Shown here: piece by piece, positions 1 to 64,000 of the stretch
Layout: the number at the start of each line of letters is the position of its first letter
How positions within the stretch are numbered: the first letter of the stretch is position 1
NCBI GenBank assembly: GCA_026002995.1
Contig: BPGK01000001.1
Location: 682,001-746,000 of the forward strand
Direction: 5' to 3'
Length of the DNA stretch: 64,000 bases
DNA from: Gaiellaceae bacterium
GTDB lineage: Bacteria > Actinomycetota > Thermoleophilia > Gaiellales > Gaiellaceae
Translations under genes and position numbers: made by a program
Notes under the pieces: model-generated
Seen by the model: the letters and a program-made list of their open reading frames with translations, nothing else
Told to the model about the DNA's origin: nothing
Database searches by the model: none

Positions 1-195
1 TTCGCTGCCCGTGACGTCGAGGCGTTCGACCGCGATCTCATGTACTTCGGCGAGGATGGCCGTCCGCGCTTCATGCCGCCGCCGGATGCGCCGGCGACGG
101 AGATCGCGCACCGCTACTCGCCGCGGAGGCGGCAGACGCTCGACCCGAGGCCACCCGAGCCGTACCGCACCTTCGAGGAGGGTGATCGCGCGTGA
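1..195 (+). CDS. C-terminal end of an unidentified protein (partial)
   Basis: The window opens inside this gene. Only the last 64 codons are visible, in the frame beginning at base 1 and ending at TGA 193-195. The tail is polar and rich in Asp, Arg and Pro, and no domain can be named from it. Its stop overlaps the GTG of the next gene by four bases (GTGA), so translation is probably coupled and it belongs to the same transcript as the isomerase-like and ThuA-like genes. A role in sugar catabolism is inferred from position only. Confidence 0.6.
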   Translation, partial: FAARDVEAFDRDLMYFGEDGRPRFMPPPDAPATEIAHRYSPRRRQTLDPRPPEPYRTFEEGDRA

Positions 196-1103
196 GCGCG
201 ATCGAGGGCGGGCGCCCCGGGCTGCTGCGGCGCTGCGGGATCAGCCAGTGCACGACTCCCACGCTCACCGCGGCGGAGGCGGCAGCGCTGTACGCCGAGG
301 CTGGTTTCGGCGCGATCGGCGTGTGGCTGCACAAGCTCGAGCGACCCGACTGGACGGGGGGCTTCTTCGTGCCGGAGGTCGAGCTCGCGCCGGCCCTCGT
401 CGAAGAGACGGCATCCGACCTGCGGGCGAGCGGCCTCGTCGTCTCCCACGTCGTTCTCGGGGGCTTCTTCGTCACCGACGACGAGGAGCTCCGCCGGCGC
501 CGGGTTCGCTCGACCGTGCGGGCGCTCGACGTCGCGGAGGCGCTCGGCGCGACCTGCCTCGTCATCGCTCCCGGCCGGCTCGAAGGCCGCCCGGTCACGT
601 GGGCGCACGACTGTGCGTCCCGCTCCCTGAGCGAGGTGCTCGAGCTCCGCTCCGAGAGCTCCGTTCGCCTCGGTCTCGAACCGGTGATCGCCTGGCAGAG
701 CGACTACATGTGCTCCATCGCGCGCGCCCTCGAGCTCGTCGAGCTCGTCGACCACCCGCGGCTCGGCGTCTTCCTCGACAACTTCCACCTCTGGCACAAC
801 GCCGACTGGGACACCCCGTTCGTCCTCGAGGAGGTCGAGCGCGCCGGCCCGCACATCGTCGGCGTCCACGTCAACGACGGCGTTCGCGGCTCCGAGGAGC
901 GAGCACTCCCGGGAGAAGGCGAGATGCCGGTGGCGGAGTTCGTGGCGGCTGTCGAGCGGACGGGATACGACGGCTCGTACGACGTCGAGTACGTCTACGA
1001 CGCGGGCCGCATCGCCGCCGAGCCGGATTCGTTCGCGCCCGAGGCGGTGGTTGCACGCTGTCACGCCGGCCTGGAGAAGGTCCTCGCCGGAGTGCTCGGG
1101 TGA
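192..1103 (+). CDS. Sugar phosphate isomerase/epimerase-like TIM-barrel protein
   Basis: 303 residues with the layout of the xylose-isomerase-like (AP endonuclease 2) TIM-barrel superfamily, whose members isomerise or epimerise sugars and inositol derivatives in the cytoplasm using a divalent metal. Likely metal ligands are visible in order: Glu in LGLEPVIAW, Asp/His in FLDNFHLWH, His in GVHVND and Glu in DVEYVYD. The GTG start overlaps the stop of the preceding gene, and the stop overlaps the GTG of the ThuA-like gene. The substrate cannot be read from sequence. The ABC sugar importer encoded opposite and the ThuA neighbour suggest processing of an imported sugar. Confidence 0.8.
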   Translation: MSAIEGGRPGLLRRCGISQCTTPTLTAAEAAALYAEAGFGAIGVWLHKLERPDWTGGFFVPEVELAPALVEETASDLRASGLVVSHVVLGGFFVTDDEELRRRRVRSTVRALDVAEALGATCLVIAPGRLEGRPVTWAHDCASRSLSEVLELRSESSVRLGLEPVIAWQSDYMCSIARALELVELVDHPRLGVFLDNFHLWHNADWDTPFVLEEVERAGPHIVGVHVNDGVRGSEERALPGEGEMPVAEFVAAVERTGYDGSYDVEYVYDAGRIAAEPDSFAPEAVVARCHAGLEKVLAGVLG

Positions 1104-2020
1104 GCGCTCCGCCCCGATCGTCGAGCGAGCGGCTGGCCGCGCTCCTCCTCACGGGCCACGACCACTTCCACCACCGCTGGCGTCACGCGGCTTCTCTTAC
1201 GCGCGACACGCTCGAGGCGTCGGGGCGCTTCTCCGTGGACGTGAGCGAGGAGCCGGAGCGGGTGACGAGGGCGTTGCTCGCCCGCTACGACTGCGTGCTC
1301 GTCTCGTACTTCGGCGCGCGGGTGCCGGGCGAACCGGAGATCCGCTGGGGTTCTCACGCCGAGGCAGCACTCTTCGACTTCGTGCGCGGGGGTGGGGGCA
1401 TCGTGCTCCTGCACACGACCTTCGCGATGGGCGCGACCTGGGACGATCCCCACGCCGACGAGCTCCTCCGCCTGGCGGGCGGGCTGCTCGGCCCGGAGAG
1501 CCGACGAGCTCCTGGCGAGCGGTTCCTGGTCGAGGTCGAGGCTCCCACGAATCCCATTACGAACGGGCTCCCGCGCTCTTGGGAGCAGCCGGTCGACGAC
1601 AAGTTCGTGCACCTGCGTTGGCACCCGGACGCCTCGCCGCACGTGCTCGCAACGGTCGTGGACGAGCCGGAGGCGTATCTCGGCGGCGCGTACTACGCGA
1701 TCCGCGGCCTTCCCGGGCCGCCGCTTTCGACCGACGAGGAGGTGCGCCTCCTCCCGGGCGTCGGCGAGCGCCACCCGGTGGCGTGGACGAACGCGTACGG
1801 CGAAGGGCGCGTGTTCGCGCTCATGCTCGGCCACGTCGGCGCGAGCACGATCGAGGATGCGCGCGCGAGCCTGAAGCAGGGACGGGAGGTAGGGCCGACG
1901 GTGGATGTCGCGGCGCGCACTCCCGAGTACGTCGGCCTCCTCCTGCGTGGCACGGAGTGGGCGGCGACCGGCGGCGTGACGCTTCAGCTCCCCGCCTTCG
2001 CCTCCGAGCCCTCGCCGTAG
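1100..2020 (+). CDS. ThuA-like (trehalose utilisation) domain protein
   Basis: 306 residues from the GTG that overlaps the previous stop. The protein matches the ThuA fold, a class I glutamine-amidotransferase-like flavodoxin fold. It has an N-terminal strand LLLTGHDHFHHRW, a central RGGGGIVLLHTTFA segment, a VDDKFVHL segment, and a C-terminal PVAWTNAYGEGRVFALMLGH motif typical of the family. ThuA proteins occur in trehalose and other disaccharide catabolic operons, where a role in 3-keto-sugar metabolism has been proposed. Here it ends a three-gene unit and meets the ABC transporter ATPase gene tail to tail with a 19-base gap. The exact reaction is unknown. Confidence 0.8.
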   Translation: MSAPPRSSSERLAALLLTGHDHFHHRWRHAASLTRDTLEASGRFSVDVSEEPERVTRALLARYDCVLVSYFGARVPGEPEIRWGSHAEAALFDFVRGGGGIVLLHTTFAMGATWDDPHADELLRLAGGLLGPESRRAPGERFLVEVEAPTNPITNGLPRSWEQPVDDKFVHLRWHPDASPHVLATVVDEPEAYLGGAYYAIRGLPGPPLSTDEEVRLLPGVGERHPVAWTNAYGEGRVFALMLGHVGASTIEDARASLKQGREVGPTVDVAARTPEYVGLLLRGTEWAATGGVTLQLPAFASEPSP

Positions 2021-2039
2021 CGCCGAGCGTGTCCGCCGC

Positions 2040-3239
2040 TCAGCGGATGGCGGCGCCGGTCTCGAGGTCGAAGAAGTGGAGGCGATCGACGGCGACCGCG
2101 AACTCGAACGGGCCCCGCGGTGGGGGGCTGGCGGTGATGTCGAAGCGCGCGCAGGCGAGCACGAACCGCTCCTGAGCGAGCTCCTCGAGGCGTTCGACCG
2201 CCGCCGCGTCGACGTCCTGAGCGAGCTCGAGGACGTCTTCGGTGACGACGGGTGGCGCCTCGACCGTTGCGTACACGAGCCGCTCGGGAGGAAGCGCCTC
2301 GTCGAACTTCACGTCGCCTCGCAGCCTCGGGAGCGCAGGATCGGAGGAGCGGGCGTCGAGCAGGTGCTCCGGCCGGATCCCGACCGCGAGCTCCCGATCG
2401 GCGTACGCCGCGAGCCCGAGCCTCCGCGCGAGCGTGTGCTCCGGGAGTGGAACTCGCTGCTCGCCGATGGCGCACGCGAGACCACTGCCGTCGTTCTCGA
2501 GTCGGCCCCGGAAGAGGTTCATCGCCGGTGAGCCGATGAACTCGGCCACGAAGAGGTTCGCGGGCTCGTCATAGAGGAGCTCGGGCGGTCCGTGCTGCTG
2601 GAGAACCCCTCTGCGCAGGACGGCGATGCGGTCGCCCATCGTCATCGCCTCGACCTGGTCGTGCGTGACGAAGATCGTCGTGACGCCGAGCTCCTCTTGG
2701 AGCCGCGTGATCTCGCTGCGCATCTGGACGCGAAGCTTGGCGTCGAGGTTCGAGAGGGGCTCGTCCATGAGGAACACCTGGGGCTGGCGTACGATCGCGC
2801 GCCCCATCGCCACCCGCTGGCGCTGCCCACCCGACAGGTGGCGCGGACGCCGGCCGAGCTGCTCCTCGAGGCCGAGGAGGGCTGCCGCCTGCTGGACGCG
2901 CTCGCGGATCTCGCGTTTGGGGACGCGCTGGCAGCGGAGTGGGAAGGCGATGTTGTCGAAGACGCTCATGTGCGGGTAGAGCGCGTAGTTCTGGAACACC
3001 ATCGCGACGTCGCGGTCCTGGGGCGCGAGGTCGTTCACGACTCGGTCCCCGATCCGGATCTCCCCGTCCGTCACCTCCTCGAGCCCTGCGACCATCCGCA
3101 GCGCCGTCGTCTTACCGCAGCCGGACGGGCCGACGAAGACGACGAGCTCGCCGTCTGCGATGTCGAGCTCGAACCCGACGAGGGCTCTCGTGCCGTCGGG
3201 GTACGTCTTGCTCACGTTCGAGAACGTCACCGGTGCCAT
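2040..3239 (-). CDS. Carbohydrate ABC transporter ATP-binding protein (UgpC/MsmK/MalK type)
   Basis: 399 residues. Walker [10 protein letters not shown] is at 37-45, the Q-loop in [10 protein letters not shown] near 81, the signature LSGGQ at 135-139 and Walker B FLMDE at 156-160. A long C-terminal regulatory (TOBE/MOI-like) part fills residues 240-399, as in MalK/UgpC proteins that energise sugar importers. It is the last gene of the leftward operon, 9 bases after the MalG-type permease. Such ATPases often serve several sugar importers in a cell. Length and motifs are normal. Confidence 0.93.
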
Positions 3240-3248
3240 CGATCGCTC

Positions 3249-4073
3249 CTAGGTCTTGATCCCGCCCGTGAAGCCGCGGATGAGTTGCCGTTGCGCGACG
3301 ACGAAGAAGCAGAGCGCAGGAAGAAGCGCGACGATAACCGCTGCGAACACGAGGTTCCAGCGCGAGGCGAACTCGGCGACGAAGGAGTACACGGCGACGG
3401 GCAGGGGGGTGTTGTCGGTGCCACTGAGGAAGATGAGCGCGAGGAAGAAGTCGTTCCAGATGATGAGTCCGGTGAAGATCGCGACCGTCCCCGTGACGGG
3501 ACGAAGCAGGGGGAAGACGACCCTCCAGAAGATCCGAAGCTGGCTCGCTCCGTCTACCCGGGCCGCCTCCTCGTAGTCCCGCGGCAGCGCTCGCGCGAAC
3601 CCTGTGTAGAGGAAGACGGAGAACGGCATCCAGACCCCCGTGTAGAAGAGGATCAGTCCGAGGTACGTGCCGACGAGGCCGAGCTCGCGAAGCGCGGCAT
3701 ACGTGGGGACGAGGCCGAGCTGGAAGGGGAGGATGATCCCGATCACGAAGAGGAGGTAGAGGGTGGTGCTCATCGCGCCCGCTCTGCGGGCGATCGTGTA
3801 CGCGCAGAGAGAGCCGAGGGCGACGAGGAGGACGACGGTTCCGACGGTGAGGATCACGCTGTTGGCGAGCGCTCGGCCGAGCGACCCTTCCGTCCAGGCG
3901 GTTCCGAAGTTCCCGAGCTCGATCTGGCTCGGGAAGCTGAGCGGTGAGGCGAGCGCCTCGAGGTCGGGCTTCAGCGCGATGGTGACGAGGAAGTACAAGG
4001 GGATCCACCAGAGCGCCGCGAGCGCGAACAGCGCGAGCTCGCGGATGAGCGTCCGCCACGTGTAGCGGTGCAC
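3249..4073 (-). CDS. Carbohydrate ABC transporter permease, MalG type
   Basis: 274 residues with about six membrane segments, the first at 12-34. The EAA loop reads YEEAARVDGASQLRIFWRVV in the second half, the site that docks on the ATPase. This is the shorter permease (MalG/UgpE-like) of a two-permease CUT1 sugar importer. The GTG start lies 1 base after the end of the upstream permease stop region, so the two permeases are translationally linked. The C-terminus ends GFTGGIKT, typical of the family. Confidence 0.92.
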   Translation of the reverse strand: MHRYTWRTLIRELALFALAALWWIPLYFLVTIALKPDLEALASPLSFPSQIELGNFGTAWTEGSLGRALANSVILTVGTVVLLVALGSLCAYTIARRAGAMSTTLYLLFVIGIILPFQLGLVPTYAALRELGLVGTYLGLILFYTGVWMPFSVFLYTGFARALPRDYEEAARVDGASQLRIFWRVVFPLLRPVTGTVAIFTGLIIWNDFFLALIFLSGTDNTPLPVAVYSFVAEFASRWNLVFAAVIVALLPALCFFVVAQRQLIRGFTGGIKT

Positions 4074-4074
4074 C

Positions 4075-5004
4075 TCAGATCCTCCGTTCTCGGTAGCGGA
4101 GCACCGCGAGCTGCGCCAGTGCCATCGCCGTAATGAGGACGGTGAGGATCAGAGAGAGCGCAGCCCCGTACCCGTACCGCCCGAAGGCGAAGGTTTGTTT
4201 GTAGATCTGCGTCGCCAACGTCTCGGAGGCGTCGACCGGCCCACCTCCCGTCAGAGCGAGCACCTGGTCGAAGACGCCGAGGCCGTAGACGAGGCTGAGC
4301 GTCACGCTCACCGTGAACGCCGGCGCGAGGAGCGGGAGGGTGATCGTCCGGAAGCGGCGAAGCGTTGACGCGCCGTCGACCGCCGCAGCTTCGTCCAGCT
4401 CCTCGGGGATCCCGGCGAGACCCGAGAGGTACATCACCATGGCGAGCCCGGCGAACTGCCACACGAGGACGACGAAGATTGTCCACAGCGCCCAGGTGGG
4501 GTCGCCCGTCCACGCCCGTTGCCAGGAGTCGAGCCCCACCGCGTCGAGGAAGCGGTTGAGCGGGCCCGTGTAGCTGAAGATGAACTGCCAGATGTAGGAG
4601 ACGGCGAGCGAGCTCATGACGACCGGCGCGAAGAAGAGGGCTCTGAGGAGGATCCTCGTCTTGAGCGTGCGGTGCAGCGCGAGAGCGAGGAGGAGGCCGA
4701 TGACGTTCGCGGCGACGACGAACGTGACTGCGAGGACGATCGTGTTCTCGAGCGCTCCACGCGAGGCCGGGTTGTCGAGGATCTCGCGGAAGTTGTCGAG
4801 GCCGATGAACTGCGCCTCGCGGCTGATCCCGTTCCAGTCGGTGAAGGCGTACCACCCTCCGGCTGCAGTCGCGACGTAGCGCAGGAGGAGGACGAGGACG
4901 AGTGCCGGGAGGACCCAGACCCACGGAACCTGCGGCAGGCCGCTGCGCCTCCGGCGGCGCCGCGCCGCAGGCCGGGCGTTGGTACTCCCGGCGGGGACGC
5001 TCAT
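4075..5004 (-). CDS. Carbohydrate ABC transporter permease, MalF type
   Basis: 309 residues. A basic, Arg-rich N-terminus (residues 10-20) is followed by a first membrane segment and five more. The EAA loop reads LDEAAAVDGASTLRRFRTI. This is the MalF/UgpA-like partner of the downstream permease in a CUT1 importer. A strong hairpin lies just upstream of its ATG, between it and the binding-protein gene, which should lower its expression relative to the binding protein. Confidence 0.92.
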   Translation of the reverse strand: MSVPAGSTNARPAARRRRRRSGLPQVPWVWVLPALVLVLLLRYVATAAGGWYAFTDWNGISREAQFIGLDNFREILDNPASRGALENTIVLAVTFVVAANVIGLLLALALHRTLKTRILLRALFFAPVVMSSLAVSYIWQFIFSYTGPLNRFLDAVGLDSWQRAWTGDPTWALWTIFVVLVWQFAGLAMVMYLSGLAGIPEELDEAAAVDGASTLRRFRTITLPLLAPAFTVSVTLSLVYGLGVFDQVLALTGGGPVDASETLATQIYKQTFAFGRYGYGAALSLILTVLITAMALAQLAVLRYRERRI

Positions 5005-5032
5005 CCGAGCCGGTCGATCGTCCGGGGGGAGG

Positions 5033-5067
5033 AGGCACCCCCCGACCGGGAAGGTCGGGGGGTGCCT
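5033..5067 (-). terminator. Intra-operon hairpin between binding protein and permease genes
   Basis: A perfect 15-bp inverted repeat (arms 5033-5047 and 5053-5067, loop 5048-5052) lies 34 bases after the binding-protein stop and 29 bases before the MalF-type permease start. There is no U-tract, so it may act as a partial terminator or as an mRNA stabiliser for the upstream gene, as known for hairpins after malE-type genes. The role is inferred; the pairing is read directly. Confidence 0.75.
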
Positions 5068-5100
5068 GTGAGCTCTCTCGGTCGGCTCACGGGGCCGACG

Positions 5101-6414
5101 TTACCCGGATGCCCAGGCGGCGTCCATCTCCTGGAGCACCTGGAGGGGCGTGCGCTGGCCGGTGAGGAGGCCCTGCACACCCTTGCCGAGCGTCTCGAAG
5201 ACGGCGGGGTTTCGCCACTCGAGGTTCATGAGGGGATGCACCCGCTTCGACTGCTTGAGCAGCGGCGCGAGGCCGCGGAGCTCCCACGCGAGGTGGCGAC
5301 CCTTCTTCGCCTGGTAGAGGGAGGCGGCACCCGTGAGCTTCGCGTACAGACCGCCCGCTTGCGGTGTCGCCCAGAAGTCGACGAACCGGTTCGCCGCCTC
5401 GCGGACGCGGGTTCGCGAGTAGATGGCGAACGCGTCGTTCGGGGAGGCGTACACCTGCGTGTCAGCGGCCTTGTCCCCGGGCATCGCGAAGAAGTTGTAC
5501 TGCGCGTTCCGGTTGAAGCTCTTGATGAGCCCGACGATCGAGCTCGGGAGCACCCACGAGGCCACCTGGCCGGACACGAACCCCGGCGTCGCCGGGACGT
5601 TGTCGTTGCCCTCCGCTCCGGGCGGGAAGCAGCCCGCGTTCTTCATGTCCACGATCCGCTGCAGGGCGGTTCGCCAGGCCGGCGTGCCGGCGAAGGTGAC
5701 CCGGTTCCGGAGCCGCTTCTGGTTCCACTGTGGATCCTTCGCGAGGACGTAGCTACCCGCGACGACGACGCCGAAGAGCCCGGCGTTCTGCGCGCTCGCT
5801 CCGGCGAGGTTGAGGAAGCGCTTGCCACCGGCCACAGCCCGCCGACACGCGTTCAGGAACTGCGCCATCGTCGTCGGAACCCGGATTCCGAGCTGCTCGA
5901 GCACGGCCGGCTGGTGGAGGACCCCGACGGGGACGACGTTGATGGGCACTGCGTACAGCCGGTTCCCGATCCAGTACAGGTGCCGAGCGTTCTCGGGCAC
6001 GTAGTCCTTCGCCCACGGCCGCCGCGAGAGGTCGGCGACGTACCCTTCACGGGCGAGCGGCAGCACCGACTGGAGGCCGCCGGAGCCGGCCGTGACGTAG
6101 AAGACATCGGGGGCGTTGCCCGCCTGGAGCTGCGTGCGCAACGCTTGCGCGTAGGCGGTCCCGATGGGGAGGTACGTCGCGTCGACCTTGATGTTCGGGT
6201 ACCGCTGCTCGAACTTCTCGATGACCGCCTGCAGCTGCGTGTTCCCGCCCGCACCGGTCGACTGCGCGAGCAGCTTCAGGGTGACGGTCTGTGCCGGCGC
6301 CCCGCTCGCGTTCACGGAGAGGGCGAGCGCTCCGGCGAGCGCAGCCAGGAGCGCGAGCGCCGTCGGCCGCGGACGACGGCGCGACGCGCGACCTTCGCTT
6401 CGATCTCTCTGCAC
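5101..6414 (-). CDS. Extracellular sugar-binding protein of ABC transporter
   Basis: 437 residues from GTG 6414, chosen because AAGGAGG lies 5 bases upstream; an earlier in-frame GTG at 6429 would place this ribosome site inside the gene. A basic N-terminus and a hydrophobic segment (about residues 19-35) ending near GAPAQ form a signal peptide. There is no lipobox Cys, so attachment may be by other means. The mature part has the family-1 solute-binding layout (FEQRYPNIKVDATYLPIGTA near the start, FVSGQVASWVLPSS in the middle). It captures the imported sugar, identity unknown, and delivers it to the two permeases downstream. Confidence 0.9.
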   Translation of the reverse strand: MQRDRSEGRASRRRPRPTALALLAALAGALALSVNASGAPAQTVTLKLLAQSTGAGGNTQLQAVIEKFEQRYPNIKVDATYLPIGTAYAQALRTQLQAGNAPDVFYVTAGSGGLQSVLPLAREGYVADLSRRPWAKDYVPENARHLYWIGNRLYAVPINVVPVGVLHQPAVLEQLGIRVPTTMAQFLNACRRAVAGGKRFLNLAGASAQNAGLFGVVVAGSYVLAKDPQWNQKRLRNRVTFAGTPAWRTALQRIVDMKNAGCFPPGAEGNDNVPATPGFVSGQVASWVLPSSIVGLIKSFNRNAQYNFFAMPGDKAADTQVYASPNDAFAIYSRTRVREAANRFVDFWATPQAGGLYAKLTGAASLYQAKKGRHLAWELRGLAPLLKQSKRVHPLMNLEWRNPAVFETLGKGVQGLLTGQRTPLQVLQEMDAAWASG

Positions 6415-6454
6415 AACTACCTCCTTCACTGGTCGAGCCTGCCTTCCGAACGGT

Positions 6455-7444
6455 TCATGCGAGCACCGGGCTCGTCTGCTCGATGAGACGAGCGAGGTGC
6501 GCGTGGTGTTGTCTTGCCAGCGCGAACGGGTCGACCTCGTCCGCCTCGAGCCAGGCGCCGCCGCCCCACTCGCTGCAGACGAAGCGGTCGTACCCTCCTT
6601 CGCGCAGGACTGCGATCAGCTCCGCGTCCCGGGTGGCCGGGTCGTCGCCGAGGGAGTCGAGCTCCCACACCTTCGCGTGCACGTGGACGATCGAGGGCAC
6701 GTACGGACGCCACGCCTCCGGGTCCTGGCGCCCGAAGCGCACGAAGCCCGAGCGTGCGAGGTCGAGCGCGGACTGAGGAGCCTCGCTGCGCTCGAGCATG
6801 CGGAGGATCTCTCCCGTGCGCGCGCCTCGCTCCCACCGGGAGATGACGTCCTCGAGCGCGTCGGCCGGAAAGCCAGCCTCGAGGACCGCGCTCACGAAGG
6901 TCGAGGGGACGCGGCGCATGGCGACGCTGAAGTCGAGGACGAGCCCGAGCCCCGGGCTCGACAGCCGCTCGAGGAGCTCGAGCAGCGGGGCGACCGCTGG
7001 GTCGTCCGGTCGCTGGTCGCCCTGCACCTCCGTGGCGACGACGACACCCGCACGCTCGGCCCGGGGGGCGATGCCTTCGAGCACCTCGAGCGGGACACCG
7101 CTCGGGATCCGAGCGACGGGGAACGAGAGCCTCCCTGCCATCTCGACCTGCGCGCCGAGCTCCTCGAGCGCCTCGGCATGCGTGAGGCGGCGGTCGCTCC
7201 GGCGGAAGAGGTCGACGTAGATCCCGAGCGCTGCCGGCTCGAGCTCGAGCTCCTCGAGGAGGGCGCGGAAGGAGCGAATCTCTGCGTGGTCGAGCTCCGG
7301 GAACGCTCGCCAGAGCTGGTGTCCGATCACTTCGATCCCGTCGGGAGCTCCGGCATGCGCGATCCGGCCGAGCAGGTCCGAGGGCGTGAGCTCGCCGGCG
7401 AGCCACTCCTCGGCGAACGAGAACGTGCTCGATGCGCGCCTCAT
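6455..7444 (-). CDS. Xylose-isomerase-like TIM-barrel protein, first gene of sugar operon
   Basis: 329 residues. The sequence has the alternating strand/helix pattern of a sugar-phosphate isomerase/epimerase-like TIM barrel: GIEVIGHQLW, GIYVDLF, VVVATEVQGDQ, LGLVLDFSVAM, IVHVHAKVWEL and FVCSEWGGG. Acidic and His residues at strand ends could bind a metal (Glu in ATEVQ, Asp in LDFSV, His in HVHAK, Glu in CSEWG). It is the promoter-proximal gene of the operon that continues with the binding protein 40 bases downstream. It is probably a catabolic enzyme for the imported sugar; the reaction is unknown. Confidence 0.75.
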   Translation of the reverse strand: MRRASSTFSFAEEWLAGELTPSDLLGRIAHAGAPDGIEVIGHQLWRAFPELDHAEIRSFRALLEELELEPAALGIYVDLFRRSDRRLTHAEALEELGAQVEMAGRLSFPVARIPSGVPLEVLEGIAPRAERAGVVVATEVQGDQRPDDPAVAPLLELLERLSSPGLGLVLDFSVAMRRVPSTFVSAVLEAGFPADALEDVISRWERGARTGEILRMLERSEAPQSALDLARSGFVRFGRQDPEAWRPYVPSIVHVHAKVWELDSLGDDPATRDAELIAVLREGGYDRFVCSEWGGGAWLEADEVDPFALARQHHAHLARLIEQTSPVLA

Positions 7445-7463
7445 CGGCTGAACGAGTAGGTTA

Positions 7464-7475
7464 GAACCTGAGTTC
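7464..7475. promoter_or_regulatory. Candidate TetR operator 1, at start of sugar operon transcript
   Basis: GAACCTGAGTTC is an imperfect 12-bp palindrome with GAAC and GTTC half-sites spaced by 4. It lies immediately downstream of the -10 box at 7486-7491 and 20 bases before the isomerase ATG, a position that would block transcription. Two further copies flank the tetR start region. Binding is inferred from position and repetition. Confidence 0.6.
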
Positions 7476-7485
7476 GGATTCGCGA

Positions 7486-7514
7486 CTTATACAGCGCACG
7501 TCTCGCGCCGTCAA
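7486..7514 (-). promoter_or_regulatory. Sigma70-type promoter of the sugar operon
   Basis: Read on the minus strand: TTGACG (7514-7509), a 17-base spacer, then TATAAG (7491-7486). It is one of the best -35/-10 pairs in the window. Transcription would begin near 7479, giving a leader of about 35 bases that contains the GAAC-N4-GTTC palindrome. Confidence 0.75.
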
Positions 7515-7587
7515 GCGATCCGAGCCGTCGCCCTCGTCCGGCTCCGCGACGGCGTTCGCGCTGCGGATGGTTTGGCTTGCCGGGCGC

Positions 7588-8232
7588 TCAGGCCTGCGAG
7601 CCGGGCTCGCTCAGCAGGTAGGCGGCGCAGGCGTTGCCGATCTCGGAGACGAGGTCGTCCCAGGGGATCGGGCGATCGCTCTCGAAGGTCGGGCCGTACA
7701 TGACCTGTCTCGCGAACGTGCAGTACGCCATCCGGTAGGCGACGTCGACGGCCTTCTCCGGGTCGGGGTGCCGAATCTCCCCTCGATGCTCGAGCACCGC
7801 CGCCGCGAAGCGATGGGCGAGGTCGATGCTGCTCTCCGATCCTCGCTTGGCGATCGCTTCGTCGACTGCGCCGAGGTGCATGAAGGCGCGAAGGAGATCC
7901 TCTCGCTCGCGGAAGATGTCTGCCACCCGCCGCACCGCGGCGACCACCGCCTCGCGGGCGTTGGCGGCGTCGCGCTCCTCGGCTGCGAGTTCCTCGTGGC
8001 GGGCCTCGATGGACGCCATCGTGTCCATGTGCACCGCTCGCAGGAGCCCGACCTTGCTTCCGAACCGCGCGTAGATCGCCCCGACGGACACGCCGGCGCG
8101 CTGACTCGCGTCTTGGATCGTGAAGCCGTCGAAACCGCGCTCCTCGAGGAGGCTCTTCGATGCCGTGAGCACGCGTTCGAGCGAAGCGTGGCTTCGCTTC
8201 TGCTTCGGTGGGCGTATCGTCGTCTCAGCCAT
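7588..8232 (-). CDS. TetR/AcrR family transcriptional regulator
   Basis: 214 residues from ATG 8232, chosen because CAGGGGA lies 8 bases upstream; an ATG at 8241 and a TTG at 8271 are also in frame, but the latter would place the operator inside the gene. The N-terminal helix-turn-helix (residues 12-58) contains FTIQDASQRAGVSVGAIYARFGSK, the usual TetR recognition region (F..I..iA..aGvs.g..Y.hF..K). The rest is a helical ligand-binding domain without recognisable specificity. It probably represses itself, the divergent oxidoreductase and the sugar operon through GAAC-N4-GTTC sites. The inducer is unknown. Confidence 0.9.
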   Translation of the reverse strand: MAETTIRPPKQKRSHASLERVLTASKSLLEERGFDGFTIQDASQRAGVSVGAIYARFGSKVGLLRAVHMDTMASIEARHEELAAEERDAANAREAVVAAVRRVADIFREREDLLRAFMHLGAVDEAIAKRGSESSIDLAHRFAAAVLEHRGEIRHPDPEKAVDVAYRMAYCTFARQVMYGPTFESDRPIPWDDLVSEIGNACAAYLLSEPGSQA

Positions 8233-8253
8233 CCCGTCCATCCCCTGGAAGTG

Positions 8254-8265
8254 AATTCGAGTTCT
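8254..8265. promoter_or_regulatory. Candidate TetR operator 2, in tetR promoter
   Basis: GAATTCGAGTTC, related to the GAAC-N4-GTTC palindrome, lies just downstream of an AT-rich AATAAT (minus strand, 8276-8271) that could be the -10 of tetR. This position would give autorepression. It is the weakest of the three copies, with one half-site changed from GAAC to GAAT. Confidence 0.5.
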
Positions 8266-8323
8266 AATCAATTATTGTGTCTGAGGCGCCGGACGGGCGT
8301 CGCCTCGAGCCGAGCATAGAACC

Positions 8324-8350
8324 GAACTCGGGTTCGTGTTCTGGTACAAG
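8324..8350 (+). promoter_or_regulatory. Candidate TetR operator 3 and -10 of the oxidoreductase transcript
   Basis: GAACTCGGGTTC (8324-8335) matches GAAC-N4-GTTC exactly and lies where the -35/spacer region would be. TACAAG (8345-8350) is a -10-like hexamer 6 bases before the ATG of a short leader ORF. A repressor bound here would cover the promoter. Confidence 0.55.
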
Positions 8351-8356
8351 TGCGCC

Positions 8357-8383
8357 ATGGGACGGAGCCCGCACGCCGGGTGA
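8357..8383 (+). CDS. Eight-codon leader peptide overlapping the oxidoreductase start
   Basis: ATG 8357 opens an ORF encoding MGRSPHAG and ending at TGA 8381-8383, which overlaps the GTG start of the oxidoreductase by four bases (GTGA). The ATG lies 6 bases after TACAAG, so it would be the 5' end of a leaderless mRNA. Ribosomes finishing the leader could re-initiate at GTG 8380, which has no good ribosome site of its own. No recognisable attenuator codons are present. The function is inferred. Confidence 0.45.
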   Translation: MGRSPHAG

Positions 8384-9339
8384 TCGCGCTCTGGGTTGCG
8401 CTCCCGTGGGCCGGCCCCGGCGCGTACTACGGGGCCGACGCGGCGGGCATGGCGACACGCCTCGAGAGCCTCGGCGTGGCCGGGGTGACGCAGGGCGACC
8501 ACCTCTTTCTCCCCGGGGTGGCCGCGACCGATCGACGGGCGAGCATGGCGGCGGACTGTCTGACGACGCTCGCCACCATCGCCGCGCACGCACGGCGCCT
8601 CGCGGTGGCAAGTCTCGTCTCCAACATCGGGCTCCAACACCCCCTCCACGTGCTCCGGGCCTTCGCCCAACTCGCGCACCTGTACGGAGGCGAGCGGGTG
8701 TATGCGGGTCTCGGAGCGGGTTGGTCGTCGCGCGAGTTCGAGGCCCTCGGGCTGCCGATGCCGACCCACGCCGAACGGCTCGCGCGACTCGAAGAGGCCG
8801 CTGCTCTCGCGCGGCGGCTCTTCGACGACGGGTGGGCCTCCCTGCGCGGAGAGCATGTCTCGGGGCTCGACGTCCCGCTTGCTCCGGCCCCGGCCGTTCC
8901 GCCACGCCTGTTGCTCGGAGGTGGCTCGGAGGCAGTGCTCGCTCTCGCCGGTCGCTATGCCGACCACGTCGACCTCGCGCCACCTCCGCGACTCGGGGGA
9001 ACCGCGCTGCAGCGCCCTCTCCTCTGCGCCACCGAGGATCTCGTCACGTCCGCGCGGCTGGCACGTGCGGCAGGTCGAGACCTCACCGTATCCCTCCTCC
9101 TCGCCGCATGCGTGTTCTGCGAGTCGTCGGCCGTACGACGCGAGGAGGAGGTGCTGTGCGGGCGATTCGGGTTGCCGTGGCGCGATCTCGCAGACTGTCC
9201 CTACGTCCTCATCGGCGAGCCGGCGCGCATGGCCGAACGCGTGGCCGAGCTCGTCGAGCGGATCGGTCTCGACTGGCTCATCGTTCCCGAGGCCGCTGTC
9301 GAGCGCTTCGCGCGCGAAGTCGTGCCGCTCCTCGGCTGA
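8380..9339 (+). CDS. LLM-class flavin-dependent oxidoreductase (F420/FMN type)
   Basis: About 319 residues from GTG 8380, where the typical family start IALWVALPWAGPGAYY begins; an in-frame GTG at 8350 would add ten unusual residues. Luciferase-like TIM-barrel motifs are visible: GLGAGWSSREFEALGL and the following ERLARLEEAAALARRLF, then PRLLLGGGSEAVLALAGRYADHVD. Such enzymes use F420 or FMN to oxidise or reduce diverse small molecules. It is divergent from tetR with a shared candidate operator, so its substrate may be linked to the sugar operon. Specificity is unknown. Confidence 0.85.
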   Translation: MIALWVALPWAGPGAYYGADAAGMATRLESLGVAGVTQGDHLFLPGVAATDRRASMAADCLTTLATIAAHARRLAVASLVSNIGLQHPLHVLRAFAQLAHLYGGERVYAGLGAGWSSREFEALGLPMPTHAERLARLEEAAALARRLFDDGWASLRGEHVSGLDVPLAPAPAVPPRLLLGGGSEAVLALAGRYADHVDLAPPPRLGGTALQRPLLCATEDLVTSARLARAAGRDLTVSLLLAACVFCESSAVRREEEVLCGRFGLPWRDLADCPYVLIGEPARMAERVAELVERIGLDWLIVPEAAVERFAREVVPLLG

Positions 9340-9384
9340 CGCGAGCACGACGAGCAACGGGGCTGGCGAGGCGCCACGGAACGA

Positions 9385-9399
9385 GGAAGACCTGACCCC
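9385..9399 (-). repeat. Dispersed GGGGTCAGGTC repeat, copy 1
   Basis: Read on the minus strand, GGGGTCAGGTCTTCC begins one base after the TAG stop (9403-9401) of the coiled-coil gene. The same core recurs after the stop codons of clpB and pth and, inverted, near 31565 and 31606. Confidence 0.8.
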
Positions 9400-9400
9400 A

Positions 9401-10063
9401 CTACGCTCGCCGCCGCAGGCTCCTGCCCTCGAGCGCGCGCAAGCCTTCGTCGAAGCCGCGCCCGAGGGAGGCCTCGCGCGTTTCGCGTTCCAGGCGACTC
9501 AGCCGTTCGTCGAGCTCGGCGAGCTCGGCGCGCGAGAGCACGGCGGCGGGAGCTCCCGCGCGCTCGCGCTCCTCGAGCAGCGCGGCGCGGCGGTCGAGCT
9601 CGTCGCTGCGCGCGGCGAGCTCGGCCCGGGTGCGGGCGAAGGCCTTCTCCGCCTCCTGGAGCGCGGCGAGCCGCCTCTCGATCTCGGCGAGTCGCTCCTC
9701 CGGCGTCGCCGCCGGGCCGCTCCCGCGCCGCTCGGCCTCGTTCTCCCGCTCCATGAGGGCGCGCTCGCGGGCCGCGAGCTCCTCGGCGCGGCGTTCGAGC
9801 TCCTGCGCGCGGGCCGCGAGGACGACCTCGGCGCGAGAGGAGACGCCATCCTCGCCGACGTCGGCTCCGGGCGCTTCCCGCCGCACGCGTGCGATGGCGT
9901 CCGCGAGCTCGCGCTCGCGACGCTCGACGGCGGCGACGCGCTCGGTCAGCTCGCGGCGCAGCCGGCCGAGCTCCTGCTCGGCCGCGACGCGGATCGCGTG
10001 GATGCGCTCGAGTTCGCTGTCGAGCGAGCCCGCGCGCGGGCGACGGCGACCGAAGAGCGGCAC
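9401..10063 (-). CDS. Coiled-coil protein of unknown function
   Basis: 220 residues. After a short basic head (MPLFGRRRPRAGS) nearly the whole protein is a heptad-rich Glu/Arg/Ala/Leu coiled coil (about 15-205), broken once near residues 67-75 by APGADVGEDG. No membrane segment or signal peptide is present, so it should be cytoplasmic. It resembles actinobacterial DivIVA- or kinesin-like coiled-coil proteins only in composition, so no function is assigned. The GTG start follows TATCAT by 6 bases, consistent with a leaderless transcript. The stop abuts a dispersed repeat. Confidence 0.7.
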   Translation of the reverse strand: MPLFGRRRPRAGSLDSELERIHAIRVAAEQELGRLRRELTERVAAVERRERELADAIARVRREAPGADVGEDGVSSRAEVVLAARAQELERRAEELAARERALMERENEAERRGSGPAATPEERLAEIERRLAALQEAEKAFARTRAELAARSDELDRRAALLEERERAGAPAAVLSRAELAELDERLSRLERETREASLGRGFDEGLRALEGRSLRRRA

Positions 10064-10100
10064 GCCTCGATGATATGCGGAGGTGCGGCCTGCTCTCGCG

Positions 10101-10340
10101 TCAGGCAGCGCGCTCCAGGCGCTCCTCGGCCCGGGCCCGCCGCACGATCTCGTCTCGCTCGCCGAAGCGGATCCGGGCCTTCTCGTTGCGGAGCTCGTGC
10201 CAGAGGTCCTGAAGACGTGCGTCGATCGCTCGAATCTCGGCCTGCACGGCGGGGTCGAGCCCTTCGGAGAGCTGCCGCCACAGGCGCTGGCGCTCCTCGG
10301 AGAGCTGCTCGATCTGCTCGTGGATCTGTGCTGGAGTCAT
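10101..10340 (-). CDS. DUF2630-like small helical protein
   Basis: 79 residues, all helical, with the pattern of the actinobacterial DUF2630 family: an N-terminal IHEQIEQLSEERQRLW segment and a central LQDLWHELRNEKARIRFG segment (the family has a conserved D.cWDLLRQRRA-type stretch here). It is cytoplasmic and of unknown function. It lies between the metalloprotease gene (54 bases upstream) and the coiled-coil gene (37 bases downstream), all on the minus strand. Confidence 0.7.
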   Translation of the reverse strand: MTPAQIHEQIEQLSEERQRLWRQLSEGLDPAVQAEIRAIDARLQDLWHELRNEKARIRFGERDEIVRRARAEERLERAA

Positions 10341-10394
10341 GCCATTGGAAACGACGTCGGAGGTCCGCGCATTCCCGCCCGGGCTCTTGCGACC

Positions 10395-10721
10395 TCACTC
10401 GTACCCGAGCTCGGCGATGCGCTCTTCGTCCAGCCCGAAGTAGTGGCCGAGCTCGTGGAGGACGGTGATCCGGATCTCCTCCCGGAGCTCGTCCGGGTCG
10501 GAGAAGCTCTCCTCGAGCGGGATCCGGTAGATCGAGATCGTGTCGGGGAGCTGGCCGGCCATGTCCCCGCGCTCGGGGAGCGGGATGCCCTGGTAGAGGC
10601 CGAAGAGGTCGGGGTCGTCGGGGTTTTCGTCTTCGATCACGATCGCGACGTTCTCGAGCGCAGCGGCGAGCTTCGGCGGGAGCTCGTCGAGCGCGTCCGC
10701 GACGACGTCCTCGAATCGCAT
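10395..10721 (-). CDS. Minimal zincin metallopeptidase family protein (possibly DUF1025)
   Basis: 108 residues. The C-terminal half carries HELGHYFGLDEERI, an HExxH zinc-protease motif followed by a downstream acidic residue, as in the small metallopeptidase family common in actinobacteria. The N-terminus MRFEDVVADALDELP is also typical. The ATG overlaps the argF stop by one base (TGATG), so it is cotranslated with argF. The substrate is unknown. A fold with so few residues may instead be regulatory. Confidence 0.82.
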   Translation of the reverse strand: MRFEDVVADALDELPPKLAAALENVAIVIEDENPDDPDLFGLYQGIPLPERGDMAGQLPDTISIYRIPLEESFSDPDELREEIRITVLHELGHYFGLDEERIAELGYE

Positions 10722-11665
10722 CAGCGGATGACGAGCGCCATGAGCGCCTTCTGCGTGTGCAGACGGTTCTCCGCCTGCTCCCAGGCGAGGCAGCGCGGGC
10801 CGTAGAGCACCTCGGCAGTGATCTCTTCGCCGACGTGGGCGGGCAGGCAGTGCATTGCGACCGCGTCGCGGTCGGCGAGGGCGAGGAGCGCGTCGTCCAC
10901 GCGGTAGGGCGCCAGGTCGCGGAGGCGCCGCTCGCGCTCGCCTTCCTGTCCCATGCTCGCCCAGACGTCGGTGTAGACGGCGTGCGCGCCGACGACCGCC
11001 TCGCGCGGATCCTGCACGAGCGCGACGCTCCCACCGCTCGCGGCGGCATCCCGGGTGGCGCCCTCGACGACATGCGCGTCGGGCTCGTAGCCCGGAGGCG
11101 TCGCCACCACGACGTGCATGCCGAAGCGCGCGCCCATCCGCAGGAGCGAGTGACAGACGTTGTTCCCGTCGCCCACGTATGCGAGCCGCAGGCCCGCGAG
11201 GCTCCCGAACCGCTCGCGCAGGGTCATCGCGTCGGCGAGCGCCTGCAGCGGGTGCGCGGTGTCGGTGAGCCCGTTGATAACGGGAATCGAGGCGTGCTCC
11301 GCGAACTCCTCCACCTCGTCCTGGTCGAACGTTCGGATCATGAGCGCGGAGAGCAGGCGGGAGAGGACGATCGCCGTGTCGCGGTACGACTCCCCGCGCG
11401 CGAGCTGGAGCTCGGAGGCCGGCAGGAAGAGCGCCATCCCCCCGAGCTCCGCGATCCCGACCTCGAAGGCGACGCGGGTGCGCGTCGAGGGCTTGTGGAA
11501 GATGAGACCGATCGTCCGTCCCGGGAGGACGCGGAGCTCGCGTCGTCGCGCGCGCTCCGCCTTGAGCTCGTCGGCGAGGTCGAGCACCGCCCGGAGCTCG
11601 TCGGGCGACCAGGACGAGATCCGTGTGAAGCTCCGGCCCTTCAGCGTCGTCGGGATTCCGGCCAC
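10721..11665 (-). CDS. argF: Ornithine carbamoyltransferase
   Basis: 314 residues, the usual size. Catalyses carbamoyl phosphate + ornithine to citrulline in arginine synthesis. Carbamoyl-phosphate loop STRTR is in FHKPSTRTRVAFEVG (residues 51-65), then HPLQALADA, and the ornithine-loop signature HCLPAHVGEE near the end. The GTG start lies 8 bases after TAGGAT (minus strand, 11679-11674), suggesting a leaderless mRNA. Other arginine genes are not in the window. It is divergent from hsp20. Confidence 0.95.
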   Translation of the reverse strand: MAGIPTTLKGRSFTRISSWSPDELRAVLDLADELKAERARRRELRVLPGRTIGLIFHKPSTRTRVAFEVGIAELGGMALFLPASELQLARGESYRDTAIVLSRLLSALMIRTFDQDEVEEFAEHASIPVINGLTDTAHPLQALADAMTLRERFGSLAGLRLAYVGDGNNVCHSLLRMGARFGMHVVVATPPGYEPDAHVVEGATRDAAASGGSVALVQDPREAVVGAHAVYTDVWASMGQEGERERRLRDLAPYRVDDALLALADRDAVAMHCLPAHVGEEITAEVLYGPRCLAWEQAENRLHTQKALMALVIR

Positions 11666-11692
11666 GGGCGGGTATCCTACCCGGCGCTAGGA

Positions 11693-11722
11693 CTTGCGTT
11701 TTTCGCACTAAGGTTTTATACT
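11693..11722 (+). promoter_or_regulatory. hsp20 promoter overlapping an HAIR-like HspR operator
   Basis: CTTGCGT-N7-ACTAAGG (11693-11713) matches the HspR inverted repeat CTTGAGT-N7-ACTCAAG at 11 of 14 positions with exact spacing. TTGCGT (11694-11699), a 17-base spacer and TATACT (11717-11722) form a promoter that the operator overlaps. hspR itself is encoded at 28595. A second inverted repeat, TTATACTG/CAGTCTAA, follows. Confidence 0.65.
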
Positions 11723-11768
11723 GTCAGCAGTCTAAAGAGACGAGAACGTTCGGAAAGGAGGTTCCACC

Positions 11769-12215
11769 ATGACGACACTGGTTCGCTGGGAGCCCTTCCG
11801 TGAGCTCGCGCAGCTTCAGAGCGAGATGAGCCGCTTCATGAACGGACTCTTCGAGGGGCCCGGCCGCGTGACGCAGAGCTGGGTGCCGGCTCTCGACGTG
11901 TGGGAGACGGACTCCGAGGTCGTCTACGCCTTTGACCTCCCCGGGGTCCCCGAGGACAAGATCTCGATCGAGGTCAAGGACGACACGCTCACCGTCTCCG
12001 CCGAGCGCGAGAAGACGGAGGAGGTGAAGGACGAGAACTTCTACCGCTTCGAGCGTCGGTACGGCACGTTCTCGCGCGCGGTCGGTCTGCCGCAGGGAGT
12101 CGACCCGGACAAAGTTCAGGCGCGCTACGAGAACGGCGTGCTCGAGATCCGGGTCCCGAAGCCCGAGGAGCAGAAGCCGCGCAAGATCGAGCTCACGAAG
12201 ACGATCGAGGCGTAG
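11769..12215 (+). CDS. Small heat-shock protein Hsp20 (alpha-crystallin family)
   Basis: 148 residues. The alpha-crystallin domain fills about residues 40-140, with VYAFDLPGVPEDKISIEV, an RRYGTFSRAVGLP strand and the VLEIRVPKPEEQKP end followed by a short tail. It is an ATP-independent holdase chaperone of the cytoplasm. A strong ribosome site GGAAAGGAGG ends 7 bases before the ATG. The promoter carries an HAIR-like element, so heat induction through HspR is likely. A GC-rich terminator hairpin follows. Confidence 0.95.
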   Translation: MTTLVRWEPFRELAQLQSEMSRFMNGLFEGPGRVTQSWVPALDVWETDSEVVYAFDLPGVPEDKISIEVKDDTLTVSAEREKTEEVKDENFYRFERRYGTFSRAVGLPQGVDPDKVQARYENGVLEIRVPKPEEQKPRKIELTKTIEA

Positions 12216-12236
12216 AGGGCTCTCGAAGCCGGAGAT

Positions 12237-12265
12237 CGCGAGGGGCCGGGCGTCGGCCCCTCGCG
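12237..12265 (+). terminator. Terminator hairpin after hsp20
   Basis: A perfect 11-bp stem (12237-12247 with 12255-12265, arm CGCGAGGGGCC) has a 7-base loop, 21 bases after the hsp20 stop. No U-tract follows, as is common in such GC-rich genomes. The ferritin -10 begins 15 bases later. Confidence 0.7.
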
Positions 12266-12292
12266 TCGTCTCGGAGCGCTAGAGTCGCGCCT

Positions 12293-12820
12293 ATGCCCAC
12301 CTTCACGGAAGCCCTCAACGAGCAGATCGCCCACGAGTTCGCGGCCTCGCAGCAGTACGTCGCGATCGCCGTCTACTACGACGCGGAGACGCTGCCTCAG
12401 CTCGCCGCCCACTTCTACCGGCAGGCGGTCGAAGAGCGAAACCACGCGATGATGATTGTGCAGTACCTGCTCGACGCCGGCGAGCCGGTCCGCATCCCGG
12501 GCGTCGAGGCGCCGCAGACCTCCTTCCCCGACGTCGTCGCGCCCGTCGCCCTCGCGCTGGAGCAGGAGAAGCGCGTGACCGAGCAGATCGTCGCACTCGT
12601 CCAGCTCGCGCGCGAGGAGGGAAACCTCGTCGGCGAGCAGTTCCTCCACTGGTTCTTGCAGGAGCAGCGCGAGGAGGTCGCCTCCATGTCCGACCTCCTC
12701 GCCGTCGTCGAGCGCGGGAAGGACGACCTCCTCCTCGTCGAGGAGTTCCTGGCGCGCTCCGCTGGGGGCGAGAGCCCGCTCGAGGCGGGCGCTCCGCCGG
12801 CGGCGGGCGGCGCGCTCTAG
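12293..12820 (+). CDS. Ferritin
   Basis: 175 residues. A four-helix ferritin fold with di-iron centre ligands: Glu in EQIAHEFAASQQY, the EERNHAM motif (residues 48-54), Glu in LALEQEKRVTEQI, and the FLQEQREE segment near 120-130. It oxidises and stores iron in a 24-subunit cage. An Ala/Gly/Pro-rich tail of about 20 residues is unusual but harmless. TAGAGT lies 7 bases before the ATG, consistent with leaderless expression from its own promoter. It sits next to hsp20, suggesting a stress context. Confidence 0.93.
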   Translation: MPTFTEALNEQIAHEFAASQQYVAIAVYYDAETLPQLAAHFYRQAVEERNHAMMIVQYLLDAGEPVRIPGVEAPQTSFPDVVAPVALALEQEKRVTEQIVALVQLAREEGNLVGEQFLHWFLQEQREEVASMSDLLAVVERGKDDLLLVEEFLARSAGGESPLEAGAPPAAGGAL

Positions 12821-12827
12821 GGCCGCC

Positions 12828-13226
12828 GTGCGCGAGCTACGGCTCCGGACCGAGCGACGCAGCGAGCTCGTCGACATCACGCGCCAGGTGCGGGAGGCGG
12901 TCGCCGGGGCGGCAGGCTCGGCCGTGCTCGTGTACGTCCCCCACACGACCGCCGGCGTCACGATCAACGAGCATGCGGATCCCGCGGTGGCGCGCGACCT
13001 CGAGGCGGCGCTCGAGCGGATCGTCGACGACGGCTGGCCGTGGGAGCACCACGAGCCAGGCGAGGAGAACGCGCCGACGCACGTGCGCGCGTCCCTCATG
13101 GGGCCGAGCGTCGTCGTCCCGCTGCGGGAGGATGGCTCGCTCGCGCTCGGGACCTGGCAGGGGATCTTCTTCTGCGAGTTCGACGGGCCGCGCTCGCGCT
13201 CGGTGTACGTGACCGTGTTGGCCTGA
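12828..13226 (+). CDS. YjbQ family protein (UPF0047, secondary thiamine-phosphate synthase)
   Basis: 132 residues with the family motifs: VYVPHTTAGVTINEHADP (residues 35-52), the acidic WPWEHHEPGEENAPTHVRAS centre with several potential metal-binding His, and GTWQGIFFCEFDGPR at the end. Family members have weak thiamine phosphate synthase activity in E. coli; the physiological role is unsettled. The gene starts 7 bases after the ferritin stop, on the same strand, with a GTG. Confidence 0.92.
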   Translation: MRELRLRTERRSELVDITRQVREAVAGAAGSAVLVYVPHTTAGVTINEHADPAVARDLEAALERIVDDGWPWEHHEPGEENAPTHVRASLMGPSVVVPLREDGSLALGTWQGIFFCEFDGPRSRSVYVTVLA

Positions 13227-13240
13227 CGTACTCTGGCCGC

Positions 13241-14620
13241 ATGGCAGCGCCGGTCCGCACGGGAGACGAGGTCGAGCTCTCCGTCGACTCGCTTGCCTAC
13301 GGCGGAAACGGCGTCGGCCGGCTGAACGGCTTCGTCGTGTTCGTGCGAGGGGGGCTTCCCGGTGACCGCGTGCGCGCGAGGGTGACGAAGGTGAAGCGTG
13401 GCTTCGCCGAGGGGGTGTCTCTCGCCGTGCTGGAGCCGAGCCCCCATCGCGTCGAGGCGCCGTGTCGCCACTTCGGCGTCTGCGGTGGCTGCCGCTTCCA
13501 GGATCTCGCCTACGACGAGCAGCTCGCCGCCAAAGAGCAGCAGGTCCGCGACGCGCTCGTTCGCATCGGGCGGATCTCCGAACCGCCGCTCGAGCCGATC
13601 GTCCCGGCGACGTCTCTCTACCGGTACCGGAACAAGCTCGAGTACTCCTTCGCGCGCACCGAGGCAGGCGTCGATCTCGGGTTCCACCGCGCCGGGCGCT
13701 GGGACGAGGTGATCGGCGTCGACGAGTGCCTGCTCGCGAGCGAGCTCGGCAACCGGGTGCGGCTCGCCGTCCGCGACTGGGCACGCGAGGAGCAGCTCGA
13801 GCCCTACGACCAGGCGACCGGCGAGGGCTACCTCCGCCATCTCGTCTACCGAGAGGGCCGCGCCACCGGCCAGGTGCTCGTCACCCTGGTCACCGCGCCG
13901 GGGGAGCGCTTCGAGACGGGCTACTTCGTCGACGTGCTGCGGAGGTTCCCGGAGGTGCGATCGATCCACTGGGCCGTGAACGACACGCCTGCGGAGCGCA
14001 CGAACCTGCCGACGCGGCTCCTCTTCGGCGAGGAGGCGATCGAGGAGGAGATCCTCGGACTGCGGTTCCGCCTGCGGCCGGGGGCGTTCCTGCAGACGAA
14101 CACGGAGATGGCGGAGCGCCTCTACGAGCTGACGTGCGAGGTCGCGGGGCTCACGGGCCGCGAGCAGGTCTTCGACCTCTACTGCGGCACCGGAACGATC
14201 GCCTTGGCGCTCGCCGGCGCGGCGAGCGAGGTGTGGGGCGTGGAGATCTCCGAGGAGGCCGTCGCCTGCGCGATCGAGAACGCCGCGCGCAACGGCATCG
14301 CCAATGCGCGCTTCGTCGCCGGGAACGTCGGGCAGGTGCTCGAGGAACTCGTCGAGCGCGCCGGCACGCCCGACGTCGTGGTCGTCGACCCACCTCGGGC
14401 GGGGCTCGCTGGGAAGGCGCTGCGACGCACGGGAGCGCTGCGCGCGGCGCGAATCGTCTACGTCTCCTGCAACCCGACGACGCTCGCCTCCGACATCAGG
14501 GTGCTCCGCGAGGAGTACGGCTACGAGCTCGTGCGCTGCCGTCCGCTCGACATGTTTCCGCACACGCCGCACGTCGAGAGCGTCTCGGCGCTCGAGCTGC
14601 GTGCGGACGTCGGCGGCTGA
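13241..14620 (+). CDS. 23S rRNA (uracil-C5)-methyltransferase, RlmD/TrmA family
   Basis: 459 residues. A TRAM RNA-binding domain (1-60) is followed by a 4Fe-4S cluster site, C-x5-C-x2-C in CRHFGVCGGC near residue 76, with a fourth Cys in VDECLL. The SAM domain has DLYCGTGTIALALA, DPPRAGL and the catalytic Cys motif YVSCNPTTLA. It methylates C5 of a uridine in rRNA, or possibly tRNA; the family (RlmD, RlmCD, TrmA) cannot be split by eye. ATG 13241 was chosen because TACTCT lies 6 bases upstream and the TRAM domain begins there. Confidence 0.9.
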   Translation: MAAPVRTGDEVELSVDSLAYGGNGVGRLNGFVVFVRGGLPGDRVRARVTKVKRGFAEGVSLAVLEPSPHRVEAPCRHFGVCGGCRFQDLAYDEQLAAKEQQVRDALVRIGRISEPPLEPIVPATSLYRYRNKLEYSFARTEAGVDLGFHRAGRWDEVIGVDECLLASELGNRVRLAVRDWAREEQLEPYDQATGEGYLRHLVYREGRATGQVLVTLVTAPGERFETGYFVDVLRRFPEVRSIHWAVNDTPAERTNLPTRLLFGEEAIEEEILGLRFRLRPGAFLQTNTEMAERLYELTCEVAGLTGREQVFDLYCGTGTIALALAGAASEVWGVEISEEAVACAIENAARNGIANARFVAGNVGQVLEELVERAGTPDVVVVDPPRAGLAGKALRRTGALRAARIVYVSCNPTTLASDIRVLREEYGYELVRCRPLDMFPHTPHVESVSALELRADVGG

Positions 14621-14636
14621 GCTCCTCCCCTCCGGC

Positions 14637-15386
14637 CTACCCGTCGCCCCGCCTTCGCCACGCGGCGCGCGCGTCGCGCACGAGGAGGTCGGCGTTGGGG
14701 AGGAGGAATCCTGCGCAGACGGCAGGGAGGGCGGGAAGCCCGGAGACGTCGCCGAGGACGACCGCCGCGAGCGTGAGGCTCAAGAAGGCGGTCATCGTGA
14801 TCCAGGTCGCCGCGACGCGCAGCCCGAAGCGCGCCGCCGCTGCGAGGAAGAGCGCGAAGAAGATCACGTCGGGTGGGCCGAGGTAGACGACCGAGCCCTC
14901 GCCCGGCACCGCCGAGCCGACTGCGACGCGCTCGATCAGCCCGGGTCGCTCCTCGATGACGTGGCGTGTGGGGCCGGCGGCGACCGACCAGATGTCCACC
15001 CAGGCGACGAGCGCCGCGACGAGGGTGACCCACCACAGCTCGCGGAACGCCCAGAGGAGCGCGAAGCCGGTGAGGGCGAAGCACGCGAGCTTCGCGAGGT
15101 TGAAGGGCGCGTCCAGCCCGAGGAGCCCCAGCGCCAGCGCGAGCCCGCCCGCGAGCGCGGGGAGGGCGATCGGGTGCCTGCGCTCCCTCCGCGAGAGCGG
15201 AAGCGCGAGCCAGATGGTCGCAGTCGACGCCGGGAACGCGACGAGGCCGACGAACGCCACGTCCCAGCGCGTCGGCAGCTCCCACAGGCGTTCCGCGACC
15301 CACGCGTAGACGAGCAGGAGCGCGCCGGAGGCGACGAGCGCGAGGGCGCGCCGGCGACTCAGTACGGCGGCTGCTCCGCCCACCAT
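14637..15386 (-). CDS. Integral membrane protein of unknown function
   Basis: 249 residues with about seven hydrophobic segments, the first at 13-32, and a short basic tail. A loop near residue 140 reads AAGPTRHVIEERPGLI and is the most conserved-looking polar part. No transporter or enzyme motif is recognised. It overlaps the end of the uracil-DNA glycosylase gene by 28 bases on the same strand, so they are cotranscribed; no shared function is evident. It ends 16 bases from the rlmD stop, convergently. Confidence 0.75.
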   Translation of the reverse strand: MVGGAAAVLSRRRALALVASGALLLVYAWVAERLWELPTRWDVAFVGLVAFPASTATIWLALPLSRRERRHPIALPALAGGLALALGLLGLDAPFNLAKLACFALTGFALLWAFRELWWVTLVAALVAWVDIWSVAAGPTRHVIEERPGLIERVAVGSAVPGEGSVVYLGPPDVIFFALFLAAAARFGLRVAATWITMTAFLSLTLAAVVLGDVSGLPALPAVCAGFLLPNADLLVRDARAAWRRRGDG

Positions 15387-15952
15387 GGGCCGAGCGCCCG
15401 GAATGCGTTCCAGAACCTGGTCTTCGCGGCTTGGTCGTCGAGCGACTCGTCGATGTCCGGCGTGACGAGCGCCTCGATCGTGCCCGTGAAGCGCTGCAGC
15501 ACGCCCTCCGCGTCCGGGTCGAGCCGCTGCGAGAGGGGGAAGGTGAGCTCGTTCAGGAACGCGACCGTCCGCGCGCCCATCGCGACGATGAGCCGCGGCT
15601 GGACGATGTGCAGCTCCCGCGTCAACCAGCGCGCCGCGTCCTCGGGATCCTCTGTTCCGAACTTCAGGCAGTTCGTCCCGTAGACGGCGAGCGGGTCGAT
15701 GCGCAGGCGCTGGAGCGACTTGAGGATGGCTTGCCCCGAGCGCCCGAAGAACGCGACCCCCTCCTCGATCTCCGCCGGCTTGGGCGAGAACTTGAGCAGG
15801 AAGACGTCGGCGAGCGGATGACCGGATCCGAGCACGGGAACGCGCAGCTCGTCGCCGGCACGAGCGAGCTCCTCCCCGAGCTCGTTGATCTCGGCGATGG
15901 CCTTCCGGAGGTAGCGCTCGTAGATCTCGTCGGTGGGCACGGCGGCAGGCAC
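15359..15952 (-). CDS. Divergent uracil-DNA glycosylase superfamily protein
   Basis: 197 residues. The order of motifs follows family 4/5 uracil-DNA glycosylases: a first loop in LGSGHPLADVFLLKFSPKP, FFGRSGQAILKSL, VYGTNCLKF and IVAMGARTVAFL. The usual GEAPG loop is absent (KFSPKPAEIEEG stands in that place), and only one Cys is present, so the 4Fe-4S cluster of family 4 cannot form. It may act on a different damaged base or on other nucleic acids. It probably repairs DNA in the cytoplasm, but activity is uncertain. Confidence 0.7.
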   Translation of the reverse strand: MPAAVPTDEIYERYLRKAIAEINELGEELARAGDELRVPVLGSGHPLADVFLLKFSPKPAEIEEGVAFFGRSGQAILKSLQRLRIDPLAVYGTNCLKFGTEDPEDAARWLTRELHIVQPRLIVAMGARTVAFLNELTFPLSQRLDPDAEGVLQRFTGTIEALVTPDIDESLDDQAAKTRFWNAFRALGPWWAEQPPY

Positions 15953-15974
15953 GAGGTCGGTCTCACCTTCTCGC

Positions 15975-17681
15975 TCAGCGCACCTTTTCCTTGACCTGCG
16001 CCACCCACTTGAGCGACTGCAAGTAGGCGAGAGACTTCGGTCGGCGCAGGATCTCCGCCGTCCGAAGCGACAGGAGGAACTCCTCCGGACCCTCGAAGCG
16101 GCGCATGCGGACGGCCCCCGTTCCGACTCCCTGGAGCACGTGGGCGTCCGAGCCCGCCCCCTCGAGCAGCCGGTACTTGCGCGCGAACCGCAGCGCCTCG
16201 TCGTTGAACGACTCGCGGAGCAGGCGTGCGTTGTACACCTCGAGGACGTCGATCTCCGCGAGGTGGCGGTGAAGCGTCGCGGGGTCGGGGATCGCGTGCA
16301 TGCGGTCGAAGGGGTGCGGGAGATAGACGAGACCGCCCTGCTCTCTGATCGCCGCGATGGTGTCCGCGAAGGTCATTCCTCGCGGGATCTCGCGCTCGAG
16401 GAAGAGCCCGATCACCTCGCCCTGGTCCGCGGTCTTCACCTCCTCGCCGGGGATCACGATCAGGTCTCTCTCGCGCGCGAGCTCGAGCGCCTCGAGCGCG
16501 CCGCCGAAGAGGTTGTGGTCGGTCACGGCGATCCCGCCGAGGCCGATCGCCTCCGCGTGGTCGAGCAGGTCGATCGTGGGGATCGAGCAGTCGTGCGACC
16601 ACTCGGTGTGGAGGTGGAGGTCGACCACGATCCGGTCACGGCCCGCGAGCGGATCGTCGCCGGATCGCGTTCGCCGAGGCCTCCTCTTGCGCGCCAAGCT
16701 CGCGTACAGCGTGGAGAGCTCGTGGGCGACGCGCTCGAAGCTCTGCTTCTCGGCGCGAGCGCGACCCTCCGAGGCGAGGGCTCGCCGCGCGCGCTCGTCG
16801 CGTGCGAGCTCGGGGACGGCGTCGACCGTCGCCAGCACCGCTCCGGCGGCCTCGGCCTCGAGCGCGAGCCGGGCCAGGCCACCTGGCGCGGGGACGACGA
16901 TCGCCGCGTCGCGCAGGATGGCCGCCCGCTGCTCGACACGACGCCCCGATCGCACGTGCACGCGGTCGCGGAGCGAGCGGCGGACGGCGGGCCGGTACGG
17001 CAGTGCCTTCGTGTGCAGCAGGTGCAGCTCCCAGCCGTCGAGGTCGTCCAGCAAGCGGATGAGCGCCCGCGTCAGCGCGCGGCTTCCGAGCTCGAGCTCG
17101 GCGACGATGACGGGGCGCTCGGGCCCGGGGGCGAAGAGCGCGGGGTCGACGCCGGGCGAGATGATGCGGTAGTCACCCGGAAACCGCGCAGCCGCGGCCG
17201 CCGCTGTCTCCTCCGAGGTGGCAAGCAGCGCATCCAGACGGACGTTCAGCCGCTCGCGCCGCGATCTCCTCGTCGGGTAGACGATCCGCTCGGGCGAGAA
17301 GAAGGTGGCGACTGTGAGCGCCTGCGCGGTGGTGAGCGCGAGGTACGAGATGCTCGGCAGGCCCGGCTCGAGCCCGTGGACGACGTCGTACTCGCCGCGG
17401 GCGAGCGCGAGTCGCAGGTTGGCTCTGACGCCGACGGGGACGCCGAGGCTCGTGCGCCGCGAGATGGGCACGGAGGGCCCGACGACGACGACCTCCGCGT
17501 CCTGTCCTCGCTGCAAGATCCGTCGACCCGCGACGAGGTCTCGCGCCTTCGAGGAGGGCGCGAGCACTGTGACGTGGTGGCCGAGCTCTCGGAGCGACCG
17601 TCCGACCCCGGCGAGGTGATCGTTGACCTCGTGGGGCGCCGACCAGGCGAACGGCGTGACGAAGCAGATGCGCATGCTCAC
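15975..17681 (-). CDS. Glycosyltransferase-PHP phosphoesterase fusion protein
   Basis: 568 residues, two domains. Residues 1-330 look like a GT4-type GT-B glycosyltransferase (ICFVTPFAWSAPHEVNDHLAGVGRSL at the N-terminus, YDVVHGLEPG, IISPGVDPALFAP, LEAEAAGAVLATVDAVPEL). After an Arg-rich linker (331-350), residues 351-540 form a PHP metal-phosphoesterase domain with DLHLHT (354-359), TDHN (387-390), GEEV, LPHPFDR and GSDAH (510-514). The GTG start lies 6 bases after TAGCGT. Substrates are unknown; a glycan or sugar-nucleotide hydrolysis step linked to transfer is possible. Confidence 0.8.
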   Translation of the reverse strand: MSMRICFVTPFAWSAPHEVNDHLAGVGRSLRELGHHVTVLAPSSKARDLVAGRRILQRGQDAEVVVVGPSVPISRRTSLGVPVGVRANLRLALARGEYDVVHGLEPGLPSISYLALTTAQALTVATFFSPERIVYPTRRSRRERLNVRLDALLATSEETAAAAAARFPGDYRIISPGVDPALFAPGPERPVIVAELELGSRALTRALIRLLDDLDGWELHLLHTKALPYRPAVRRSLRDRVHVRSGRRVEQRAAILRDAAIVVPAPGGLARLALEAEAAGAVLATVDAVPELARDERARRALASEGRARAEKQSFERVAHELSTLYASLARKRRPRRTRSGDDPLAGRDRIVVDLHLHTEWSHDCSIPTIDLLDHAEAIGLGGIAVTDHNLFGGALEALELARERDLIVIPGEEVKTADQGEVIGLFLEREIPRGMTFADTIAAIREQGGLVYLPHPFDRMHAIPDPATLHRHLAEIDVLEVYNARLLRESFNDEALRFARKYRLLEGAGSDAHVLQGVGTGAVRMRRFEGPEEFLLSLRTAEILRRPKSLAYLQSLKWVAQVKEKVR

Positions 17682-17687
17682 CCGCGC

Positions 17688-17697
17688 ACGCTACAAC
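17688..17697. promoter_or_regulatory. Overlapping divergent -10 boxes
   Basis: TAGCGT on the minus strand (17693-17688) lies 6 bases before the GTG of the glycosyltransferase-PHP gene. TACAAC on the plus strand (17692-17697) lies 8 bases before the ATG of the CDGSH gene. The two hexamers share two bases, so polymerase can occupy only one promoter at a time and both mRNAs would be leaderless. Confidence 0.55.
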
Positions 17698-17705
17698 CTG
17701 CCTCG

Positions 17706-17924
17706 ATGACCGAGGTCGAGATCAAGGTTCGCCAGAACGGGCCGTACAAGGTGACGGGACCGGTGCGGATCATCGACGCCGAGGGCAACGAGTTCGCCGT
17801 CCCTCCGGGCGACGCGATCGTGCTCTGCCGCTGCGGGCACTCGCAGATGAAGCCGTTCTGCGACGCGTCACACCGGCGGCTGGGGTTCGTCGCCGACGAC
17901 GTCGCTCCGCGCGTCGTCCGCTGA
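17706..17924 (+). CDS. CDGSH iron-sulfur domain protein
   Basis: 72 residues. The C-terminal half has the CDGSH-type 2Fe-2S site [16 protein letters not shown], with three Cys and one His ligand as in mitoNEET-like proteins. A short beta N-terminal part (VTGPVRIIDAEGNEF) precedes it. It is a cytoplasmic electron-transfer or cluster-transfer protein; partner unknown. The last 57 bases overlap the 3' end of the convergent membrane-protein gene. Confidence 0.92.
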   Translation: MTEVEIKVRQNGPYKVTGPVRIIDAEGNEFAVPPGDAIVLCRCGHSQMKPFCDASHRRLGFVADDVAPRVVR

Positions 17925-18632
17925 GAGCGCCGAACGCCGCCGGAGCGAGAGCCGCTCGCCTCGTGCGGGGGGCACGATGGGGACGCCCCCCGCGACGGGT
18001 GCGCGCGAGGCCACGAGCTCGACGCCGTTCAGCTCGCCGAGAACGCGCGGTGCGGCGTTCTCGCCTGTCGCTGCGAAACGCTGGAGCACCGGAGCGAGGA
18101 AGAACGCGAGCGCCGCGAGGATCCAGCACACGGCGATCGCTCGGATGAGCCCGTCGCCCGATGGCTCCGCCCAGATGCCGCCGACCGAGAGCCCCGCGGC
18201 GAGCGCCGCGAGGCCACCGGCGAGCGCTGCGAGCACGAGCGGCGTTCGCAAGCGGACGAGGAGGAGACCGGTCGTTGCGACGAGGCCGGCGAGCAGGACG
18301 AGGACTGCGCTCCAGGCTGCGCGCGTCGCATCTCGACTGTCTCCGCCGTCGAAGGCGAACGACCATATCCCCCACGACACGAGCGCGAGACAGACGGGAG
18401 CAGCGGCGGCCGTCGCCATGCCGAGCGCGCGCGCCGGGCCGCGGTCTACGAGCGCGAGGCCCGCGAGCGCTGCGCCGCCGCTGTAGAGGATCGCCGCCAG
18501 GGTGAGGAGGATCCGCCCGTCGGTCTCGGAGAAGTCACCGCGGAGGACGGCGGTAAGGGCGACGAGCGCGGCGGCGACGAGGATCGCCGCCGCGCCGATC
18601 CAGAAGATCCGCGCGAGGCGGAGTCGCGTCAC
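17868..18632 (-). CDS. Multi-pass membrane protein of unknown function
   Basis: 254 residues from a GTG that overlaps the inositol-phosphate synthase stop by four bases. About six hydrophobic segments fill residues 5-190, followed by a cytoplasmic-looking tail rich in Arg, Ser and Asp. No motif is recognised. Its tail overlaps the CDGSH gene convergently. Translational coupling to the synthase suggests a function in the same inositol-lipid context, but that is inference. Confidence 0.7.
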
Positions 18633-20149
18633 GCCTTCGCGGCCGCCTTGCGCTTCGCTGTGCGCGCGTTCTGCACGATGAAGCGCTCGATCCGCTCGCG
18701 AGCCTCGTCGTCGCGGATCTGCGTCGGCGGCGACTTCATGAGGTACGCGCTCGGCGCCTCGAGCGCTCCGGCGATGCCGTTGTTCAGCGCGAGCTTCGCG
18801 AGTCGCACCGCGTCGATGACGATCCCTGCCGAGTTCGGCGAATCCCACACCTCGAGCTTGAGCTCGACGTTCAGCGGCACGTCGCCGAAGGCGGAGCCCT
18901 CCATGCGGATGTACGCCCACTTGCGGTCGGTGAGCCAGGGGACGTAGTCGGACGGGCCGACGTGGACGTTCCGCTCGCCGAGGTCGTAGTCGAGCATTGA
19001 CGTCACCGCGTTCGTCTTCGAGATCTTCTTCGACTCGAGGCGCTCGCGCTCGAGCATGTTCAGGAAGTCGGCGTTGCCCCCGACGTTGAGCTGCATCGTC
19101 CGATCGAGGTGCACGCCGCGATCCTGGAAGAGCGTCGTCAGGACTCGGTGCGTGATCGTCGCGCCGACCTGCGACTTGATGTCGTCGCCGATGATCGGCA
19201 CGCCGGCCGCCTCGAACCGCTTCTGCCAGTAGCGCTCGCGCGCGATGAAGACAGGCATGCAGTTCACCATCGCGACGCCTGCCTCGAGGATCTGCTCCGT
19301 GTACCACTTGGTCGCGGCCTCCGAGCCGACGGGGAGGTAGTTGACGACGACGTCCGTGCCGGTCTCTTTCAGGATGCCGACGACGTCGTCGGTCGGGCCG
19401 GGCGCCTTCTCGACGACCTGCGCGAGGTACTTGCCGATCCCGTCGTGCGTCATCCCGCGGGAGACCTTCACGCCCGTTTTCGGGACGTCGGCGAACTTGA
19501 TCGTGTCGTTCGGGGGCGCCCAGATCGCGTCGGCGAGGTCGACCCCGACCTTGCCCTTGACGACGTCGAAGGCGGCGACGAACTCGATGTCCGAGATGTG
19601 GTAGCCGCCGAGGTCGACGTGCATGAGGCCGGGGACAGTGTCTTCCGGACTCGCGTCCTTGTAGTACTCGACGCCCTGGAGGAGCGAGTTGGCGCAGTTG
19701 CCCACGCCGATGATGGCGACGCGCACCTTGTCCTGCGCGCGCCCGTTCTTCGATCCGTTGCTCGTAGCCATGAGGTCCTTTCCCGGGGGAAGCCCCCGAG
19801 CGGGGTCGGCACCCCGCGTCTTCGTCGGTGCGAGTGGCACGCCGAGCTCGTCGGCGAGGATGGCGAGGATGGTGTCGTTCGCGTTCGAGCCCGTGCGGTC
19901 AGCGACTGCTCGGATCTCGTCCTTCAGCTCCCGTGGAGCCCGCAGCAGCACGACGGGGCTTCCCCCCGCGAGCGCTCGGCGCTCTCGACCGCTTCCCGTG
20001 AAGGGGACGCCGAGCGCTTCGGCGAGGATTCCGACCGCGACGTCGTTCAGGTTCGAACGCCGGCGGGCGGTCTCCCGTACGAGCGCTCCCTTCAGGTGCG
20101 CGGGCATCCGGACGAAGATGCTCGTTCGCGATGAACTGCTAGCAGCCAA
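18629..20149 (-). CDS. ino1: Inositol-3-phosphate synthase with two N-terminal ribbon-helix-helix domains
   Basis: 506 residues. Residues 127-506 are a complete actinobacterial-type inositol-1-phosphate (myo-inositol-3-phosphate) synthase: NAD motif [16 protein letters not shown] (about 143-158), [24 protein letters not shown] and [17 protein letters not shown]. It converts glucose-6-phosphate to inositol phosphate. Residues 8-50 and 64-106 are two Arc/CopG-like repeats, each a strand ([14 protein letters not shown]) plus two helices ending [10 protein letters not shown] and [10 protein letters not shown]. The TTG start is supported by TACGCT 9 bases upstream. An internal ATG at 19771 has GGAAAGGA just upstream and would give the enzyme alone. 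Two palindromes overlap the start, so the fused domains may repress their own gene. Confidence 0.85.
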
Positions 20150-20164
20150 ACTGCTAGCAGCGTA
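20136..20164. promoter_or_regulatory. Tandem palindromic operator over the ino1 start and -10
   Basis: CTGCTAGCAG, itself a perfect 10-bp palindrome, occurs twice (20136-20145 and 20151-20160) with centres 15 bases apart. The copies flank the TTG start and overlap a -10-like TACGCT (minus strand, 20164-20159). Tandem short palindromes at this spacing suit cooperative ribbon-helix-helix binding, and the gene product carries two such domains. Confidence 0.65.
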
Positions 20165-20186
20165 GCACGTCCTCGACGTTGTCGCT

Positions 20187-20876
20187 CTAGCCAGCCTGCT
20201 CCGCGAGCTCGCGGAGCTGCCGGCGGACGAAGAGCATCCGCTGCACGACGGTGAGCCAGGCCATCGCGGCGAGCAGGTAGATCGGCCACTGGAGCAGGCC
20301 CCAGGGCGCGAGCCCGAGTCCGACCGAGATGAGCACCACCCGTTCGACGCGCGAGCCGAATCCGACGTCGCCGCGCAAGCCGAGCGCTTCGGCCTTCGCG
20401 CGCGTGTACGAGACGAGGAACGACCCGGTCACCGCGGCGAAGGTCGCGAGCAACGCGAGCTCGTTGCTCTCCCGCATGAAGACGAGCCCGATCGCGGCGA
20501 GCATCGCCGCCTCCCCGAGCCGGTCGAACGTCGAGTCGAGGAAGGCGCCGAAGACGGTGCCCTTGCTCGCCGCTCGGGCGAGGGCACCGTCGAGGATGTC
20601 CGCGATCGAGCCGACGACGAACAACGCTCCCCCCAGCCAGAAGGGCACGTAGTCTCCCTCGTCCCCGAAGCCCACTGCCACCGCTCCGATGAGGCAGAGC
20701 GTGACGCCGGTGAGCGTGAGCATGTCCGGCGTCAGCTTCGTCCTCGCGACGCCGCGCATCGAGCGGGCGAGGATCTCGCGCGCCGCCTGGGTGTACTCCT
20801 GCTTGACCCGGTCGAGCTGGTTGACGCGCGGTCGCTCGTCTTCGGCCGCGGCGGGAGCCGCGTCCGGATCGCTCAT
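20187..20876 (-). CDS. Phosphatidylinositol-phosphate synthase (CDP-alcohol phosphatidyltransferase)
   Basis: 229 residues, six membrane segments. The CDP-alcohol phosphotransferase motif is intact: D93-x2-D96-G97-x2-A100-R101-x8-G110-x3-D114-x3-D118. In actinobacteria this family makes PIP from CDP-diacylglycerol and inositol phosphate. The neighbouring inositol-phosphate synthase supplies that substrate and supports this call over PgsA. The ATG overlaps the PAP2 stop by four bases. A phosphatidylglycerophosphate synthase cannot be excluded on motifs alone. Confidence 0.85.
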
Positions 20877-21613
20877 GCGCGGAGGATCCGCGGCAGCGGG
20901 AGCCGGCGAAGCGCGAGGCCTGTGAGTACCGCGAGCACGAAGCCGACGACGACGTCGAGCCAGTAGTGGTTCCCGGTCGCGATCACGGTGAACGCGACCC
21001 AGGCCGGCCACGCCGCCCAGAGCGCTCGTGCGAGCCGCGAGCGGACGAGACCGGCCATGACGATCCCGACGATCAACGCGTCCATGGCGTGGAGGCTCGG
21101 CATCGCCGCGTAGGGGTTCGCGGCGAACGCGATCAGCCCGCTCGAGTGGTTGATCGCCGAGTACTGCGCCAGCGTGTCGACGAAGCCCCACTCGGGGAAC
21201 ATGCGTGGCGGCGCGGTGGGGAACACGACGTAGCCGACGAGCCCGACGAGGTTGGCGACGATGAGCCAGTTGCGGAACCAGGCGAAGCGATCGTGGTGGC
21301 GGAAGTAGACCCAGAGGAGCGTGAGGCCGACGACCGCGAACTGGGAGAGCCAGTACGTGTAGGAGGTTGCGAGGACGAGGAGCGACGAGGCGTCGACGAC
21401 GCGCTGGACAGCAGGCTCGAAGAGCGCTCCGAGCCTTTGCTGCGTGCGGAGCACCCACTCGCCGTTCTGGAAGGCGTCGTACACGCTGCGGTCGGCCGCG
21501 CCACGGGCGAGCTGGTACACGACGTAGAAACCCATCCAGATCGCGACCTGGAGCAGTAAGTGCGACCAGCCTCGCGGCAGCCGCCGAGAGCCCTCCGCGA
21601 CGAGACTCGTCAT
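20873..21613 (-). CDS. PAP2-family membrane phosphatase/transferase (Aur1-like)
   Basis: 246 residues, about six membrane segments. PAP2 catalytic signatures are PTAPPR, AAMPSLHAMDAL (SxxxH centre) and GNHYWLDVVVG. The PAP2_3 (Aur1/inositolphosphotransferase-like) subgroup is the best fit. It is the first gene of the leftward set and is translationally coupled to PIP synthase, so it may remove the phosphate of PIP to give phosphatidylinositol, or act on a related lipid. TAAAAT lies 6 bases before the ATG, indicating a leaderless transcript start. Confidence 0.82.
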   Translation of the reverse strand: MTSLVAEGSRRLPRGWSHLLLQVAIWMGFYVVYQLARGAADRSVYDAFQNGEWVLRTQQRLGALFEPAVQRVVDASSLLVLATSYTYWLSQFAVVGLTLLWVYFRHHDRFAWFRNWLIVANLVGLVGYVVFPTAPPRMFPEWGFVDTLAQYSAINHSSGLIAFAANPYAAMPSLHAMDALIVGIVMAGLVRSRLARALWAAWPAWVAFTVIATGNHYWLDVVVGFVLAVLTGLALRRLPLPRILRA

Positions 21614-21708
21614 GACTCGATTTTACTGCCGCGCCTGCTCGGCTCGCCTCCTGATCGCCGGCTGGCTCGCGCCGTCTCCTCCTCGCGATTGAGTCGGCCC
21701 GCTGAGGG

Positions 21709-22710
21709 CTAGCCGCCGATGTAGGACATCTCGACCTTGCGGAGCCTGGCGGTCTCCGCGGTGCGGAGCTCCGAGTAGCGGTCGCTTCGGCGCTCCCAGA
21801 TCGCGCGAACGGCCTCGTCGAGCTCCGTATCGCTCGCGCCCGAGCGGAGCAGGGCGCGCAGGTCGTGGCCCCGGACGGCAAAGAGACAGGTGTAGAGCTT
21901 CCCGTCGGCCGAGAGCCGGATGCGGGTGCAGTCGCCGCAGAACGGCTGTGTGACGGACGCGATCACGCCGATCTCGCCTTGTCCGTCCAGGTAGCGGTAG
22001 CGTGAGGCGACCTCGCCCCGGTAGGCGGCCTCGATCGGCTCGAGGGGAAACTCGGCGGCGATCGTCTGCACGATCTCCGCCGCGGGGACGACGTCGTCCA
22101 TCCGCCAGCCGTTCGTCGCGCCGACGTCCATGAACTCGATGAAGCGCAGAACGTGACCGGTGCCGCGGAAGTGGCGCGCCAGCTCGAGCACCGAGTCCTC
22201 GTTGACACCGCGCTTCACGACGGCGTTCACCTTCACGGGCAGGCCGGCGGCCGCCGCGGCGTCGATTCCCTCGAGGACGAGCGCGACGGGGAAGTCGACG
22301 TCGTTCATCGCGCGGAACACGGCGTCGTCGAGCGAGTCGAGGCTGACCGTGACGCGGGAGAGGCCGGCGTCCGCGAGGAGTCGCGCCTTCCGAGCGAGGA
22401 GCGCGCCGTTCGTGGTGAGGGTGAGGTCGAGGTCGCCGAGCGCGGCGAGGCGGCCGACGAGCACCTCGAGATCACGGCGCAGGAGCGGCTCGCCGCCGGT
22501 GATCCGGAGCTTGCGCGCACCGAGGCCGACGAGCACGCGCGCCACGCGCTCGATCTCCTCGAAGGTGAGGAGCTCGCGCCGCGGGAGGAAGCGGTAGTCG
22601 CGGCCGAAGACCTCCTTCGGCATGCAGTACACGCAGCGGAAGTTGCAGCGGTCGGTGACCGAGATCCGGACATCGCGCAGCGCCCGGCCGCGGGTGTCGA
22701 GGACGCGCAT
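21709..22710 (-). CDS. moaA: GTP 3',8-cyclase (molybdenum cofactor synthesis)
   Basis: 333 residues. Radical-SAM 4Fe-4S motif C-x3-C-x2-C in [10 protein letters not shown] near residue 22, and the C-terminal second cluster in [18 protein letters not shown]. The protein ends in the conserved Gly-Gly needed by MoaA. It starts molybdopterin synthesis from GTP. No other moa gene is in the window. TACGCT lies 6 bases before the ATG (minus strand, 22722-22717). Confidence 0.95.
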
Positions 22711-22784
22711 GGCAGGAGCGTAGAGAATCGCCGCGTGGCCGCGACCGATCGGCTCCTCTCCGACCGCGCACGCTCGGCGCCGGC

Positions 22785-23672
22785 ATGAGCCGGCGTCTGC
22801 CTCTCGTCGCGCTCGTCGGCGTGACGGCGATCTGGGGGTTCACCTTCGTTCTCGTGAAGGACGCCCTCCCGCTCTACCCGCTCTTCGCCTTCCTCGCCGT
22901 GCGCTTCGGGATCTCTACGCTCGCGCTCGCGCCGTTTGCCTGGAAGGCGCTCCGCGCTCTCCCCGCTCGCGGGTGGGTCGCCGGGACGCTCGTCGGGCTC
23001 CTCCTCGCCGCGGCGTTTGGGCTCCAGACGGCCGGGCTCGAGCTGACGACCGTCGCGAGCACCGGCTTCATCACCGGCCTCTACGTCGTGTTCACGCCCT
23101 TCATCGCCCTCGCGCTCTTCGGGACGCCGGTGCCGCGCGCGCTCTGGCTCGGGGTGGGCCTCGCTCTCGTCGGGCTCGCGCTCCTGAACGGGGTTCCCGG
23201 CGGCTCGGGGCTCGGCAACCTCCTCGTGCTCGCGAGCGCGCTCGCCGCGGCGGTGCAGATTGCGGCGCTCGAGCACCTCGCGCCGCTCTATGGCGCGCGG
23301 GCGCTCACCTTCCTGATGATGGCGACCTGCTTCGTCGCCTTCACGGCCGTCGCGCTCGCGGTGGGCGATCTCGCGGCGCCGCGCGGCTGGACGGTCTGGA
23401 GCGCCCTCGTCGTCACGGGGCTGTTCGCGGGCGCGCTCGGCTACCTCATCGCGACCTGGGTGCAGGCTCGGACGACGGCGGCGCGAGCGGCGCTCGTGTT
23501 CACGCTGGAGGCACCCTTCGCGGCGCTCTTCGGCGTCGTGCTCGCGGGCGAGGCGCTCGGATGGGCGGGCTGGCTCGGCTGCGCGGTGATGATGGCGGGC
23601 ATCCTCGTCGCCGAGCCGGCGGCCGCGGATGTGCTCAGCCGCTTCGCGGCGCGCCAACGGGTGCCGCGGTGA
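22785..23672 (+). CDS. EamA/DMT-family transporter 1
   Basis: 295 residues with ten membrane segments arranged as two EamA repeats. The first repeat starts [21 protein letters not shown], a typical family opening, and the second ends [17 protein letters not shown]. It is probably an exporter of amino acids or other metabolites in the inner membrane. Its stop overlaps the GTG of a second EamA gene, so the two are coexpressed and could form a heterodimer. The substrate is unknown. Confidence 0.9.
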
Positions 23673-24520
23673 GCGCCATCGCGCTCGCGTCGGGCTCCGC
23701 GTTCCTGTTCGGGGCCATGACGGTGCTCATCCGACTCGCGCTCCGCAGCGGAGTCGCGCCCGAGGTCGGGACTGCCCTCACCGTCCTACCGGCGCTCGGC
23801 GTCACTGCCCTGGCGGCGCTGGGGAGGGGAGAGCAGGACCTCGTGGGGGCGTGGCCGTTCCTGCTCGCCGGCCTGCTCGCGCCCGGCCTCTCGCAGATCC
23901 TCTTCACCTTCGGCGTCCGCGATGCGGGAGCCTCGCGATCGTCGGTGATCGTGGGCACGGCTCCGCTCTTCGCGGTCGCGATCGCCATCGGCCTCCTCGG
24001 CGAGCCACTCGTCGCCGGGCTCGTCCTCGGAGCGGCGCTCATCGTCGCCGGAGGGATCCTGCTCGCGAGCGAGCGGCGGCGGCCGGAGCACTTCCGACGG
24101 GTCGGAGTCGTCTTCGCGCTCGGCGCGACCCTCGCGTTCGCGACCAGGGACAGTCTCATCCGCTGGCTCGGAACGGAGGCGACGACCGTCGAGGCCGGAG
24201 CGGCGGCGCTTGCGACGATGCTCGCCGGCGCGGTCGTGACGCTCGCCTTCGCGTTACCCGCGCGGCAGGGCTGGACGCGCCGCGCGGCGGGGGCGTTCGT
24301 GCCCGCCGGCATCGCGTACGGCCTCTCGTACGTCCTCCTCTTCGAGGCCTTCTACCGTGGGAAGGTGAGCGTCGTCTCGCCGATCGTGGCGACGGAGTCG
24401 CTGTGGGGAGTCGCCCTCTCGGCGCTCGTGCTCGGGCGCTCGGAGCGGGTCGGCCGACGGCTCGTCGCCGGGGCGCTCCTCGTCGTCGCCGGCGGCATCC
24501 TCATCGCGATCTACCGCTGA
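23669..24520 (+). CDS. EamA/DMT-family transporter 2
   Basis: 283 residues, ten membrane segments in two EamA repeats, the first beginning IALASGSAFLFGAMTVLIRL, the second FALGATLAFATRDSLIRWLG. The GTG overlaps the stop of the preceding paralogue. It is only distantly similar to that neighbour, so it is not a recent duplicate. The last 10 bases overlap the convergent channel gene. The substrate is unknown. Confidence 0.9.
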   Translation: MSAIALASGSAFLFGAMTVLIRLALRSGVAPEVGTALTVLPALGVTALAALGRGEQDLVGAWPFLLAGLLAPGLSQILFTFGVRDAGASRSSVIVGTAPLFAVAIAIGLLGEPLVAGLVLGAALIVAGGILLASERRRPEHFRRVGVVFALGATLAFATRDSLIRWLGTEATTVEAGAAALATMLAGAVVTLAFALPARQGWTRRAAGAFVPAGIAYGLSYVLLFEAFYRGKVSVVSPIVATESLWGVALSALVLGRSERVGRRLVAGALLVVAGGILIAIYR

Positions 24521-24951
24521 GCGAGAGCCCGCTCGATCCGCTCCAGCCGCTCCTCGATCCGGGCCAGCGACTCGTCGTGCGTCGGATGGAGGGTCTCTTC
24601 CGTCGCGCGCTCGCGACGCTGAGCCGTGGTTACGAGCGCTGAGGTGACGAGCGCGGTCACGATCGCGATGAAGGTGATCGCGAACACCATCACGACGCCC
24701 GCCACGATGCGGGCCGGCCCGGCCGTCGGGACGACGTCGCCGTACCCGACGGTGCAGAACGTGACGACAGCCCACCAGATCCCCGTTCCCACGGTCGGGA
24801 ACGCCTCCGGGTCGATCCACCGCATGAGGAGCCCGGCGGCTGCGCTCAGCCCCAGGGTGACGCAGGCGAGGGAGAGGAGGATGCGGTCGGAGCCGATCGC
24901 GCGCTCGATCCAGCGCGCCTCGAGTCGAACGATCGGCGTCGGTAGGTGCAC
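24511..24951 (-). CDS. Two-transmembrane potassium channel (Ion_trans_2)
   Basis: 146 residues. Two membrane helices (about 24-45 and 80-105) flank a pore loop with the filter TVGYGD. A short charged helix [18 protein letters not shown] ends the protein and may mediate tetramer assembly. No RCK/TrkA domain is present. It is a likely potassium leak or gated channel in the inner membrane, convergent with the EamA pair. Confidence 0.9.
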
Positions 24952-25001
24952 GGTGCCCGGTTCTCGATCCGGGAAGCGTGTCCTCTCGGGCAGGAATCTG
25001 C

Positions 25002-25042
25002 TAATATCCGACTCAGATTTTTACTAGGTAGTCGGACTCAAG
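25002..25042 (+). promoter_or_regulatory. dnaK operon promoter with HspR half-site
   Basis: TAATAT (25002-25007) is a candidate -10. Downstream lie ACTCAGA (25011-25017) and ACTCAAG (25036-25042); the latter is a perfect half of the HspR-bound inverted repeat. CCGACT (25008-25013) and AGTCGG (25030-25035) form an inverted repeat across the leader. A full HAIR palindrome was not found, so the operator is tentative. Confidence 0.45.
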
Positions 25043-25062
25043 CGGAAGGAGCGGATCACGAC

Positions 25063-26973
25063 ATGGGCAAGACCATCGGCATCGATCTCGGGACGACCAA
25101 CTCCTGCATGGCCGTCCTCGAAGGCTCCGAGCCGACCGTCATCCCGAACGCCGAGGGCGGCCGCACGACGCCGTCCGTCGTCGCGTTCGGCCGCGACGGG
25201 CAGCGGCTCGTGGGGGCACCTGCCAAGCGCCAGCAGGTGACCAACCCGAAGAACACGATCTTCTCGATCAAGCGGTTCATGGGGCGCAAGTACGACGAGG
25301 TCACCGAGGAGATGAAGATCGTCCCCTACGAGGTCGTGAAGGGCCCGAACGGGGACGTGCGGGTGAAGGTGGAGGGGAAGGAGTACGCGCCGCCGGAGAT
25401 CTCGGCGATGATCCTCCAGAAGCTCAAGCGGGACGCTGAGGCGTACCTGGGTGAGCCCGTCACCGACGCGGTCATCACCGTTCCGGCCTACTTCAACAAC
25501 GCGCAGCGCGAGGCGACGAAGGACGCGGGCAAGATCGCCGGGCTCAACGTCCTGCGCATCATCAACGAGCCGACCGCGGCCGCGCTCGCCTACGGGCTCG
25601 ACAAGGAGGGCGCGGAGCAGACGATCCTCGTCTTCGACCTCGGTGGGGGCACCTTCGACGTCTCCGTGCTCGAGCTCGGCGACGGCGTGTTCGAGGTGAA
25701 GGCGACGAACGGCGACAACCACCTCGGGGGCGACAACTTCGACAAGGCGATCGTCGACTGGATGACGGCCGAGTTCAAGCGCGACCACGGGATCGACCTC
25801 TCGCAGGACCCGATGGCGCTGCAGCGCCTCTACGAGGCGGCCGAGAAGGCGAAGATCGAGCTCTCCTCGACGATGACGACGCAGATCAACCTGCCGTTCA
25901 TCACCGCGACTCCGGAGGGCCCGAAGCACCTCGACCTGCAGCTCACGCGCGCGAAGCTCGACGAGCTCACGCACGACCTGCTCGAGCGCACGGTCGAGCC
26001 GACGCGCAAGGCGCTCGCCGACGCAGGTCTCGCCGCGTCCGACATCGACCACGTCGTCCTCGTCGGCGGCATGACGCGGATGCCGGCGGTGCAGGAGAAG
26101 GTCAAGGAGCTCATTGGCCGCGAGCCGCACAAGGGCGTGAACCCGGACGAGGTCGTCGCCGTCGGCGCGGCGATCCAGGCCGGCGTCCTCAAGGGCGAGG
26201 TGAAGGACGTCCTGCTCCTCGACGTGACCCCGCTCTCGCTCGGCATCGAGACGAAGGGCGGTGTCTTCACGAAGCTCATCGAGCGCAACACGACGATCCC
26301 GACGCGCAAGTCGGAGATCTTCACGACCGCCGAGGACAACCAGCCCTCGGTCGAGATCCACGTCGCGCAGGGCGAGTCCGAGATGGTCGCCTTCAACAAG
26401 ACCCTCGGGAAGTTCCAGCTCGTCGGGATCCCGCCCGCGCCGCGTGGCGTGCCGCAGATCGAGGTCACGTTCGACATCGACGCGAACGGGATCATCCACG
26501 TCTCGGCGAAGGACCTCGGGACCGGGAACGAGCAGCAAATCCGGATCGAGGGCGGCTCCGGCCTGACCGAGGACGAGGTCGAGCGGATGATCAAGGAGGC
26601 CGAGGCGCACGCCGAGGAGGCGCATCGGCTCCGCGAGCTCGCGGACGCGCGCAACGCCGGCGAGCAGCTCGCCTACCAGACGGAGCGCACCCTCGCCGAG
26701 CATCGCGACAAGCTCCCCGAGGCCGAGGCGTCGACGATCGAGGGCCGGATCATGGAGCTCCGGCAGGCGATCGAGGGCACCGACCTGGCGGAGATCCGCG
26801 CCAAGACCCAGGCGCTCGAGGAGGCCTCGCGCTCGCTCGCGGACGCGATCTACGCGCAGGCGGCTGCGCAGGCGGCCTCGCAGGCCTCGGGCAACGGCGG
26901 CTCGACCGAAGACGAGGTCGTCGAGGACGCCGACTACGAGGTCATCGACGAGGAGGAGGCGGCGCGCTCGTGA
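25063..26973 (+). CDS. dnaK: Molecular chaperone DnaK (Hsp70)
   Basis: 636 residues. ATPase domain motifs are [12 protein letters not shown] at the start, [14 protein letters not shown] and [13 protein letters not shown]; a linker [16 protein letters not shown] leads to the substrate domain and a lid ending in a Gly/Ser/Glu-rich tail. It refolds proteins with GrpE and DnaJ, whose genes follow. The ATG at 25063 is preceded by GGAAGGAG 11 bases upstream and matches the family N-terminus; in-frame codons further upstream were discarded. It is the first gene of the dnaK-grpE-dnaJ-hspR-clpB operon. Confidence 0.98.
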
Positions 26974-27497
26974 CGCACGAGATCGGAGAGCACGACGTCG
27001 TCGAGACGCAGGAGCCGGCCGGGCCGGCTCCTGCGCCCACGGACGCGCCCGAGAACGACGCGCTCGCCCGCGTCATCGCCGAGCGAGACGAGTACCTCGC
27101 GCTCGCGCAGCGCGTTCAAGCGGACTTCGACAACTACCGCAAGCGGGCGGCGCGCGAGCAGGAGCGGCTCGTCGCCCACGCGCACGAGCGCATCGTCCGG
27201 GAGCTGCTGCCGATCCTCGACGACCTCGAGCGTGCGCTCGAGGCGGCCGAGCGTCACGAGGAGGCGCAGCTCGTGGAGGGCGTCAGGCTCGTCGAGCAGG
27301 CGCTGCGCAAGGTGCTCGAGAAGGAGGGGCTCGTGGAGATCGAGGCCGACGGCCCGTTCGATCCGCACGTGCACGAGGCGATGCTGGCCGAGGAGCGCGA
27401 CGGGACGGAGCCGGGCGCGGTGCTCGAGGTCGTCCAGCGCGGCTACCGGCTCGGTGACAAGGTCATCCGACCCGCGCGCGTGATCGTGTCGTCGTGA
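26970..27497 (+). CDS. grpE: Nucleotide exchange factor GrpE
   Basis: 175 residues. An acidic disordered N-terminus (1-35), a long coiled coil (about 40-95; [18 protein letters not shown]) and a C-terminal beta domain ending in the family-type [23 protein letters not shown]. It releases ADP from DnaK. The GTG overlaps the dnaK stop by four bases, so the two are translationally coupled. Confidence 0.97.
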
Positions 27498-27498
27498 G

Positions 27499-28593
27499 AT
27501 GGCTGCCGTGAAGTCCCCCTACGAGATCCTCGGCGTGTCGAGAAACGCCTCGGACGAGGAGATCAAGAAGGCGTACCGCAAGCTCGCGCGCCAGCTCCAT
27601 CCCGACCGGAACCCGGACGACCCGGAGGCGGAGGAGCGCTTCAAGGAGGTTCAGGGCGCGTACGACCTGCTCTCCGATCCCGAGAAGCGGAAGGCCTACG
27701 ACACGTTCGGCGCCTCTGGGCCGCGCGGGTTCCCCGGCGGCGCCGGCACCGGCAGCGTGCGCTTCGAGGACTTCGACTTCGGGAGCCTCGGCGACCTCTT
27801 CGGCATGTTCGGCGGTGGCCGGCGCGGAGCGGGACGGCAGCCCGTGCGCGGGAACGACCTCGAGGCGCACGTCCGCGTCTCGTTCGAGGACTCCCTGCGA
27901 GGCGCACAGGTACGCGTCCCGGTCTCGGCCGAGACGGCGTGCTCGACGTGCGGAGGCACCGGCGCCGAGCCCGGCACGGCCCCCGTCACCTGTCCGCAGT
28001 GCCAGGGCCGTGGCGTCGTCTCCGAGGCGCAGGGGCTCTTCGCCTTCTCGCAGCCGTGCCCGCGCTGCCGCGGGAACGGGACGGTCGTCGAGCGGCCGTG
28101 CCGCGCGTGCCGGGGCACCGGGCGCGAGCGCAAGACGAAGCGCTACGCGGTAACGATCCCGCCTGGCGCGAAGACGGGGACGAGGATCCGGCTGAAAGGA
28201 AAGGGCGAGCCGGGTCGCAACGGCGGGCCTCCCGGAGACCTGTACGTCGTCGTCGACGTCGAGCCCTCGCCGCTCTTCGAGCGGCGCGGCGCCGACCTCG
28301 TCCTCGACGTCCCCGTGACGTACGCCGAAGCGGCGCTCGGCGCCACGGTCGAGATCCCGACCCCGGATGGGCCGGTGGCGCTGAAGATCCCCGCCGGCAC
28401 CGAGAGCGGCAAGCTCCTGCGCGTCAAGGGGCGCGGTGCCCCGCGGCTCTCGGGCGGCGGCCGGGGCGACCTGCTCGCCCGCGTGAAGGTGACCGTGCCG
28501 AAGAAGCTCACGAAGGCCGAGCGCGAGGCGCTCGAGGCCTACAGCAAGGTGTCGCGCGAGCGACCGCGCGAGCGCTTCGCGGGGGTGAGGTGA
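27499..28593 (+). CDS. dnaJ: Chaperone DnaJ (Hsp40)
   Basis: 364 residues. The J domain (1-70) has the HPD motif in [10 protein letters not shown], followed by a Gly/Phe region (75-110) and four CxxCxGxG zinc repeats ([32 protein letters not shown]), then two C-terminal substrate domains. It stimulates DnaK ATPase and delivers clients. It starts 1 base after the grpE stop. Full-length type I DnaJ, not a CbpA-like shortened form. Confidence 0.97.
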
Positions 28594-28594
28594 G

Positions 28595-28960
28595 ATGACC
28601 GATCGGCCGCGCTACATGATCTCCGTCGCCGCCGAGCTCGTCGGCATGCACCCGCAGACGCTGCGCATGTACGAGGCCAAGGGACTCGTCCGACCGGCGC
28701 GGACCCCGGGCGGGACACGGCTCTACTCCGACGCCGACATCGAGCGCCTGCGTCTCATCCAGCGCCTCACGACGGAGGTCGGGCTCAACCTGGCGGGCGT
28801 CGAGCACGTTCTCCGCCTCCAGGACGAGCTCGAGCGGACGCGCGCGCGGATGGAGCGCCTCGAGCGGGAGCTGCGCGCCGAGATCGCGAACGTGCACCGC
28901 TCGTACCGTCGCGAGCTCGTTCTCTACCAACCACCCAAACATCCCGTAAGGAGGGCGTAG
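28595..28960 (+). CDS. hspR: Heat-shock repressor HspR (MerR family)
   Basis: 121 residues. A winged-helix MerR domain (7-75; [20 protein letters not shown], then [17 protein letters not shown]) is followed by a coiled coil. It sits in the dnaK operon as in Streptomyces and Mycobacterium, where HspR with DnaK represses the operon by binding HAIR sequences, giving feedback on free DnaK. It starts 1 base after the dnaJ stop. Its TAG stop is part of an inserted palindromic repeat, so the C-terminus may have been altered by insertion. Confidence 0.95.
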
Positions 28961-28980
28961 GGGCGAGGCGTGCCTCGCCC
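28948..28980 (+). repeat. REP-like palindrome between clpB ribosome site and start
   Basis: A perfect 9-bp palindrome (28961-28969 with 28972-28980, arm GGGCGAGGC) follows the bases GTAG that hold the hspR stop. A ribosome site AAGGAGG (28948-28954) lies upstream, 34 bases from the clpB ATG, with the hairpin between them. The same GTAGGGGCGAGGC motif occurs at the junctions of the 189-bp tandem array near 35800. Confidence 0.8.
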
Positions 28981-28988
28981 GAAGCGAC

Positions 28989-31469
28989 ATGGACTTCCAG
29001 AAACTGACACTGAAGAGCCAAGAGGCCGTCGCGGGAGCGCAGGAGCTCGCTCGGCGCGGCGGGAATCCGGAGGTCACCCCCGACCACCTGCTGATCGCGC
29101 TCCTCGATCAGGAGCTGCCGCGGACGCTCGTCGATCGCGCCGGCTACGGGGCGGCGGAGCTGCGCGCCGAGGCAGAGGCGCGCCTGCGAGCGCAGCCCTC
29201 GGTCTCGGGCGCGGCCGTGCAACCACGCGCGTCGGCGGCCTTCGCGCGTGCTCTCGATCGCGCGTTCGAGGAGATGCGCGCGCTCGGGGACGAGTTCGTC
29301 TCCGTCGAGCACCTGCTCCTCGCGCTCGAGGTCGTCCCGCGGGACGCTCTCCTCGCCGCGCTCCAGCAGATCCGCGGCGGTCAGCGCGTGACCTCGCAGG
29401 ATCCAGAGGGCAGCTACCAGGCGCTCGAGCGCTACGGCCGCGACCTGACCGCGCTCGCGGAGGCGGGCAAGCTCGACCCCGTCGTCGGCCGCGACGAGGA
29501 GATCCGCCGTGTGATCCAGGTGCTCTCACGGCGAACGAAGAACAACCCGGTACTGATAGGCGAGCCCGGGGTGGGGAAGACCGCGATCGTCGAGGGCCTC
29601 GCGCAGCGGATCGTCGCGGGCGACGTCCCCGAGGGGCTGAAGGGCAAGCGCGTGTGGGCGCTCGACATCGGCGCGCTCCTCGCGGGGTCGAAGTACCGCG
29701 GAGAGTTCGAGGAGCGGCTGAAGGCCGTGCTCTCGGAGATCCAGAACGCTGCGGGCGAGATCATCCTCTTTATCGACGAGCTGCACACGATCGTCGGCGC
29801 GGGCGCCGCCGAGGGCGCGGTCGACGCGGCCAACATGCTGAAGCCGATGCTCGCCCGTGGCGAGCTGCGCGCGATCGGTGCGACGACGCTCGACGAGTAC
29901 CGCGAGCACATCGAGAAGGATCCGGCGCTCGAGCGGCGCTTCCAGCCCGTCTTCGTCGGCGAGCCGTCGGTGGCGGACACGATCGCGATCCTGCGCGGGC
30001 TCAAGGAGCGCTACGAGGCGCACCACGGCGTCGAGATCCGCGACTCCGCGCTCGTCGCGGCGGCCGTGCTCTCCGACCGCTACATCGCCGACCGCTTCCT
30101 GCCGGACAAGGCGATCGACCTCGTCGACGAGGCCGCCTCGCGGCTGCGCATGGAGATCGACTCGTCCCCCGTGGAGCTCGACGAGGCCGAGCGGCGCGTG
30201 CGCCAGCTCGAGATCGAGCTCGCCGGGATGGCCAACGAGTCGCCCGATACGCGTGCCCCCGTCGAGCGCGAGCTCGCCGAGGCGAAGGCGGCGCGGGACG
30301 AGCTCGCCGCCCGCTGGGCGCGTGAGAAGGAGTCGCTCCAGCGTGTGGCCGAGATCAAGCGGCAGCTCGACGAGCTCCGCATGGAGGCCGAGCGCGAGGA
30401 GCGTGCCGGCAACCTCGCCCGTGTGGCCGAGATCCGGTACGGGATCCTCCCCGAGCTCGAGAAGGAGCTCGCCGAGCGCGAGCAGCCGACCGAGGAGCCG
30501 ATGGTGAAAGAGGAGGTCGACGAGGACGACATCGCGGCCGTCGTCGCGTCGTGGACGGGGATCCCCGTCTCGCGGCTGCTCGAGGGCGAGGTCGAGAAGC
30601 TGATCCACATGGAGGAGCGCCTCCACCAGCGGGTCGTCGGCCAAGACGAAGCGGTCGAGGCCGTGTCGAACGCGCTCCGGCGCGCCCGCTCGGGCCTCCA
30701 GGATCCGAACCGGCCGATCGGCTCCTTCATCTTCCTCGGCCCGACCGGCGTGGGGAAGACGGAGCTCGCCCGCGCGCTCGCCGAGTTCATGTTCGACGAC
30801 GAGCGGGCGATGGTTCGGCTCGACATGTCCGAGTACCAGGAGCGGCATACGGTCTCCCGCCTCGTGGGCGCGCCGCCCGGCTACGTCGGCTACGAGGAGG
30901 GCGGCCAGCTCACCGAGGCCGTGCGGCGGCGCCCGTACGCGGTCGTCCTCCTCGACGAGATCGAGAAGGCGCATCCGGAGGTCTTCGACATCCTCCTGCA
31001 GCTCCTCGACGACGGGCGGCTGACGGATGGGCACGGGCGCACCGTCGACTTTCGCAACACGGTCGTGATCATGACCTCGAACATCCGCTCGCCGGAGGAG
31101 CTGCGCGAGCGCTTCCGGCCCGAGTTCCTGAACCGCATCGACGAAGTCGTCGTCTTCAAGCCGCTGACCCGCGAGCAGCTCGCCGAGATCGTCGAGCTCC
31201 AGCTCGGGCGGCTACGGGAGCGCCTCGCCGAGCGTGGGATCTCGCTCGAGGTCACCGAGGCGGCGAAGGAGCTCCTCGCCGAGGAGGGCTGGGATCCCGC
31301 CTACGGGGCGCGGCCGCTCAAGCGCGCGATCCAGCGGCTGCTCGAGAACCCGCTCGCGCGGGCGCTGCTCGAGGGGCGCTTCGCCGAGGGCGACACCGTG
31401 CGGGTGGACGCGGCCGACGGCGAGCTCGTCTTCGAGCGGGTCGAGGCGGCCGAGACGGCTGCGGCGTAA
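28989..31469 (+). CDS. clpB: ATP-dependent disaggregase ClpB (Hsp100)
   Basis: 826 residues. Clp N-domain (1-140), AAA1 with Walker A GEPGVGKT and [11 protein letters not shown], a coiled-coil middle domain (about 390-500), and AAA2 with GPTGVGKT and the arginine-finger region. With DnaK it resolves protein aggregates. It is shorter than typical ClpB (about 860); part of the gap is between MTSNIRSP and [10 protein letters not shown], where few linker residues remain. The start codon is separated from the likely ribosome site by a palindromic repeat. The stop abuts the GGGGTCAGGTC repeat. Confidence 0.97.
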
Positions 31470-31579
31470 ACAGGGGTCAGGTCTTCCACGTTCCACCCCC
31501 CGCGCTCCATCGCGCGGACGAACGTCGGCCCGAGCTCGGGCGTGGAGAGACGTGCAACAAGTCGGACCTGACCCCTGTT
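31469..31579. repeat. Dispersed repeat copy 2: 111-bp unit with 15-bp terminal inverted repeats
   Basis: AACAGGGGTCAGGTC (31469-31483) is exactly inverted as GACCTGACCCCTGTT (31565-31579). The left end starts at the last base of the clpB TAA stop. Between them lies a non-coding 81-bp stretch ending in GACGTGCAACAAGTCG. The structure resembles a MITE or a pair of REP sequences. No transposase is in the window. Confidence 0.75.
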
Positions 31580-31587
31580 GCGGACCC

Positions 31588-31620
31588 GAGACGTGCAACG
31601 AGTCGGACCTGACCCCCGTT
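31588..31620 (-). repeat. Dispersed repeat copy 3 (second right end)
   Basis: A near copy of the right end at 31547-31579: both read GAGACGTGCAAC(A/G)AGTCGG and then GACCTGACCCC(C/T)GTT. It is the tandem duplicate of that half, oriented toward the collagen-like genes. The remaining bases to 31702 hold no recognisable feature. Confidence 0.7.
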
Positions 31621-31702
31621 TCGCGCACTCCCGCTTGTCGAACACCACGATCGCGTGCGCGCGCGGCCGGCCGAGCGCTCCCGTCGTGCGCTGTGGTGTG
31701 GT

Positions 31703-32449
31703 CTACTCGACGCGGAGGAGAGCGCCCTGCAGGGTCAGGAGCGTCTGCTCGAGCATGCCCCCGCACACGATGGCGAGCGTGTCCTCGCGCTCGTCGTCGG
31801 CGATCGCAACCATGACGATGGCCGTTCGGGCAGCCACCGTGGGGTCGCTCGATCGAGCGCGGACGAGTTGGACTCCCCGGCCCTCGTCGACGATGGCCCA
31901 GCACCACGCCTGGGGCGTCGACGAGGCAGCCGTGCTCGCGACCACCCGGATGACGACAGCCCAGCGGGATCCTGCAGGGAGCGGGACGTGGTGATAGACG
32001 TCGTCGCTCCCGAAGTGGACGACCGAGACGGGGATCACCTCGTCGAGCCCGGCCCCCGCGGGGCCGGGCGGCCCCGCGGGCCCCGGAGGCCCAACCGGCC
32101 CAGGGGGCCCGGGTGGACCGGCAGCGCCCTGAGCTCCCGCCGGCCCAGCGGGCCCACGCGGACCCGGGGCGCCCTGTGGGCCTGCTGGGCCGCTCTCACC
32201 CACGTCTCCGGGAGCGCCGGCAGGCCCGCGGCGCCCCGGGGGGCCCGGCAGCCCGTCGCGACGCCAGCTCACCGCTCGCTCGGTTCGACGGCAGCGCTCT
32301 CCTGCCCGGCGGAGGCGGACGTCACCGTCGTTCCGCTCCACGCAGACGTGCACGAGTGAACGCGAGGAGAGCTCGCCCCGCGAGCCGAGCGTGGCCGCCG
32401 TCGTCCCGAGCCCTGCTGCCAGCGAGACCACGAGCGCGAGGCGGAGCAC
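31703..32449 (-). CDS. Secreted collagen-like protein 2
   Basis: 248 residues from GTG 32449 (GAGG 6 bases upstream). A signal peptide ([19 protein letters not shown]) is followed by a short Cys-bounded module (C-V-E-R-n-D-G-D-V-R to [10 protein letters not shown]), then a Gly-X-Y run of about 25 triplets rich in Pro (about residues 72-145), then a beta-rich C-terminal domain with two Cys. It probably forms a collagen-like triple helix outside the cell. The start lies 8 bases after the stop of a similar gene, so the two are cotranscribed. Confidence 0.8.
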
Positions 32450-32457
32450 GAGGAGCC

Positions 32458-33225
32458 TCAGGGCGCGACCGCTATCGCGACGGCGTTCGCCTCCACGGCC
32501 ACCTGTGTCCCGACCGCTTCGCAGGTCGCCTGCAGCGGCGTGCCGTCGCTCGCGACGACGCGGGACACGAACAACGCCGCGATCGCGGAGAGGTCGCTCG
32601 TCTGGAACGTCTGCGTGTCCACGATCGACGCGCCCCTCACGATCGTGCAGGTGACCGACCACGGGCCCGAGGCGGGCGGCGAGTCGGGCTCGACCCGGAA
32701 GGTGGCGACGAGCGCGTAGGAGCCCGAGGGCAGTGTGAGCGTCCACATGCTCGCGCTCCCGTCGGCGGGGATGATCGCGCCCGCCGTCTTCTCCCACGCC
32801 GGCGCGCCGACCGGACCGGAAGGACCGGGAGGCCCGGTCGCGCCTTGCGGCCCCTGCGGTCCCGGGGGCCCGGGTGGCCCGGCCGGGCCGGTCGGGCCCG
32901 CGGGCCCCTGCGCTCCGTGCTCGCCGGGAGCCCCGGGAGGGCCCGGCGGGCCGGGGAGCGCTGCGCCGGTCGGCCCAGAGGGCCCTTCAGGCCCTCGTGG
33001 CCCACGGATGTTCCAGACGACCCGGCGCTCGCCGGCGCCGCAGCGCCGAGTCGGGGCGACGAGCCTGAGCGACCCCTCACGGTCGGCGCAAGCGCTGAGC
33101 GTTGTGCGCACCGGGCTCGTCCGCAGCGAGCCCGCGAGGGCCAGTGACGTACCGCCCGCGACGAGGGCGCTCGCTGCGAGCGCGACCGCGAGCGATCGCC
33201 TTCTCGGAGTCGCGCTGACGCCCAT
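32458..33225 (-). CDS. Secreted collagen-like protein 1
   Basis: 255 residues from ATG 33225, where the signal peptide ([21 protein letters not shown]) begins; a longer in-frame extension lacks a signal peptide and was discarded. A Cys-bounded module ([12 protein letters not shown] to [13 protein letters not shown]) precedes about 22 Gly-X-Y triplets (about 75-145), interrupted once at GAALPG, and a C-terminal beta domain of some 110 residues. Its module and order match the downstream paralogue. TACCGT 9 bases upstream is a possible -10. Surface or spore/capsule role is inference. Confidence 0.82.
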
Positions 33226-33374
33226 CGCCGTACCACGGTAACGCCCCGGTCCGACGAGAGCGGGTGCTCGGCGCCCGTCGGGCTGCGACGGGACGCGCTC
33301 CGGCTCTCTCCAGACGAGCGCCTGAGCGCCGTCTGCAGCCATTCCGGCCTCCTCTGCCCGCGTATGGTGTCTCG

Positions 33375-33815
33375 GTGGGGTCGAGGCCGTACCGGATGAG
33401 CCTCTGGCGGCGTTCCGTGAACGCGCTCGTCCGCCCACTCGCGAGGGTCGGGCTGACCGGGCCGCGGACGTACCTGCTCACGGTGCCGGGGCGGAAGACG
33501 GGGAAGCTCTGGTCGACGCCCGTCTCGATCGTGCAGGAGGGCGAGGCCCGCTGGCTCGTCGCGCCGTACGGCGAGCGGAACTGGGTTCGGAACGCGCGAG
33601 CGGCCGGGTGGGTGGAGCTCCGGCGCGGCCGCCGGAGCGGGCGCTTCGTCGTTTCGGAGCTCTCGCCCGGGGAGGCGGTGCCCGTGCTGCGGCGCTACTA
33701 CGAGCTCGGCCGGGTGACGCGGCCGTTCTTCGACGTGACGCTCTCCTCCTCCGAGGAGGAGTGGCTCGCAGAGGCGCCGCGCCACCCCGTGTTCGCGCTG
33801 CGCCGACCCGAGTAG
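33375..33815 (+). CDS. Deazaflavin (F420)-dependent nitroreductase-family protein
   Basis: 146 residues from GTG 33375, chosen because TATGGT lies 6 bases upstream; ATG 33396 is also possible. The family signature is present: [23 protein letters not shown], then [20 protein letters not shown], matching the Ddn/DUF385 split-barrel fold that binds F420. It probably catalyses a two-electron reduction of a quinone or nitro compound. It is divergent from the collagen-like operon with about 150 bases between. Confidence 0.88.
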
Positions 33816-33825
33816 CGTTTCCGGC

Positions 33826-34434
33826 ATGACGCTGCTCATCGCCGCCACCGAGGCCGAGCTGTGCGGACAACCGGGACTCGTCTGCGGCGTCGGCCCGGTC
33901 GAAGCGGCGGCGACGACGGCGCGGGCGCTGGCGATCGCCCCTCCTGCTGCGGCTCTCCATGTCGGTCTCGCCGGCGGGTCGGGCCTCGAGCCTGGAACCA
34001 TCGTCCTCGGGACGGAGTCGGTCTTCGTGGACCTTCACGCGGCGATCCCCGTCGTATCGCGTGTCGTGGCGGATGCGTCGCTCCTCGCGGCGCTGCGGGA
34101 CGCACTGCCCGACGCCCTCGCCCTCCCGATCGCGACGAGCGCGGCCGTGGGACGACTTCGTGGCTCTGAGCCACGAGGCACGGGAACGTCGGGCAACGCG
34201 CCGGTCGACGAATCCACCCTCGTGTCGGGCGCCGAGCCGGCGAGCCTGCGAGTGGAAGGGATGGAAGGGTTCGCGGTGCTCCGGGCGTGCGCTCTCGCCG
34301 GAGTGCCGGCGGTCGAGGTGCGCGCGATCTCGAACGAGCTCGGCGAGGCGGATCGCTCGCGCTGGGAGATACCGCGTGCGCTCGAGGCGCTCGGCGCCGC
34401 GCTGCGGCGGATGCTCGCCGCGCTGCCGAAGTAG
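33826..34434 (+). CDS. Futalosine hydrolase-like nucleoside phosphorylase-family protein
   Basis: 202 residues. PNP/UDP-phosphorylase fold with VCGVGPVEAAATTARAL near residue 20, GLAGGSGLEPGTIVLG, and the active-site stretch VEGMEGFAVLRACALAGVP followed by RAISNELGEADRSRWEI. The SNE-G-DRS-W pattern is characteristic of futalosine hydrolase (MqnB) of the alternative menaquinone pathway. No other mqn gene is in the window. The canonical E-M-E nucleoside-binding motif is EGMEG here. TAGCGT lies 7 bases before the ATG. Confidence 0.65.
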   Translation: MTLLIAATEAELCGQPGLVCGVGPVEAAATTARALAIAPPAAALHVGLAGGSGLEPGTIVLGTESVFVDLHAAIPVVSRVVADASLLAALRDALPDALALPIATSAAVGRLRGSEPRGTGTSGNAPVDESTLVSGAEPASLRVEGMEGFAVLRACALAGVPAVEVRAISNELGEADRSRWEIPRALEALGAALRRMLAALPK

Positions 34435-34445
34435 CGTTACCGCCC

Positions 34446-35126
34446 ATGGCGCGTCGTCGGCAGAGCCGCGAGCTTCCTCCGCCCCTTCCCCCGGAGCGGC
34501 GGACGGTCGGGCAGCTCGTCGGCGAGACGATCCGCTGCTACGAGCGCAACTTCTTCAGGGGGATCGCCGTCGGCCTGCCGATCGCCGTGGTCAACGCATT
34601 CGCGTGGAGCGCGTCCGGTGGCGTCCGCTACCTCGTCGTCCCGACCGCGGCTCTGCTCGTAACCCTCGCCTATGTTGCCGCGTGCGCGGTCGTGCTCGAC
34701 GCTCCCCTCCGCTCGCGGAGCGCGCTTACGGCGTTCGCGATCGGCGTTCTCGTTTTTCTCCCCTTCCCGTTCCTCGTGGCGATCTACGTGCTCCCCGGGC
34801 TCGCGTACCTCGCGCTCGTCGGTCTCTCTGTCCCGGCCGCGCTCGTCGAGCGGCTCGGCGTGCGGGCAGCACTCCGCCGCGGTATCTCGCTCGCGCGCGT
34901 CGACTACGTCCATGTGCTCGGAGGCCTCGCCACGCTTGCGCTCATCGTCTTCCTGACGCAGTTCGGGCTCTTCTTCCTCCTCCGCGAGTACGCGGAGAAC
35001 ACGCACCGTGTCGCCGCCACGCTCGCGTCGCTCGTCGTCTCGCCTCTCGTGCTCTTTGGGAGTGCGATCCTCTACGTCGATCAGATGGCTCGGCTACGCT
35101 CGCGTGGGCCAGCCGAGTCTGCGTGA
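34446..35126 (+). CDS. Integral membrane protein of unknown function
   Basis: 226 residues from ATG 34446. A cytoplasmic N-terminus with an ETIRCYERNFFRG segment precedes five or six membrane helices; RAALRRGISLARVDYVHVLGG in the middle is an amphipathic segment reminiscent of glycerophosphodiesterase-type membrane domains (DUF7847-like), though not enough to name it. TAGCGT lies 8 bases before the ATG. It sits between the phosphorylase-like gene and the GYD gene on the same strand. Confidence 0.7.
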   Translation: MARRRQSRELPPPLPPERRTVGQLVGETIRCYERNFFRGIAVGLPIAVVNAFAWSASGGVRYLVVPTAALLVTLAYVAACAVVLDAPLRSRSALTAFAIGVLVFLPFPFLVAIYVLPGLAYLALVGLSVPAALVERLGVRAALRRGISLARVDYVHVLGGLATLALIVFLTQFGLFFLLREYAENTHRVAATLASLVVSPLVLFGSAILYVDQMARLRSRGPAESA

Positions 35127-35136
35127 AAGGAGCGAG

Positions 35137-35421
35137 ATGCCGACCTACCTGATGCTCACGACGCTGACCGAGAAGGGCGTCCAGACTCTCCACGCCAACC
35201 CTGGCCGGCTACGCGAGGTCAACCGCGACGTCGAGGAGATGGGGGCGAAGGTGCTCCACCAGTGGGCGGCTCTCGGCGAGTACGACTTCGTGAGCATCGT
35301 CGAGGCGCCCGACGACCTCACGATCGCGAAGATCTCGGTCGCGCTCGGCGCGCGCGGGAGCTCGAAGCTCGAGTCGCTGCCGCTCTTGCCCGTCGAGGAC
35401 GTCCTGCAGGCGCTCGAATAG
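35137..35421 (+). CDS. GYD-domain protein
   Basis: 94 residues. The ferredoxin-like GYD fold is visible: MPTYLMLTTLTEKGVQTL at the start and the family-defining GEYDFVSIVEAPDD segment. Small cytoplasmic protein of unknown function, possibly oligomeric. It has a strong ribosome site AAAGGAG 5 bases before the ATG. Its TAG stop coincides with the first base pairs of the 189-bp tandem array. Confidence 0.85.
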   Translation: MPTYLMLTTLTEKGVQTLHANPGRLREVNRDVEEMGAKVLHQWAALGEYDFVSIVEAPDDLTIAKISVALGARGSSKLESLPLLPVEDVLQALE

Positions 35422-35422
35422 C

Positions 35423-36318
35423 GGCGAGCCTGGCCTCGCCCGCGTCCCTCGCGACGCCCTCGACCCGCGGGCGACCCGAGGGTCGCCCCTACGGCGATCG
35501 ACGAGCCGTCGCGTACGACGATCCACGAACCGCCGTGCGGATCCCGGCGATTCAAGGGGCGCCCCGACGATCGCATCTCGACCCGCGCTAATTCGTCCAC
35601 CGCCCGTAGGGGCGAGCCTGGCCTCGCCCGCGTCCCTCGCGCACGCCCTCGACCCGCGGGCGACCCGAGGGTCGCCCCTACGGCGATCGACGAGCCGTCG
35701 CGTACGACGATCCACGAACCGCCGTGCGGATCCCGGCGATTCAAGGGGCGCCCCGACGATCGCATCTCGACCCGCGCGCATTCGTCCACCGCCCGTAGGG
35801 GCGAGGCTTGCCTCGCCCGCGTCCCTCGCGCACGCCCTCGACCCGCGGGCGACCCGAGGGTCGCCCCTACGGCGATCGACGAGCCGTCGCGTACGACGAT
35901 CCACGAACCGCCGTGCGGATCCCGGCGATTCAAGGGGCGCCCCGACGATCGCATCTCGACCCGCGCGCATTCGTCCACCGCCCGTAGGGGCGAGGCTTGC
36001 CTCGCCCGCGTCCCTCGCGCACGCCCTCGACCCGCGGGCGACCCGAGGGTCGCCCCTACGGCGATCGACGAGCCGTCGCGTACGACGATCCACGAACCGC
36101 CGTGCGGATCCCGGCGATTCAAGGGGCGCCCCGACGATCGCATCTCGACCCGCGCGCATTCGTCCACCGCCCGTAGGGGCGAGGCTTGCCTCGCCCGCGT
36201 CCCTCGCGCACGCCCTCGACCCGCGGGCGACCCGAGGGTCGCCCCTACGGCGATCGACGAGCCGTCGCGTACGACGATCCACGAACCGCCGTGCGGATCC
36301 CGGCGATTCAAGGGGCGC
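35423..36318. repeat. Tandem array of a 189-bp unit, about 4.7 copies
   Basis: Copies begin at 35423 (188 bp), 35611, 35800, 35989 (189 bp each) and 36178 (partial, to about 36318). Middle copies are almost identical; outer copies carry small differences (copies 1-2 read GAGCCTGG where 3-5 read GAGGCTTG; copy 1 lacks one base). Each unit has two hairpins: GGCGAGGC-TT-GCCTCGCC and GGGCGACCC-GA-GGGTCGCCC (35847-35866 in copy 3). Unit junctions carry CCCGTAGGGGCGA. No gene is predicted; 189 is divisible by 3, which keeps two minus-strand frames open by chance. Confidence 0.95.
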
Positions 36319-36400
36319 CGCTACGGAGATCCACGAAACCGCTGCGTGGATCCGGGCGATCCCTCCGGGCGATCCCAGGGTCGCCGCTACGACGCTTCCT
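36319..36400. other. Degenerate remnant of the tandem repeat
   Basis: These 82 bases between the array and the enolase-family gene hold shortened, altered pieces of the same unit: CTACGGAGATCCACGAAACC and GATCCCAGGGTCGCCGCTAC. They look like decayed edges of the array. Nothing else is seen here. Confidence 0.6.
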
Positions 36401-37447
36401 CTACGTCGTGAGGAAGCCGGTCGCGCGTGGCGTGACGGTCAAGGGACTCGGCGGCAGTCCGGGCTGCGGAGCGAGGTTGAACTCGCGCGGCGCGACGTCG
36501 TTCGGTGCCGCGGGGTGGAAGAGCGACGCGAGGAGCTGAATCTGCCCCCTGCCGGGGCCGAGCTCCCACTGGCCGCCGCCGTAGACGCCGATGCCTTCCG
36601 CCGCGCAGTAGTCGTAGGTGGCGAAGAGTCGCTCGATCGACCCGAACCGCGACGGCTTCACGTTCACCATCCGCGGAGGCCACGGGAGCGAGACGATGTC
36701 GTCGACGGAGTGGATGATCGCGTCCCAGGTGACGCGGTCTGCGTGCTCCTCGAGAATCGGGATCGTCTCCTCGGTGAGGCCGGGGTCCTCGAGCCACGCA
36801 TCGGGGAGCCCCTCGGCGACGCGGCGGTAGAGCGCCGCGTCGGGCGGGGTATCCACGACCGTTCCTCGGTACTGGCCCTTGAAGTCGACCGAGTCCACGG
36901 CCCCCGTCGCCGCGAGGTGGGCTACGAGCGCGTCGTCCCACTCGGCAGTCGCGTCGAGCTTGAAGCGGAGCCCGGGATAGAGCGCGAGCCAGGCGTCGAG
37001 GCGCTCAGTCGACGGCGGCGAGCCGAGGCCCATCGAGACGACAAACTCGAGCGGCTGCGGCTCGCGCCCGAGAACCTCGCCGAGCGACCTCCCCGCCTGG
37101 CGGAGCGCGAGGTCGAGCGCGGCGCTCTCGAACGCCCAGCGGCGGTAGTCGAGGTAGGCGTGCTGCTCGGGCTCGACGTCGAACAGCTCGAGCTCACCGA
37201 GGTGCTCGGAGAGGGAGCCCAGGGTCCAGGAGCCCGCGAGCGGGAGGTCGGCTCCGCGCGCTCGGAGTCGGTCGTGCTCGTCGGCGGCATACGTGACGTC
37301 CTCCCCGATCCCCTCCTCGCCGCGTCCCTGGAGCCGGACGACCGTCGTCTTGCGGAGGAAGTCGGGGCGGGCCTGGAGCGCGAGCCCTTCGAGCTCGTAG
37401 CCCTCGATCTCGAGCGGGAGGTCGCGGACGGTGTCGTATGTGCTCAC
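36401..37447 (-). CDS. Enolase-superfamily (mandelate racemase/OSBS-like) protein
   Basis: 348 residues. The C-terminal barrel has the expected residues at successive strands: Lys in FKLDAT, Asp in SVDFKG, Glu in WLEDPGL, Asp in TWDAIIHS and Lys in VNVKPSRFGS. The reaction abstracts a proton alpha to a carboxylate, but the substrate is unknown. The first catalytic strand has only one Lys (KLD, not KxK), unlike o-succinylbenzoate synthase. The GTG overlaps the psuG stop by four bases, so it is cotranslated with the pseudouridine genes. Confidence 0.75.
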   Translation of the reverse strand: MSTYDTVRDLPLEIEGYELEGLALQARPDFLRKTTVVRLQGRGEEGIGEDVTYAADEHDRLRARGADLPLAGSWTLGSLSEHLGELELFDVEPEQHAYLDYRRWAFESAALDLALRQAGRSLGEVLGREPQPLEFVVSMGLGSPPSTERLDAWLALYPGLRFKLDATAEWDDALVAHLAATGAVDSVDFKGQYRGTVVDTPPDAALYRRVAEGLPDAWLEDPGLTEETIPILEEHADRVTWDAIIHSVDDIVSLPWPPRMVNVKPSRFGSIERLFATYDYCAAEGIGVYGGGQWELGPGRGQIQLLASLFHPAAPNDVAPREFNLAPQPGLPPSPLTVTPRATGFLTT

Positions 37448-38325
37448 AGGGCGGCGAACGCTACCGACAGCTCGCCGGCCAGGCGGGCGTTCGCGACGAT
37501 GAGGGCGCGGTTCACCTCGAGCGTTCGTCCGCCGCTTCGCTCGTGCAGGGAGGCGAGCACGAACGGGGTCACCTCCTGCCCCGCGATCCCGCGTCTCGCG
37601 GCCTCCTCGAGCGCATCCTCGATCAGCGACGAGACGTCGAGGCTCTCGGGCGGAGGCTGCGCGAGGACGAGCCCGGCGCCGCCGAGGCTCCAGTGCGCGG
37701 CGGCGATCCGCGCGGCCGTGACGACGTCGTCGACGCGCTCGGAGGCAGGCGGTCCCCCGGCCGCGGCGTAGAACAGCGGCACCGTCTCCGTCCGGTAGCC
37801 GAGCACGGGCACCCCGAGCGTCTCGAGAAGCTCGCTCGTAGCCGGGATGTCGAGGAGCGACTTCGCTCCGGAGCAGACGACGAGAACCCGAGCCGTCGCG
37901 AGCGCGACGAGATCGGCGGAGATGTCGAGCGGCGGACCTCCGCGATGGACGCCCCCGATGCCCCCGGTCCCGAGGAAGCGGATCCCGACCGCGCGCGCGA
38001 CCGCGAGGGTTCCGCCGACCGTCGTGGCGCCGACGTCGCCCGCGACCGCGCAGCCCGCGAGGTCGCGCGGGCCGAGCTTGCGCGCAGCGGGGGTGAACCG
38101 CTCGAGCTCGTCTGCGTCGAGGCCCACTCTGATCGCCCCGTCGAGGACGCCGACGGTCGCGGGGACGGCGCCGACCGCGCGGACGGCGCTCTCGCTCGCC
38201 GCCGCCACCTCGACGCCGTCGGGAGAGGGAAACCCATGCGCCACGAGCGTCGTCTCGAGCGCGACGACGGGGCGCCGCTCCGCGAGCGCAGTGCGCACCT
38301 CGTCGGAGATCCGGAGCAGGCTCAC
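37444..38325 (-). CDS. psuG: Pseudouridine-5'-phosphate glycosidase
   Basis: 293 residues from GTG 38325, which overlaps the kinase stop by four bases. Family motifs: VALETTLVAHGFPSPDG near the start, GTGGIGGVHRG and CSGAKSLLDIPATSELLE, where the Lys is the catalytic Lys that opens the sugar. It cleaves the C-C bond of pseudouridine phosphate to uracil and ribose-5-phosphate. It lies between a PfkB kinase and an enolase-superfamily gene in one operon. Confidence 0.93.
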   Translation of the reverse strand: MSLLRISDEVRTALAERRPVVALETTLVAHGFPSPDGVEVAAASESAVRAVGAVPATVGVLDGAIRVGLDADELERFTPAARKLGPRDLAGCAVAGDVGATTVGGTLAVARAVGIRFLGTGGIGGVHRGGPPLDISADLVALATARVLVVCSGAKSLLDIPATSELLETLGVPVLGYRTETVPLFYAAAGGPPASERVDDVVTAARIAAAHWSLGGAGLVLAQPPPESLDVSSLIEDALEEAARRGIAGQEVTPFVLASLHERSGGRTLEVNRALIVANARLAGELSVAFAAL

Positions 38326-39128
38326 GGCATCGACCCTAGCCGGGCGACGCATCGGGCAGCAGCCTCGAGGCCGAGCTCCGGCCCGCCCACCATCCAGCCC
38401 GCGGCGAGCGCGTCGCCTGCTCCGGTCGTGTCGACGACCCGCTCGACGGGGAGTGCAGCGCGCTCGTCGCCGTCGAACGAGCACCCCCGTGCCCCGCGCT
38501 TGAGGATCCAGGCGCACCCTGCAAGCGGTCCCCCGAAGGCGCGGTCTTCCGCCTCGCTCGCGAACACCGCGTCCGGCCGGAGCCCGGCCACGAGCTCCCG
38601 GCAGGCGCCGACGCCGACCTGCTCGATCGCGCTCCACGAGGCGAGATCGACGACCACGACGGCACCTTCCTTGCGCGCGAGCTCGACCGCGCGAGCGGCC
38701 GCTTCGCGCGCCGGGCTGCGGAAGAGCGCGTACCCGGAGACGAAGAGGGCGTCGCAGCCGGCGAGCCACTCCGCCTCGACCTCCTCGGGCGCGAGCGAGG
38801 GAGCGCTCCCGCGGTCGGAGGCCATGGAGCGCTCGCCGTCAGGTGAGACGAGGGAGCAGATGACGGCGTTGCGACCCGCGGCCGGGCCACAGATCTCGAC
38901 GCCCCGCGTCCGCAGCCCCGCAGCGGCGAACCGGCCCGCGTCGTCGTCCCCGCGCTTGCCGACGAACCGCGCGGTCGCTCCGAGCGCCGCCGCCCAGGCG
39001 GCGACGTTGGCCGCTTGACCGCCCGGCGAGATCGCGATCTCCGCGTCCACGTCGCCGCCGGGCGCGAGAGGCCCGGCGAGCCTCGCGACGACGTCGAGCG
39101 TGAGGTCACCGATGGAGCAGACGAGCAT
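38322..39128 (-). CDS. psuK: PfkB-family carbohydrate kinase, probable pseudouridine kinase
   Basis: 268 residues from ATG 39128. Ribokinase-fold motifs: the N-terminal IGDLTLDVVARL, the GGQAANVAAWAAALG substrate motif and the C-terminal catalytic DTTGAGDALAAG. Direct coupling to psuG (four-base overlap) supports pseudouridine as substrate, the usual PsuK-PsuG pair. Sequence alone would only give a sugar or nucleoside kinase. It is divergent from the small gene at 39146 with 17 bases between the two starts. Confidence 0.82.
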   Translation of the reverse strand: MLVCSIGDLTLDVVARLAGPLAPGGDVDAEIAISPGGQAANVAAWAAALGATARFVGKRGDDDAGRFAAAGLRTRGVEICGPAAGRNAVICSLVSPDGERSMASDRGSAPSLAPEEVEAEWLAGCDALFVSGYALFRSPAREAAARAVELARKEGAVVVVDLASWSAIEQVGVGACRELVAGLRPDAVFASEAEDRAFGGPLAGCAWILKRGARGCSFDGDERAALPVERVVDTTGAGDALAAGWMVGGPELGLEAAARCVARLGSMP

Positions 39129-39145
39129 GCTCGTAAGATCCTCCC

Positions 39146-39355
39146 ATGGACGTGTCAGAGCGACGGGGCGGGATCCGCGCGTTCCTCGTGGGAGGGATCG
39201 TCGGCGCGTCCGCGGTCCTCGCCGCGCTCGATCGGAGGCGTCGGCTGCGGCGCAGGCGCTCGCGCCCTCGCGGCCTGGCGGCGTTCGAGAGCGCCCCCTG
39301 CTTCCAGGAGCTGCTCGAGAAGGAGCAAGCCGGCGCCGACGGCGCCGCACGCTAG
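39146..39355 (+). CDS. Small single-pass membrane protein
   Basis: 69 residues. One hydrophobic helix (about 10-27; AFLVGGIVGASAVLAALD) is followed by a strongly basic stretch RRRRLRRRRSRPR and a short acidic tail with one Cys. The positive cluster places the C-terminus in the cytoplasm. Function unknown. TAAGAT lies 6 bases before the ATG, and the fmdB gene follows 11 bases after the stop. Confidence 0.6.
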   Translation: MDVSERRGGIRAFLVGGIVGASAVLAALDRRRRLRRRRSRPRGLAAFESAPCFQELLEKEQAGADGAAR

Positions 39356-39366
39356 CCTTTCGCGCC

Positions 39367-39657
39367 GTGCCGATCTACGAGTACCGCTGTCCGAACGGTC
39401 ACACGTTCGAGATCTTCCAGAAGATGAGCGAGGCGCCTCCCGACGCCTGCCCGACATGCAGCGCGGGACCGGTCGAGAAGCTCCTCTTCCCGGTCGCGGT
39501 GCACTTCAAGGGCTCGGGCTTCTACGCCACCGACTACGGGAAGGGATCGCGCAAGGTTCAGCCGAAAGAGGGCGACTCCGGGGCCGGAGAGAAGGCGGCG
39601 GACAAGCCCGCGGAGAAGGCGGCCGGCGACGCGAAGCCGGCCTCGAGCTCCGACTGA
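39367..39657 (+). CDS. FmdB-family zinc-ribbon protein
   Basis: 96 residues. The N-terminal FmdB ribbon reads MPIYEYRCPNGHTFE with a second pair CPTCSAG, two metal-binding pairs (one Cys-His) as in the putative regulatory FmdB/CxxC family. A Lys/Ala/Glu-rich tail (from about 58) is disordered. The GTG start lies 8 bases after TAGCCT, consistent with a leaderless mRNA. Function in this organism is unknown. Confidence 0.9.
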   Translation: MPIYEYRCPNGHTFEIFQKMSEAPPDACPTCSAGPVEKLLFPVAVHFKGSGFYATDYGKGSRKVQPKEGDSGAGEKAADKPAEKAAGDAKPASSSD

Positions 39658-39669
39658 GCGACGGCGGCG

Positions 39670-40806
39670 TCAGCGCGGGCGCCGTGTGCAGCCCGGCGCG
39701 TACAGCGCCCCCTTCGGCGGCGGCTGCGGCGCGCTCGCGCGTAGGAACATCGAGATCACCGCTGCGTTGTCCTCGGAGCCGATGAGTACGGACTCGCCCC
39801 CGATCGTGGTCGGGTCGCCGCCGAGCCGGCAGTGGAGCGTGCTCTCCGAACGCGCACGGACGCGCAGCCAGCCGAGGCGGATGAGCTCGGCGGCGGAGAG
39901 GTCGGTCGCCAGCGGCGCGGCCAGCGAGTCGCCGATGAACGGGAGACGGAGGAACGTTCCGACGCTCGTGAGCTCGTCGCCGACCGCCTCGGCGACCGCC
40001 TGCTGTCGCGCTGTCCGGCTGATGTCGGTGTCGGACGGGTCGAGCCGGTTCGTGCGGACTCGCGAGTACACGAGGGCGCGTCGCCCGTCCATGTGCTGCC
40101 GGCCCTTCGCGAAGCGCCACCCTTCCCACTCGCGGCAGCGGGCAGGCGGGTACGGGCAGTCGAAGCGGTTCGAGAGGATCGGCTTCGGGACGTCGATCTC
40201 GACCCCCCCGAGCGCGTCGATGAGCTCCCTGAACCCGTCGAAGTCGACGACGACGACGTGGTCGATCGGGATCCCGGTGAGGGCGCGCACGGTCTCGATC
40301 GCGAGCGCAGGCCCGCCGAGCTGGCTCGCGGCGTTGATCTTCTCCGTCCCGTACCCGGGGATCTCGACCCGCAGGTCCCTGGGGATAGAGAGGTACGAGA
40401 GCCGACCCCGCTTCGGATCCGTCCGCAGGAGCAAGAGGGAGTCCGAACGCGCTGCGTCCTGCCGGCCCGCGGCGCGGCCGCCGTCCGTGCCGATCACGAG
40501 GATCGTCGTCGGCTCCGAGAGAATCGACCGCCCCCGGTCGGCGAGCGCGGCGCGCGCCGAGGCGGGGAGTCGCTCGTTCGCCTTCGCCACGCCGCGCGAG
40601 AAGGAGAGGAAGCCGAGGGCTCCCCAGACGATCGCGAGCAGGACGAGGCTCACGAGCGCCACGAGCGCCCAGCGCCACCAGCGGCGACGGCGCCGCGCCC
40701 GCGGGGCCCCGGGGGAGGCTGGCTCGCGAGGCGTGCTCCGGAGCGGGACCGTGCCCTTCCTCCGGCCGCCGCGGTACAGCCGGTAGGGCTTCTGTCCCTC
40801 GGCCAT
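39670..40806 (-). CDS. LytR-CpsA-Psr (LCP) family cell-wall polymer ligase
   Basis: 378 residues from ATG 40806. A short basic cytoplasmic head, one membrane helix (about 48-70; WALVALVSLVLLAIVWG) and an extracellular LCP domain with ILVIGTDGG, ARSDSLLLLR, LSIPRDLRVEIPGYG and the LVYSRVRTNRLDPSDTDISR segment. Arg and Asp residues of the polyprenyl-phosphate pocket are present. It transfers glycopolymers onto peptidoglycan. The C-terminus is Pro-rich with one Cys. Confidence 0.93.
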   Translation of the reverse strand: MAEGQKPYRLYRGGRRKGTVPLRSTPREPASPGAPRARRRRRWWRWALVALVSLVLLAIVWGALGFLSFSRGVAKANERLPASARAALADRGRSILSEPTTILVIGTDGGRAAGRQDAARSDSLLLLRTDPKRGRLSYLSIPRDLRVEIPGYGTEKINAASQLGGPALAIETVRALTGIPIDHVVVVDFDGFRELIDALGGVEIDVPKPILSNRFDCPYPPARCREWEGWRFAKGRQHMDGRRALVYSRVRTNRLDPSDTDISRTARQQAVAEAVGDELTSVGTFLRLPFIGDSLAAPLATDLSAAELIRLGWLRVRARSESTLHCRLGGDPTTIGGESVLIGSEDNAAVISMFLRASAPQPPPKGALYAPGCTRRPR

Positions 40807-40832
40807 GCGGGGCGCTATGGTAGCCCGCACCC

Positions 40833-41738
40833 GTGTCCACACCACTCGTGATAGGCGTCGACGTGGGGGGCACGACGATCCGGTCGGGCGTCGTGGACGC
40901 CGCCGGTCGGATCCTGCGGAGCGGGGCGTGTGACACGCCCGAGCGCTCCCAGGAAGCGGTCCTCGCCGCGCTCGAGGGGGCCATTCGGGCCTTCCTCTCC
41001 GACCCGATCGCGGCCGTGGGGTTGGGCGTGCCTTCGCACCTGGAGCGGGGCACCGGACGCCTCCTCCAGGCGACGAACGTGGCCCTCGCCGACCTCGATC
41101 TCGAGGCGTTCGTCCGCGAGCGCTTCGGGTTGCCGGTCGGGGTCGAGAACGACGCCAACGCCGCTGCGCTCGCGGAGTGGAAGCTCGGCGCGGGGCGGGG
41201 TCTCTCGACCCTCGTCGTCCTCACGCTCGGAACGGGCGTGGGAGGCGGTCTCGTGCTCGACGGCCACCTCTACCGAGGCTGGGCGGAGCTCGGGCACGTG
41301 GTCGTCCAGGTCGACGGACCGCCCTGCCAGGGAGCGTGCACGGGTCGCGGCCACCTCGAGGCGCTTGTCTCGGGGACGGCGGCGGATCGAGCCGCGCGCG
41401 AGCTCTGGGGCGCGGACGCCGACGCGCGCCTCCTCGTCGAGCGGGCGCAGCAGGGGGACGGCGCGGCGCAGGCGCGGATGGCGCAGATGGGGCACATCCT
41501 CGGCGCCGCTGTCGGCTCGTTCGCGAACCTCTTCGACCCCGACCTCGTCGTCGTCGGGGGAGGGTTCGGGATCGCCGCGGGGGATCTCCTGCTCGAGCCG
41601 GCGCGCGCTGCGCTGCGGCGAGAGGCGCTCGCTCCGGCGCGCGAGCGCCTCGACATCGTTCCGGCGGAGCTCGGGCCGGACGCCGGGCTCGTGGGAGCGG
41701 CGCTCGTCGGCCGGGAAGCGCTCGAACGGGCGGCGTAG
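40833..41738 (+). CDS. ROK-family kinase (glucokinase-like)
   Basis: 301 residues. ATP site GVDVGGTTIRSGVVD near the start, catalytic Asp in VENDANAAALAEWKLGAG, and GTGVGGGLVLDGHLYRGWAELGH (ExGH motif). The zinc loop is CQGACTGRGHLE, where the third Cys of the usual CxxxC...GCLE is His, which could still bind zinc. It probably phosphorylates glucose or a related sugar with ATP. The gene is divergent from the LCP gene, and the two -10 hexamers (TATGGT, 40816-40821; TACCAT, 40822-40817) overlap. Confidence 0.88.
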   Translation: MSTPLVIGVDVGGTTIRSGVVDAAGRILRSGACDTPERSQEAVLAALEGAIRAFLSDPIAAVGLGVPSHLERGTGRLLQATNVALADLDLEAFVRERFGLPVGVENDANAAALAEWKLGAGRGLSTLVVLTLGTGVGGGLVLDGHLYRGWAELGHVVVQVDGPPCQGACTGRGHLEALVSGTAADRAARELWGADADARLLVERAQQGDGAAQARMAQMGHILGAAVGSFANLFDPDLVVVGGGFGIAAGDLLLEPARAALRREALAPARERLDIVPAELGPDAGLVGAALVGREALERAA

Positions 41739-42542
41739 GTGCTCGCGGTCTGCGCGACCCCGATCGGGAACCTCGACGACGTGACGCTGCGCGTGCTCGA
41801 CGAGCTCCGGCGCGCGGACGTCGTCCTCTGCGAGGACACGCGTCGGACGAGGATCCTCCTCGACCGGCACGGAGTCGCGGCTCGCCTCGTCAGCTGCCAC
41901 CGGCACAACGAGGCGTCGCGCACGGCCGAAGCGCTCGCCCGGCTCGAGCGGGGCGAGCGCGTCGCCCTCGTGTCGGACGCCGGGCTGCCCGGCGTGAACG
42001 ACCCCGGGGCGAGGCTGATCTCCGCTGCGCTCGAGGCCGGAATCTCCGTAACCGTGCTTCCGGGCGCGTCCGCGGTCGAAACCGCGCTCGTCGCGAGCGG
42101 GCTCGTCGGCGAGCGGTACCAGTTCGTCGGCTACCTCCCCAGGCGCGAAGGCGAGCTCCGGGCGCTCGCGCTGGAGCTCGAGCGCTGGGCGCACCCGGTC
42201 GTCGCCTTCGAGTCGCCTCGACGCCTTCCGACGTCACTCGCCGCCTTCGCGGAGGTGATGCCGGACCGCGCGGCGGCCGTCTGTCGAGAGCTGACGAAGC
42301 GCTTCGAGGACGTCCAGCGCGGATCCCTCCGCGAGCTCGCCGAGCGGTTCGGGGAGCCTCCGCGCGGGGAGGTGACGCTCGTGCTCGGGGCCGCCGAGAC
42401 GGAGCGAGCAGGGACGAGCGCCGAAGCACTCCGCGCCGTGGCGGAACTCGTGGAGGAAGGCGTGTCCCGGCGAAAGGCGGCGGAGCTCGTCGCACGGCTG
42501 ACCGGCGCCTCCCGGAACGCGCTCTACCGCGCCACTCTGTGA
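41739..42542 (+). CDS. rsmI: 16S rRNA (cytidine1402-2'-O)-methyltransferase
   Basis: 267 residues. Tetrapyrrole-methylase fold with the RsmI signature: VCATPIGNLDDVTLR at the N-terminus, CEDTRRTRILLDRHG, HNEASR, SDAGLPGVNDPGARLI and FVGYLPRREGE. It methylates C1402 of the ribosomal P-site region. A helical tail with SRRKAAELVARLTGASRNALYRA matches the C-terminal domain. The GTG start follows the previous stop directly. Confidence 0.95.
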   Translation: MLAVCATPIGNLDDVTLRVLDELRRADVVLCEDTRRTRILLDRHGVAARLVSCHRHNEASRTAEALARLERGERVALVSDAGLPGVNDPGARLISAALEAGISVTVLPGASAVETALVASGLVGERYQFVGYLPRREGELRALALELERWAHPVVAFESPRRLPTSLAAFAEVMPDRAAAVCRELTKRFEDVQRGSLRELAERFGEPPRGEVTLVLGAAETERAGTSAEALRAVAELVEEGVSRRKAAELVARLTGASRNALYRATL

Positions 42543-42570
42543 CAACTTCGTGCCGATTCGCGCCGACGCG

Positions 42571-42599
42571 TTGACGGGCGTCGCAGAGGCGGCTACGGT
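42571..42599 (+). promoter_or_regulatory. Promoter of the M23 gene
   Basis: TTGACG (42571-42576), a 17-base spacer and TACGGT (42594-42599), followed 7 bases later by ATG 42607. This is one of the clearest -35/-10 pairs in the window and fits a leaderless transcript. Confidence 0.6.
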
Positions 42600-42606
42600 C
42601 GGCGTG

Positions 42607-44145
42607 ATGTTCGCTTACAAGACAACGGCGCTCGTCGGTGTGGTCGTCGTGCTCGTCGCCTCGGCGTCCACGGCCCGCGCGGGTGATGGGACCGAGTGGG
42701 TGTGGCCGGCGAACGGTGCGGTCCTCCGCCCGTTCGTCCTCGGGAGCGATCCGTACGCCGCCGGGCAGCACCGCGGAGTCGACATCGCGCTCGTCGGCAC
42801 GGAGCCCATCCGTGCGCCCGTGGCTGGGGAGGTGACGTTCGCCGGGCGGGTGCCCACGCACGGGCTGACGGTGACCGTCCGGACGGCGACAGGAGACAAG
42901 GCGTCGCTCACCCACCTCGGTCCGCTCCTCGTCCGCGCGGGCGCCCGGGTGCGCGAGGGAGACCCCGTGGCCGAGCCGGGGCCATCCGGTGAGGTCGAGC
43001 ACGACCTTCCGTACGTCCATCTCGGGGTTCGCGTCGGTGCGGCGGAGACGTACGTCGATCCACTGACCCTGCTCCCGCCGCGGGGAGCCGCTCCCCCTCC
43101 GCCGGTCCCCGCGGCGGCGCCCGCGACGACCCCGGTGACGACGGCGCCTGCGCCTCCGACCGCGTCGCCGCCCGCGGCGTCCCCGCCGCCGGCCACGGGG
43201 ACGCCCGGGCCCCCGGCCTCGCCGCCGGTCGCGCAGGCGGAAGCGACTGCGCCGACGGCCGCGGCGCCGTCCGAGCTCTCGGGCGCGACCCAGCCAGGAG
43301 CAGCGGCCGCCGGGGCGCCGTTGCCAGGCGAGACGACCGGGGTGGGGGAACCGATCACTCCACCCGAACGGGCAGGCTCGCACGACGAGGAGGTCGGTCG
43401 CGAGCAGGCATCGGGCCGCTCCACGACGCCGCGACCGGGGAGCGGAGCGCAGCAGCGGGCCGACCTCGGCGTGCGCGCGGCCTCGGGCGCGAGTCACCCC
43501 GGCACGGCGGACGCGCGTGGCGGCGAGGTCAGCGAAGCGCGGGCCGTTCCCGCCGTCGACGTCGCACGGGGCCTCCCGTCGAGCCACGCCCTGCCGAGGC
43601 ACGCGCCGTCGCGGGCGCCCGGGGAGCTCGAGGAGACAGGGAGCGATCCCGAGGACGGGACGCGATCCGCCGGCGCGGGCGAGCGCTCGGCGGCGCTCGC
43701 GGCCCGAACCGATCGCCTGACGCCTGCGCCGATTGGCGGCGGCTCGAAAGCGCCGGTGGTTCCCGTGTCGTTGCTCCTCGCGGCGCTCGGCGGCGTCGCC
43801 GGAGGGCTCGTCGGAGCCCGCAGGAGGGCTCGAGGGCCGCTGCCTATGATTGGCCGCGATGCCGTACTACGTGACGACGCCGATCTACTACGTGAACTCG
43901 ACGCCGCACATCGGCCATGCGTACACGACGATCGCGGCCGACATCCTCGCGCGCCACTACCGGCAGCGCGGCGAGGACGTCTTCTTCCTCACGGGCGTCG
44001 ACGAGCACGCGTCGAAGGTCGCCCGTGTCGCGGCCGAGCAGGGTCTCGACCCCAAAGCGTACGCCGACCGCATCGTCGGCGCCTGGAGGGAGCTCCCGCG
44101 CCGGCTCGGCGCGACGAACGACTTCTTCATCCGCACCACCGATGA
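42607..44145 (+). CDS. Secreted M23-like (LytM) protein with Pro/Ala-rich region and C-terminal anchor
   Basis: 512 residues if read to the TGA at 44145. A signal peptide (MFAYKTTALVGVVVVLVASASTARA) precedes an LytM domain with HRGVDIALVG (HxxxD zinc pair), LTHLGPLL and PYVHLGVRVG; in the last, the catalytic His of HxH is Tyr, so peptidase activity may be lost. A Pro/Ala/Thr-rich stretch follows (about 160-270), a long disordered part, then a hydrophobic helix VPVSLLLAALGGVAGGLVG with a basic tail. The reading frame continues 287 bases into metG. An in-other-frame TGA at 43847, 10 bases before metG ATG, suggests that the true end, or a frameshift, lies there. Confidence 0.6.
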   Translation: MFAYKTTALVGVVVVLVASASTARAGDGTEWVWPANGAVLRPFVLGSDPYAAGQHRGVDIALVGTEPIRAPVAGEVTFAGRVPTHGLTVTVRTATGDKASLTHLGPLLVRAGARVREGDPVAEPGPSGEVEHDLPYVHLGVRVGAAETYVDPLTLLPPRGAAPPPPVPAAAPATTPVTTAPAPPTASPPAASPPPATGTPGPPASPPVAQAEATAPTAAAPSELSGATQPGAAAAGAPLPGETTGVGEPITPPERAGSHDEEVGREQASGRSTTPRPGSGAQQRADLGVRAASGASHPGTADARGGEVSEARAVPAVDVARGLPSSHALPRHAPSRAPGELEETGSDPEDGTRSAGAGERSAALAARTDRLTPAPIGGGSKAPVVPVSLLLAALGGVAGGLVGARRRARGPLPMIGRDAVLRDDADLLRELDAAHRPCVHDDRGRHPRAPLPAARRGRLLPHGRRRARVEGRPCRGRAGSRPQSVRRPHRRRLEGAPAPARRDERLLHPHHR

Positions 44146-45385
44146 CGGCCACAAGGCGTTCGTCCAGGACTTCCTGCAGCGGATCTACGACGCCGGCGAC
44201 ATCTACCAGGACGTGTACGCGGGGCTCTACTGCGTCGGCTGCGAGGCCTTCAAGACGGAAGCGGAGCTCGTCGAGGGGAAGTGCCCGCTCCACGACGTCG
44301 AGCCGGAGTGGATCGAGGAGCGGAACTGGTTCTTCCGGCTCTCCGCCTACCAGGATCGGCTGCTCGCGCTGTACGACGAGCGCCCCGACTTCGTGCTTCC
44401 CGCCTTCCGTTTCAACGAGGCGCGGAGCTTCATCGCCGGCGGCCTCCAGGACTTCTCGATCAGCCGCGCCGGTCAGCCGTGGGGCGTCCCGATCCCGTGG
44501 GATCCCGACCAGGTCGCGTACGTATGGGCCGACGCGCTCGTCAACTACCTGAGCGCGCTGACGTACGCGCGACCCGGAGAGGACCTCCGTCCGCGGTTCT
44601 GGCCGGCGGTCCGGCACCTGCTCGGCAAGGACATCCTGCGCTTCCACTGCGTCTACTGGCCCGCGATGCTCCTCGCGGCTGGCTACGAGGTCCCCCGCCA
44701 GCTCTTCGTCCACGGGTACCTGCTGCTCGACGACCGGAAGATCTCGAAGTCCCTCGGCAACGTCGTCGATCCCCTCGACCTCATCGACGTCTACGGCGCG
44801 GATGCCGTGCGCTTCTGGGCGGCGCGGGCGGTGTCGTTCGGGCACGACGGGAGCGTGTCGATCGACAGCCTGCACGAGCGCTACGAGCGCGAGCTGGCGA
44901 ACGAGCTCGGGAACCTGCTCTCGCGAACGACCGCGATGGTCGCCCGCTACCTCGACGGGGTCCTGCCGGCGCGACCGCGCGGCGACTCACCCGTGCGCGC
45001 GCTGCTCGCGACACTCGCCTCCGACGTCGCGGATCGGCTCGACGTCTACGACCTCACCGGGGCGCTCGAGCGCATCTGGGACGTCGTCCGCGGGTTGAAC
45101 CGGTACGTGGAGGAGCGGGCGCCCTGGAAGCTGGCGAGCGACGAGGAGCGCAGACGCGAGCTCGAGGAGACGCTCTACGACCTCGTGGACGGCCTCGGCG
45201 CAGTCGCGGTCGCCCTCGCCGCGTACCTCCCGGAGACCTCTCCGCGGATCCTCGCGGCGCTCGGCGCGGATCCCGCGGAGCTCGGGTGGGAGCGGGTGGC
45301 GTACGGGCTCACTCCGGCTCGTGCGGGTATCGCCGCCGCGGCGCCCCTGTACCCGCGGATCGACGCGCCGACCGCGGCGGCGTGA
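43859..45385 (+). CDS. metG: Methionyl-tRNA synthetase
   Basis: 508 residues from ATG 43859. HIGH motif in TPHIGHAYTT, KMSKS loop as KISKS in RKISKSLGN, and zinc-binding pair CVGCEAF with CPLH later in the connective region. Anticodon-binding helices (NRYVEERAPWKLA) end the protein. It charges tRNA-Met. Typical actinobacterial length without the dimerisation tail. It is followed by coupled tatD, rsmA and ispE. Confidence 0.97.
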   Translation: MPYYVTTPIYYVNSTPHIGHAYTTIAADILARHYRQRGEDVFFLTGVDEHASKVARVAAEQGLDPKAYADRIVGAWRELPRRLGATNDFFIRTTDDGHKAFVQDFLQRIYDAGDIYQDVYAGLYCVGCEAFKTEAELVEGKCPLHDVEPEWIEERNWFFRLSAYQDRLLALYDERPDFVLPAFRFNEARSFIAGGLQDFSISRAGQPWGVPIPWDPDQVAYVWADALVNYLSALTYARPGEDLRPRFWPAVRHLLGKDILRFHCVYWPAMLLAAGYEVPRQLFVHGYLLLDDRKISKSLGNVVDPLDLIDVYGADAVRFWAARAVSFGHDGSVSIDSLHERYERELANELGNLLSRTTAMVARYLDGVLPARPRGDSPVRALLATLASDVADRLDVYDLTGALERIWDVVRGLNRYVEERAPWKLASDEERRRELEETLYDLVDGLGAVAVALAAYLPETSPRILAALGADPAELGWERVAYGLTPARAGIAAAAPLYPRIDAPTAAA

Positions 45386-46128
45386 TCGACACCCACGCGC
45401 ACCTCGACGCGTGCGAGGAGCCTGCCTCGACGGTCGTCGAGCGGGCGCGGGCAGCCGGGGTCGAGGGGATCGTGACGATCGGCACCGGGATCGACTCGTG
45501 CCGGGCCGCTCTCGCGATCGCGGAGGAGCACGACCACGTCCACGCCGCGCTCGGAATCGACCCGCACCGCGCTGCGTCCGCGGATGCCGAGCGGATCGAG
45601 GAGCTGCGCGAGCTGCTCGCCCATCCGAAAGCCGTCGCGGTCGGGGAGACGGGTCTCGACAACGCCCGTCGTCTCGCCACGCCTGCCGAGCAGCGGCGCC
45701 TCCTCGACGCGCAGCTCGCGCTCGCCGACGAGCTTGGTCTCCCGGTCGTGATCCACAGCAGGGACGCGGCGGAGGAGACCGCCGACGCGCTCGCGTCGTT
45801 TCCGGGCACCGTCGTGCTCCACTGCTTCTCCTCGCCAGCGCTCCTCCCCGCCGCCCTCGAGCGCGGCTACTACGTCTCGTTCGCCGGCAACGTCACCTAC
45901 CCCAAGGCCGACGACCTGCGCGCGTGCGCGAGAGCCGTGCCGGCGGATCGGCTGCTCGTCGAGACGGACTCCCCGTACCTCGCGCCGCAGTCGGTTCGCG
46001 GTCGCCCGAACGAGCCCGCGTACCTCGTCCACACAGTCGCTGTGCTCGGGGCGGTGCGCGGTACCGAGCCGGCGGAGGTAGGTCGAGCGACGCGCGAGAA
46101 CGCCCGGACGGCGTTCGGACTGCCGTGA
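45382..46128 (+). CDS. TatD-family metal-dependent hydrolase (DNase-like)
   Basis: 248 residues. TIM-barrel TatD motifs: IDTHAHLDACEE (HxH metal pair), VAVGETGLD (catalytic Glu), LGLPVVIHSRDA, TVVLHCFSS and VETDSPYLAPQSVRGRPNEP. It is probably a 3'-5' exonuclease or deacylase-like hydrolase. GTG overlaps the metG stop by four bases, and its own stop overlaps the rsmA GTG. Confidence 0.93.
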   Translation: MIDTHAHLDACEEPASTVVERARAAGVEGIVTIGTGIDSCRAALAIAEEHDHVHAALGIDPHRAASADAERIEELRELLAHPKAVAVGETGLDNARRLATPAEQRRLLDAQLALADELGLPVVIHSRDAAEETADALASFPGTVVLHCFSSPALLPAALERGYYVSFAGNVTYPKADDLRACARAVPADRLLVETDSPYLAPQSVRGRPNEPAYLVHTVAVLGAVRGTEPAEVGRATRENARTAFGLP

Positions 46129-46907
46129 CCGTTGCGCCGAAGAAGTCCCTCGGCCAGCACTTCCTCGTGGACGAGAACATCCTCCGTGTCGCCGAGCGGC
46201 TCGCCGAGCTCCGTCCGCAGGACGTCGTGCTCGAGGTGGGCCCGGGGCTCGGCGTCCTCACGCGCTATCTCGCCGAGCGCGTTCGCTTCGTGCACGCGAT
46301 CGAGGTCGACCGCGCGCTCGAGCCCCGGCTCGCGGCCGCCCTCGCGGGGCTCGACAACGTCGCGCTCGTCTTCGGAGACGCGCTGCGCCTCGACCTCGCG
46401 TCGCTCGCCCCGCCTCCCGAGAAGCTCGTCGCGAACCTCCCGTACAACGTCGCGACGCCGATCGTCGTCGAGACGCTCGAGCGCGTTCCCTCGGTGCAGC
46501 GCTGGTGCGTGATGGTGCAGCGCGAGCTCGCCGATCGGTTCTTCGCGGCGCCGCGAACGAAGGCGTACGGAGCGGTCTCCGTGCTCGTGCAGCTCCGTGC
46601 TCGGAGAGTCGGCTTCCACGCGGTCTCGCCCCACGTCTTCCGTCCGCGGCCGAAGGTCGACTCCGCCCTCGTCGCGTTCGTTCGGCGCGAGGACGCCCCC
46701 GCTCGCTCGTGTCGGGCGGTGGTCGAGGCGGCGTTCGCGCACCGCCGGAAGACGCTCGCGAACTCGTTGGCGCTCGTCGGACTGGCCGCGCGCGAGCAGG
46801 CCGAGCAGGCGCTCGCCGCCATCGGCAGGCCCGCGGGGGCGCGGGCGGAGGAGCTGGCCCCGGAGGAGTTCGTCTCCCTCGCGGAGGCGCTCGAGCGATC
46901 GTCGTGA
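46125..46907 (+). CDS. rsmA: 16S rRNA dimethyladenosine transferase
   Basis: 260 residues. KKSLGQHFLVDENIL at the N-terminus, SAM motif LEVGPGLGVLTRYLAE and the NLPYNVATPIV catalytic NLPY motif, then FRPRPKVDSALV. It dimethylates two adenines near the 3' end of 16S rRNA. Starts with a GTG that overlaps the tatD stop. Confidence 0.96.
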   Translation: MTVAPKKSLGQHFLVDENILRVAERLAELRPQDVVLEVGPGLGVLTRYLAERVRFVHAIEVDRALEPRLAAALAGLDNVALVFGDALRLDLASLAPPPEKLVANLPYNVATPIVVETLERVPSVQRWCVMVQRELADRFFAAPRTKAYGAVSVLVQLRARRVGFHAVSPHVFRPRPKVDSALVAFVRREDAPARSCRAVVEAAFAHRRKTLANSLALVGLAAREQAEQALAAIGRPAGARAEELAPEEFVSLAEALERSS

Positions 46908-47713
46908 ACGCGCCCGCGAAGCTCAACCTCTCGCTCGTCGTCGGCCCGCTGCGGCCGGACGGGAAGCACGAGGTCGAGACGGTGCTCCAGGCGCTCGAGC
47001 TCGCCGATCGGATCGAGCTCGAGCCTGCGCCCGCGCTCTCGGTCGAGGGCTTCCCGGAGGACACGCTCGTACGGGACGCGCTCGCCGCGCTGCGGGCGGC
47101 TGCCGGAAGCGAGCACTGGTGGCGCGTGCGGATCGAGAAGCGGATCCCGGTCGCCGCGGGCCTCGGCGGGGGGAGCTCGGACGCCGCGACGGCCCTCCGG
47201 CTCGCGAACGCGACGCTCGCCGAGCCGGTCGGCGACGAGCGGCTGCATGCGCTCGCGGCGAGGGTCGGCGCCGACGTCCCGTACTTCCTCGTCGGCGGCT
47301 CACAGCTCGCGACCGGGGATGGCACCGTGCTCGAGCCCGTCTCGCTCCCCACCGACTACGCCGTGTTGCTCGTGCTTCCGCACGGGGTGCGGAAGAGCTC
47401 GACCGCGTCGGTGTACGCGGCGCTCGACGCGCGTGACGGCGCCCGCGGGTTCGAGTCCAGGCGCGCTGCGCTTCGTGCCGCTCTCGAGCGCGTCTCCTCG
47501 CCGCGCGATCTGGCGACGCTTCCGCCCAACGACCTCTGCTCGTCCCCGCTCGCCGCCTCCCTCGTCGCGCTCGGCGCGTTTCGTGCGGACGTCACCGGCG
47601 CCGGACCGACGGTATACGGGCTCTTCGAGCGAGCCAGCGACGCGCGGCGCGCCGCCGACGTGCTCCGCGCCGCCGGGCAGGTGTGGCTGACGCGTCCCGC
47701 TCGACTGCCGTGA
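46904..47713 (+). CDS. ispE: 4-diphosphocytidyl-2-C-methyl-D-erythritol kinase
   Basis: 269 residues. GHMP-kinase fold: APAKLNLSLVVGPLRPDG near the start and the ATP loop PVAAGLGGGSSDAAT, with GADVPYFLVGG later. It phosphorylates CDP-methylerythritol in the non-mevalonate isoprenoid pathway. The usual GLG(x)2 N-terminus is short, starting at VNAPAKLN. GTG overlaps the rsmA stop. Confidence 0.95.
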   Translation: MNAPAKLNLSLVVGPLRPDGKHEVETVLQALELADRIELEPAPALSVEGFPEDTLVRDALAALRAAAGSEHWWRVRIEKRIPVAAGLGGGSSDAATALRLANATLAEPVGDERLHALAARVGADVPYFLVGGSQLATGDGTVLEPVSLPTDYAVLLVLPHGVRKSSTASVYAALDARDGARGFESRRAALRAALERVSSPRDLATLPPNDLCSSPLAASLVALGAFRADVTGAGPTVYGLFERASDARRAADVLRAAGQVWLTRPARLP

Positions 47714-47746
47714 GCCGGCGCGCATCCTGGCAAGATGGTCTCGCTC

Positions 47747-47817
47747 TGGGGCGTGGCCAAGCGGTAAGGCAACGGGTTTTGGTCCCGTGATCCCAGGTTC
47801 GAATCCTGGCGCCCCAG
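47747..47817 (+). tRNA. tRNA-Gln (anticodon TTG)
   Basis: Acceptor stem TGGGGCG (47747-47753) pairs with CGCCCCA (47810-47816); discriminator G 47817. Anticodon stem ACGGG/CCCGT has loop TTTTGGT, giving anticodon TTG. The T-arm is CCAGG-TTCGAAT-CCTGG. CCA is not encoded. It lies 4 bases before the glmU ATG and 33 bases after the ispE stop. Confidence 0.95.
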
Positions 47818-47821
47818 CCTC

Positions 47822-49147
47822 ATGACGGAGACGGAGAGCCGCACGCTCGGTGCAGTCGTGATGGCGGGCGGGCTCGGAACGCGCATGCGCTCGGAGCTGC
47901 CGAAGCACCTGCACCCGCTCCTCGGGCGCCGGCTCGTGGACTGGGTGCTTCGCGCGGCGGGCGAGGTCGGTGCCGATCCGCTCGTCGTCGTCGCCTCGCC
48001 CGGGTCGGCCGCTGCCTTCGACGGTGTCCAGGTTGCGGTGCAGGAGGAGCCGCTCGGAACCGGTGACGCCGTCCGGAGAGCGCGTCAGGCGCTCGAGGGG
48101 CGGGCGGACGACGTGCTCGTCCTGTCTGGCGACACGCCGCTCCTGACCCCCGGCCTGCTCCGCGAGCTCGTCGCCACGCACCGGTGCGAGGGTGCATGGG
48201 CGACCGTCCTCTCGTTCGAGCCCGACGACCCCGGCCAGTACGGGCGCGTGCTGCGCGACGAGCGGGGCGAGCTCCTGCGGATCGTCGAGGCGCGCGATGC
48301 GACGGCGGAGGAGCTCGCCGTGAGAGAGGTCAACGCGTCGATCTACGTCTTTCGGAGCGAGCGACTCTGGCCGACGCTCGAGCGCTTGACGCCCCACAAC
48401 GCCCAGGGCGAGCTGTACCTGACGGACACGGTCGGGCTGCTCGTGGAGGAGGGTGGGCGCGTGGCCGTCCACAGAGGAGGAGACCCGGTGGAGACCGAGG
48501 GAGTGAACACGCGCGTCGAGCTCGCGGCCGCCGCGGCCGCGCTGCGCGATCGGATCAACGAGGGGCACATGCTGGCGGGCGTCACGATCGTCGATCCGTC
48601 CTCGACGTGGATCGACGGAGATGTCGCGATCGAGCCCGACGCGGTGATCCACCCGTTCAGCGTGCTCAGAGGGCGGACGCGGGTCGCGCGAGGCGCAGAG
48701 ATCGGACCGCATGCCGTCGTCGTCGATGCGGTCGTGGGTGAGCGCGCCCTGGTCGGGCCGTTCTGTTACCTTCGCCCCGGCACGGTTCTCGAGGCGGGCG
48801 CGAAGGCCGGGACGTTCGTGGAGCTGAAGAACACGAGGGTCGGCGCGGGAGCGAAAGTCCCGCATCTCTCGTACCTCGGCGATGCCGACGTGGGGGCGGG
48901 GTCGAACATCGCGGCGGGCAACATCACGGCGAATCAGGATCACACGCGCGAGAAGCACCGCACGGTGATCGGAAGCAACGTCAGGACCGGTGTCGACAAT
49001 ACGTTCGTCGCCCCGGTGACGATCGGCGACCACGCATGGATTGCAGCCGGCTCCGTGATCACAGAGGATGTCCCTGCGGGTGCGCTCGCGATCGCTCGCG
49101 CGCGACAGGTCACGAAGGAAGGGCGTGGTGGAGAGCGGGACGATTGA
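47822..49147 (+). CDS. glmU: Bifunctional GlmU: N-acetylglucosamine-1-phosphate uridyltransferase / acetyltransferase
   Basis: 441 residues. N-terminal pyrophosphorylase domain with VMAGGLGTRMRSELPKHLHP (L-x2-G-x-G-T-x-M-x-S-x2-P-K) and C-terminal left-handed beta helix of hexapeptide repeats (from about 250) with FVELKNTRVG, HLSYLGDADVG and GNITANQDHTREKHRT. It makes UDP-GlcNAc for cell wall. Some conserved residues of the acetyltransferase site are replaced, e.g. NQDHTREKH where NYDG-KH is usual. Confidence 0.95.
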   Translation: MTETESRTLGAVVMAGGLGTRMRSELPKHLHPLLGRRLVDWVLRAAGEVGADPLVVVASPGSAAAFDGVQVAVQEEPLGTGDAVRRARQALEGRADDVLVLSGDTPLLTPGLLRELVATHRCEGAWATVLSFEPDDPGQYGRVLRDERGELLRIVEARDATAEELAVREVNASIYVFRSERLWPTLERLTPHNAQGELYLTDTVGLLVEEGGRVAVHRGGDPVETEGVNTRVELAAAAAALRDRINEGHMLAGVTIVDPSSTWIDGDVAIEPDAVIHPFSVLRGRTRVARGAEIGPHAVVVDAVVGERALVGPFCYLRPGTVLEAGAKAGTFVELKNTRVGAGAKVPHLSYLGDADVGAGSNIAAGNITANQDHTREKHRTVIGSNVRTGVDNTFVAPVTIGDHAWIAAGSVITEDVPAGALAIARARQVTKEGRGGERDD

Positions 49148-50186
49148 GCAGACGCTTCCGGGGCTCGAGGGCGACCTCCCGCGGGTCGACGTGAGCACCG
49201 GTCACGCGATCCCGTTGACGCCGCAGAAGCGGCTGATGGTGTTCTCCGGCCGCTCGCACCCCGAGCTCGCGGCCCGAATCGCAGACCAGCTCGACGTCGA
49301 GCTCGGCGAGATCGAGCTGACGACGTTCGCGAACGGCGAGACGTACTGCCGCTACTGCGAGTCCATCCGGGGCGCCGATGTCTTCCTCGTCCAGACCGGG
49401 TGTCGCCCCGTCGACCAGAACATCATGGAGCTGCTCTTCATGATCCAGGCCGCTCGGCTCGCCTCCGCGAAGCGGGTCACCGCCGTGATCCCCTGGTTCC
49501 CCTACTCGCGCCAGGATCGCAAGGCGAAGCCGAGGGAGCCGATCTCGGCCCGCCTGCTCGCGGACATGATCGAGAACGCAGGCGCCGACCGCCTGCTGAC
49601 GATGGACCTCCACGCCGGCCAGATCCAGGGCTTCTTCACGATCCCGGTCGACCACATGACGGCGCAGCAGCTCTTCGCGCGACACTTCCGCGACCTCGGG
49701 CTCCACGGCGAGGGCGTGGTCTCGGTTGCGCCAGACGCCGGGCGCGCGAAGGTCGCCGTCCGCTTCGCGCACATGATCGACGCCGAGTTCGCGATCATGA
49801 ACAAGACGCGGCTCGGTCAGGACCGGGTCGCGATGACCGAGGTCACGGGGGACGTCCGGGACAAGATCTGCATCGTCGGCGACGACGTCACGACGACGGG
49901 AGGAACGCTCATCGCGGGCGCGCGTGCCCTCCGCGAGCAGGGCGCGCGGGAAGTGTGGGTGTACGTCACGCACGCCCTGCTCAACGAGGAAGGGCTCGAG
50001 CGGCTCGGCTCCTGCGAGGACATCGCGGGGATCGTCGTCACGGACACCGTTCCGATCGACGCACGCGAGCGCCCCGAGAACATGACCGTGCTGAGCGTTT
50101 CCGGGCTCCTGGCGGAGACGATCATGAACGTCTTCGCCGACGAGTCGGTCTCGGCGATCTTCGGCGGCGAGAACCAGCTCTTCTGA
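49125..50186 (+). CDS. prs: Ribose-phosphate pyrophosphokinase (PRPP synthase)
   Basis: 353 residues from GTG 49125 (or GTG 49128), with GGAAGGG just upstream. PRPP synthase motifs: LMVFSGRSHPELA, DLHAGQIQGFF, and the PRPP loop VGDDVTTTGGTLIAGA. An N-terminal extension of about 40 residues precedes the usual start. It makes PRPP from ATP and ribose-5-phosphate. Start overlaps the glmU stop region by 23 bases. Confidence 0.95.
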   Translation: MVESGTIEQTLPGLEGDLPRVDVSTGHAIPLTPQKRLMVFSGRSHPELAARIADQLDVELGEIELTTFANGETYCRYCESIRGADVFLVQTGCRPVDQNIMELLFMIQAARLASAKRVTAVIPWFPYSRQDRKAKPREPISARLLADMIENAGADRLLTMDLHAGQIQGFFTIPVDHMTAQQLFARHFRDLGLHGEGVVSVAPDAGRAKVAVRFAHMIDAEFAIMNKTRLGQDRVAMTEVTGDVRDKICIVGDDVTTTGGTLIAGARALREQGAREVWVYVTHALLNEEGLERLGSCEDIAGIVVTDTVPIDARERPENMTVLSVSGLLAETIMNVFADESVSAIFGGENQLF

Positions 50187-50191
50187 TGGGT

Positions 50192-50213
50192 GCGCGCGGC
50201 ACGCTGCGCGCGC
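50192..50213 (+). terminator. Weak GC hairpin after prs
   Basis: GCGCGCGGCA and TGCGCGCGC pair with one bulge around a 3-base loop. It lies 5 bases after the prs stop and just before the -10 (TACAAT, 50219-50224) of rplY. The terminator role is inferred. Confidence 0.4.
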
Positions 50214-50232
50214 GTCGCTACAATCGGCCGCC

Positions 50233-50913
50233 GTGTCGGGTGACAGGATCACGCTCCAGGTGCGCGAGCGCACCGAGATCGGCTCGCGCCAGGCGCGCCG
50301 CCTGCGCGCGCAGGGGCTGATCCCGGGCGTCCTCTACGGGAAGGGGCATGCGCGGGCGATCGCCGTGCCCGAGCGTGAGCTCCGCTCGGCGATCACCGGC
50401 CCGTCGGGGCTGCACGCCATCCTGGACGTCGTGCTCGAGGGGCAGAAGACCGTCCATCCGTCCGTCCTCGCCGAGTACCAGCGCGATCCGATCCGCGGCA
50501 CGCTCACCCACATCGACCTCCGCGAGGTGCGGCTCGACCGGCCGATCCAGGCCACGGTGACGGTCAACCTCGTCGGCGAGTCCCCCGGGGTGAAGGCGGG
50601 CGGCGTCCTCTCGCTCGTCACGCGCGAGCTCCAGGTCGAGGCCCTTCCGATGAACATCCCCGAGCACATCGACGTCGATCTCTCCGGGCTCGCGGTCGGG
50701 GACGTGCTCCGCCTGGAGCAGGTCGCGCCTCCCGAGGGCGTCACCTTCCTCGACGACCCCCACGAGACCGTGATCGCGACCGTCTCCGTCCCGCGCGGGC
50801 TCGTGGAGGCGGTGGAGGCCGAGGAGGCCGAGGAGGTCGCCGAGGAGGGGGCTCCGGCGGAGGCTGCGGAGGAAGCCCCGCCCGAGGGCGCGGACGAAGG
50901 CGCAGAGGCCTAG
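50233..50913 (+). CDS. rplY: 50S ribosomal protein L25 / general stress protein Ctc
   Basis: 226 residues. An L25-like N-terminal domain binding 5S rRNA (RERTEIGSRQARRLRAQGLIPGVLYGKG) and a C-terminal CTC domain (THIDLREVRLDRPIQATV), then a Glu/Ala-rich acidic tail. TACAAT lies 8 bases before the GTG, so it may be leaderless. It sits between prs and pth as in other actinobacteria. Confidence 0.95.
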   Translation: MSGDRITLQVRERTEIGSRQARRLRAQGLIPGVLYGKGHARAIAVPERELRSAITGPSGLHAILDVVLEGQKTVHPSVLAEYQRDPIRGTLTHIDLREVRLDRPIQATVTVNLVGESPGVKAGGVLSLVTRELQVEALPMNIPEHIDVDLSGLAVGDVLRLEQVAPPEGVTFLDDPHETVIATVSVPRGLVEAVEAEEAEEVAEEGAPAEAAEEAPPEGADEGAEA

Positions 50914-50916
50914 CCC

Positions 50917-51510
50917 GTGCGGCTCTTCCGTCGAGGCGAGCCGGCCTCGACGCTCGACCTGCTCGTCGCGGGTCTCGGGAACCCGGGCCGTCGGCACGAG
51001 CGCGACCGTCACAACGTCGGCTGGATGGTCGTCGAGGAGCTCGCTCGCCGCCACGGGGCTTCGTTTCGCTCGAAGTTCAACGGCCGCCTCGCCGAGGCGC
51101 GGCTCGGCGGGGCGAAGGTCGGGCTCCTCATGCCCGAGACGTACATGAACGAGTCGGGGCGCTCGATCGCGGCGGCGACCCGGTTCTTCGAGGTCCGTCC
51201 GCAGGAGCTCCTCGTCGTGCACGACGACGTCGATCTCGAGCCCGGGCGGCTCCAGGCTCGGCTCGGCGGCGGCCTCGCGGGGCACAACGGCCTCCGCTCC
51301 ATCGCGCAGGCGCTCGGCACGCAAGACTTCCTGCGGCTCCGCATCGGGGTCGGGCGACCCGGCCGCGGCGACCCACGCGACGTCGCCGACTACGTGCTGT
51401 CGCCGTTCGAGCCGCATGAGGACGCAGGCGCGCTCGTCTCGCGGGCGGCCGACGCCGTCGAGTGCCTCGTCGCCCACGGGCTCGAGGAGACGCAGCGGCG
51501 CTTCAACTGA
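50917..51510 (+). CDS. pth: Peptidyl-tRNA hydrolase
   Basis: 197 residues. Motifs: VAGLGNPGRRHERDRHNVGWMVV near the start (the His is catalytic), PETYMNESGRS, and VVHDDVDLEPG with GGGLAGHNGLRSI. It frees tRNA from stalled peptidyl-tRNA. GTG is 3 bases after the L25 stop. A GGGGTCAGGTC repeat abuts its TGA. Confidence 0.96.
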   Translation: MRLFRRGEPASTLDLLVAGLGNPGRRHERDRHNVGWMVVEELARRHGASFRSKFNGRLAEARLGGAKVGLLMPETYMNESGRSIAAATRFFEVRPQELLVVHDDVDLEPGRLQARLGGGLAGHNGLRSIAQALGTQDFLRLRIGVGRPGRGDPRDVADYVLSPFEPHEDAGALVSRAADAVECLVAHGLEETQRRFN

Positions 51511-51540
51511 GCGGGGGTCAGGTCTTCCACGTTCCACCCC
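51511..51540 (+). repeat. Dispersed GGGGTCAGGTC repeat, copy 4
   Basis: Directly after the pth TGA, GCGGGGGTCAGGTCTTCC then ACGTTCCACCCC matches the clpB copy over 27 bases (51514-51540 versus 31473-31499). No inverted partner follows. The rest of the gap to mfd (51541-51654) holds two GAAGCCCGGG copies around 51590-51616 and no gene. Confidence 0.8.
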
Positions 51541-51654
51541 GCGACGTGGCGAGCGCGCGCGGTTGCGCTGCCTGCACGGACATCGCCGAAGCCCGGGCTC
51601 GAGCTCGAAGCCCGGGGCTACGATGGCCCCGCGGGACGCGTTCCCGCTGAACGC

Positions 51655-54600
51655 ATGGACCAGCCCCTACCACCGCTCGCGCCACTCGTCTCCGAGCTCG
51701 CCTCCGGCGCGTCCTTCCGCGCCTTCGTGGAGGCGCTGCCCACGCCTGCGCGCGTCTCGGAGCCGGCGCTTCCGCTCCTTCTCGCCGCCCTCTTCGAGGA
51801 GCTCGGCGGCCCGCTCCTCGTGCTCGTCCCCGCCGACGAGGACGCGCGCGACGTCAGCGAGGCGCTCGGCTGGTACGTCGGCGGCGAGCGGGTCGCGCTC
51901 CTCCCGAGCCGCGGCGTCCGGCTCGGCTCGGGCCTCGAGCCGCCCGCGCACCTCGTGGGCGAGCGGGCCCGTGCGCTCGCGACGCTCGAGCGCGGCGGCC
52001 TCGTCTGCGTCTCGGCTCGCGCGCTCTGCGAGGGCGTGCCGCCCGAGGAGGAGCGTCCAGCGCCGATCCGGGTCGAAACGGGTGCTGCGGTCGACTTCGA
52101 CGCGCTCGTCGAAGCGCTCGCTCTCGCGGGGTACGAGCACGTGGAGCGCGTCGAGGAACGTGGGCAGCTCGCGGTGCGCGGCGGCCTGGTGGACGTCTTC
52201 CCGAGCACCGGTCGCGAGCCGGTCCGCATCGAGCTCTTCGGAGACGACGTCGAGCAGATTCGCGCCTTCTCGCCGTTCACCCAGCGGGCGTTGCGGGAGC
52301 TCGACGCCGTCACCGTCTATCCGGCCGCCGAGCGACGCCGCGACCTCCTCTCACCGGAGGACAGCGAGCCAGACGGCGCTCCGCAGCGCCTCGTCGCCCC
52401 CACCGACCGGCCGCCCGACGTCGTCTGGCTTCCCGACGACGTCCAGGCCGCTCTGGCGGACGAGGGCGGGCCGCAGCTTGAACTGGACGGGGCCACCCTG
52501 CTCGATCCGTTCCCGCGCGGCCAGCGGCACGTCTTCGAGGCGCAGAGGCCTGCGCTGGCGGCGCGGGGAGTCGCCGAGGCCGAGACCGAGCTCACGGGCC
52601 TGGCGCGGCGCGGAAGTCGGGTGCTCGTCTCCTTCCCGCACCGAGGCGAGGCGCTCCGCACCCAACGGCTCCTGCGGACGGTCGAAGCCGACCTGCTCGA
52701 GAGCCCGTTCGCGCTCCCCGAGACGCCGGGTGTCTCCTTCGTCGTCGCGCCGGCGCGCCGAGGCTTCGTCTGGCGCGAGCTCGGGCTCGCGCTCCTCCCC
52801 GACTTCCAGGTCTTCCGCAAGCGACCGCCGCGCGCCGACGCGCGACTCGGCCGTGCGCTCCAGTCGTTCGCCGACCTGCGGCCAGGCGACTACGTCGTCC
52901 ACGAGGACCACGGAGTCGGACGCCTCCTCGGGTTCGAGACGAAGACCGTCGCGGGCGTCACCCGCGACTACCTGCACCTTGCCTTCCGCGGGGACGACCG
53001 CCTGTTCGTCCCGCACGAGCAGCTTCCGAAGGTCAGCCGCTACATCGGCGCGGACGCGAGGGCGCCGGCGCTCTCGAAGCTCGGGGGCAAAGCCTGGCAC
53101 ACCCTGAAGAGCCGTGCGCGGGCGTCCGTGCGCGAGCTGGCGGGCGAGCTCCTCGCGCTCTATGCACGCCGGCAGCAGGCCCCCGGCGTCGCCTTCGACC
53201 TGAGTCACGAGTGGCTGGAGCGGCTCGAGGCCTCGTTCCCGTACCGCGAGACCGACGATCAGCTCGAGGCGATCGAAGCCGTGAAGGCGGACCTCGAAGC
53301 GCCGCGCCCGATGGATCGCCTCGTCTGCGGCGACGTCGGCTTCGGTAAGACGGAGGTCGCCGTGCGGGCGGCGTTCGCCGTCGCCGTGAACGGCAAGCAG
53401 ACGCTCGTGCTCTGCCCGACGACGATCCTCGCCGAGCAGCACTGGAACACCTTCCGCGAGCGCTACCGCGACTTCCCCATCCGGGTCGAGATGGTCTCGC
53501 GCTTCCGCTCGAAGGCCGAGCAGACGCGGATCCTCGAGGAGTTCCGCGAGGGGAAGGTCGACGTGCTCGTCGGCACCCATCGGATCCTCTCCAGGGACGT
53601 CGTGCCGAAGAGTCTCGGGCTCGTCGTCCTCGACGAGGAGCAGCGCTTCGGGGTGCGGCAGAAGGAGCTCCTCCGCTCGCTCCGGCTCGAGGTGGACGTG
53701 CTCGCGCTTTCCGCGACACCGATCCCGCGGACGCTGCACATGTCGCTCTCGGGGCTGCGCGACATCTCGATCATCGAGACGCCGCCCGAGGGTCGGAGGC
53801 CGATCCGCACGGTCGTCGGCGAGTACGACGAGCGGCTCGTTCAGGAGGCGCTCGAGCGCGAACGTGCGCGCGGCGGTCAGTCGTTCTACCTCCACAATCG
53901 AGTGGAGACGATCGAGGAGGCCGCCGCGAGGCTCCGCGAGCTCGTGCCGGGGCTCCGAGTCCTCGTCGCGCACGGTCAGATGGCGGAGCGCGAGCTCGAG
54001 GAGCGGATGCACGCGTTCCTCGCTGGAGAGGCGGACGTCCTCGTCTCGACGACGATCATCGAGTCGGGGATCGACATCCCGCAGGCCAACACGCTCGTCG
54101 TCGAGCGTGCGGACCAGCTCGGACTCGCGCAGCTCTACCAGATCCGTGGACGGGTCGGGCGCTCGGACGCCCTCGCCCACGCGTACCTCCTCTACCCCGC
54201 TGCGGCCGAGCTGACGCCCGAGGCGCGAGCCCGCCTCGCGACCCTGGCCGACCACACGGAGCTGGGAGCGGGCTTTCGGATCGCGATGCGCGACCTCGAG
54301 ATCCGAGGGGCGGGAGACCTGCTCGGTGCGGAGCAGTCGGGCCACGTCGCCGCGCTCGGCTTCGAGCTCTACGTCGAGTTGCTCCAGGAGGCCGTCGCGG
54401 AGCTCTCCGGCGAGCGCCGCGTCGCCACCCGGCCCGTCCGGGTCGAGGCGAGCGTCGACGCCTACGTGCCCGCCTCGTACGTCGCGTCCGAGGCGCTCAA
54501 GATCGACCTCCATCGCCGGATCGCGCTCGTCGAGGACGACGACGAGCTGCGCGAGCTCCGTGCGGCGACGGAGGATCGCTACGGGCCGATCCCGGAGCCC

Positions 54601-54855
54601 GTGGCGAACCTGTTCGCGATCCAGGAGGCGAAGCTGAAGCTCGCGCGCCTCGGCGCCGACTACCTCCTCGTTCGCGGTGGCCGCGCGACGATCGGCCCGC
54701 TCTCGCTCGGATCGGTCGAGTTCCGCGCGCTGCGCGCGCTCCTCCCGACTGCCGTCTACTCGACCGAGCGGCGCGAGGTGTCGCTCCGAGTCGAGGGCCT
54801 GGAAGCGGCGCTCGCGCTCGCCGACGCCATCGCCGGCGCGCGCCTCGCCGCGTAG
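51655..54855 (+). CDS. mfd: Transcription-repair coupling factor
   Basis: 1066 residues. UvrB-homology region in the N-terminal third, a CarD-like RNA-polymerase-interacting domain (about 400-470; GDYVVHEDHGVGRLLGFETK), and a RecG-like helicase with Walker A GDVGFGKTEVAVRAAF, DEEQRFGV and SATPIPRTLHMSL. The C-terminal TRCF domain follows. It removes stalled polymerase and recruits UvrA. No ribosome site is obvious upstream of ATG 51655. Confidence 0.97.
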   Translation: MDQPLPPLAPLVSELASGASFRAFVEALPTPARVSEPALPLLLAALFEELGGPLLVLVPADEDARDVSEALGWYVGGERVALLPSRGVRLGSGLEPPAHLVGERARALATLERGGLVCVSARALCEGVPPEEERPAPIRVETGAAVDFDALVEALALAGYEHVERVEERGQLAVRGGLVDVFPSTGREPVRIELFGDDVEQIRAFSPFTQRALRELDAVTVYPAAERRRDLLSPEDSEPDGAPQRLVAPTDRPPDVVWLPDDVQAALADEGGPQLELDGATLLDPFPRGQRHVFEAQRPALAARGVAEAETELTGLARRGSRVLVSFPHRGEALRTQRLLRTVEADLLESPFALPETPGVSFVVAPARRGFVWRELGLALLPDFQVFRKRPPRADARLGRALQSFADLRPGDYVVHEDHGVGRLLGFETKTVAGVTRDYLHLAFRGDDRLFVPHEQLPKVSRYIGADARAPALSKLGGKAWHTLKSRARASVRELAGELLALYARRQQAPGVAFDLSHEWLERLEASFPYRETDDQLEAIEAVKADLEAPRPMDRLVCGDVGFGKTEVAVRAAFAVAVNGKQTLVLCPTTILAEQHWNTFRERYRDFPIRVEMVSRFRSKAEQTRILEEFREGKVDVLVGTHRILSRDVVPKSLGLVVLDEEQRFGVRQKELLRSLRLEVDVLALSATPIPRTLHMSLSGLRDISIIETPPEGRRPIRTVVGEYDERLVQEALERERARGGQSFYLHNRVETIEEAAARLRELVPGLRVLVAHGQMAERELEERMHAFLAGEADVLVSTTIIESGIDIPQANTLVVERADQLGLAQLYQIRGRVGRSDALAHAYLLYPAAAELTPEARARLATLADHTELGAGFRIAMRDLEIRGAGDLLGAEQSGHVAALGFELYVELLQEAVAELSGERRVATRPVRVEASVDAYVPASYVASEALKIDLHRRIALVEDDDELRELRAATEDRYGPIPEPVANLFAIQEAKLKLARLGADYLLVRGGRATIGPLSLGSVEFRALRALLPTAVYSTERREVSLRVEGLEAALALADAIAGARLAA

Positions 54856-54870
54856 GTCGACCGTCTCCCG

Positions 54871-54900
54871 GCGAGACGTCCGCAGAGGCGGACGTCCTCG
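54871..54900 (+). terminator. Terminator hairpin after mfd
   Basis: A perfect 9-bp stem (54875-54883 with 54888-54896, arm GACGTCCGC) closes a 4-base loop, extended by CGAG/CTCG with a bulge. It lies 19 bases after the mfd stop. TATAAG (54942-54947) is the next transcript's -10. Confidence 0.65.
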
Positions 54901-54960
54901 GATCCGAACATGTCGCAACGCCTGCCTAACACCCGCTCGGCTATAAGAGTCCCGGCTCCT

Positions 54961-55998
54961 ATGCGACTCCTGCGCATCACCGTCGCCGTTCTCGGGTCAG
55001 CGCTCGCGCTGGCGGCCTCCGCCTGCGGCGGCTCGGAGAGCGTCCCCGAAGGCGCGGTCGCGGTGGTCGACGGCGTCGAGATCTCCAAGGCGGAGCTCGA
55101 CGAGCTCATGGGGATCGCGAAGAAGGCCTACGCGAGCCAGGATCAGGAGTTCCCGAAGGCAGGGACACCCGAGTACCAGTCGATCCAGCAGCAGTACCTC
55201 GCCTTCCTCGTCCAGCGCGCGGAGTTCGAGCAGGAGGCGGAGAAGCTCGGGGTGAAGGTCACCGAGAAGGACATCGACAAGGCGCTCGAGGAGGTCGTCG
55301 AGAGCCGGTTCGGCGGCGACCGCAAGGAGTTCGACAAGGCGCTCGCCGAGCAGGGGTTCACGCTCGAGGCGTTCCGCAAGACGCTGGCGGCGTCGGTCCT
55401 CTCGCAGAAGCTCTTCGAGGCGGTGACGAAGGACGAGCGGGTCACCGACCAGGAGATCCTCCTCTACTACACGCAGAACCAGTCGCGCTACCAGACGCCC
55501 GAGTCCCGAGACGTGCGACACATCCTCATCGCGGAGAAGGACGCGGACGGGAAGGTCGACTACGCGAAGAGCAAGGCCGAGGCCGATCGCATCTACGCGC
55601 TCCTGCGCGGCGGCGCCGACTTCGCCGAGCTCGCGAAGCGGGAGTCGCAGGATCCGGGAAGCAAGGACGACGGGGGCAAGCTCACGATCTCGCGAGGCCA
55701 GACAGTCCCGGCGTTCGACAAGACGGCCTTCTCGCTCCCCGTCAACGCGCTCTCGAAGCCGGTGAAGACGGAGTACGGCTACCACATCATCCAGGCGCTC
55801 TCGCCGGTTCGGAAAGCGAAGACGACGAAGCTGGACGACGTTCGGGAGGCGATTCGCACGACCCTTCTCCAGGAGCGTCGCAACGAGGCGATGCGTGCCT
55901 GGGTCGAGGAGCTCGCGAAGCGCTACCGGGACAAGGTGAGCTACGCGCAGGGCTACGCGCCGCCCGAGCTGCCCGACGATCCGACCGAGACCGAGTAG
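54961..55998 (+). CDS. PpiC/SurA-type peptidyl-prolyl isomerase lipoprotein
   Basis: 345 residues from ATG 54961. Signal peptide ending in a lipobox LAASAC (Cys near residue 21), a SurA N-terminal-like helical domain, and a parvulin rotamase domain (about 185-285; RHILIAEKD, FAELAKRESQDPGSKDDGGKL, VKTEYGYHIIQ). It is a membrane-anchored foldase for secreted proteins. Its TATAAG lies 13 bases upstream of the ATG. It precedes mazG with an 8-base gap. Confidence 0.93.
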   Translation: MRLLRITVAVLGSALALAASACGGSESVPEGAVAVVDGVEISKAELDELMGIAKKAYASQDQEFPKAGTPEYQSIQQQYLAFLVQRAEFEQEAEKLGVKVTEKDIDKALEEVVESRFGGDRKEFDKALAEQGFTLEAFRKTLAASVLSQKLFEAVTKDERVTDQEILLYYTQNQSRYQTPESRDVRHILIAEKDADGKVDYAKSKAEADRIYALLRGGADFAELAKRESQDPGSKDDGGKLTISRGQTVPAFDKTAFSLPVNALSKPVKTEYGYHIIQALSPVRKAKTTKLDDVREAIRTTLLQERRNEAMRAWVEELAKRYRDKVSYAQGYAPPELPDDPTETE

Positions 55999-56008
55999 CG
56001 TTTCCGGC

Positions 56009-58080
<2,072 letters not shown>

Positions 58081-58110
58081 CGCCGCTCCTGGACGCCTGG
58101 ACGAGCTGGT

Positions 58111-58132
58111 GAGCGCGACGGCGTCGGCGCTC
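58111..58132 (+). terminator. Possible terminator hairpin after eno
   Basis: GAGCGCGAC and GTC-G-GCGCTC pair with one bulge around a 3-base loop, 30 bases after the eno stop and just before the pyk -10 (TACCCT, 58141-58146). Confidence 0.4.
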
Positions 58133-58152
58133 CCGACCGCTACCCTCGCGCC

Positions 58153-59565
58153 GTGGCCTACTGGGAGCGTCGTACGAAGATCGTCGCGACGATCGGCCCC
58201 GCGTCGTCCGACGAGCGCGTCGTCTCCCGGCTCATCGCGGCCGGGATGGACGGCGCCCGGCTCAACTTCTCCCACGGCGACCACGATGCGCACGCCGCGA
58301 GCGCGCGCACCGTCCGCCGCGTGCAGGAGACCTACGGGCGTCCGATCGCGCTGATCGCCGATCTCCAGGGCCCGAAGGTGCGCGTGTGCGACCTCCCGGG
58401 CGACGTGCTCCTCGAGGAGGGAGAGGAGGTCGTCGTGGCGGGCCAGTCGGCGGCCCGTCCGGGCGATCTCCCCGTCGCGCCCGATGTCCTCGCCTCCGCG
58501 CTCCGTCCCGGTGACGAGATTCTCGTCGACGACGGGCTCGTGCGTCTCTCGGTGCAACGGGTCGAGGACGGGCGTGCGACGTGCACCGTCGTCGTCGGGG
58601 GAGTGGTGCAGGCGCACAAGGGCGTGAACGTCCCGGGTGTCTCGCTCCCGGTGCCGTCGCTGACCGAGAAGGACCTCGCCGACCTCGAGCTCGCCCTCGA
58701 GCTCGGCGTCGACTTCGTCGCGCAGTCCTTCGTCCGCTCGGGGGACGACGTCGCGGAGCTTCGCGCGCGCCTGGAGGAGGCTGGGTCGCAGGCGTGGGTG
58801 ATCGCGAAGATCGAGCTGAAGGAGGCCGTGGACGCGCTCGACGAGATCCTCGACCGAGCCGACGCGGTCATGATCGCCCGCGGCGATCTCGGGGTGGAGG
58901 TCGGGCCCGCCCGCGTCCCACTCATCCAGAAGGACATCATCCTCCGCTCGCTCGAGCGTGGAAAGCCCGCGATCACCGCCACGCAGATGCTCGAGTCGAT
59001 GGTGCACCGACCGGAGCCCACGCGCGCCGAGGCCTCCGACGTCGCGAACGCGATCCTCGACGGCACCTCGGCGGTCATGCTCTCCGCCGAGACCGCGATC
59101 GGCGACTACCCGGTGGAGGCGGTGGAGACGATGGACACGATCGCGAGAGCGGTCGAGCCGAGCCTCGGCTACCGCCACCAGCTCCCGGGCGCGGCGGAGG
59201 AGCCGACGATCGGGCGCGCGATGTCGAACGCCGCCTGCGACCTCGCAGAGGCGCTCGGCGCGCGCGCGATCCTCGTTCCGACGTTCACCGGCCGCACCGC
59301 CTCCGCGGTCGCCCGACTTCGGCCGCGGCGACCCATCGTCGCCCTGACGCACGTCCGCACCTCGCTGCAGCACATGGCGATCGAGTGGGGCGTGACGCCG
59401 CTCGAGATCCGGGAGGCGACGGACGTGGACGACCTCTGGCGACGCTCGATCGACGCGGCGCGCGAGGCGGAGATCGTCGCTCCCGGCGACCTCATCGTCC
59501 TCACGGCGGGAACCGCCGTGAACATCCCGGGCTCGACGAACGTCATCAAAGTCGACGTCGCGTGA
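58153..59565 (+). CDS. pyk: Pyruvate kinase
   Basis: 470 residues. TKIVATIGPASS at the N-terminus, GARLNFSHG, ADLQGPKVRV, the catalytic IAKIELKEAVDALDEI, MIARGDLGVEV, ATQMLESM and TSAVMLSAETAIGDYPVEAV. It makes pyruvate and ATP from phosphoenolpyruvate. GTG lies 6 bases after TACCCT, so it probably has its own leaderless transcript. Confidence 0.97.
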   Translation: MAYWERRTKIVATIGPASSDERVVSRLIAAGMDGARLNFSHGDHDAHAASARTVRRVQETYGRPIALIADLQGPKVRVCDLPGDVLLEEGEEVVVAGQSAARPGDLPVAPDVLASALRPGDEILVDDGLVRLSVQRVEDGRATCTVVVGGVVQAHKGVNVPGVSLPVPSLTEKDLADLELALELGVDFVAQSFVRSGDDVAELRARLEEAGSQAWVIAKIELKEAVDALDEILDRADAVMIARGDLGVEVGPARVPLIQKDIILRSLERGKPAITATQMLESMVHRPEPTRAEASDVANAILDGTSAVMLSAETAIGDYPVEAVETMDTIARAVEPSLGYRHQLPGAAEEPTIGRAMSNAACDLAEALGARAILVPTFTGRTASAVARLRPRRPIVALTHVRTSLQHMAIEWGVTPLEIREATDVDDLWRRSIDAAREAEIVAPGDLIVLTAGTAVNIPGSTNVIKVDVA

Positions 59566-59620
59566 CACGCTCCCGAGTCCGCCAGAGAGGGGTTCGGCCG
59601 CCGAGGGTGAATCCCGAGCC

Positions 59621-59992
59621 GTGGCAGCGGAGAGGAGGAAGCGGGTTGCCTCGGGGAAGGCCGTCGGCACGCGGCGCGCGACGCGACGCCGGCGTCGCGT
59701 GCGGCTCGTCGGAGCCGTCCTCGTCGTCTGCGTTGTCGCCACCCTCTACTACCGTCCGCTCGCCTCGTACCTCGAGACGCGCCGAGAGCTCGCAGCGCGC
59801 CAGGCGGAGGTGGCGGCGCTCGAGGCGACCCGAGACGCGCTCGAGCGCAGGCTCGCCTTCTCCACGAGCCTCGAGGCCGCGCAGCGCGAGGCGCGACGGA
59901 TGGGCTGGGTGCGGCCGAACGAGCGGCTCTTCGTCGTGAAGGGCATCCCTGCCTGGCGCAAGGCGCGGGCGCAGGCGGCGGTGAAGCCGTAG
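59621..59992 (+). CDS. FtsB/DivIC-type septum formation protein
   Basis: 123 residues from GTG 59621. A very basic N-terminus, one membrane helix (about 27-45; VRLVGAVLVVCVVATLYY), then a coiled coil (ARQAEVAALEATRDALERRL) and an RRMGWVRPNERLFVV segment with the Gly-rich turn typical of DivIC. It is a division protein that joins FtsL and FtsQ. Its place after eno matches the actinobacterial and proteobacterial eno-ftsB pairing. Confidence 0.88.
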   Translation: MAAERRKRVASGKAVGTRRATRRRRRVRLVGAVLVVCVVATLYYRPLASYLETRRELAARQAEVAALEATRDALERRLAFSTSLEAAQREARRMGWVRPNERLFVVKGIPAWRKARAQAAVKP

Positions 59993-60003
59993 CCTCGGGC
60001 TCC

Positions 60004-60516
60004 ATGGACGACACGGCTGTCGTCGCACGGCAGATCGGACGGCCGCCGCGCGCGCTGCGGCGGGTCGCCGTGCGCTGTCCCTGGGGCCGTCCCGCCGTGA
60101 CCGAGCAGTCCCCCTACGACAGCGCGGGGCGCCCGTTCCCGACGACGTACTACCTCACCTGCCCGCACCTCGTCGCTTCCGTCGCGCGGCTCGAGGCTGC
60201 CGGCGGCGTCGAGCGCTGGAGCCGCGCGGTCGCAGAGAGCGCCGAGCTCCGCGCGTCGCTCGAGCGAGCGACGGACGAGCAGCGCCGCGTCCGGCGGGCG
60301 CTCGTGGGCGAGGCGCGCGGCAGCGACGGCGGCGCGTCCCTCGAGCTCGGAATCGGCGGCTCTCGCTCTCCCGAGCATCTGAAGTGCCTCCACGCGCACG
60401 TCGCCTTCGCGCTCGCCCGGCCCGGGTACGAGCTCGGGGAGCGCATCCTGCGAGAGCTCGAGCCGCTCTGGCCCGAGCGCTGCTGTAGCGACGAGCTCCT
60501 CCGCAGCGCCGAGTAG
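60004..60516 (+). CDS. DUF501 family protein
   Basis: 170 residues. VRCPWGRPAVTEQSPYDSAG with TTYYLTCPHLVASVARLEA (Cys/His in CPWG and CPHL) and the C-terminal HLKCLHAHVAFALARPGYELGE followed by CC are characteristic. Conserved Cys and His suggest a metal site. Widespread in actinobacteria next to eno/divIC; function unknown. TAGCCT lies 8 bases before the ATG. Confidence 0.92.
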   Translation: MDDTAVVARQIGRPPRALRRVAVRCPWGRPAVTEQSPYDSAGRPFPTTYYLTCPHLVASVARLEAAGGVERWSRAVAESAELRASLERATDEQRRVRRALVGEARGSDGGASLELGIGGSRSPEHLKCLHAHVAFALARPGYELGERILRELEPLWPERCCSDELLRSAE

Positions 60517-60527
60517 GATCGTCGCGC

Positions 60528-60842
60528 GTGGCCGTGGACGTGGAGAGCGCGAGGCTCGAGTGGGAGGACGCCCACGGGCGCTTCGAGCGCGAGCTCCGAG
60601 ATCCCGCTCGAGCGGAGGCCTTGGCGCACGAGCTCGAAATCGTGCTCCGCGAGCTCCGTCGACGCCTGGGCGCGACGTACTCCCTCGAAGAGCTCGATCG
60701 TGCCTACCGCGAGGCGGACTCTTGGGTGCGCGACGCGCTGATGGAGCACGCGACGCGACGAGACTGGCCGCGAACGCAGTCGCTCGTCGAGGGCGCGGCG
60801 TTCCACGTCTACTCCCGGGGCGCCGTGGACTACCGCCCGTGA
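60528..60842 (+). CDS. Small protein of unknown function
   Basis: 104 residues, mostly helical and acidic, with no membrane segment. A helical repeat EALAHELEIVLRELRRRLGATYSLEELDRAYREADSWVRDALMEHATRR contains no known motif. GTG is 8 bases after TAGGAT. It is probably cytoplasmic. Adjacent to DUF501 and coupled to the next membrane gene. Confidence 0.65.
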   Translation: MAVDVESARLEWEDAHGRFERELRDPARAEALAHELEIVLRELRRRLGATYSLEELDRAYREADSWVRDALMEHATRRDWPRTQSLVEGAAFHVYSRGAVDYRP

Positions 60843-61081
60843 GCGCACACGACGTCGGGCCTCCTCGGCGACGCCGACCGTCGCGCGGCGTCACGGCGAG
60901 GAGGGTCGTGCTCGGCGCTCTCGCCCTGATCCTCTCCTTCGTACTCGGGATGGCGTTCGCCCGCACGCTCGACGAGCGACCGGCGGACGGGGGCATGGTC
61001 ACGAGCGTCCGGACGCTGACTCCCCTGCCGCAGCAGCCGCCGACGCGCACCGTGACGGTTACGGTCACGACGCCGTCCTAG
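60839..61081 (+). CDS. Small single-pass membrane protein
   Basis: 80 residues from a GTG overlapping the preceding stop by four bases. An Arg-rich head, one membrane helix (about 22-43; VVLGALALILSFVLGMAFA) and a Thr/Pro-rich extracytoplasmic tail ending TVTVTVTTPS. No family recognised. Coupled to the preceding gene. Confidence 0.55.
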   Translation: MSAHDVGPPRRRRPSRGVTARRVVLGALALILSFVLGMAFARTLDERPADGGMVTSVRTLTPLPQQPPTRTVTVTVTTPS

Positions 61082-61094
61082 TCGAGGAGACGGC

Positions 61095-61541
61095 TCAGAG
61101 CTCCTCGGAGGCCTCGAGCAGGCCGGCGACGATGATGCCGATCGCGCACACGAGGCTGATCCAGATCCCGATCCCGCGCCCCGCGAAGAAGAACGTATCC
61201 GGGATCGAGATGATCCGGACGAGCACGAGCACCGTGGCGACCGACCCGATCACGATCGCGAGCAGGCTCTCGGGGACGGACGGCGGGAGGTGGACGCCGA
61301 GCTCGCGCAGCACCGCGAGGAGTGCGGCGAGGGCGCCGAGCACGAGCACGAGCTTCCCGATCGTCCCCGTGTGCCAGCCGATCACGGAGACGGTCGTCCC
61401 GACTCCCTCGCCCGTGTACCAACCCGTGAGGGCCGAGAGCGTGAGGAGCAGGCCGAAGACCAAGAGGAGCCGACCGCCGAGCGGTGGCATCCCGGACGAG
61501 CCGCGCAGGCGCGTCCGCGCACGACCGTACGAGCCTTCCAT
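61095..61541 (-). CDS. Four-helix membrane protein of unknown function
   Basis: 148 residues with about four hydrophobic segments, from ATG 61541. TACTGT (61554-61549, minus strand) lies 7 bases upstream of the ATG, consistent with leaderless transcription. No recognised motif. It is divergent from the small gene at 61616 with 74 bases between the start codons. Confidence 0.65.
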   Translation of the reverse strand: MEGSYGRARTRLRGSSGMPPLGGRLLLVFGLLLTLSALTGWYTGEGVGTTVSVIGWHTGTIGKLVLVLGALAALLAVLRELGVHLPPSVPESLLAIVIGSVATVLVLVRIISIPDTFFFAGRGIGIWISLVCAIGIIVAGLLEASEEL

Positions 61542-61615
61542 GGAGTGAACAGTATTCGTTCGGCTTCGGCTGGACCGTGCGCAGTGACGCGCGCGATGCT
61601 CCTACACTGTTTCCG

Positions 61616-61879
61616 ATGGCGAGGACGGCCACCACGGCGAGGCCTCCGAGACGGACGGCGACGCCAGTCCCGAGCGAGGACGCACCGCCGCTCGACCCAC
61701 ACGCGATCGCGCGCAACTACCGGCTCTACCGTGCACGGCGGCGCGCGCGCGAGCGACGGATGCGCGAGCGCCGCTGGGCGGCCGTCCGCTTCTGGGTCGC
61801 TCTCGTGCTCGCCGTCGCCGTGGCCGCCTTCCTCACGCTCCGCACGATGGGCGAGATCGAGCGGGTCTTCGGGCTCTGA
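61616..61879 (+). CDS. Small membrane-anchored protein
   Basis: 87 residues from ATG 61616. A basic, Arg-rich middle (LYRARRRARERRMRERR) is followed by one membrane helix (about 59-78; VRFWVALVLAVAVAAFLTL) and a short tail. TACACT lies 7 bases before the ATG. Function unknown. It precedes the spermidine-synthase-like gene on the same strand with 6 bases between. Confidence 0.55.
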   Translation: MARTATTARPPRRTATPVPSEDAPPLDPHAIARNYRLYRARRRARERRMRERRWAAVRFWVALVLAVAVAAFLTLRTMGEIERVFGL

Positions 61880-61885
61880 GGCTCG

Positions 61886-63415
61886 GTGAGCGCACGACCG
61901 AGCGGCTCGGCGCTGGCTGCGCTCGTGTTCGGCGCAGGGATCGGCGCCCTCGCGACGGAGATCACCGCCTCCCGGCTCCTCGCTCCCTACTTCGGCTCGT
62001 CGACGATCGTGTGGGCGAACCTGATCGGGATCGTGCTCGCCGCCCTCGCGCTCGGGTACTGGCTCGGGGGGAGGGTTGCCGACCGCCGTCCTCGCCCCGC
62101 GCTCCTCGGCGCCATCGTCCTCGCGGCCGCGGTCTGCGTCGCGGCCATCCCCTTCCTCGCCAAGCCGTTCCTCGACGTCACCGTCGAGGGGCTCGACGAA
62201 GCGTCGGTCGGCGCGATCGTGGGCAGCTTCCTCGCCGTGCTCCTCCTCTGCGCGCCGCCGGTCGTGCTGCTCGGGATGGTCTCACCGTTTGCCATTCGGC
62301 TCGCCGTCGTCGACCTCGACACCGCCGGAGCGGTGGCCGGGAAGTTGTACGCGCTCTCGACGGGGGGATCCCTCGTCGGCGTCTTCCTCCCCGCCTTGGT
62401 CCTCATCCCTGCGATCGGGACGCAGCGGACGTTCGTCGTCGTCGCCGTCGTGCTGGCCGCCTCGGCGTGCTTCCTGCTCGGGCCGCGGTTCCTCGTCGCG
62501 GCGGGTGGCATCGCCGCGCTCCTCGCGATTCCACCCGGCGCCGTGAAGGCGGAGGCGGGCCTCCTCCACGAGGAGAACTCCTTCTACCAGTACATCCAGG
62601 TCGTCGAGCAGCCGGACGGACGGCGGCTGCTGCGGCTCAACGAGGGCGTCGCGGTGCACTCGGTCTGGCGCGAGGACGCGGTGCTCACGGGCGGGATCTG
62701 GGACGCGTTCCTGGCCCTGCCGCCGCTCCTCGACCGGCCGGTCGAGCGGATCGCCATCCTCGGGAACGCGGGCGGGACGACGGCCCGCGCCCTCGGGCGC
62801 TACTACCCCGAGGCGGTGATCGACGGCGTCGAGATCGACGCCGCGGTCAGCCGTGTGGGGCGGCAGTACTTCGGGATGGGGGACAATCCGCGCCTGCGCG
62901 TGCACGACGTCGACGCGCGGCCGTTCCTGCGCGCCACGGACGAGACGTACGACCTCGTCGTCGTCGACGCGTACCACCAGCCCTACGTCCCCTTCTACCT
63001 CGCGACCCGCGAGTTCTTCGCCCTCGTCCGCGAGCACCTGCGTCCGGGCGGGCTTGTCGCCCTCAACGTCGCGGCGGTCCCGGACGACAAGCGGCTCGTC
63101 CGTGCCATCGCGACGACGCTCGCCGCCGAGCTGCCGCAGGTTCTCGAGTGGCCGGCTCTCCGCTTCAACACGGTCGTGCTCGGGCTGACGGAGCCGCTCT
63201 CGCGCCGAGAGCTCGTCGAGCGGCTCCGTGAGGGCCCGCAGGATCTCGCGCCGTTGCGCGAGCTCCTCGCCCGGGACGTCCGCCGGTTCGAGCCCTCGGG
63301 GCGACCCTGGACCGACGACCGCGCTCCCGTCGAGTGGGTGACGGACACGATGATCGTCTCGTACGCCGCGCAGGGCGGACGCCTCGACGAGGACTACCTG
63401 CCGACCCGGCCGTGA
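61886..63415 (+). CDS. Membrane-anchored spermidine synthase-like protein (fused)
   Basis: 509 residues from GTG 61886. An N-terminal half with seven or eight membrane segments (about 10-230) precedes a SAM-dependent spermidine-synthase-type domain: AILGNAGGTTARALGRYYPEAVIDGVEID (glycine-rich loop) and YDLVVVDAYHQPYVPFYLATREFF. Fused MFS-spermidine-synthase proteins are common in actinobacteria; substrate is unknown. Polyamine synthesis is possible but unproven. Its stop overlaps the GTG of the next gene. Confidence 0.82.
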   Translation: MSARPSGSALAALVFGAGIGALATEITASRLLAPYFGSSTIVWANLIGIVLAALALGYWLGGRVADRRPRPALLGAIVLAAAVCVAAIPFLAKPFLDVTVEGLDEASVGAIVGSFLAVLLLCAPPVVLLGMVSPFAIRLAVVDLDTAGAVAGKLYALSTGGSLVGVFLPALVLIPAIGTQRTFVVVAVVLAASACFLLGPRFLVAAGGIAALLAIPPGAVKAEAGLLHEENSFYQYIQVVEQPDGRRLLRLNEGVAVHSVWREDAVLTGGIWDAFLALPPLLDRPVERIAILGNAGGTTARALGRYYPEAVIDGVEIDAAVSRVGRQYFGMGDNPRLRVHDVDARPFLRATDETYDLVVVDAYHQPYVPFYLATREFFALVREHLRPGGLVALNVAAVPDDKRLVRAIATTLAAELPQVLEWPALRFNTVVLGLTEPLSRRELVERLREGPQDLAPLRELLARDVRRFEPSGRPWTDDRAPVEWVTDTMIVSYAAQGGRLDEDYLPTRP

Positions 63416-64000
63416 TCGACCTCACTCGACGTGGCGGGCGTCCTCTCCTCATCGGCCACCGCGGCGCGGCCGCGCTCGCCCCCGAGAACACGATCCGTGC
63501 CTTCCGAGCCGCCCGCGACGCGGGCGTGGACGCGATCGAGCTCGACCTCCTGCGCCTGGACGGGGGCGAGATCGTCGTCGCGCACTCCACGAGCCTCGCC
63601 GAGGTGAGTCATGGGCGCGCGCAGGGCTCGCTCCGCGGGAGGAGCCTCGGGGAGCTCCGCGAAGCGGCCCCGGAGCTCCCGACCTTGGAGGAGGCGCTCG
63701 ACTGGTTCTGCGACGAGGCCTCGGAGCTCGTCCTGCACGCGGACGTCAAGTCCGCGGACGCCGTCGTCGAGGTCGGCGCGGAACTCCTCCGCCGGGGGCT
63801 CGCGCGCCGGGCGTTCGTGACGTCGACTAGTCCCCTCCGGCTCCGGGCGCTGGCGCAGCGCGTGCCCGGCATTCGCGGCGCGCTCACCTTCCCGAGCTCG
63901 ATCCTCGGGGTGTCCGAGGACGGTCGCTTCGCCCCGGTTGCTCGCGCCGGTCTCGCCACCTTCCGCTCGTGCCTGCCGATCGCCGTTGGGTCGCTCCTGC
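63412..64000 (+). CDS. Glycerophosphodiester phosphodiesterase (truncated by window end)
   Basis: The first 196 residues are visible. GDPD motif: LIGHRGAAALAPENTIRAF with HRG...ENT, then DAIELDLLRLDGGEIVVAHS. It should hydrolyse glycerophosphodiesters to glycerol-3-phosphate and an alcohol, probably in the cytoplasm since no signal peptide is seen. The GTG overlaps the previous stop by four bases. The rest lies beyond base 64000. Confidence 0.88.
   Translation, partial: MIDLTRRGGRPLLIGHRGAAALAPENTIRAFRAARDAGVDAIELDLLRLDGGEIVVAHSTSLAEVSHGRAQGSLRGRSLGELREAAPELPTLEEALDWFCDEASELVLHADVKSADAVVEVGAELLRRGLARRAFVTSTSPLRLRALAQRVPGIRGALTFPSSILGVSEDGRFAPVARAGLATFRSCLPIAVGSLL

Follow-up and report, generated by a model that had tools for sequence, protein, structure and literature searches.

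Three palindromes in a stretch of 64,000 nucleotides (the window, positions 682001-746000 of the single contig of 2,622,036 bases that was searched as the genome) lie near the genes for a TetR-family regulator, a luciferase-like flavin-dependent oxidoreductase (LLM) and an ABC import system. They raise the question of what this TetR commands, and through which sites. A sequence-only reading had proposed that a single TetR governs sugar uptake, its own gene and the flavin enzyme, which might modify the sugar or a signal derived from it. Here we examine the three sites, their recurrence in the genome and before the genes of related TetRs, and the pathway to which the controlled genes might belong.

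Candidate operators and genes in the window

The three palindromic 12-mers, at 7464-7475 (GAACCTGAGTTC), 8253-8264 (GAATTCGAGTTC) and 8324-8335 (GAACTCGGGTTC), are all intergenic and are located 20 nt before the ATG of a deglycosidase alpha-paralogue gene (7444), 21 nt before the tetR ATG (8232) and 15 nt before the GTG start of the LLM gene (8350), respectively (Table 1). All the sites of the sequence-only reading are hence present, with the middle one starting at 8253 and not at 8254, and the letters agree with its half-sites GAAC and GTTC, one of them being GAAT. Its placement of two sites beside a clear -10 box holds for the 7464 site with its TATAAG but not elsewhere: only AATAAT-like bases precede the 8253 site and no convincing promoter was seen at the 8324 site. 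A mechanical scan of 7400-8450 returned no sigma-70 promoters. We consider it very probable that a single TetR repressor binds all three palindromes.

Table 1. Coordinates of genes and candidate regulatory elements in the window
Feature	Position	Strand	Basis or remark
Sugar epimerase/isomerase-like TIM barrel	192..1103	+	Pfam AP_endonuc_2 5e-36
ThuA-like protein	1100..2020	+	Pfam ThuA 8e-24
ABC ATPase, UgpC/MsmX type	2040..3239	-	NF008653 442.8 bits, cutoff 432
ABC permease, GlcU/UgpE type	3249..4073	-	family matches
ABC permease, GlcT/UgpA type	4075..5004	-	family matches
ABC solute-binding protein	5101..6429	-	Pfam SBP_bac_1 9e-27
C-glycoside deglycosidase alpha paralogue	6455..7444	-	AgCarB2 (7dnm) 4e-41; first gene of import operon
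Candidate operator O4, alpha-ABC import operon	7464..7481	-	GAATCCGAACTCAGGTTC; core 7464-7475, third half-site to 7481
Promoter-like TTGACG-N17-TATAAG	7486..7514	-	TTGACG 7509-7514, TATAAG 7486-7491; 4 nt upstream of O4
TetR-family regulator	7588..8232	-	start ATG 8232 preferred; ATG 8241, TTG 8271 possible
Candidate operator O6, before tetR	8253..8264	-	GAACTCGAATTC; no third half-site in register
Candidate operator O5, before LLM gene	8324..8341	-	GAACACGAACCCGAGTTC on minus strand; core 8324-8335
Luciferase-like (F420-type) flavin-dependent oxidoreductase, LLM	8350..9339	+	Pfam Bac_luciferase 1.5e-27

The LLM reaches only the broad Bac_luciferase family, scoring 114.8 bits (4e-33) against TIGR03621, the model for an F420-dependent LLM oxidoreductase with a cutoff of 213, and a search of 295 other genomes of the phylum gave it no match at 1e-30. 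Members of the window alpha family are rare, being found at 1e-15 in two of 299 genomes of the class, its own included. According to the relevant passages of PMC8563793, the metal of the C-glycoside deglycosidase (CGD) AgCGD2 is held by Glu147, Asp179, His269, Lys271 and Glu305, with catalysis by His149 and Glu307; changing the matching His to Ala left 1.8-10.4% activity and replacing the Glu left 1.9-49.8%, in two enzymes. Seven of eight aligned alphas keep this catalytic pair, the exception being the window alpha, which retains all the metal ligands and has Gln141 and Gly294 in place of His149 and Glu307. Because both catalytic residues are replaced, C-C bond cleavage by the known mechanism is unlikely for this protein, and the import operon itself would therefore not be one of plain C-glycoside cleavage. 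A second isomerase-like protein of Agrobacterium is thought, in what the relevant part of PMC10628242 presents as preliminary, to hydrate the released keto-glycal, and we would guess by analogy at such a role for the window alpha. The presence of a degenerate alpha in a transporter operon offers a concrete lead to a step around C-C bond cleavage.

A separate feature of the window is the fivefold occurrence of GAACCGCCGTGC at exact 189-base steps between 35527 and 36294, probably a 189-bp tandem repeat.

Recurrence of the sites in the genome

The genome-wide scan for GAAC-N4-GTTC that the sequence-only reading had advised gave a mixed outcome: the literal pattern occurs at 23 places, two of them window sites, above the nine of the backward control, yet as written it is too unspecific to define the operator and was set aside. 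Allowing one mismatch, the window has 28 places versus 19.6 +/- 4.2 in shuffles. The symmetrical form common to all three sites, GAAYYYRRRTTC, is found at five places in the genome and its backward control at one; since it was fitted to the window sites, the meaningful result is the small number of additional places, just two: one in the coding sequence of the solute-binding protein (window 5877) and a distant one at 50830.

The triple half-site GAA-N3-GAA-N6-TTC was defined from the 7464 and 8324 sites and has seven places in 2.62 Mb (control one forward, none in reverse), leaving five independent ones. Three of these have the triple half-site of O4 and O5 at promoters that lie no more than 15 kb away, just beyond the edge of the window, at genome positions 674801, 678378 and 681328; the other two, at 948395 and 1769850, are far from this neighborhood. 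A looser 18-mer with up to three mismatches ranks the same five places first among 45 rows (backward control four), its three-mismatch matches looking like background. Likewise, GAAYYYRRRTTC with one mismatch has four places in the 20 kb upstream of the window (L048), against 0.86 expected. Three of them, each differing from GAAYYYRRRTTC at one position, stand directly before start codons and are the sites just named (12801, 16378 and 19328 of L048); the fourth is at 9678.

Two of the outside sites further share with the window site at 7464 (689464 of the genome) an identical register, TTGAC(G/C)-N17-(TAAGAT/TACTCT/TATAAG)-N4-operator, which was part of no search pattern used. The hexamers are TTGACG and TAAGAT at 678378 and TTGACC and TACTCT at 681328, and the 12-mer in all three cases lies 20-29 nt before the start codon. 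This register was not found at 674801, 690253 (window 8253) or 690324 (window 8324).

The genome also contains another operator-like family, distinct from this one, with paired GAACACGTGTTC or GAACACATGTTC palindromes whose starts are 16-23 bases apart (G000:C1, 1215041-1215075 and 1546155-1546182).

An adjacent catabolic cluster

The outside sites fall in an upstream cluster of genes, on the same strand, that codes for four beta subunits above the PF19906 cutoff (677547-681261) with alphas adjacent, the arrangement of C-glycoside deglycosidases. It has three further alphas, all of which show the metal ligands Glu/Asp/His/Lys/Glu together with the catalytic His and Glu; alpha1 matches 8qrz, presumably of Deinococcus aerius origin, at 4e-85. 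The beta2 gene (677891-678349; L048 15891-16349) has no alpha directly paired with it, and the window alpha has no beta neighbor. Other products of the cluster are a GMC oxidoreductase, a catechol-2,3-dioxygenase-like protein, an FAD_binding_3 monooxygenase, an FAA hydrolase, a cyclase, an FrsA-like hydrolase, a CoA-transferase pair and the protocatechuate 3,4-dioxygenase subunits PcaG and PcaH, which exceed the NCBIfam cutoffs for alpha and beta (347.7 over 296.4 and 211 over 126.25 bits). The GMC enzyme is below cutoff in all NCBIfam GMC models and best matches glucose and fructose dehydrogenases (5e-32 to 5e-29), with the pyranose-oxidase-type entry 8qve, which we take to be PsG3Ox, at 1.3e-10; no particular closeness to known C-glycoside 3-oxidases was found. 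A plus-strand gene recognized by eye lies past the 681328 site, runs into the window and is followed by the epimerase-like and ThuA genes, the former probably belonging to the plus-strand operon that would start behind this site.

The earlier picture, in which a plain sugar operon is accompanied by an odd flavin enzyme, is not borne out in that form, as the import operon starts with a deglycosidase alpha paralogue and the candidate operators recur at three adjacent promoters of C-glycoside and aromatic genes. Given this pathway, an aromatic aglycone is at least as likely a target of the LLM as a sugar.

Directly left of the cluster, a tRNA-Ala adjoins integrase and plasmid-like genes; by eye, these code for ParB-like, primase-like and excisionase-like proteins and a tyrosine integrase (genome ~658730-662210; L165 16730-20000 and L048 138-210). 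This region is an integrated element or the remnant of one, and a horizontal gain of the catabolic cluster is plausible since such genes border it on the left. A single GAA-N6-TTC place of high symmetry occurs in the L165 segment, left of the cluster, without matching GAAYYYRRRTTC.

The TetR protein and the candidate operators of its relatives

The regulator is a member of the TetR family, matching the Pfam TetR_N domain at 48.3 bits (8e-13; cutoff 24), and its AlphaFold (AF2) model (pLDDT 89.6) has nine helices in an ordinary all-helical two-domain TetR fold. The model resembles many TetRs with Z up to 17.4, the nearest by Z being EthR (Z 17 over 190 residues), with which it shares only 16-17% identity; this similarity of fold says nothing about ligand or operator. 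Against the NCBIfam KstR model it scores 29.5 bits (5e-7) versus a cutoff of 280, and it is hence not a KstR equivalog. No orthologues were found in the same genus or family, where 83 of 101 family genomes had matches, the non-self ones all weak (best 2.7e-16), and at 1e-12 the protein has matches in four of 396 genomes of the phylum, its own included. A 31% identical TetR in the genome G024 (L007) was rejected as an orthologue: its neighbors are others and the only one-mismatch site lies inside the TetR reading frame.

For comparison we used 77 genome loci, picked by TetR similarity alone (~25-42% identity in the best segment), and considered up to 230 bases before 76 of the TetR genes, L092 being dropped from the first and the repeated count for having fewer than 80 upstream bases. 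An earlier control of random segments (5.1% of 3635) was mostly coding, and we therefore redid the count with shuffles of the same regions. GAA-N6-TTC precedes 33 of the 76 genes and is absent before 43, against a shuffled mean of 3.7 and maximum of 9; the stricter AGAAYN4RTTCT precedes 22, the shuffled mean being 0.08. Other spacers gave 17 (N5), 17 (N12), 14 (N0) and 13 (N11), and N7 six versus 3.8 expected. The peaks at N0, N6 and N12 are compatible with additional half-sites spaced 6 bp apart, as in the triple half-site of the window; N5 and N11, also frequent, fall outside this series. The palindrome with its spacing thus recurs before related TetR genes in unrelated phyla, and the residues S52, G54, Y57 and F60 of the HTH region are invariant in 40 aligned TetRs. 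As a side observation, the genome G274 of the same class has four paralogues of the window TetR (L051-L054), three of them beside genes for ABC-type or Tat-exported binding proteins (by eye) and two (L052 and L054) with AGAAYN4RTTCT before them.

An independent instance is the locus of Sphingomonas prati (L089), with a 36% identical TetR, a luciferase-like gene divergent from tetR, CGD alpha and beta genes and a GMC enzyme 35% identical to the one of our genome. It also codes for a GH3 enzyme, a TonB receptor, an MFS sugar transporter and a TIM barrel protein. Five AGAAYN4RTTCT sites occur in its 20.6 kb and none in 100 shuffles; they stand before or near the genes for TonB, tetR/LLM, a Gfo/Idh/MocA-like protein, GMC and a transporter-like protein, the third and the last recognized by eye. 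In Pluralibacter gergoviae (L091) and Pseudomonas sp. BP8 (L097) tetR is divergent from an LLM gene with a GAA-N6-TTC site between them, and the former locus also has FMN reductase, GH3, GMC, FAA hydrolase, cyclase and Rieske genes. These LLMs were discarded as orthologues of the window LLM, with only 26% identity over 125 residues. A divergent LLM gene adjoining tetR is present in three of the 77 loci, these three proteobacterial ones, and any LLM in eight. Within the DNA examined for each locus, CGD subunits occur in one of 77 (L089). Conversely, L049, a CGD cluster in the genome G508 from another family of the same class, with Gfo/Idh/MocA-like oxidoreductases (by eye), has no AGAAYN4RTTCT site, so that not every CGD cluster comes with this operator.

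Taken with the palindromes before the relatives' own genes, the divergent luciferase-like gene in three proteobacteria bears out the core of the earlier proposal, namely that tetR itself, the flavin enzyme gene and the import operon are probably under a single TetR.

A proposed regulon and its alternatives

From the sites and their positions, the promoter register, the gene families and the recurrence with related TetRs, we infer a likely scheme in which the TetR is the repressor of one catabolic regulon for a C-glycoside, probably of a flavonoid, with six promoters. TetR dimers would occupy GAA-N6-TTC palindromes, many of them carrying a third half-site 6 bp beyond, and sites just downstream of the -10 box would allow simple steric repression. 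In the window, the blocked promoters would be those of tetR itself, the LLM gene and the import operon (the alpha paralogue with the ABC transporter); outside it, going by the presumed operon limits, those of beta3-alpha3-beta4-alpha2, of beta2-beta1-alpha1-GMC and of an operon for the extradiol dioxygenase, monooxygenase and hydrolase. The glycoside, its aglycone or an early intermediate would release the TetR. Once imported, the glycoside would be oxidized at the sugar C3 by the GMC enzyme and its C-C bond cut by the alpha/beta deglycosidases; the aglycone would undergo ring hydroxylation and ring cleavage, followed by protocatechuate 3,4-dioxygenase, and the epimerase and ThuA proteins would process the released sugar. 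A flavonoid is the most likely substrate, an aromatic aglycone of this type being favored because PcaGH and the ring hydroxylase/extradiol/hydrolase set are present.

The same regulon could instead serve an aromatic O-glycoside or another aryl sugar, the CGD-like proteins acting on 3-keto-O-glycosides or 3-keto sugars. The GH3 glycosidase in the Pluralibacter cluster, the failure to find CGD subunits in that cluster or in the Pseudomonas locus and the missing catalytic His and Glu of the window alpha all point this way. We nevertheless deem it unlikely in view of the three intact alphas with four PF19906 betas, the match of alpha1 to a solved CGD-type protein at 4e-85 and the rarity of the beta subunits, which exceed the cutoff in two of 296 genomes of the phylum, this one included. 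It is improbable that the TetR controls the three window promoters alone, with the outside sites being due to chance or to another factor: they are indeed each one position off GAAYYYRRRTTC and the 674801 site lacks the shared register, but they fit the triple half-site, which has only two further places in 2.62 Mb, and two of them agree with the 7464 site in the register of -35, -10 and operator. Several families of regulators use palindromic half-sites of the GAA/TTC kind, and the attribution of the sites to the TetR is itself drawn from sequence, so that a different pathway regulator might read them while the TetR regulates something else; the presence of the palindrome and its spacing before related tetRs in unrelated phyla, including at the Sphingomonas C-glycoside genes, makes this a very remote prospect. 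A chance or compositional origin is scarcely credible, for even though the literal pattern is only ~2.5 times as frequent as its backward control, all refined patterns and the cross-genome comparisons speak against it.

Returning to the C-glycoside regulon, we tentatively raise a broader idea, which we regard as possible without favoring it: a TetR subfamily spanning several phyla and acting on GAA-N6-TTC, often with extra half-sites in 6-bp steps, might be a dedicated sensor of glycosides or aglycones, moving together with oxidative (C-)glycoside clusters and with a luciferase-like enzyme in divergent orientation. In this genome it would also command a repurposed degenerate alpha, for example one acting as a 3-keto-glycal hydratase or working with the spare beta in a transport-coupled role. 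Few plant compounds are as resistant as C-glycosides, for whose cleavage enzymes are known; with a repressor defined and six operators proposed for it, the question of the inducer becomes directly testable, and the system provides a candidate biosensor for glycosides or flavonoids.

Comparison with known systems

The search of the open-access literature returned no regulator of C-glycoside deglycosidase clusters, and none is named in the relevant passages of PMC8563793, PMC10646112 and PMC10807413. PheR (PMC13273656) was considered and rejected, being discussed in the relevant part of that source as an IclR-family regulator. In the Herbaspirillum seropedicae fde pathway of naringenin degradation, the flavin monooxygenase FdeE acts on flavonoids (PMC11303751), a likeness by description to the enzymes found here; a difference is that pathway's regulation by FdeR. 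KstR is likewise a TetR repressor of a scattered catabolic regulon and gives a weak NCBIfam match. It differs in that our protein is far below its cutoff, in the N6 spacer between GAA and TTC here and in a pathway unrelated to sterols; its operator half-site, which we presume to be of the GAAC type, resembles the one in the window.

Among the C-glycoside systems, Pseudarthrobacter siccitolerans, a soil actinobacterium, has the GMC flavoenzyme PsG3Ox beside two alpha and two beta genes (PsCGD), as described in part of PMC10646112, whereas the GMC enzyme here is nearer to glucose and fructose dehydrogenases than to 8qve. CarB/CarC, DgpB/DgpC and DfgA/DfgB, as presented in the relevant passages of PMC8563793, resemble the present system in the alpha TIM barrel with a PF19906 beta and in a sugar oxidoreductase gene nearby, and the metal ligands and catalytic His and Glu known from them are kept in three of the four alphas here. 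Unlike these systems, the genome described here has four genes for each of the two subunits, with a degenerate alpha located in a transporter operon, and a candidate regulator with its operator set, of which those passages make no mention. The parts and the principle are of known kinds, and it is their combination that makes for a new variant.
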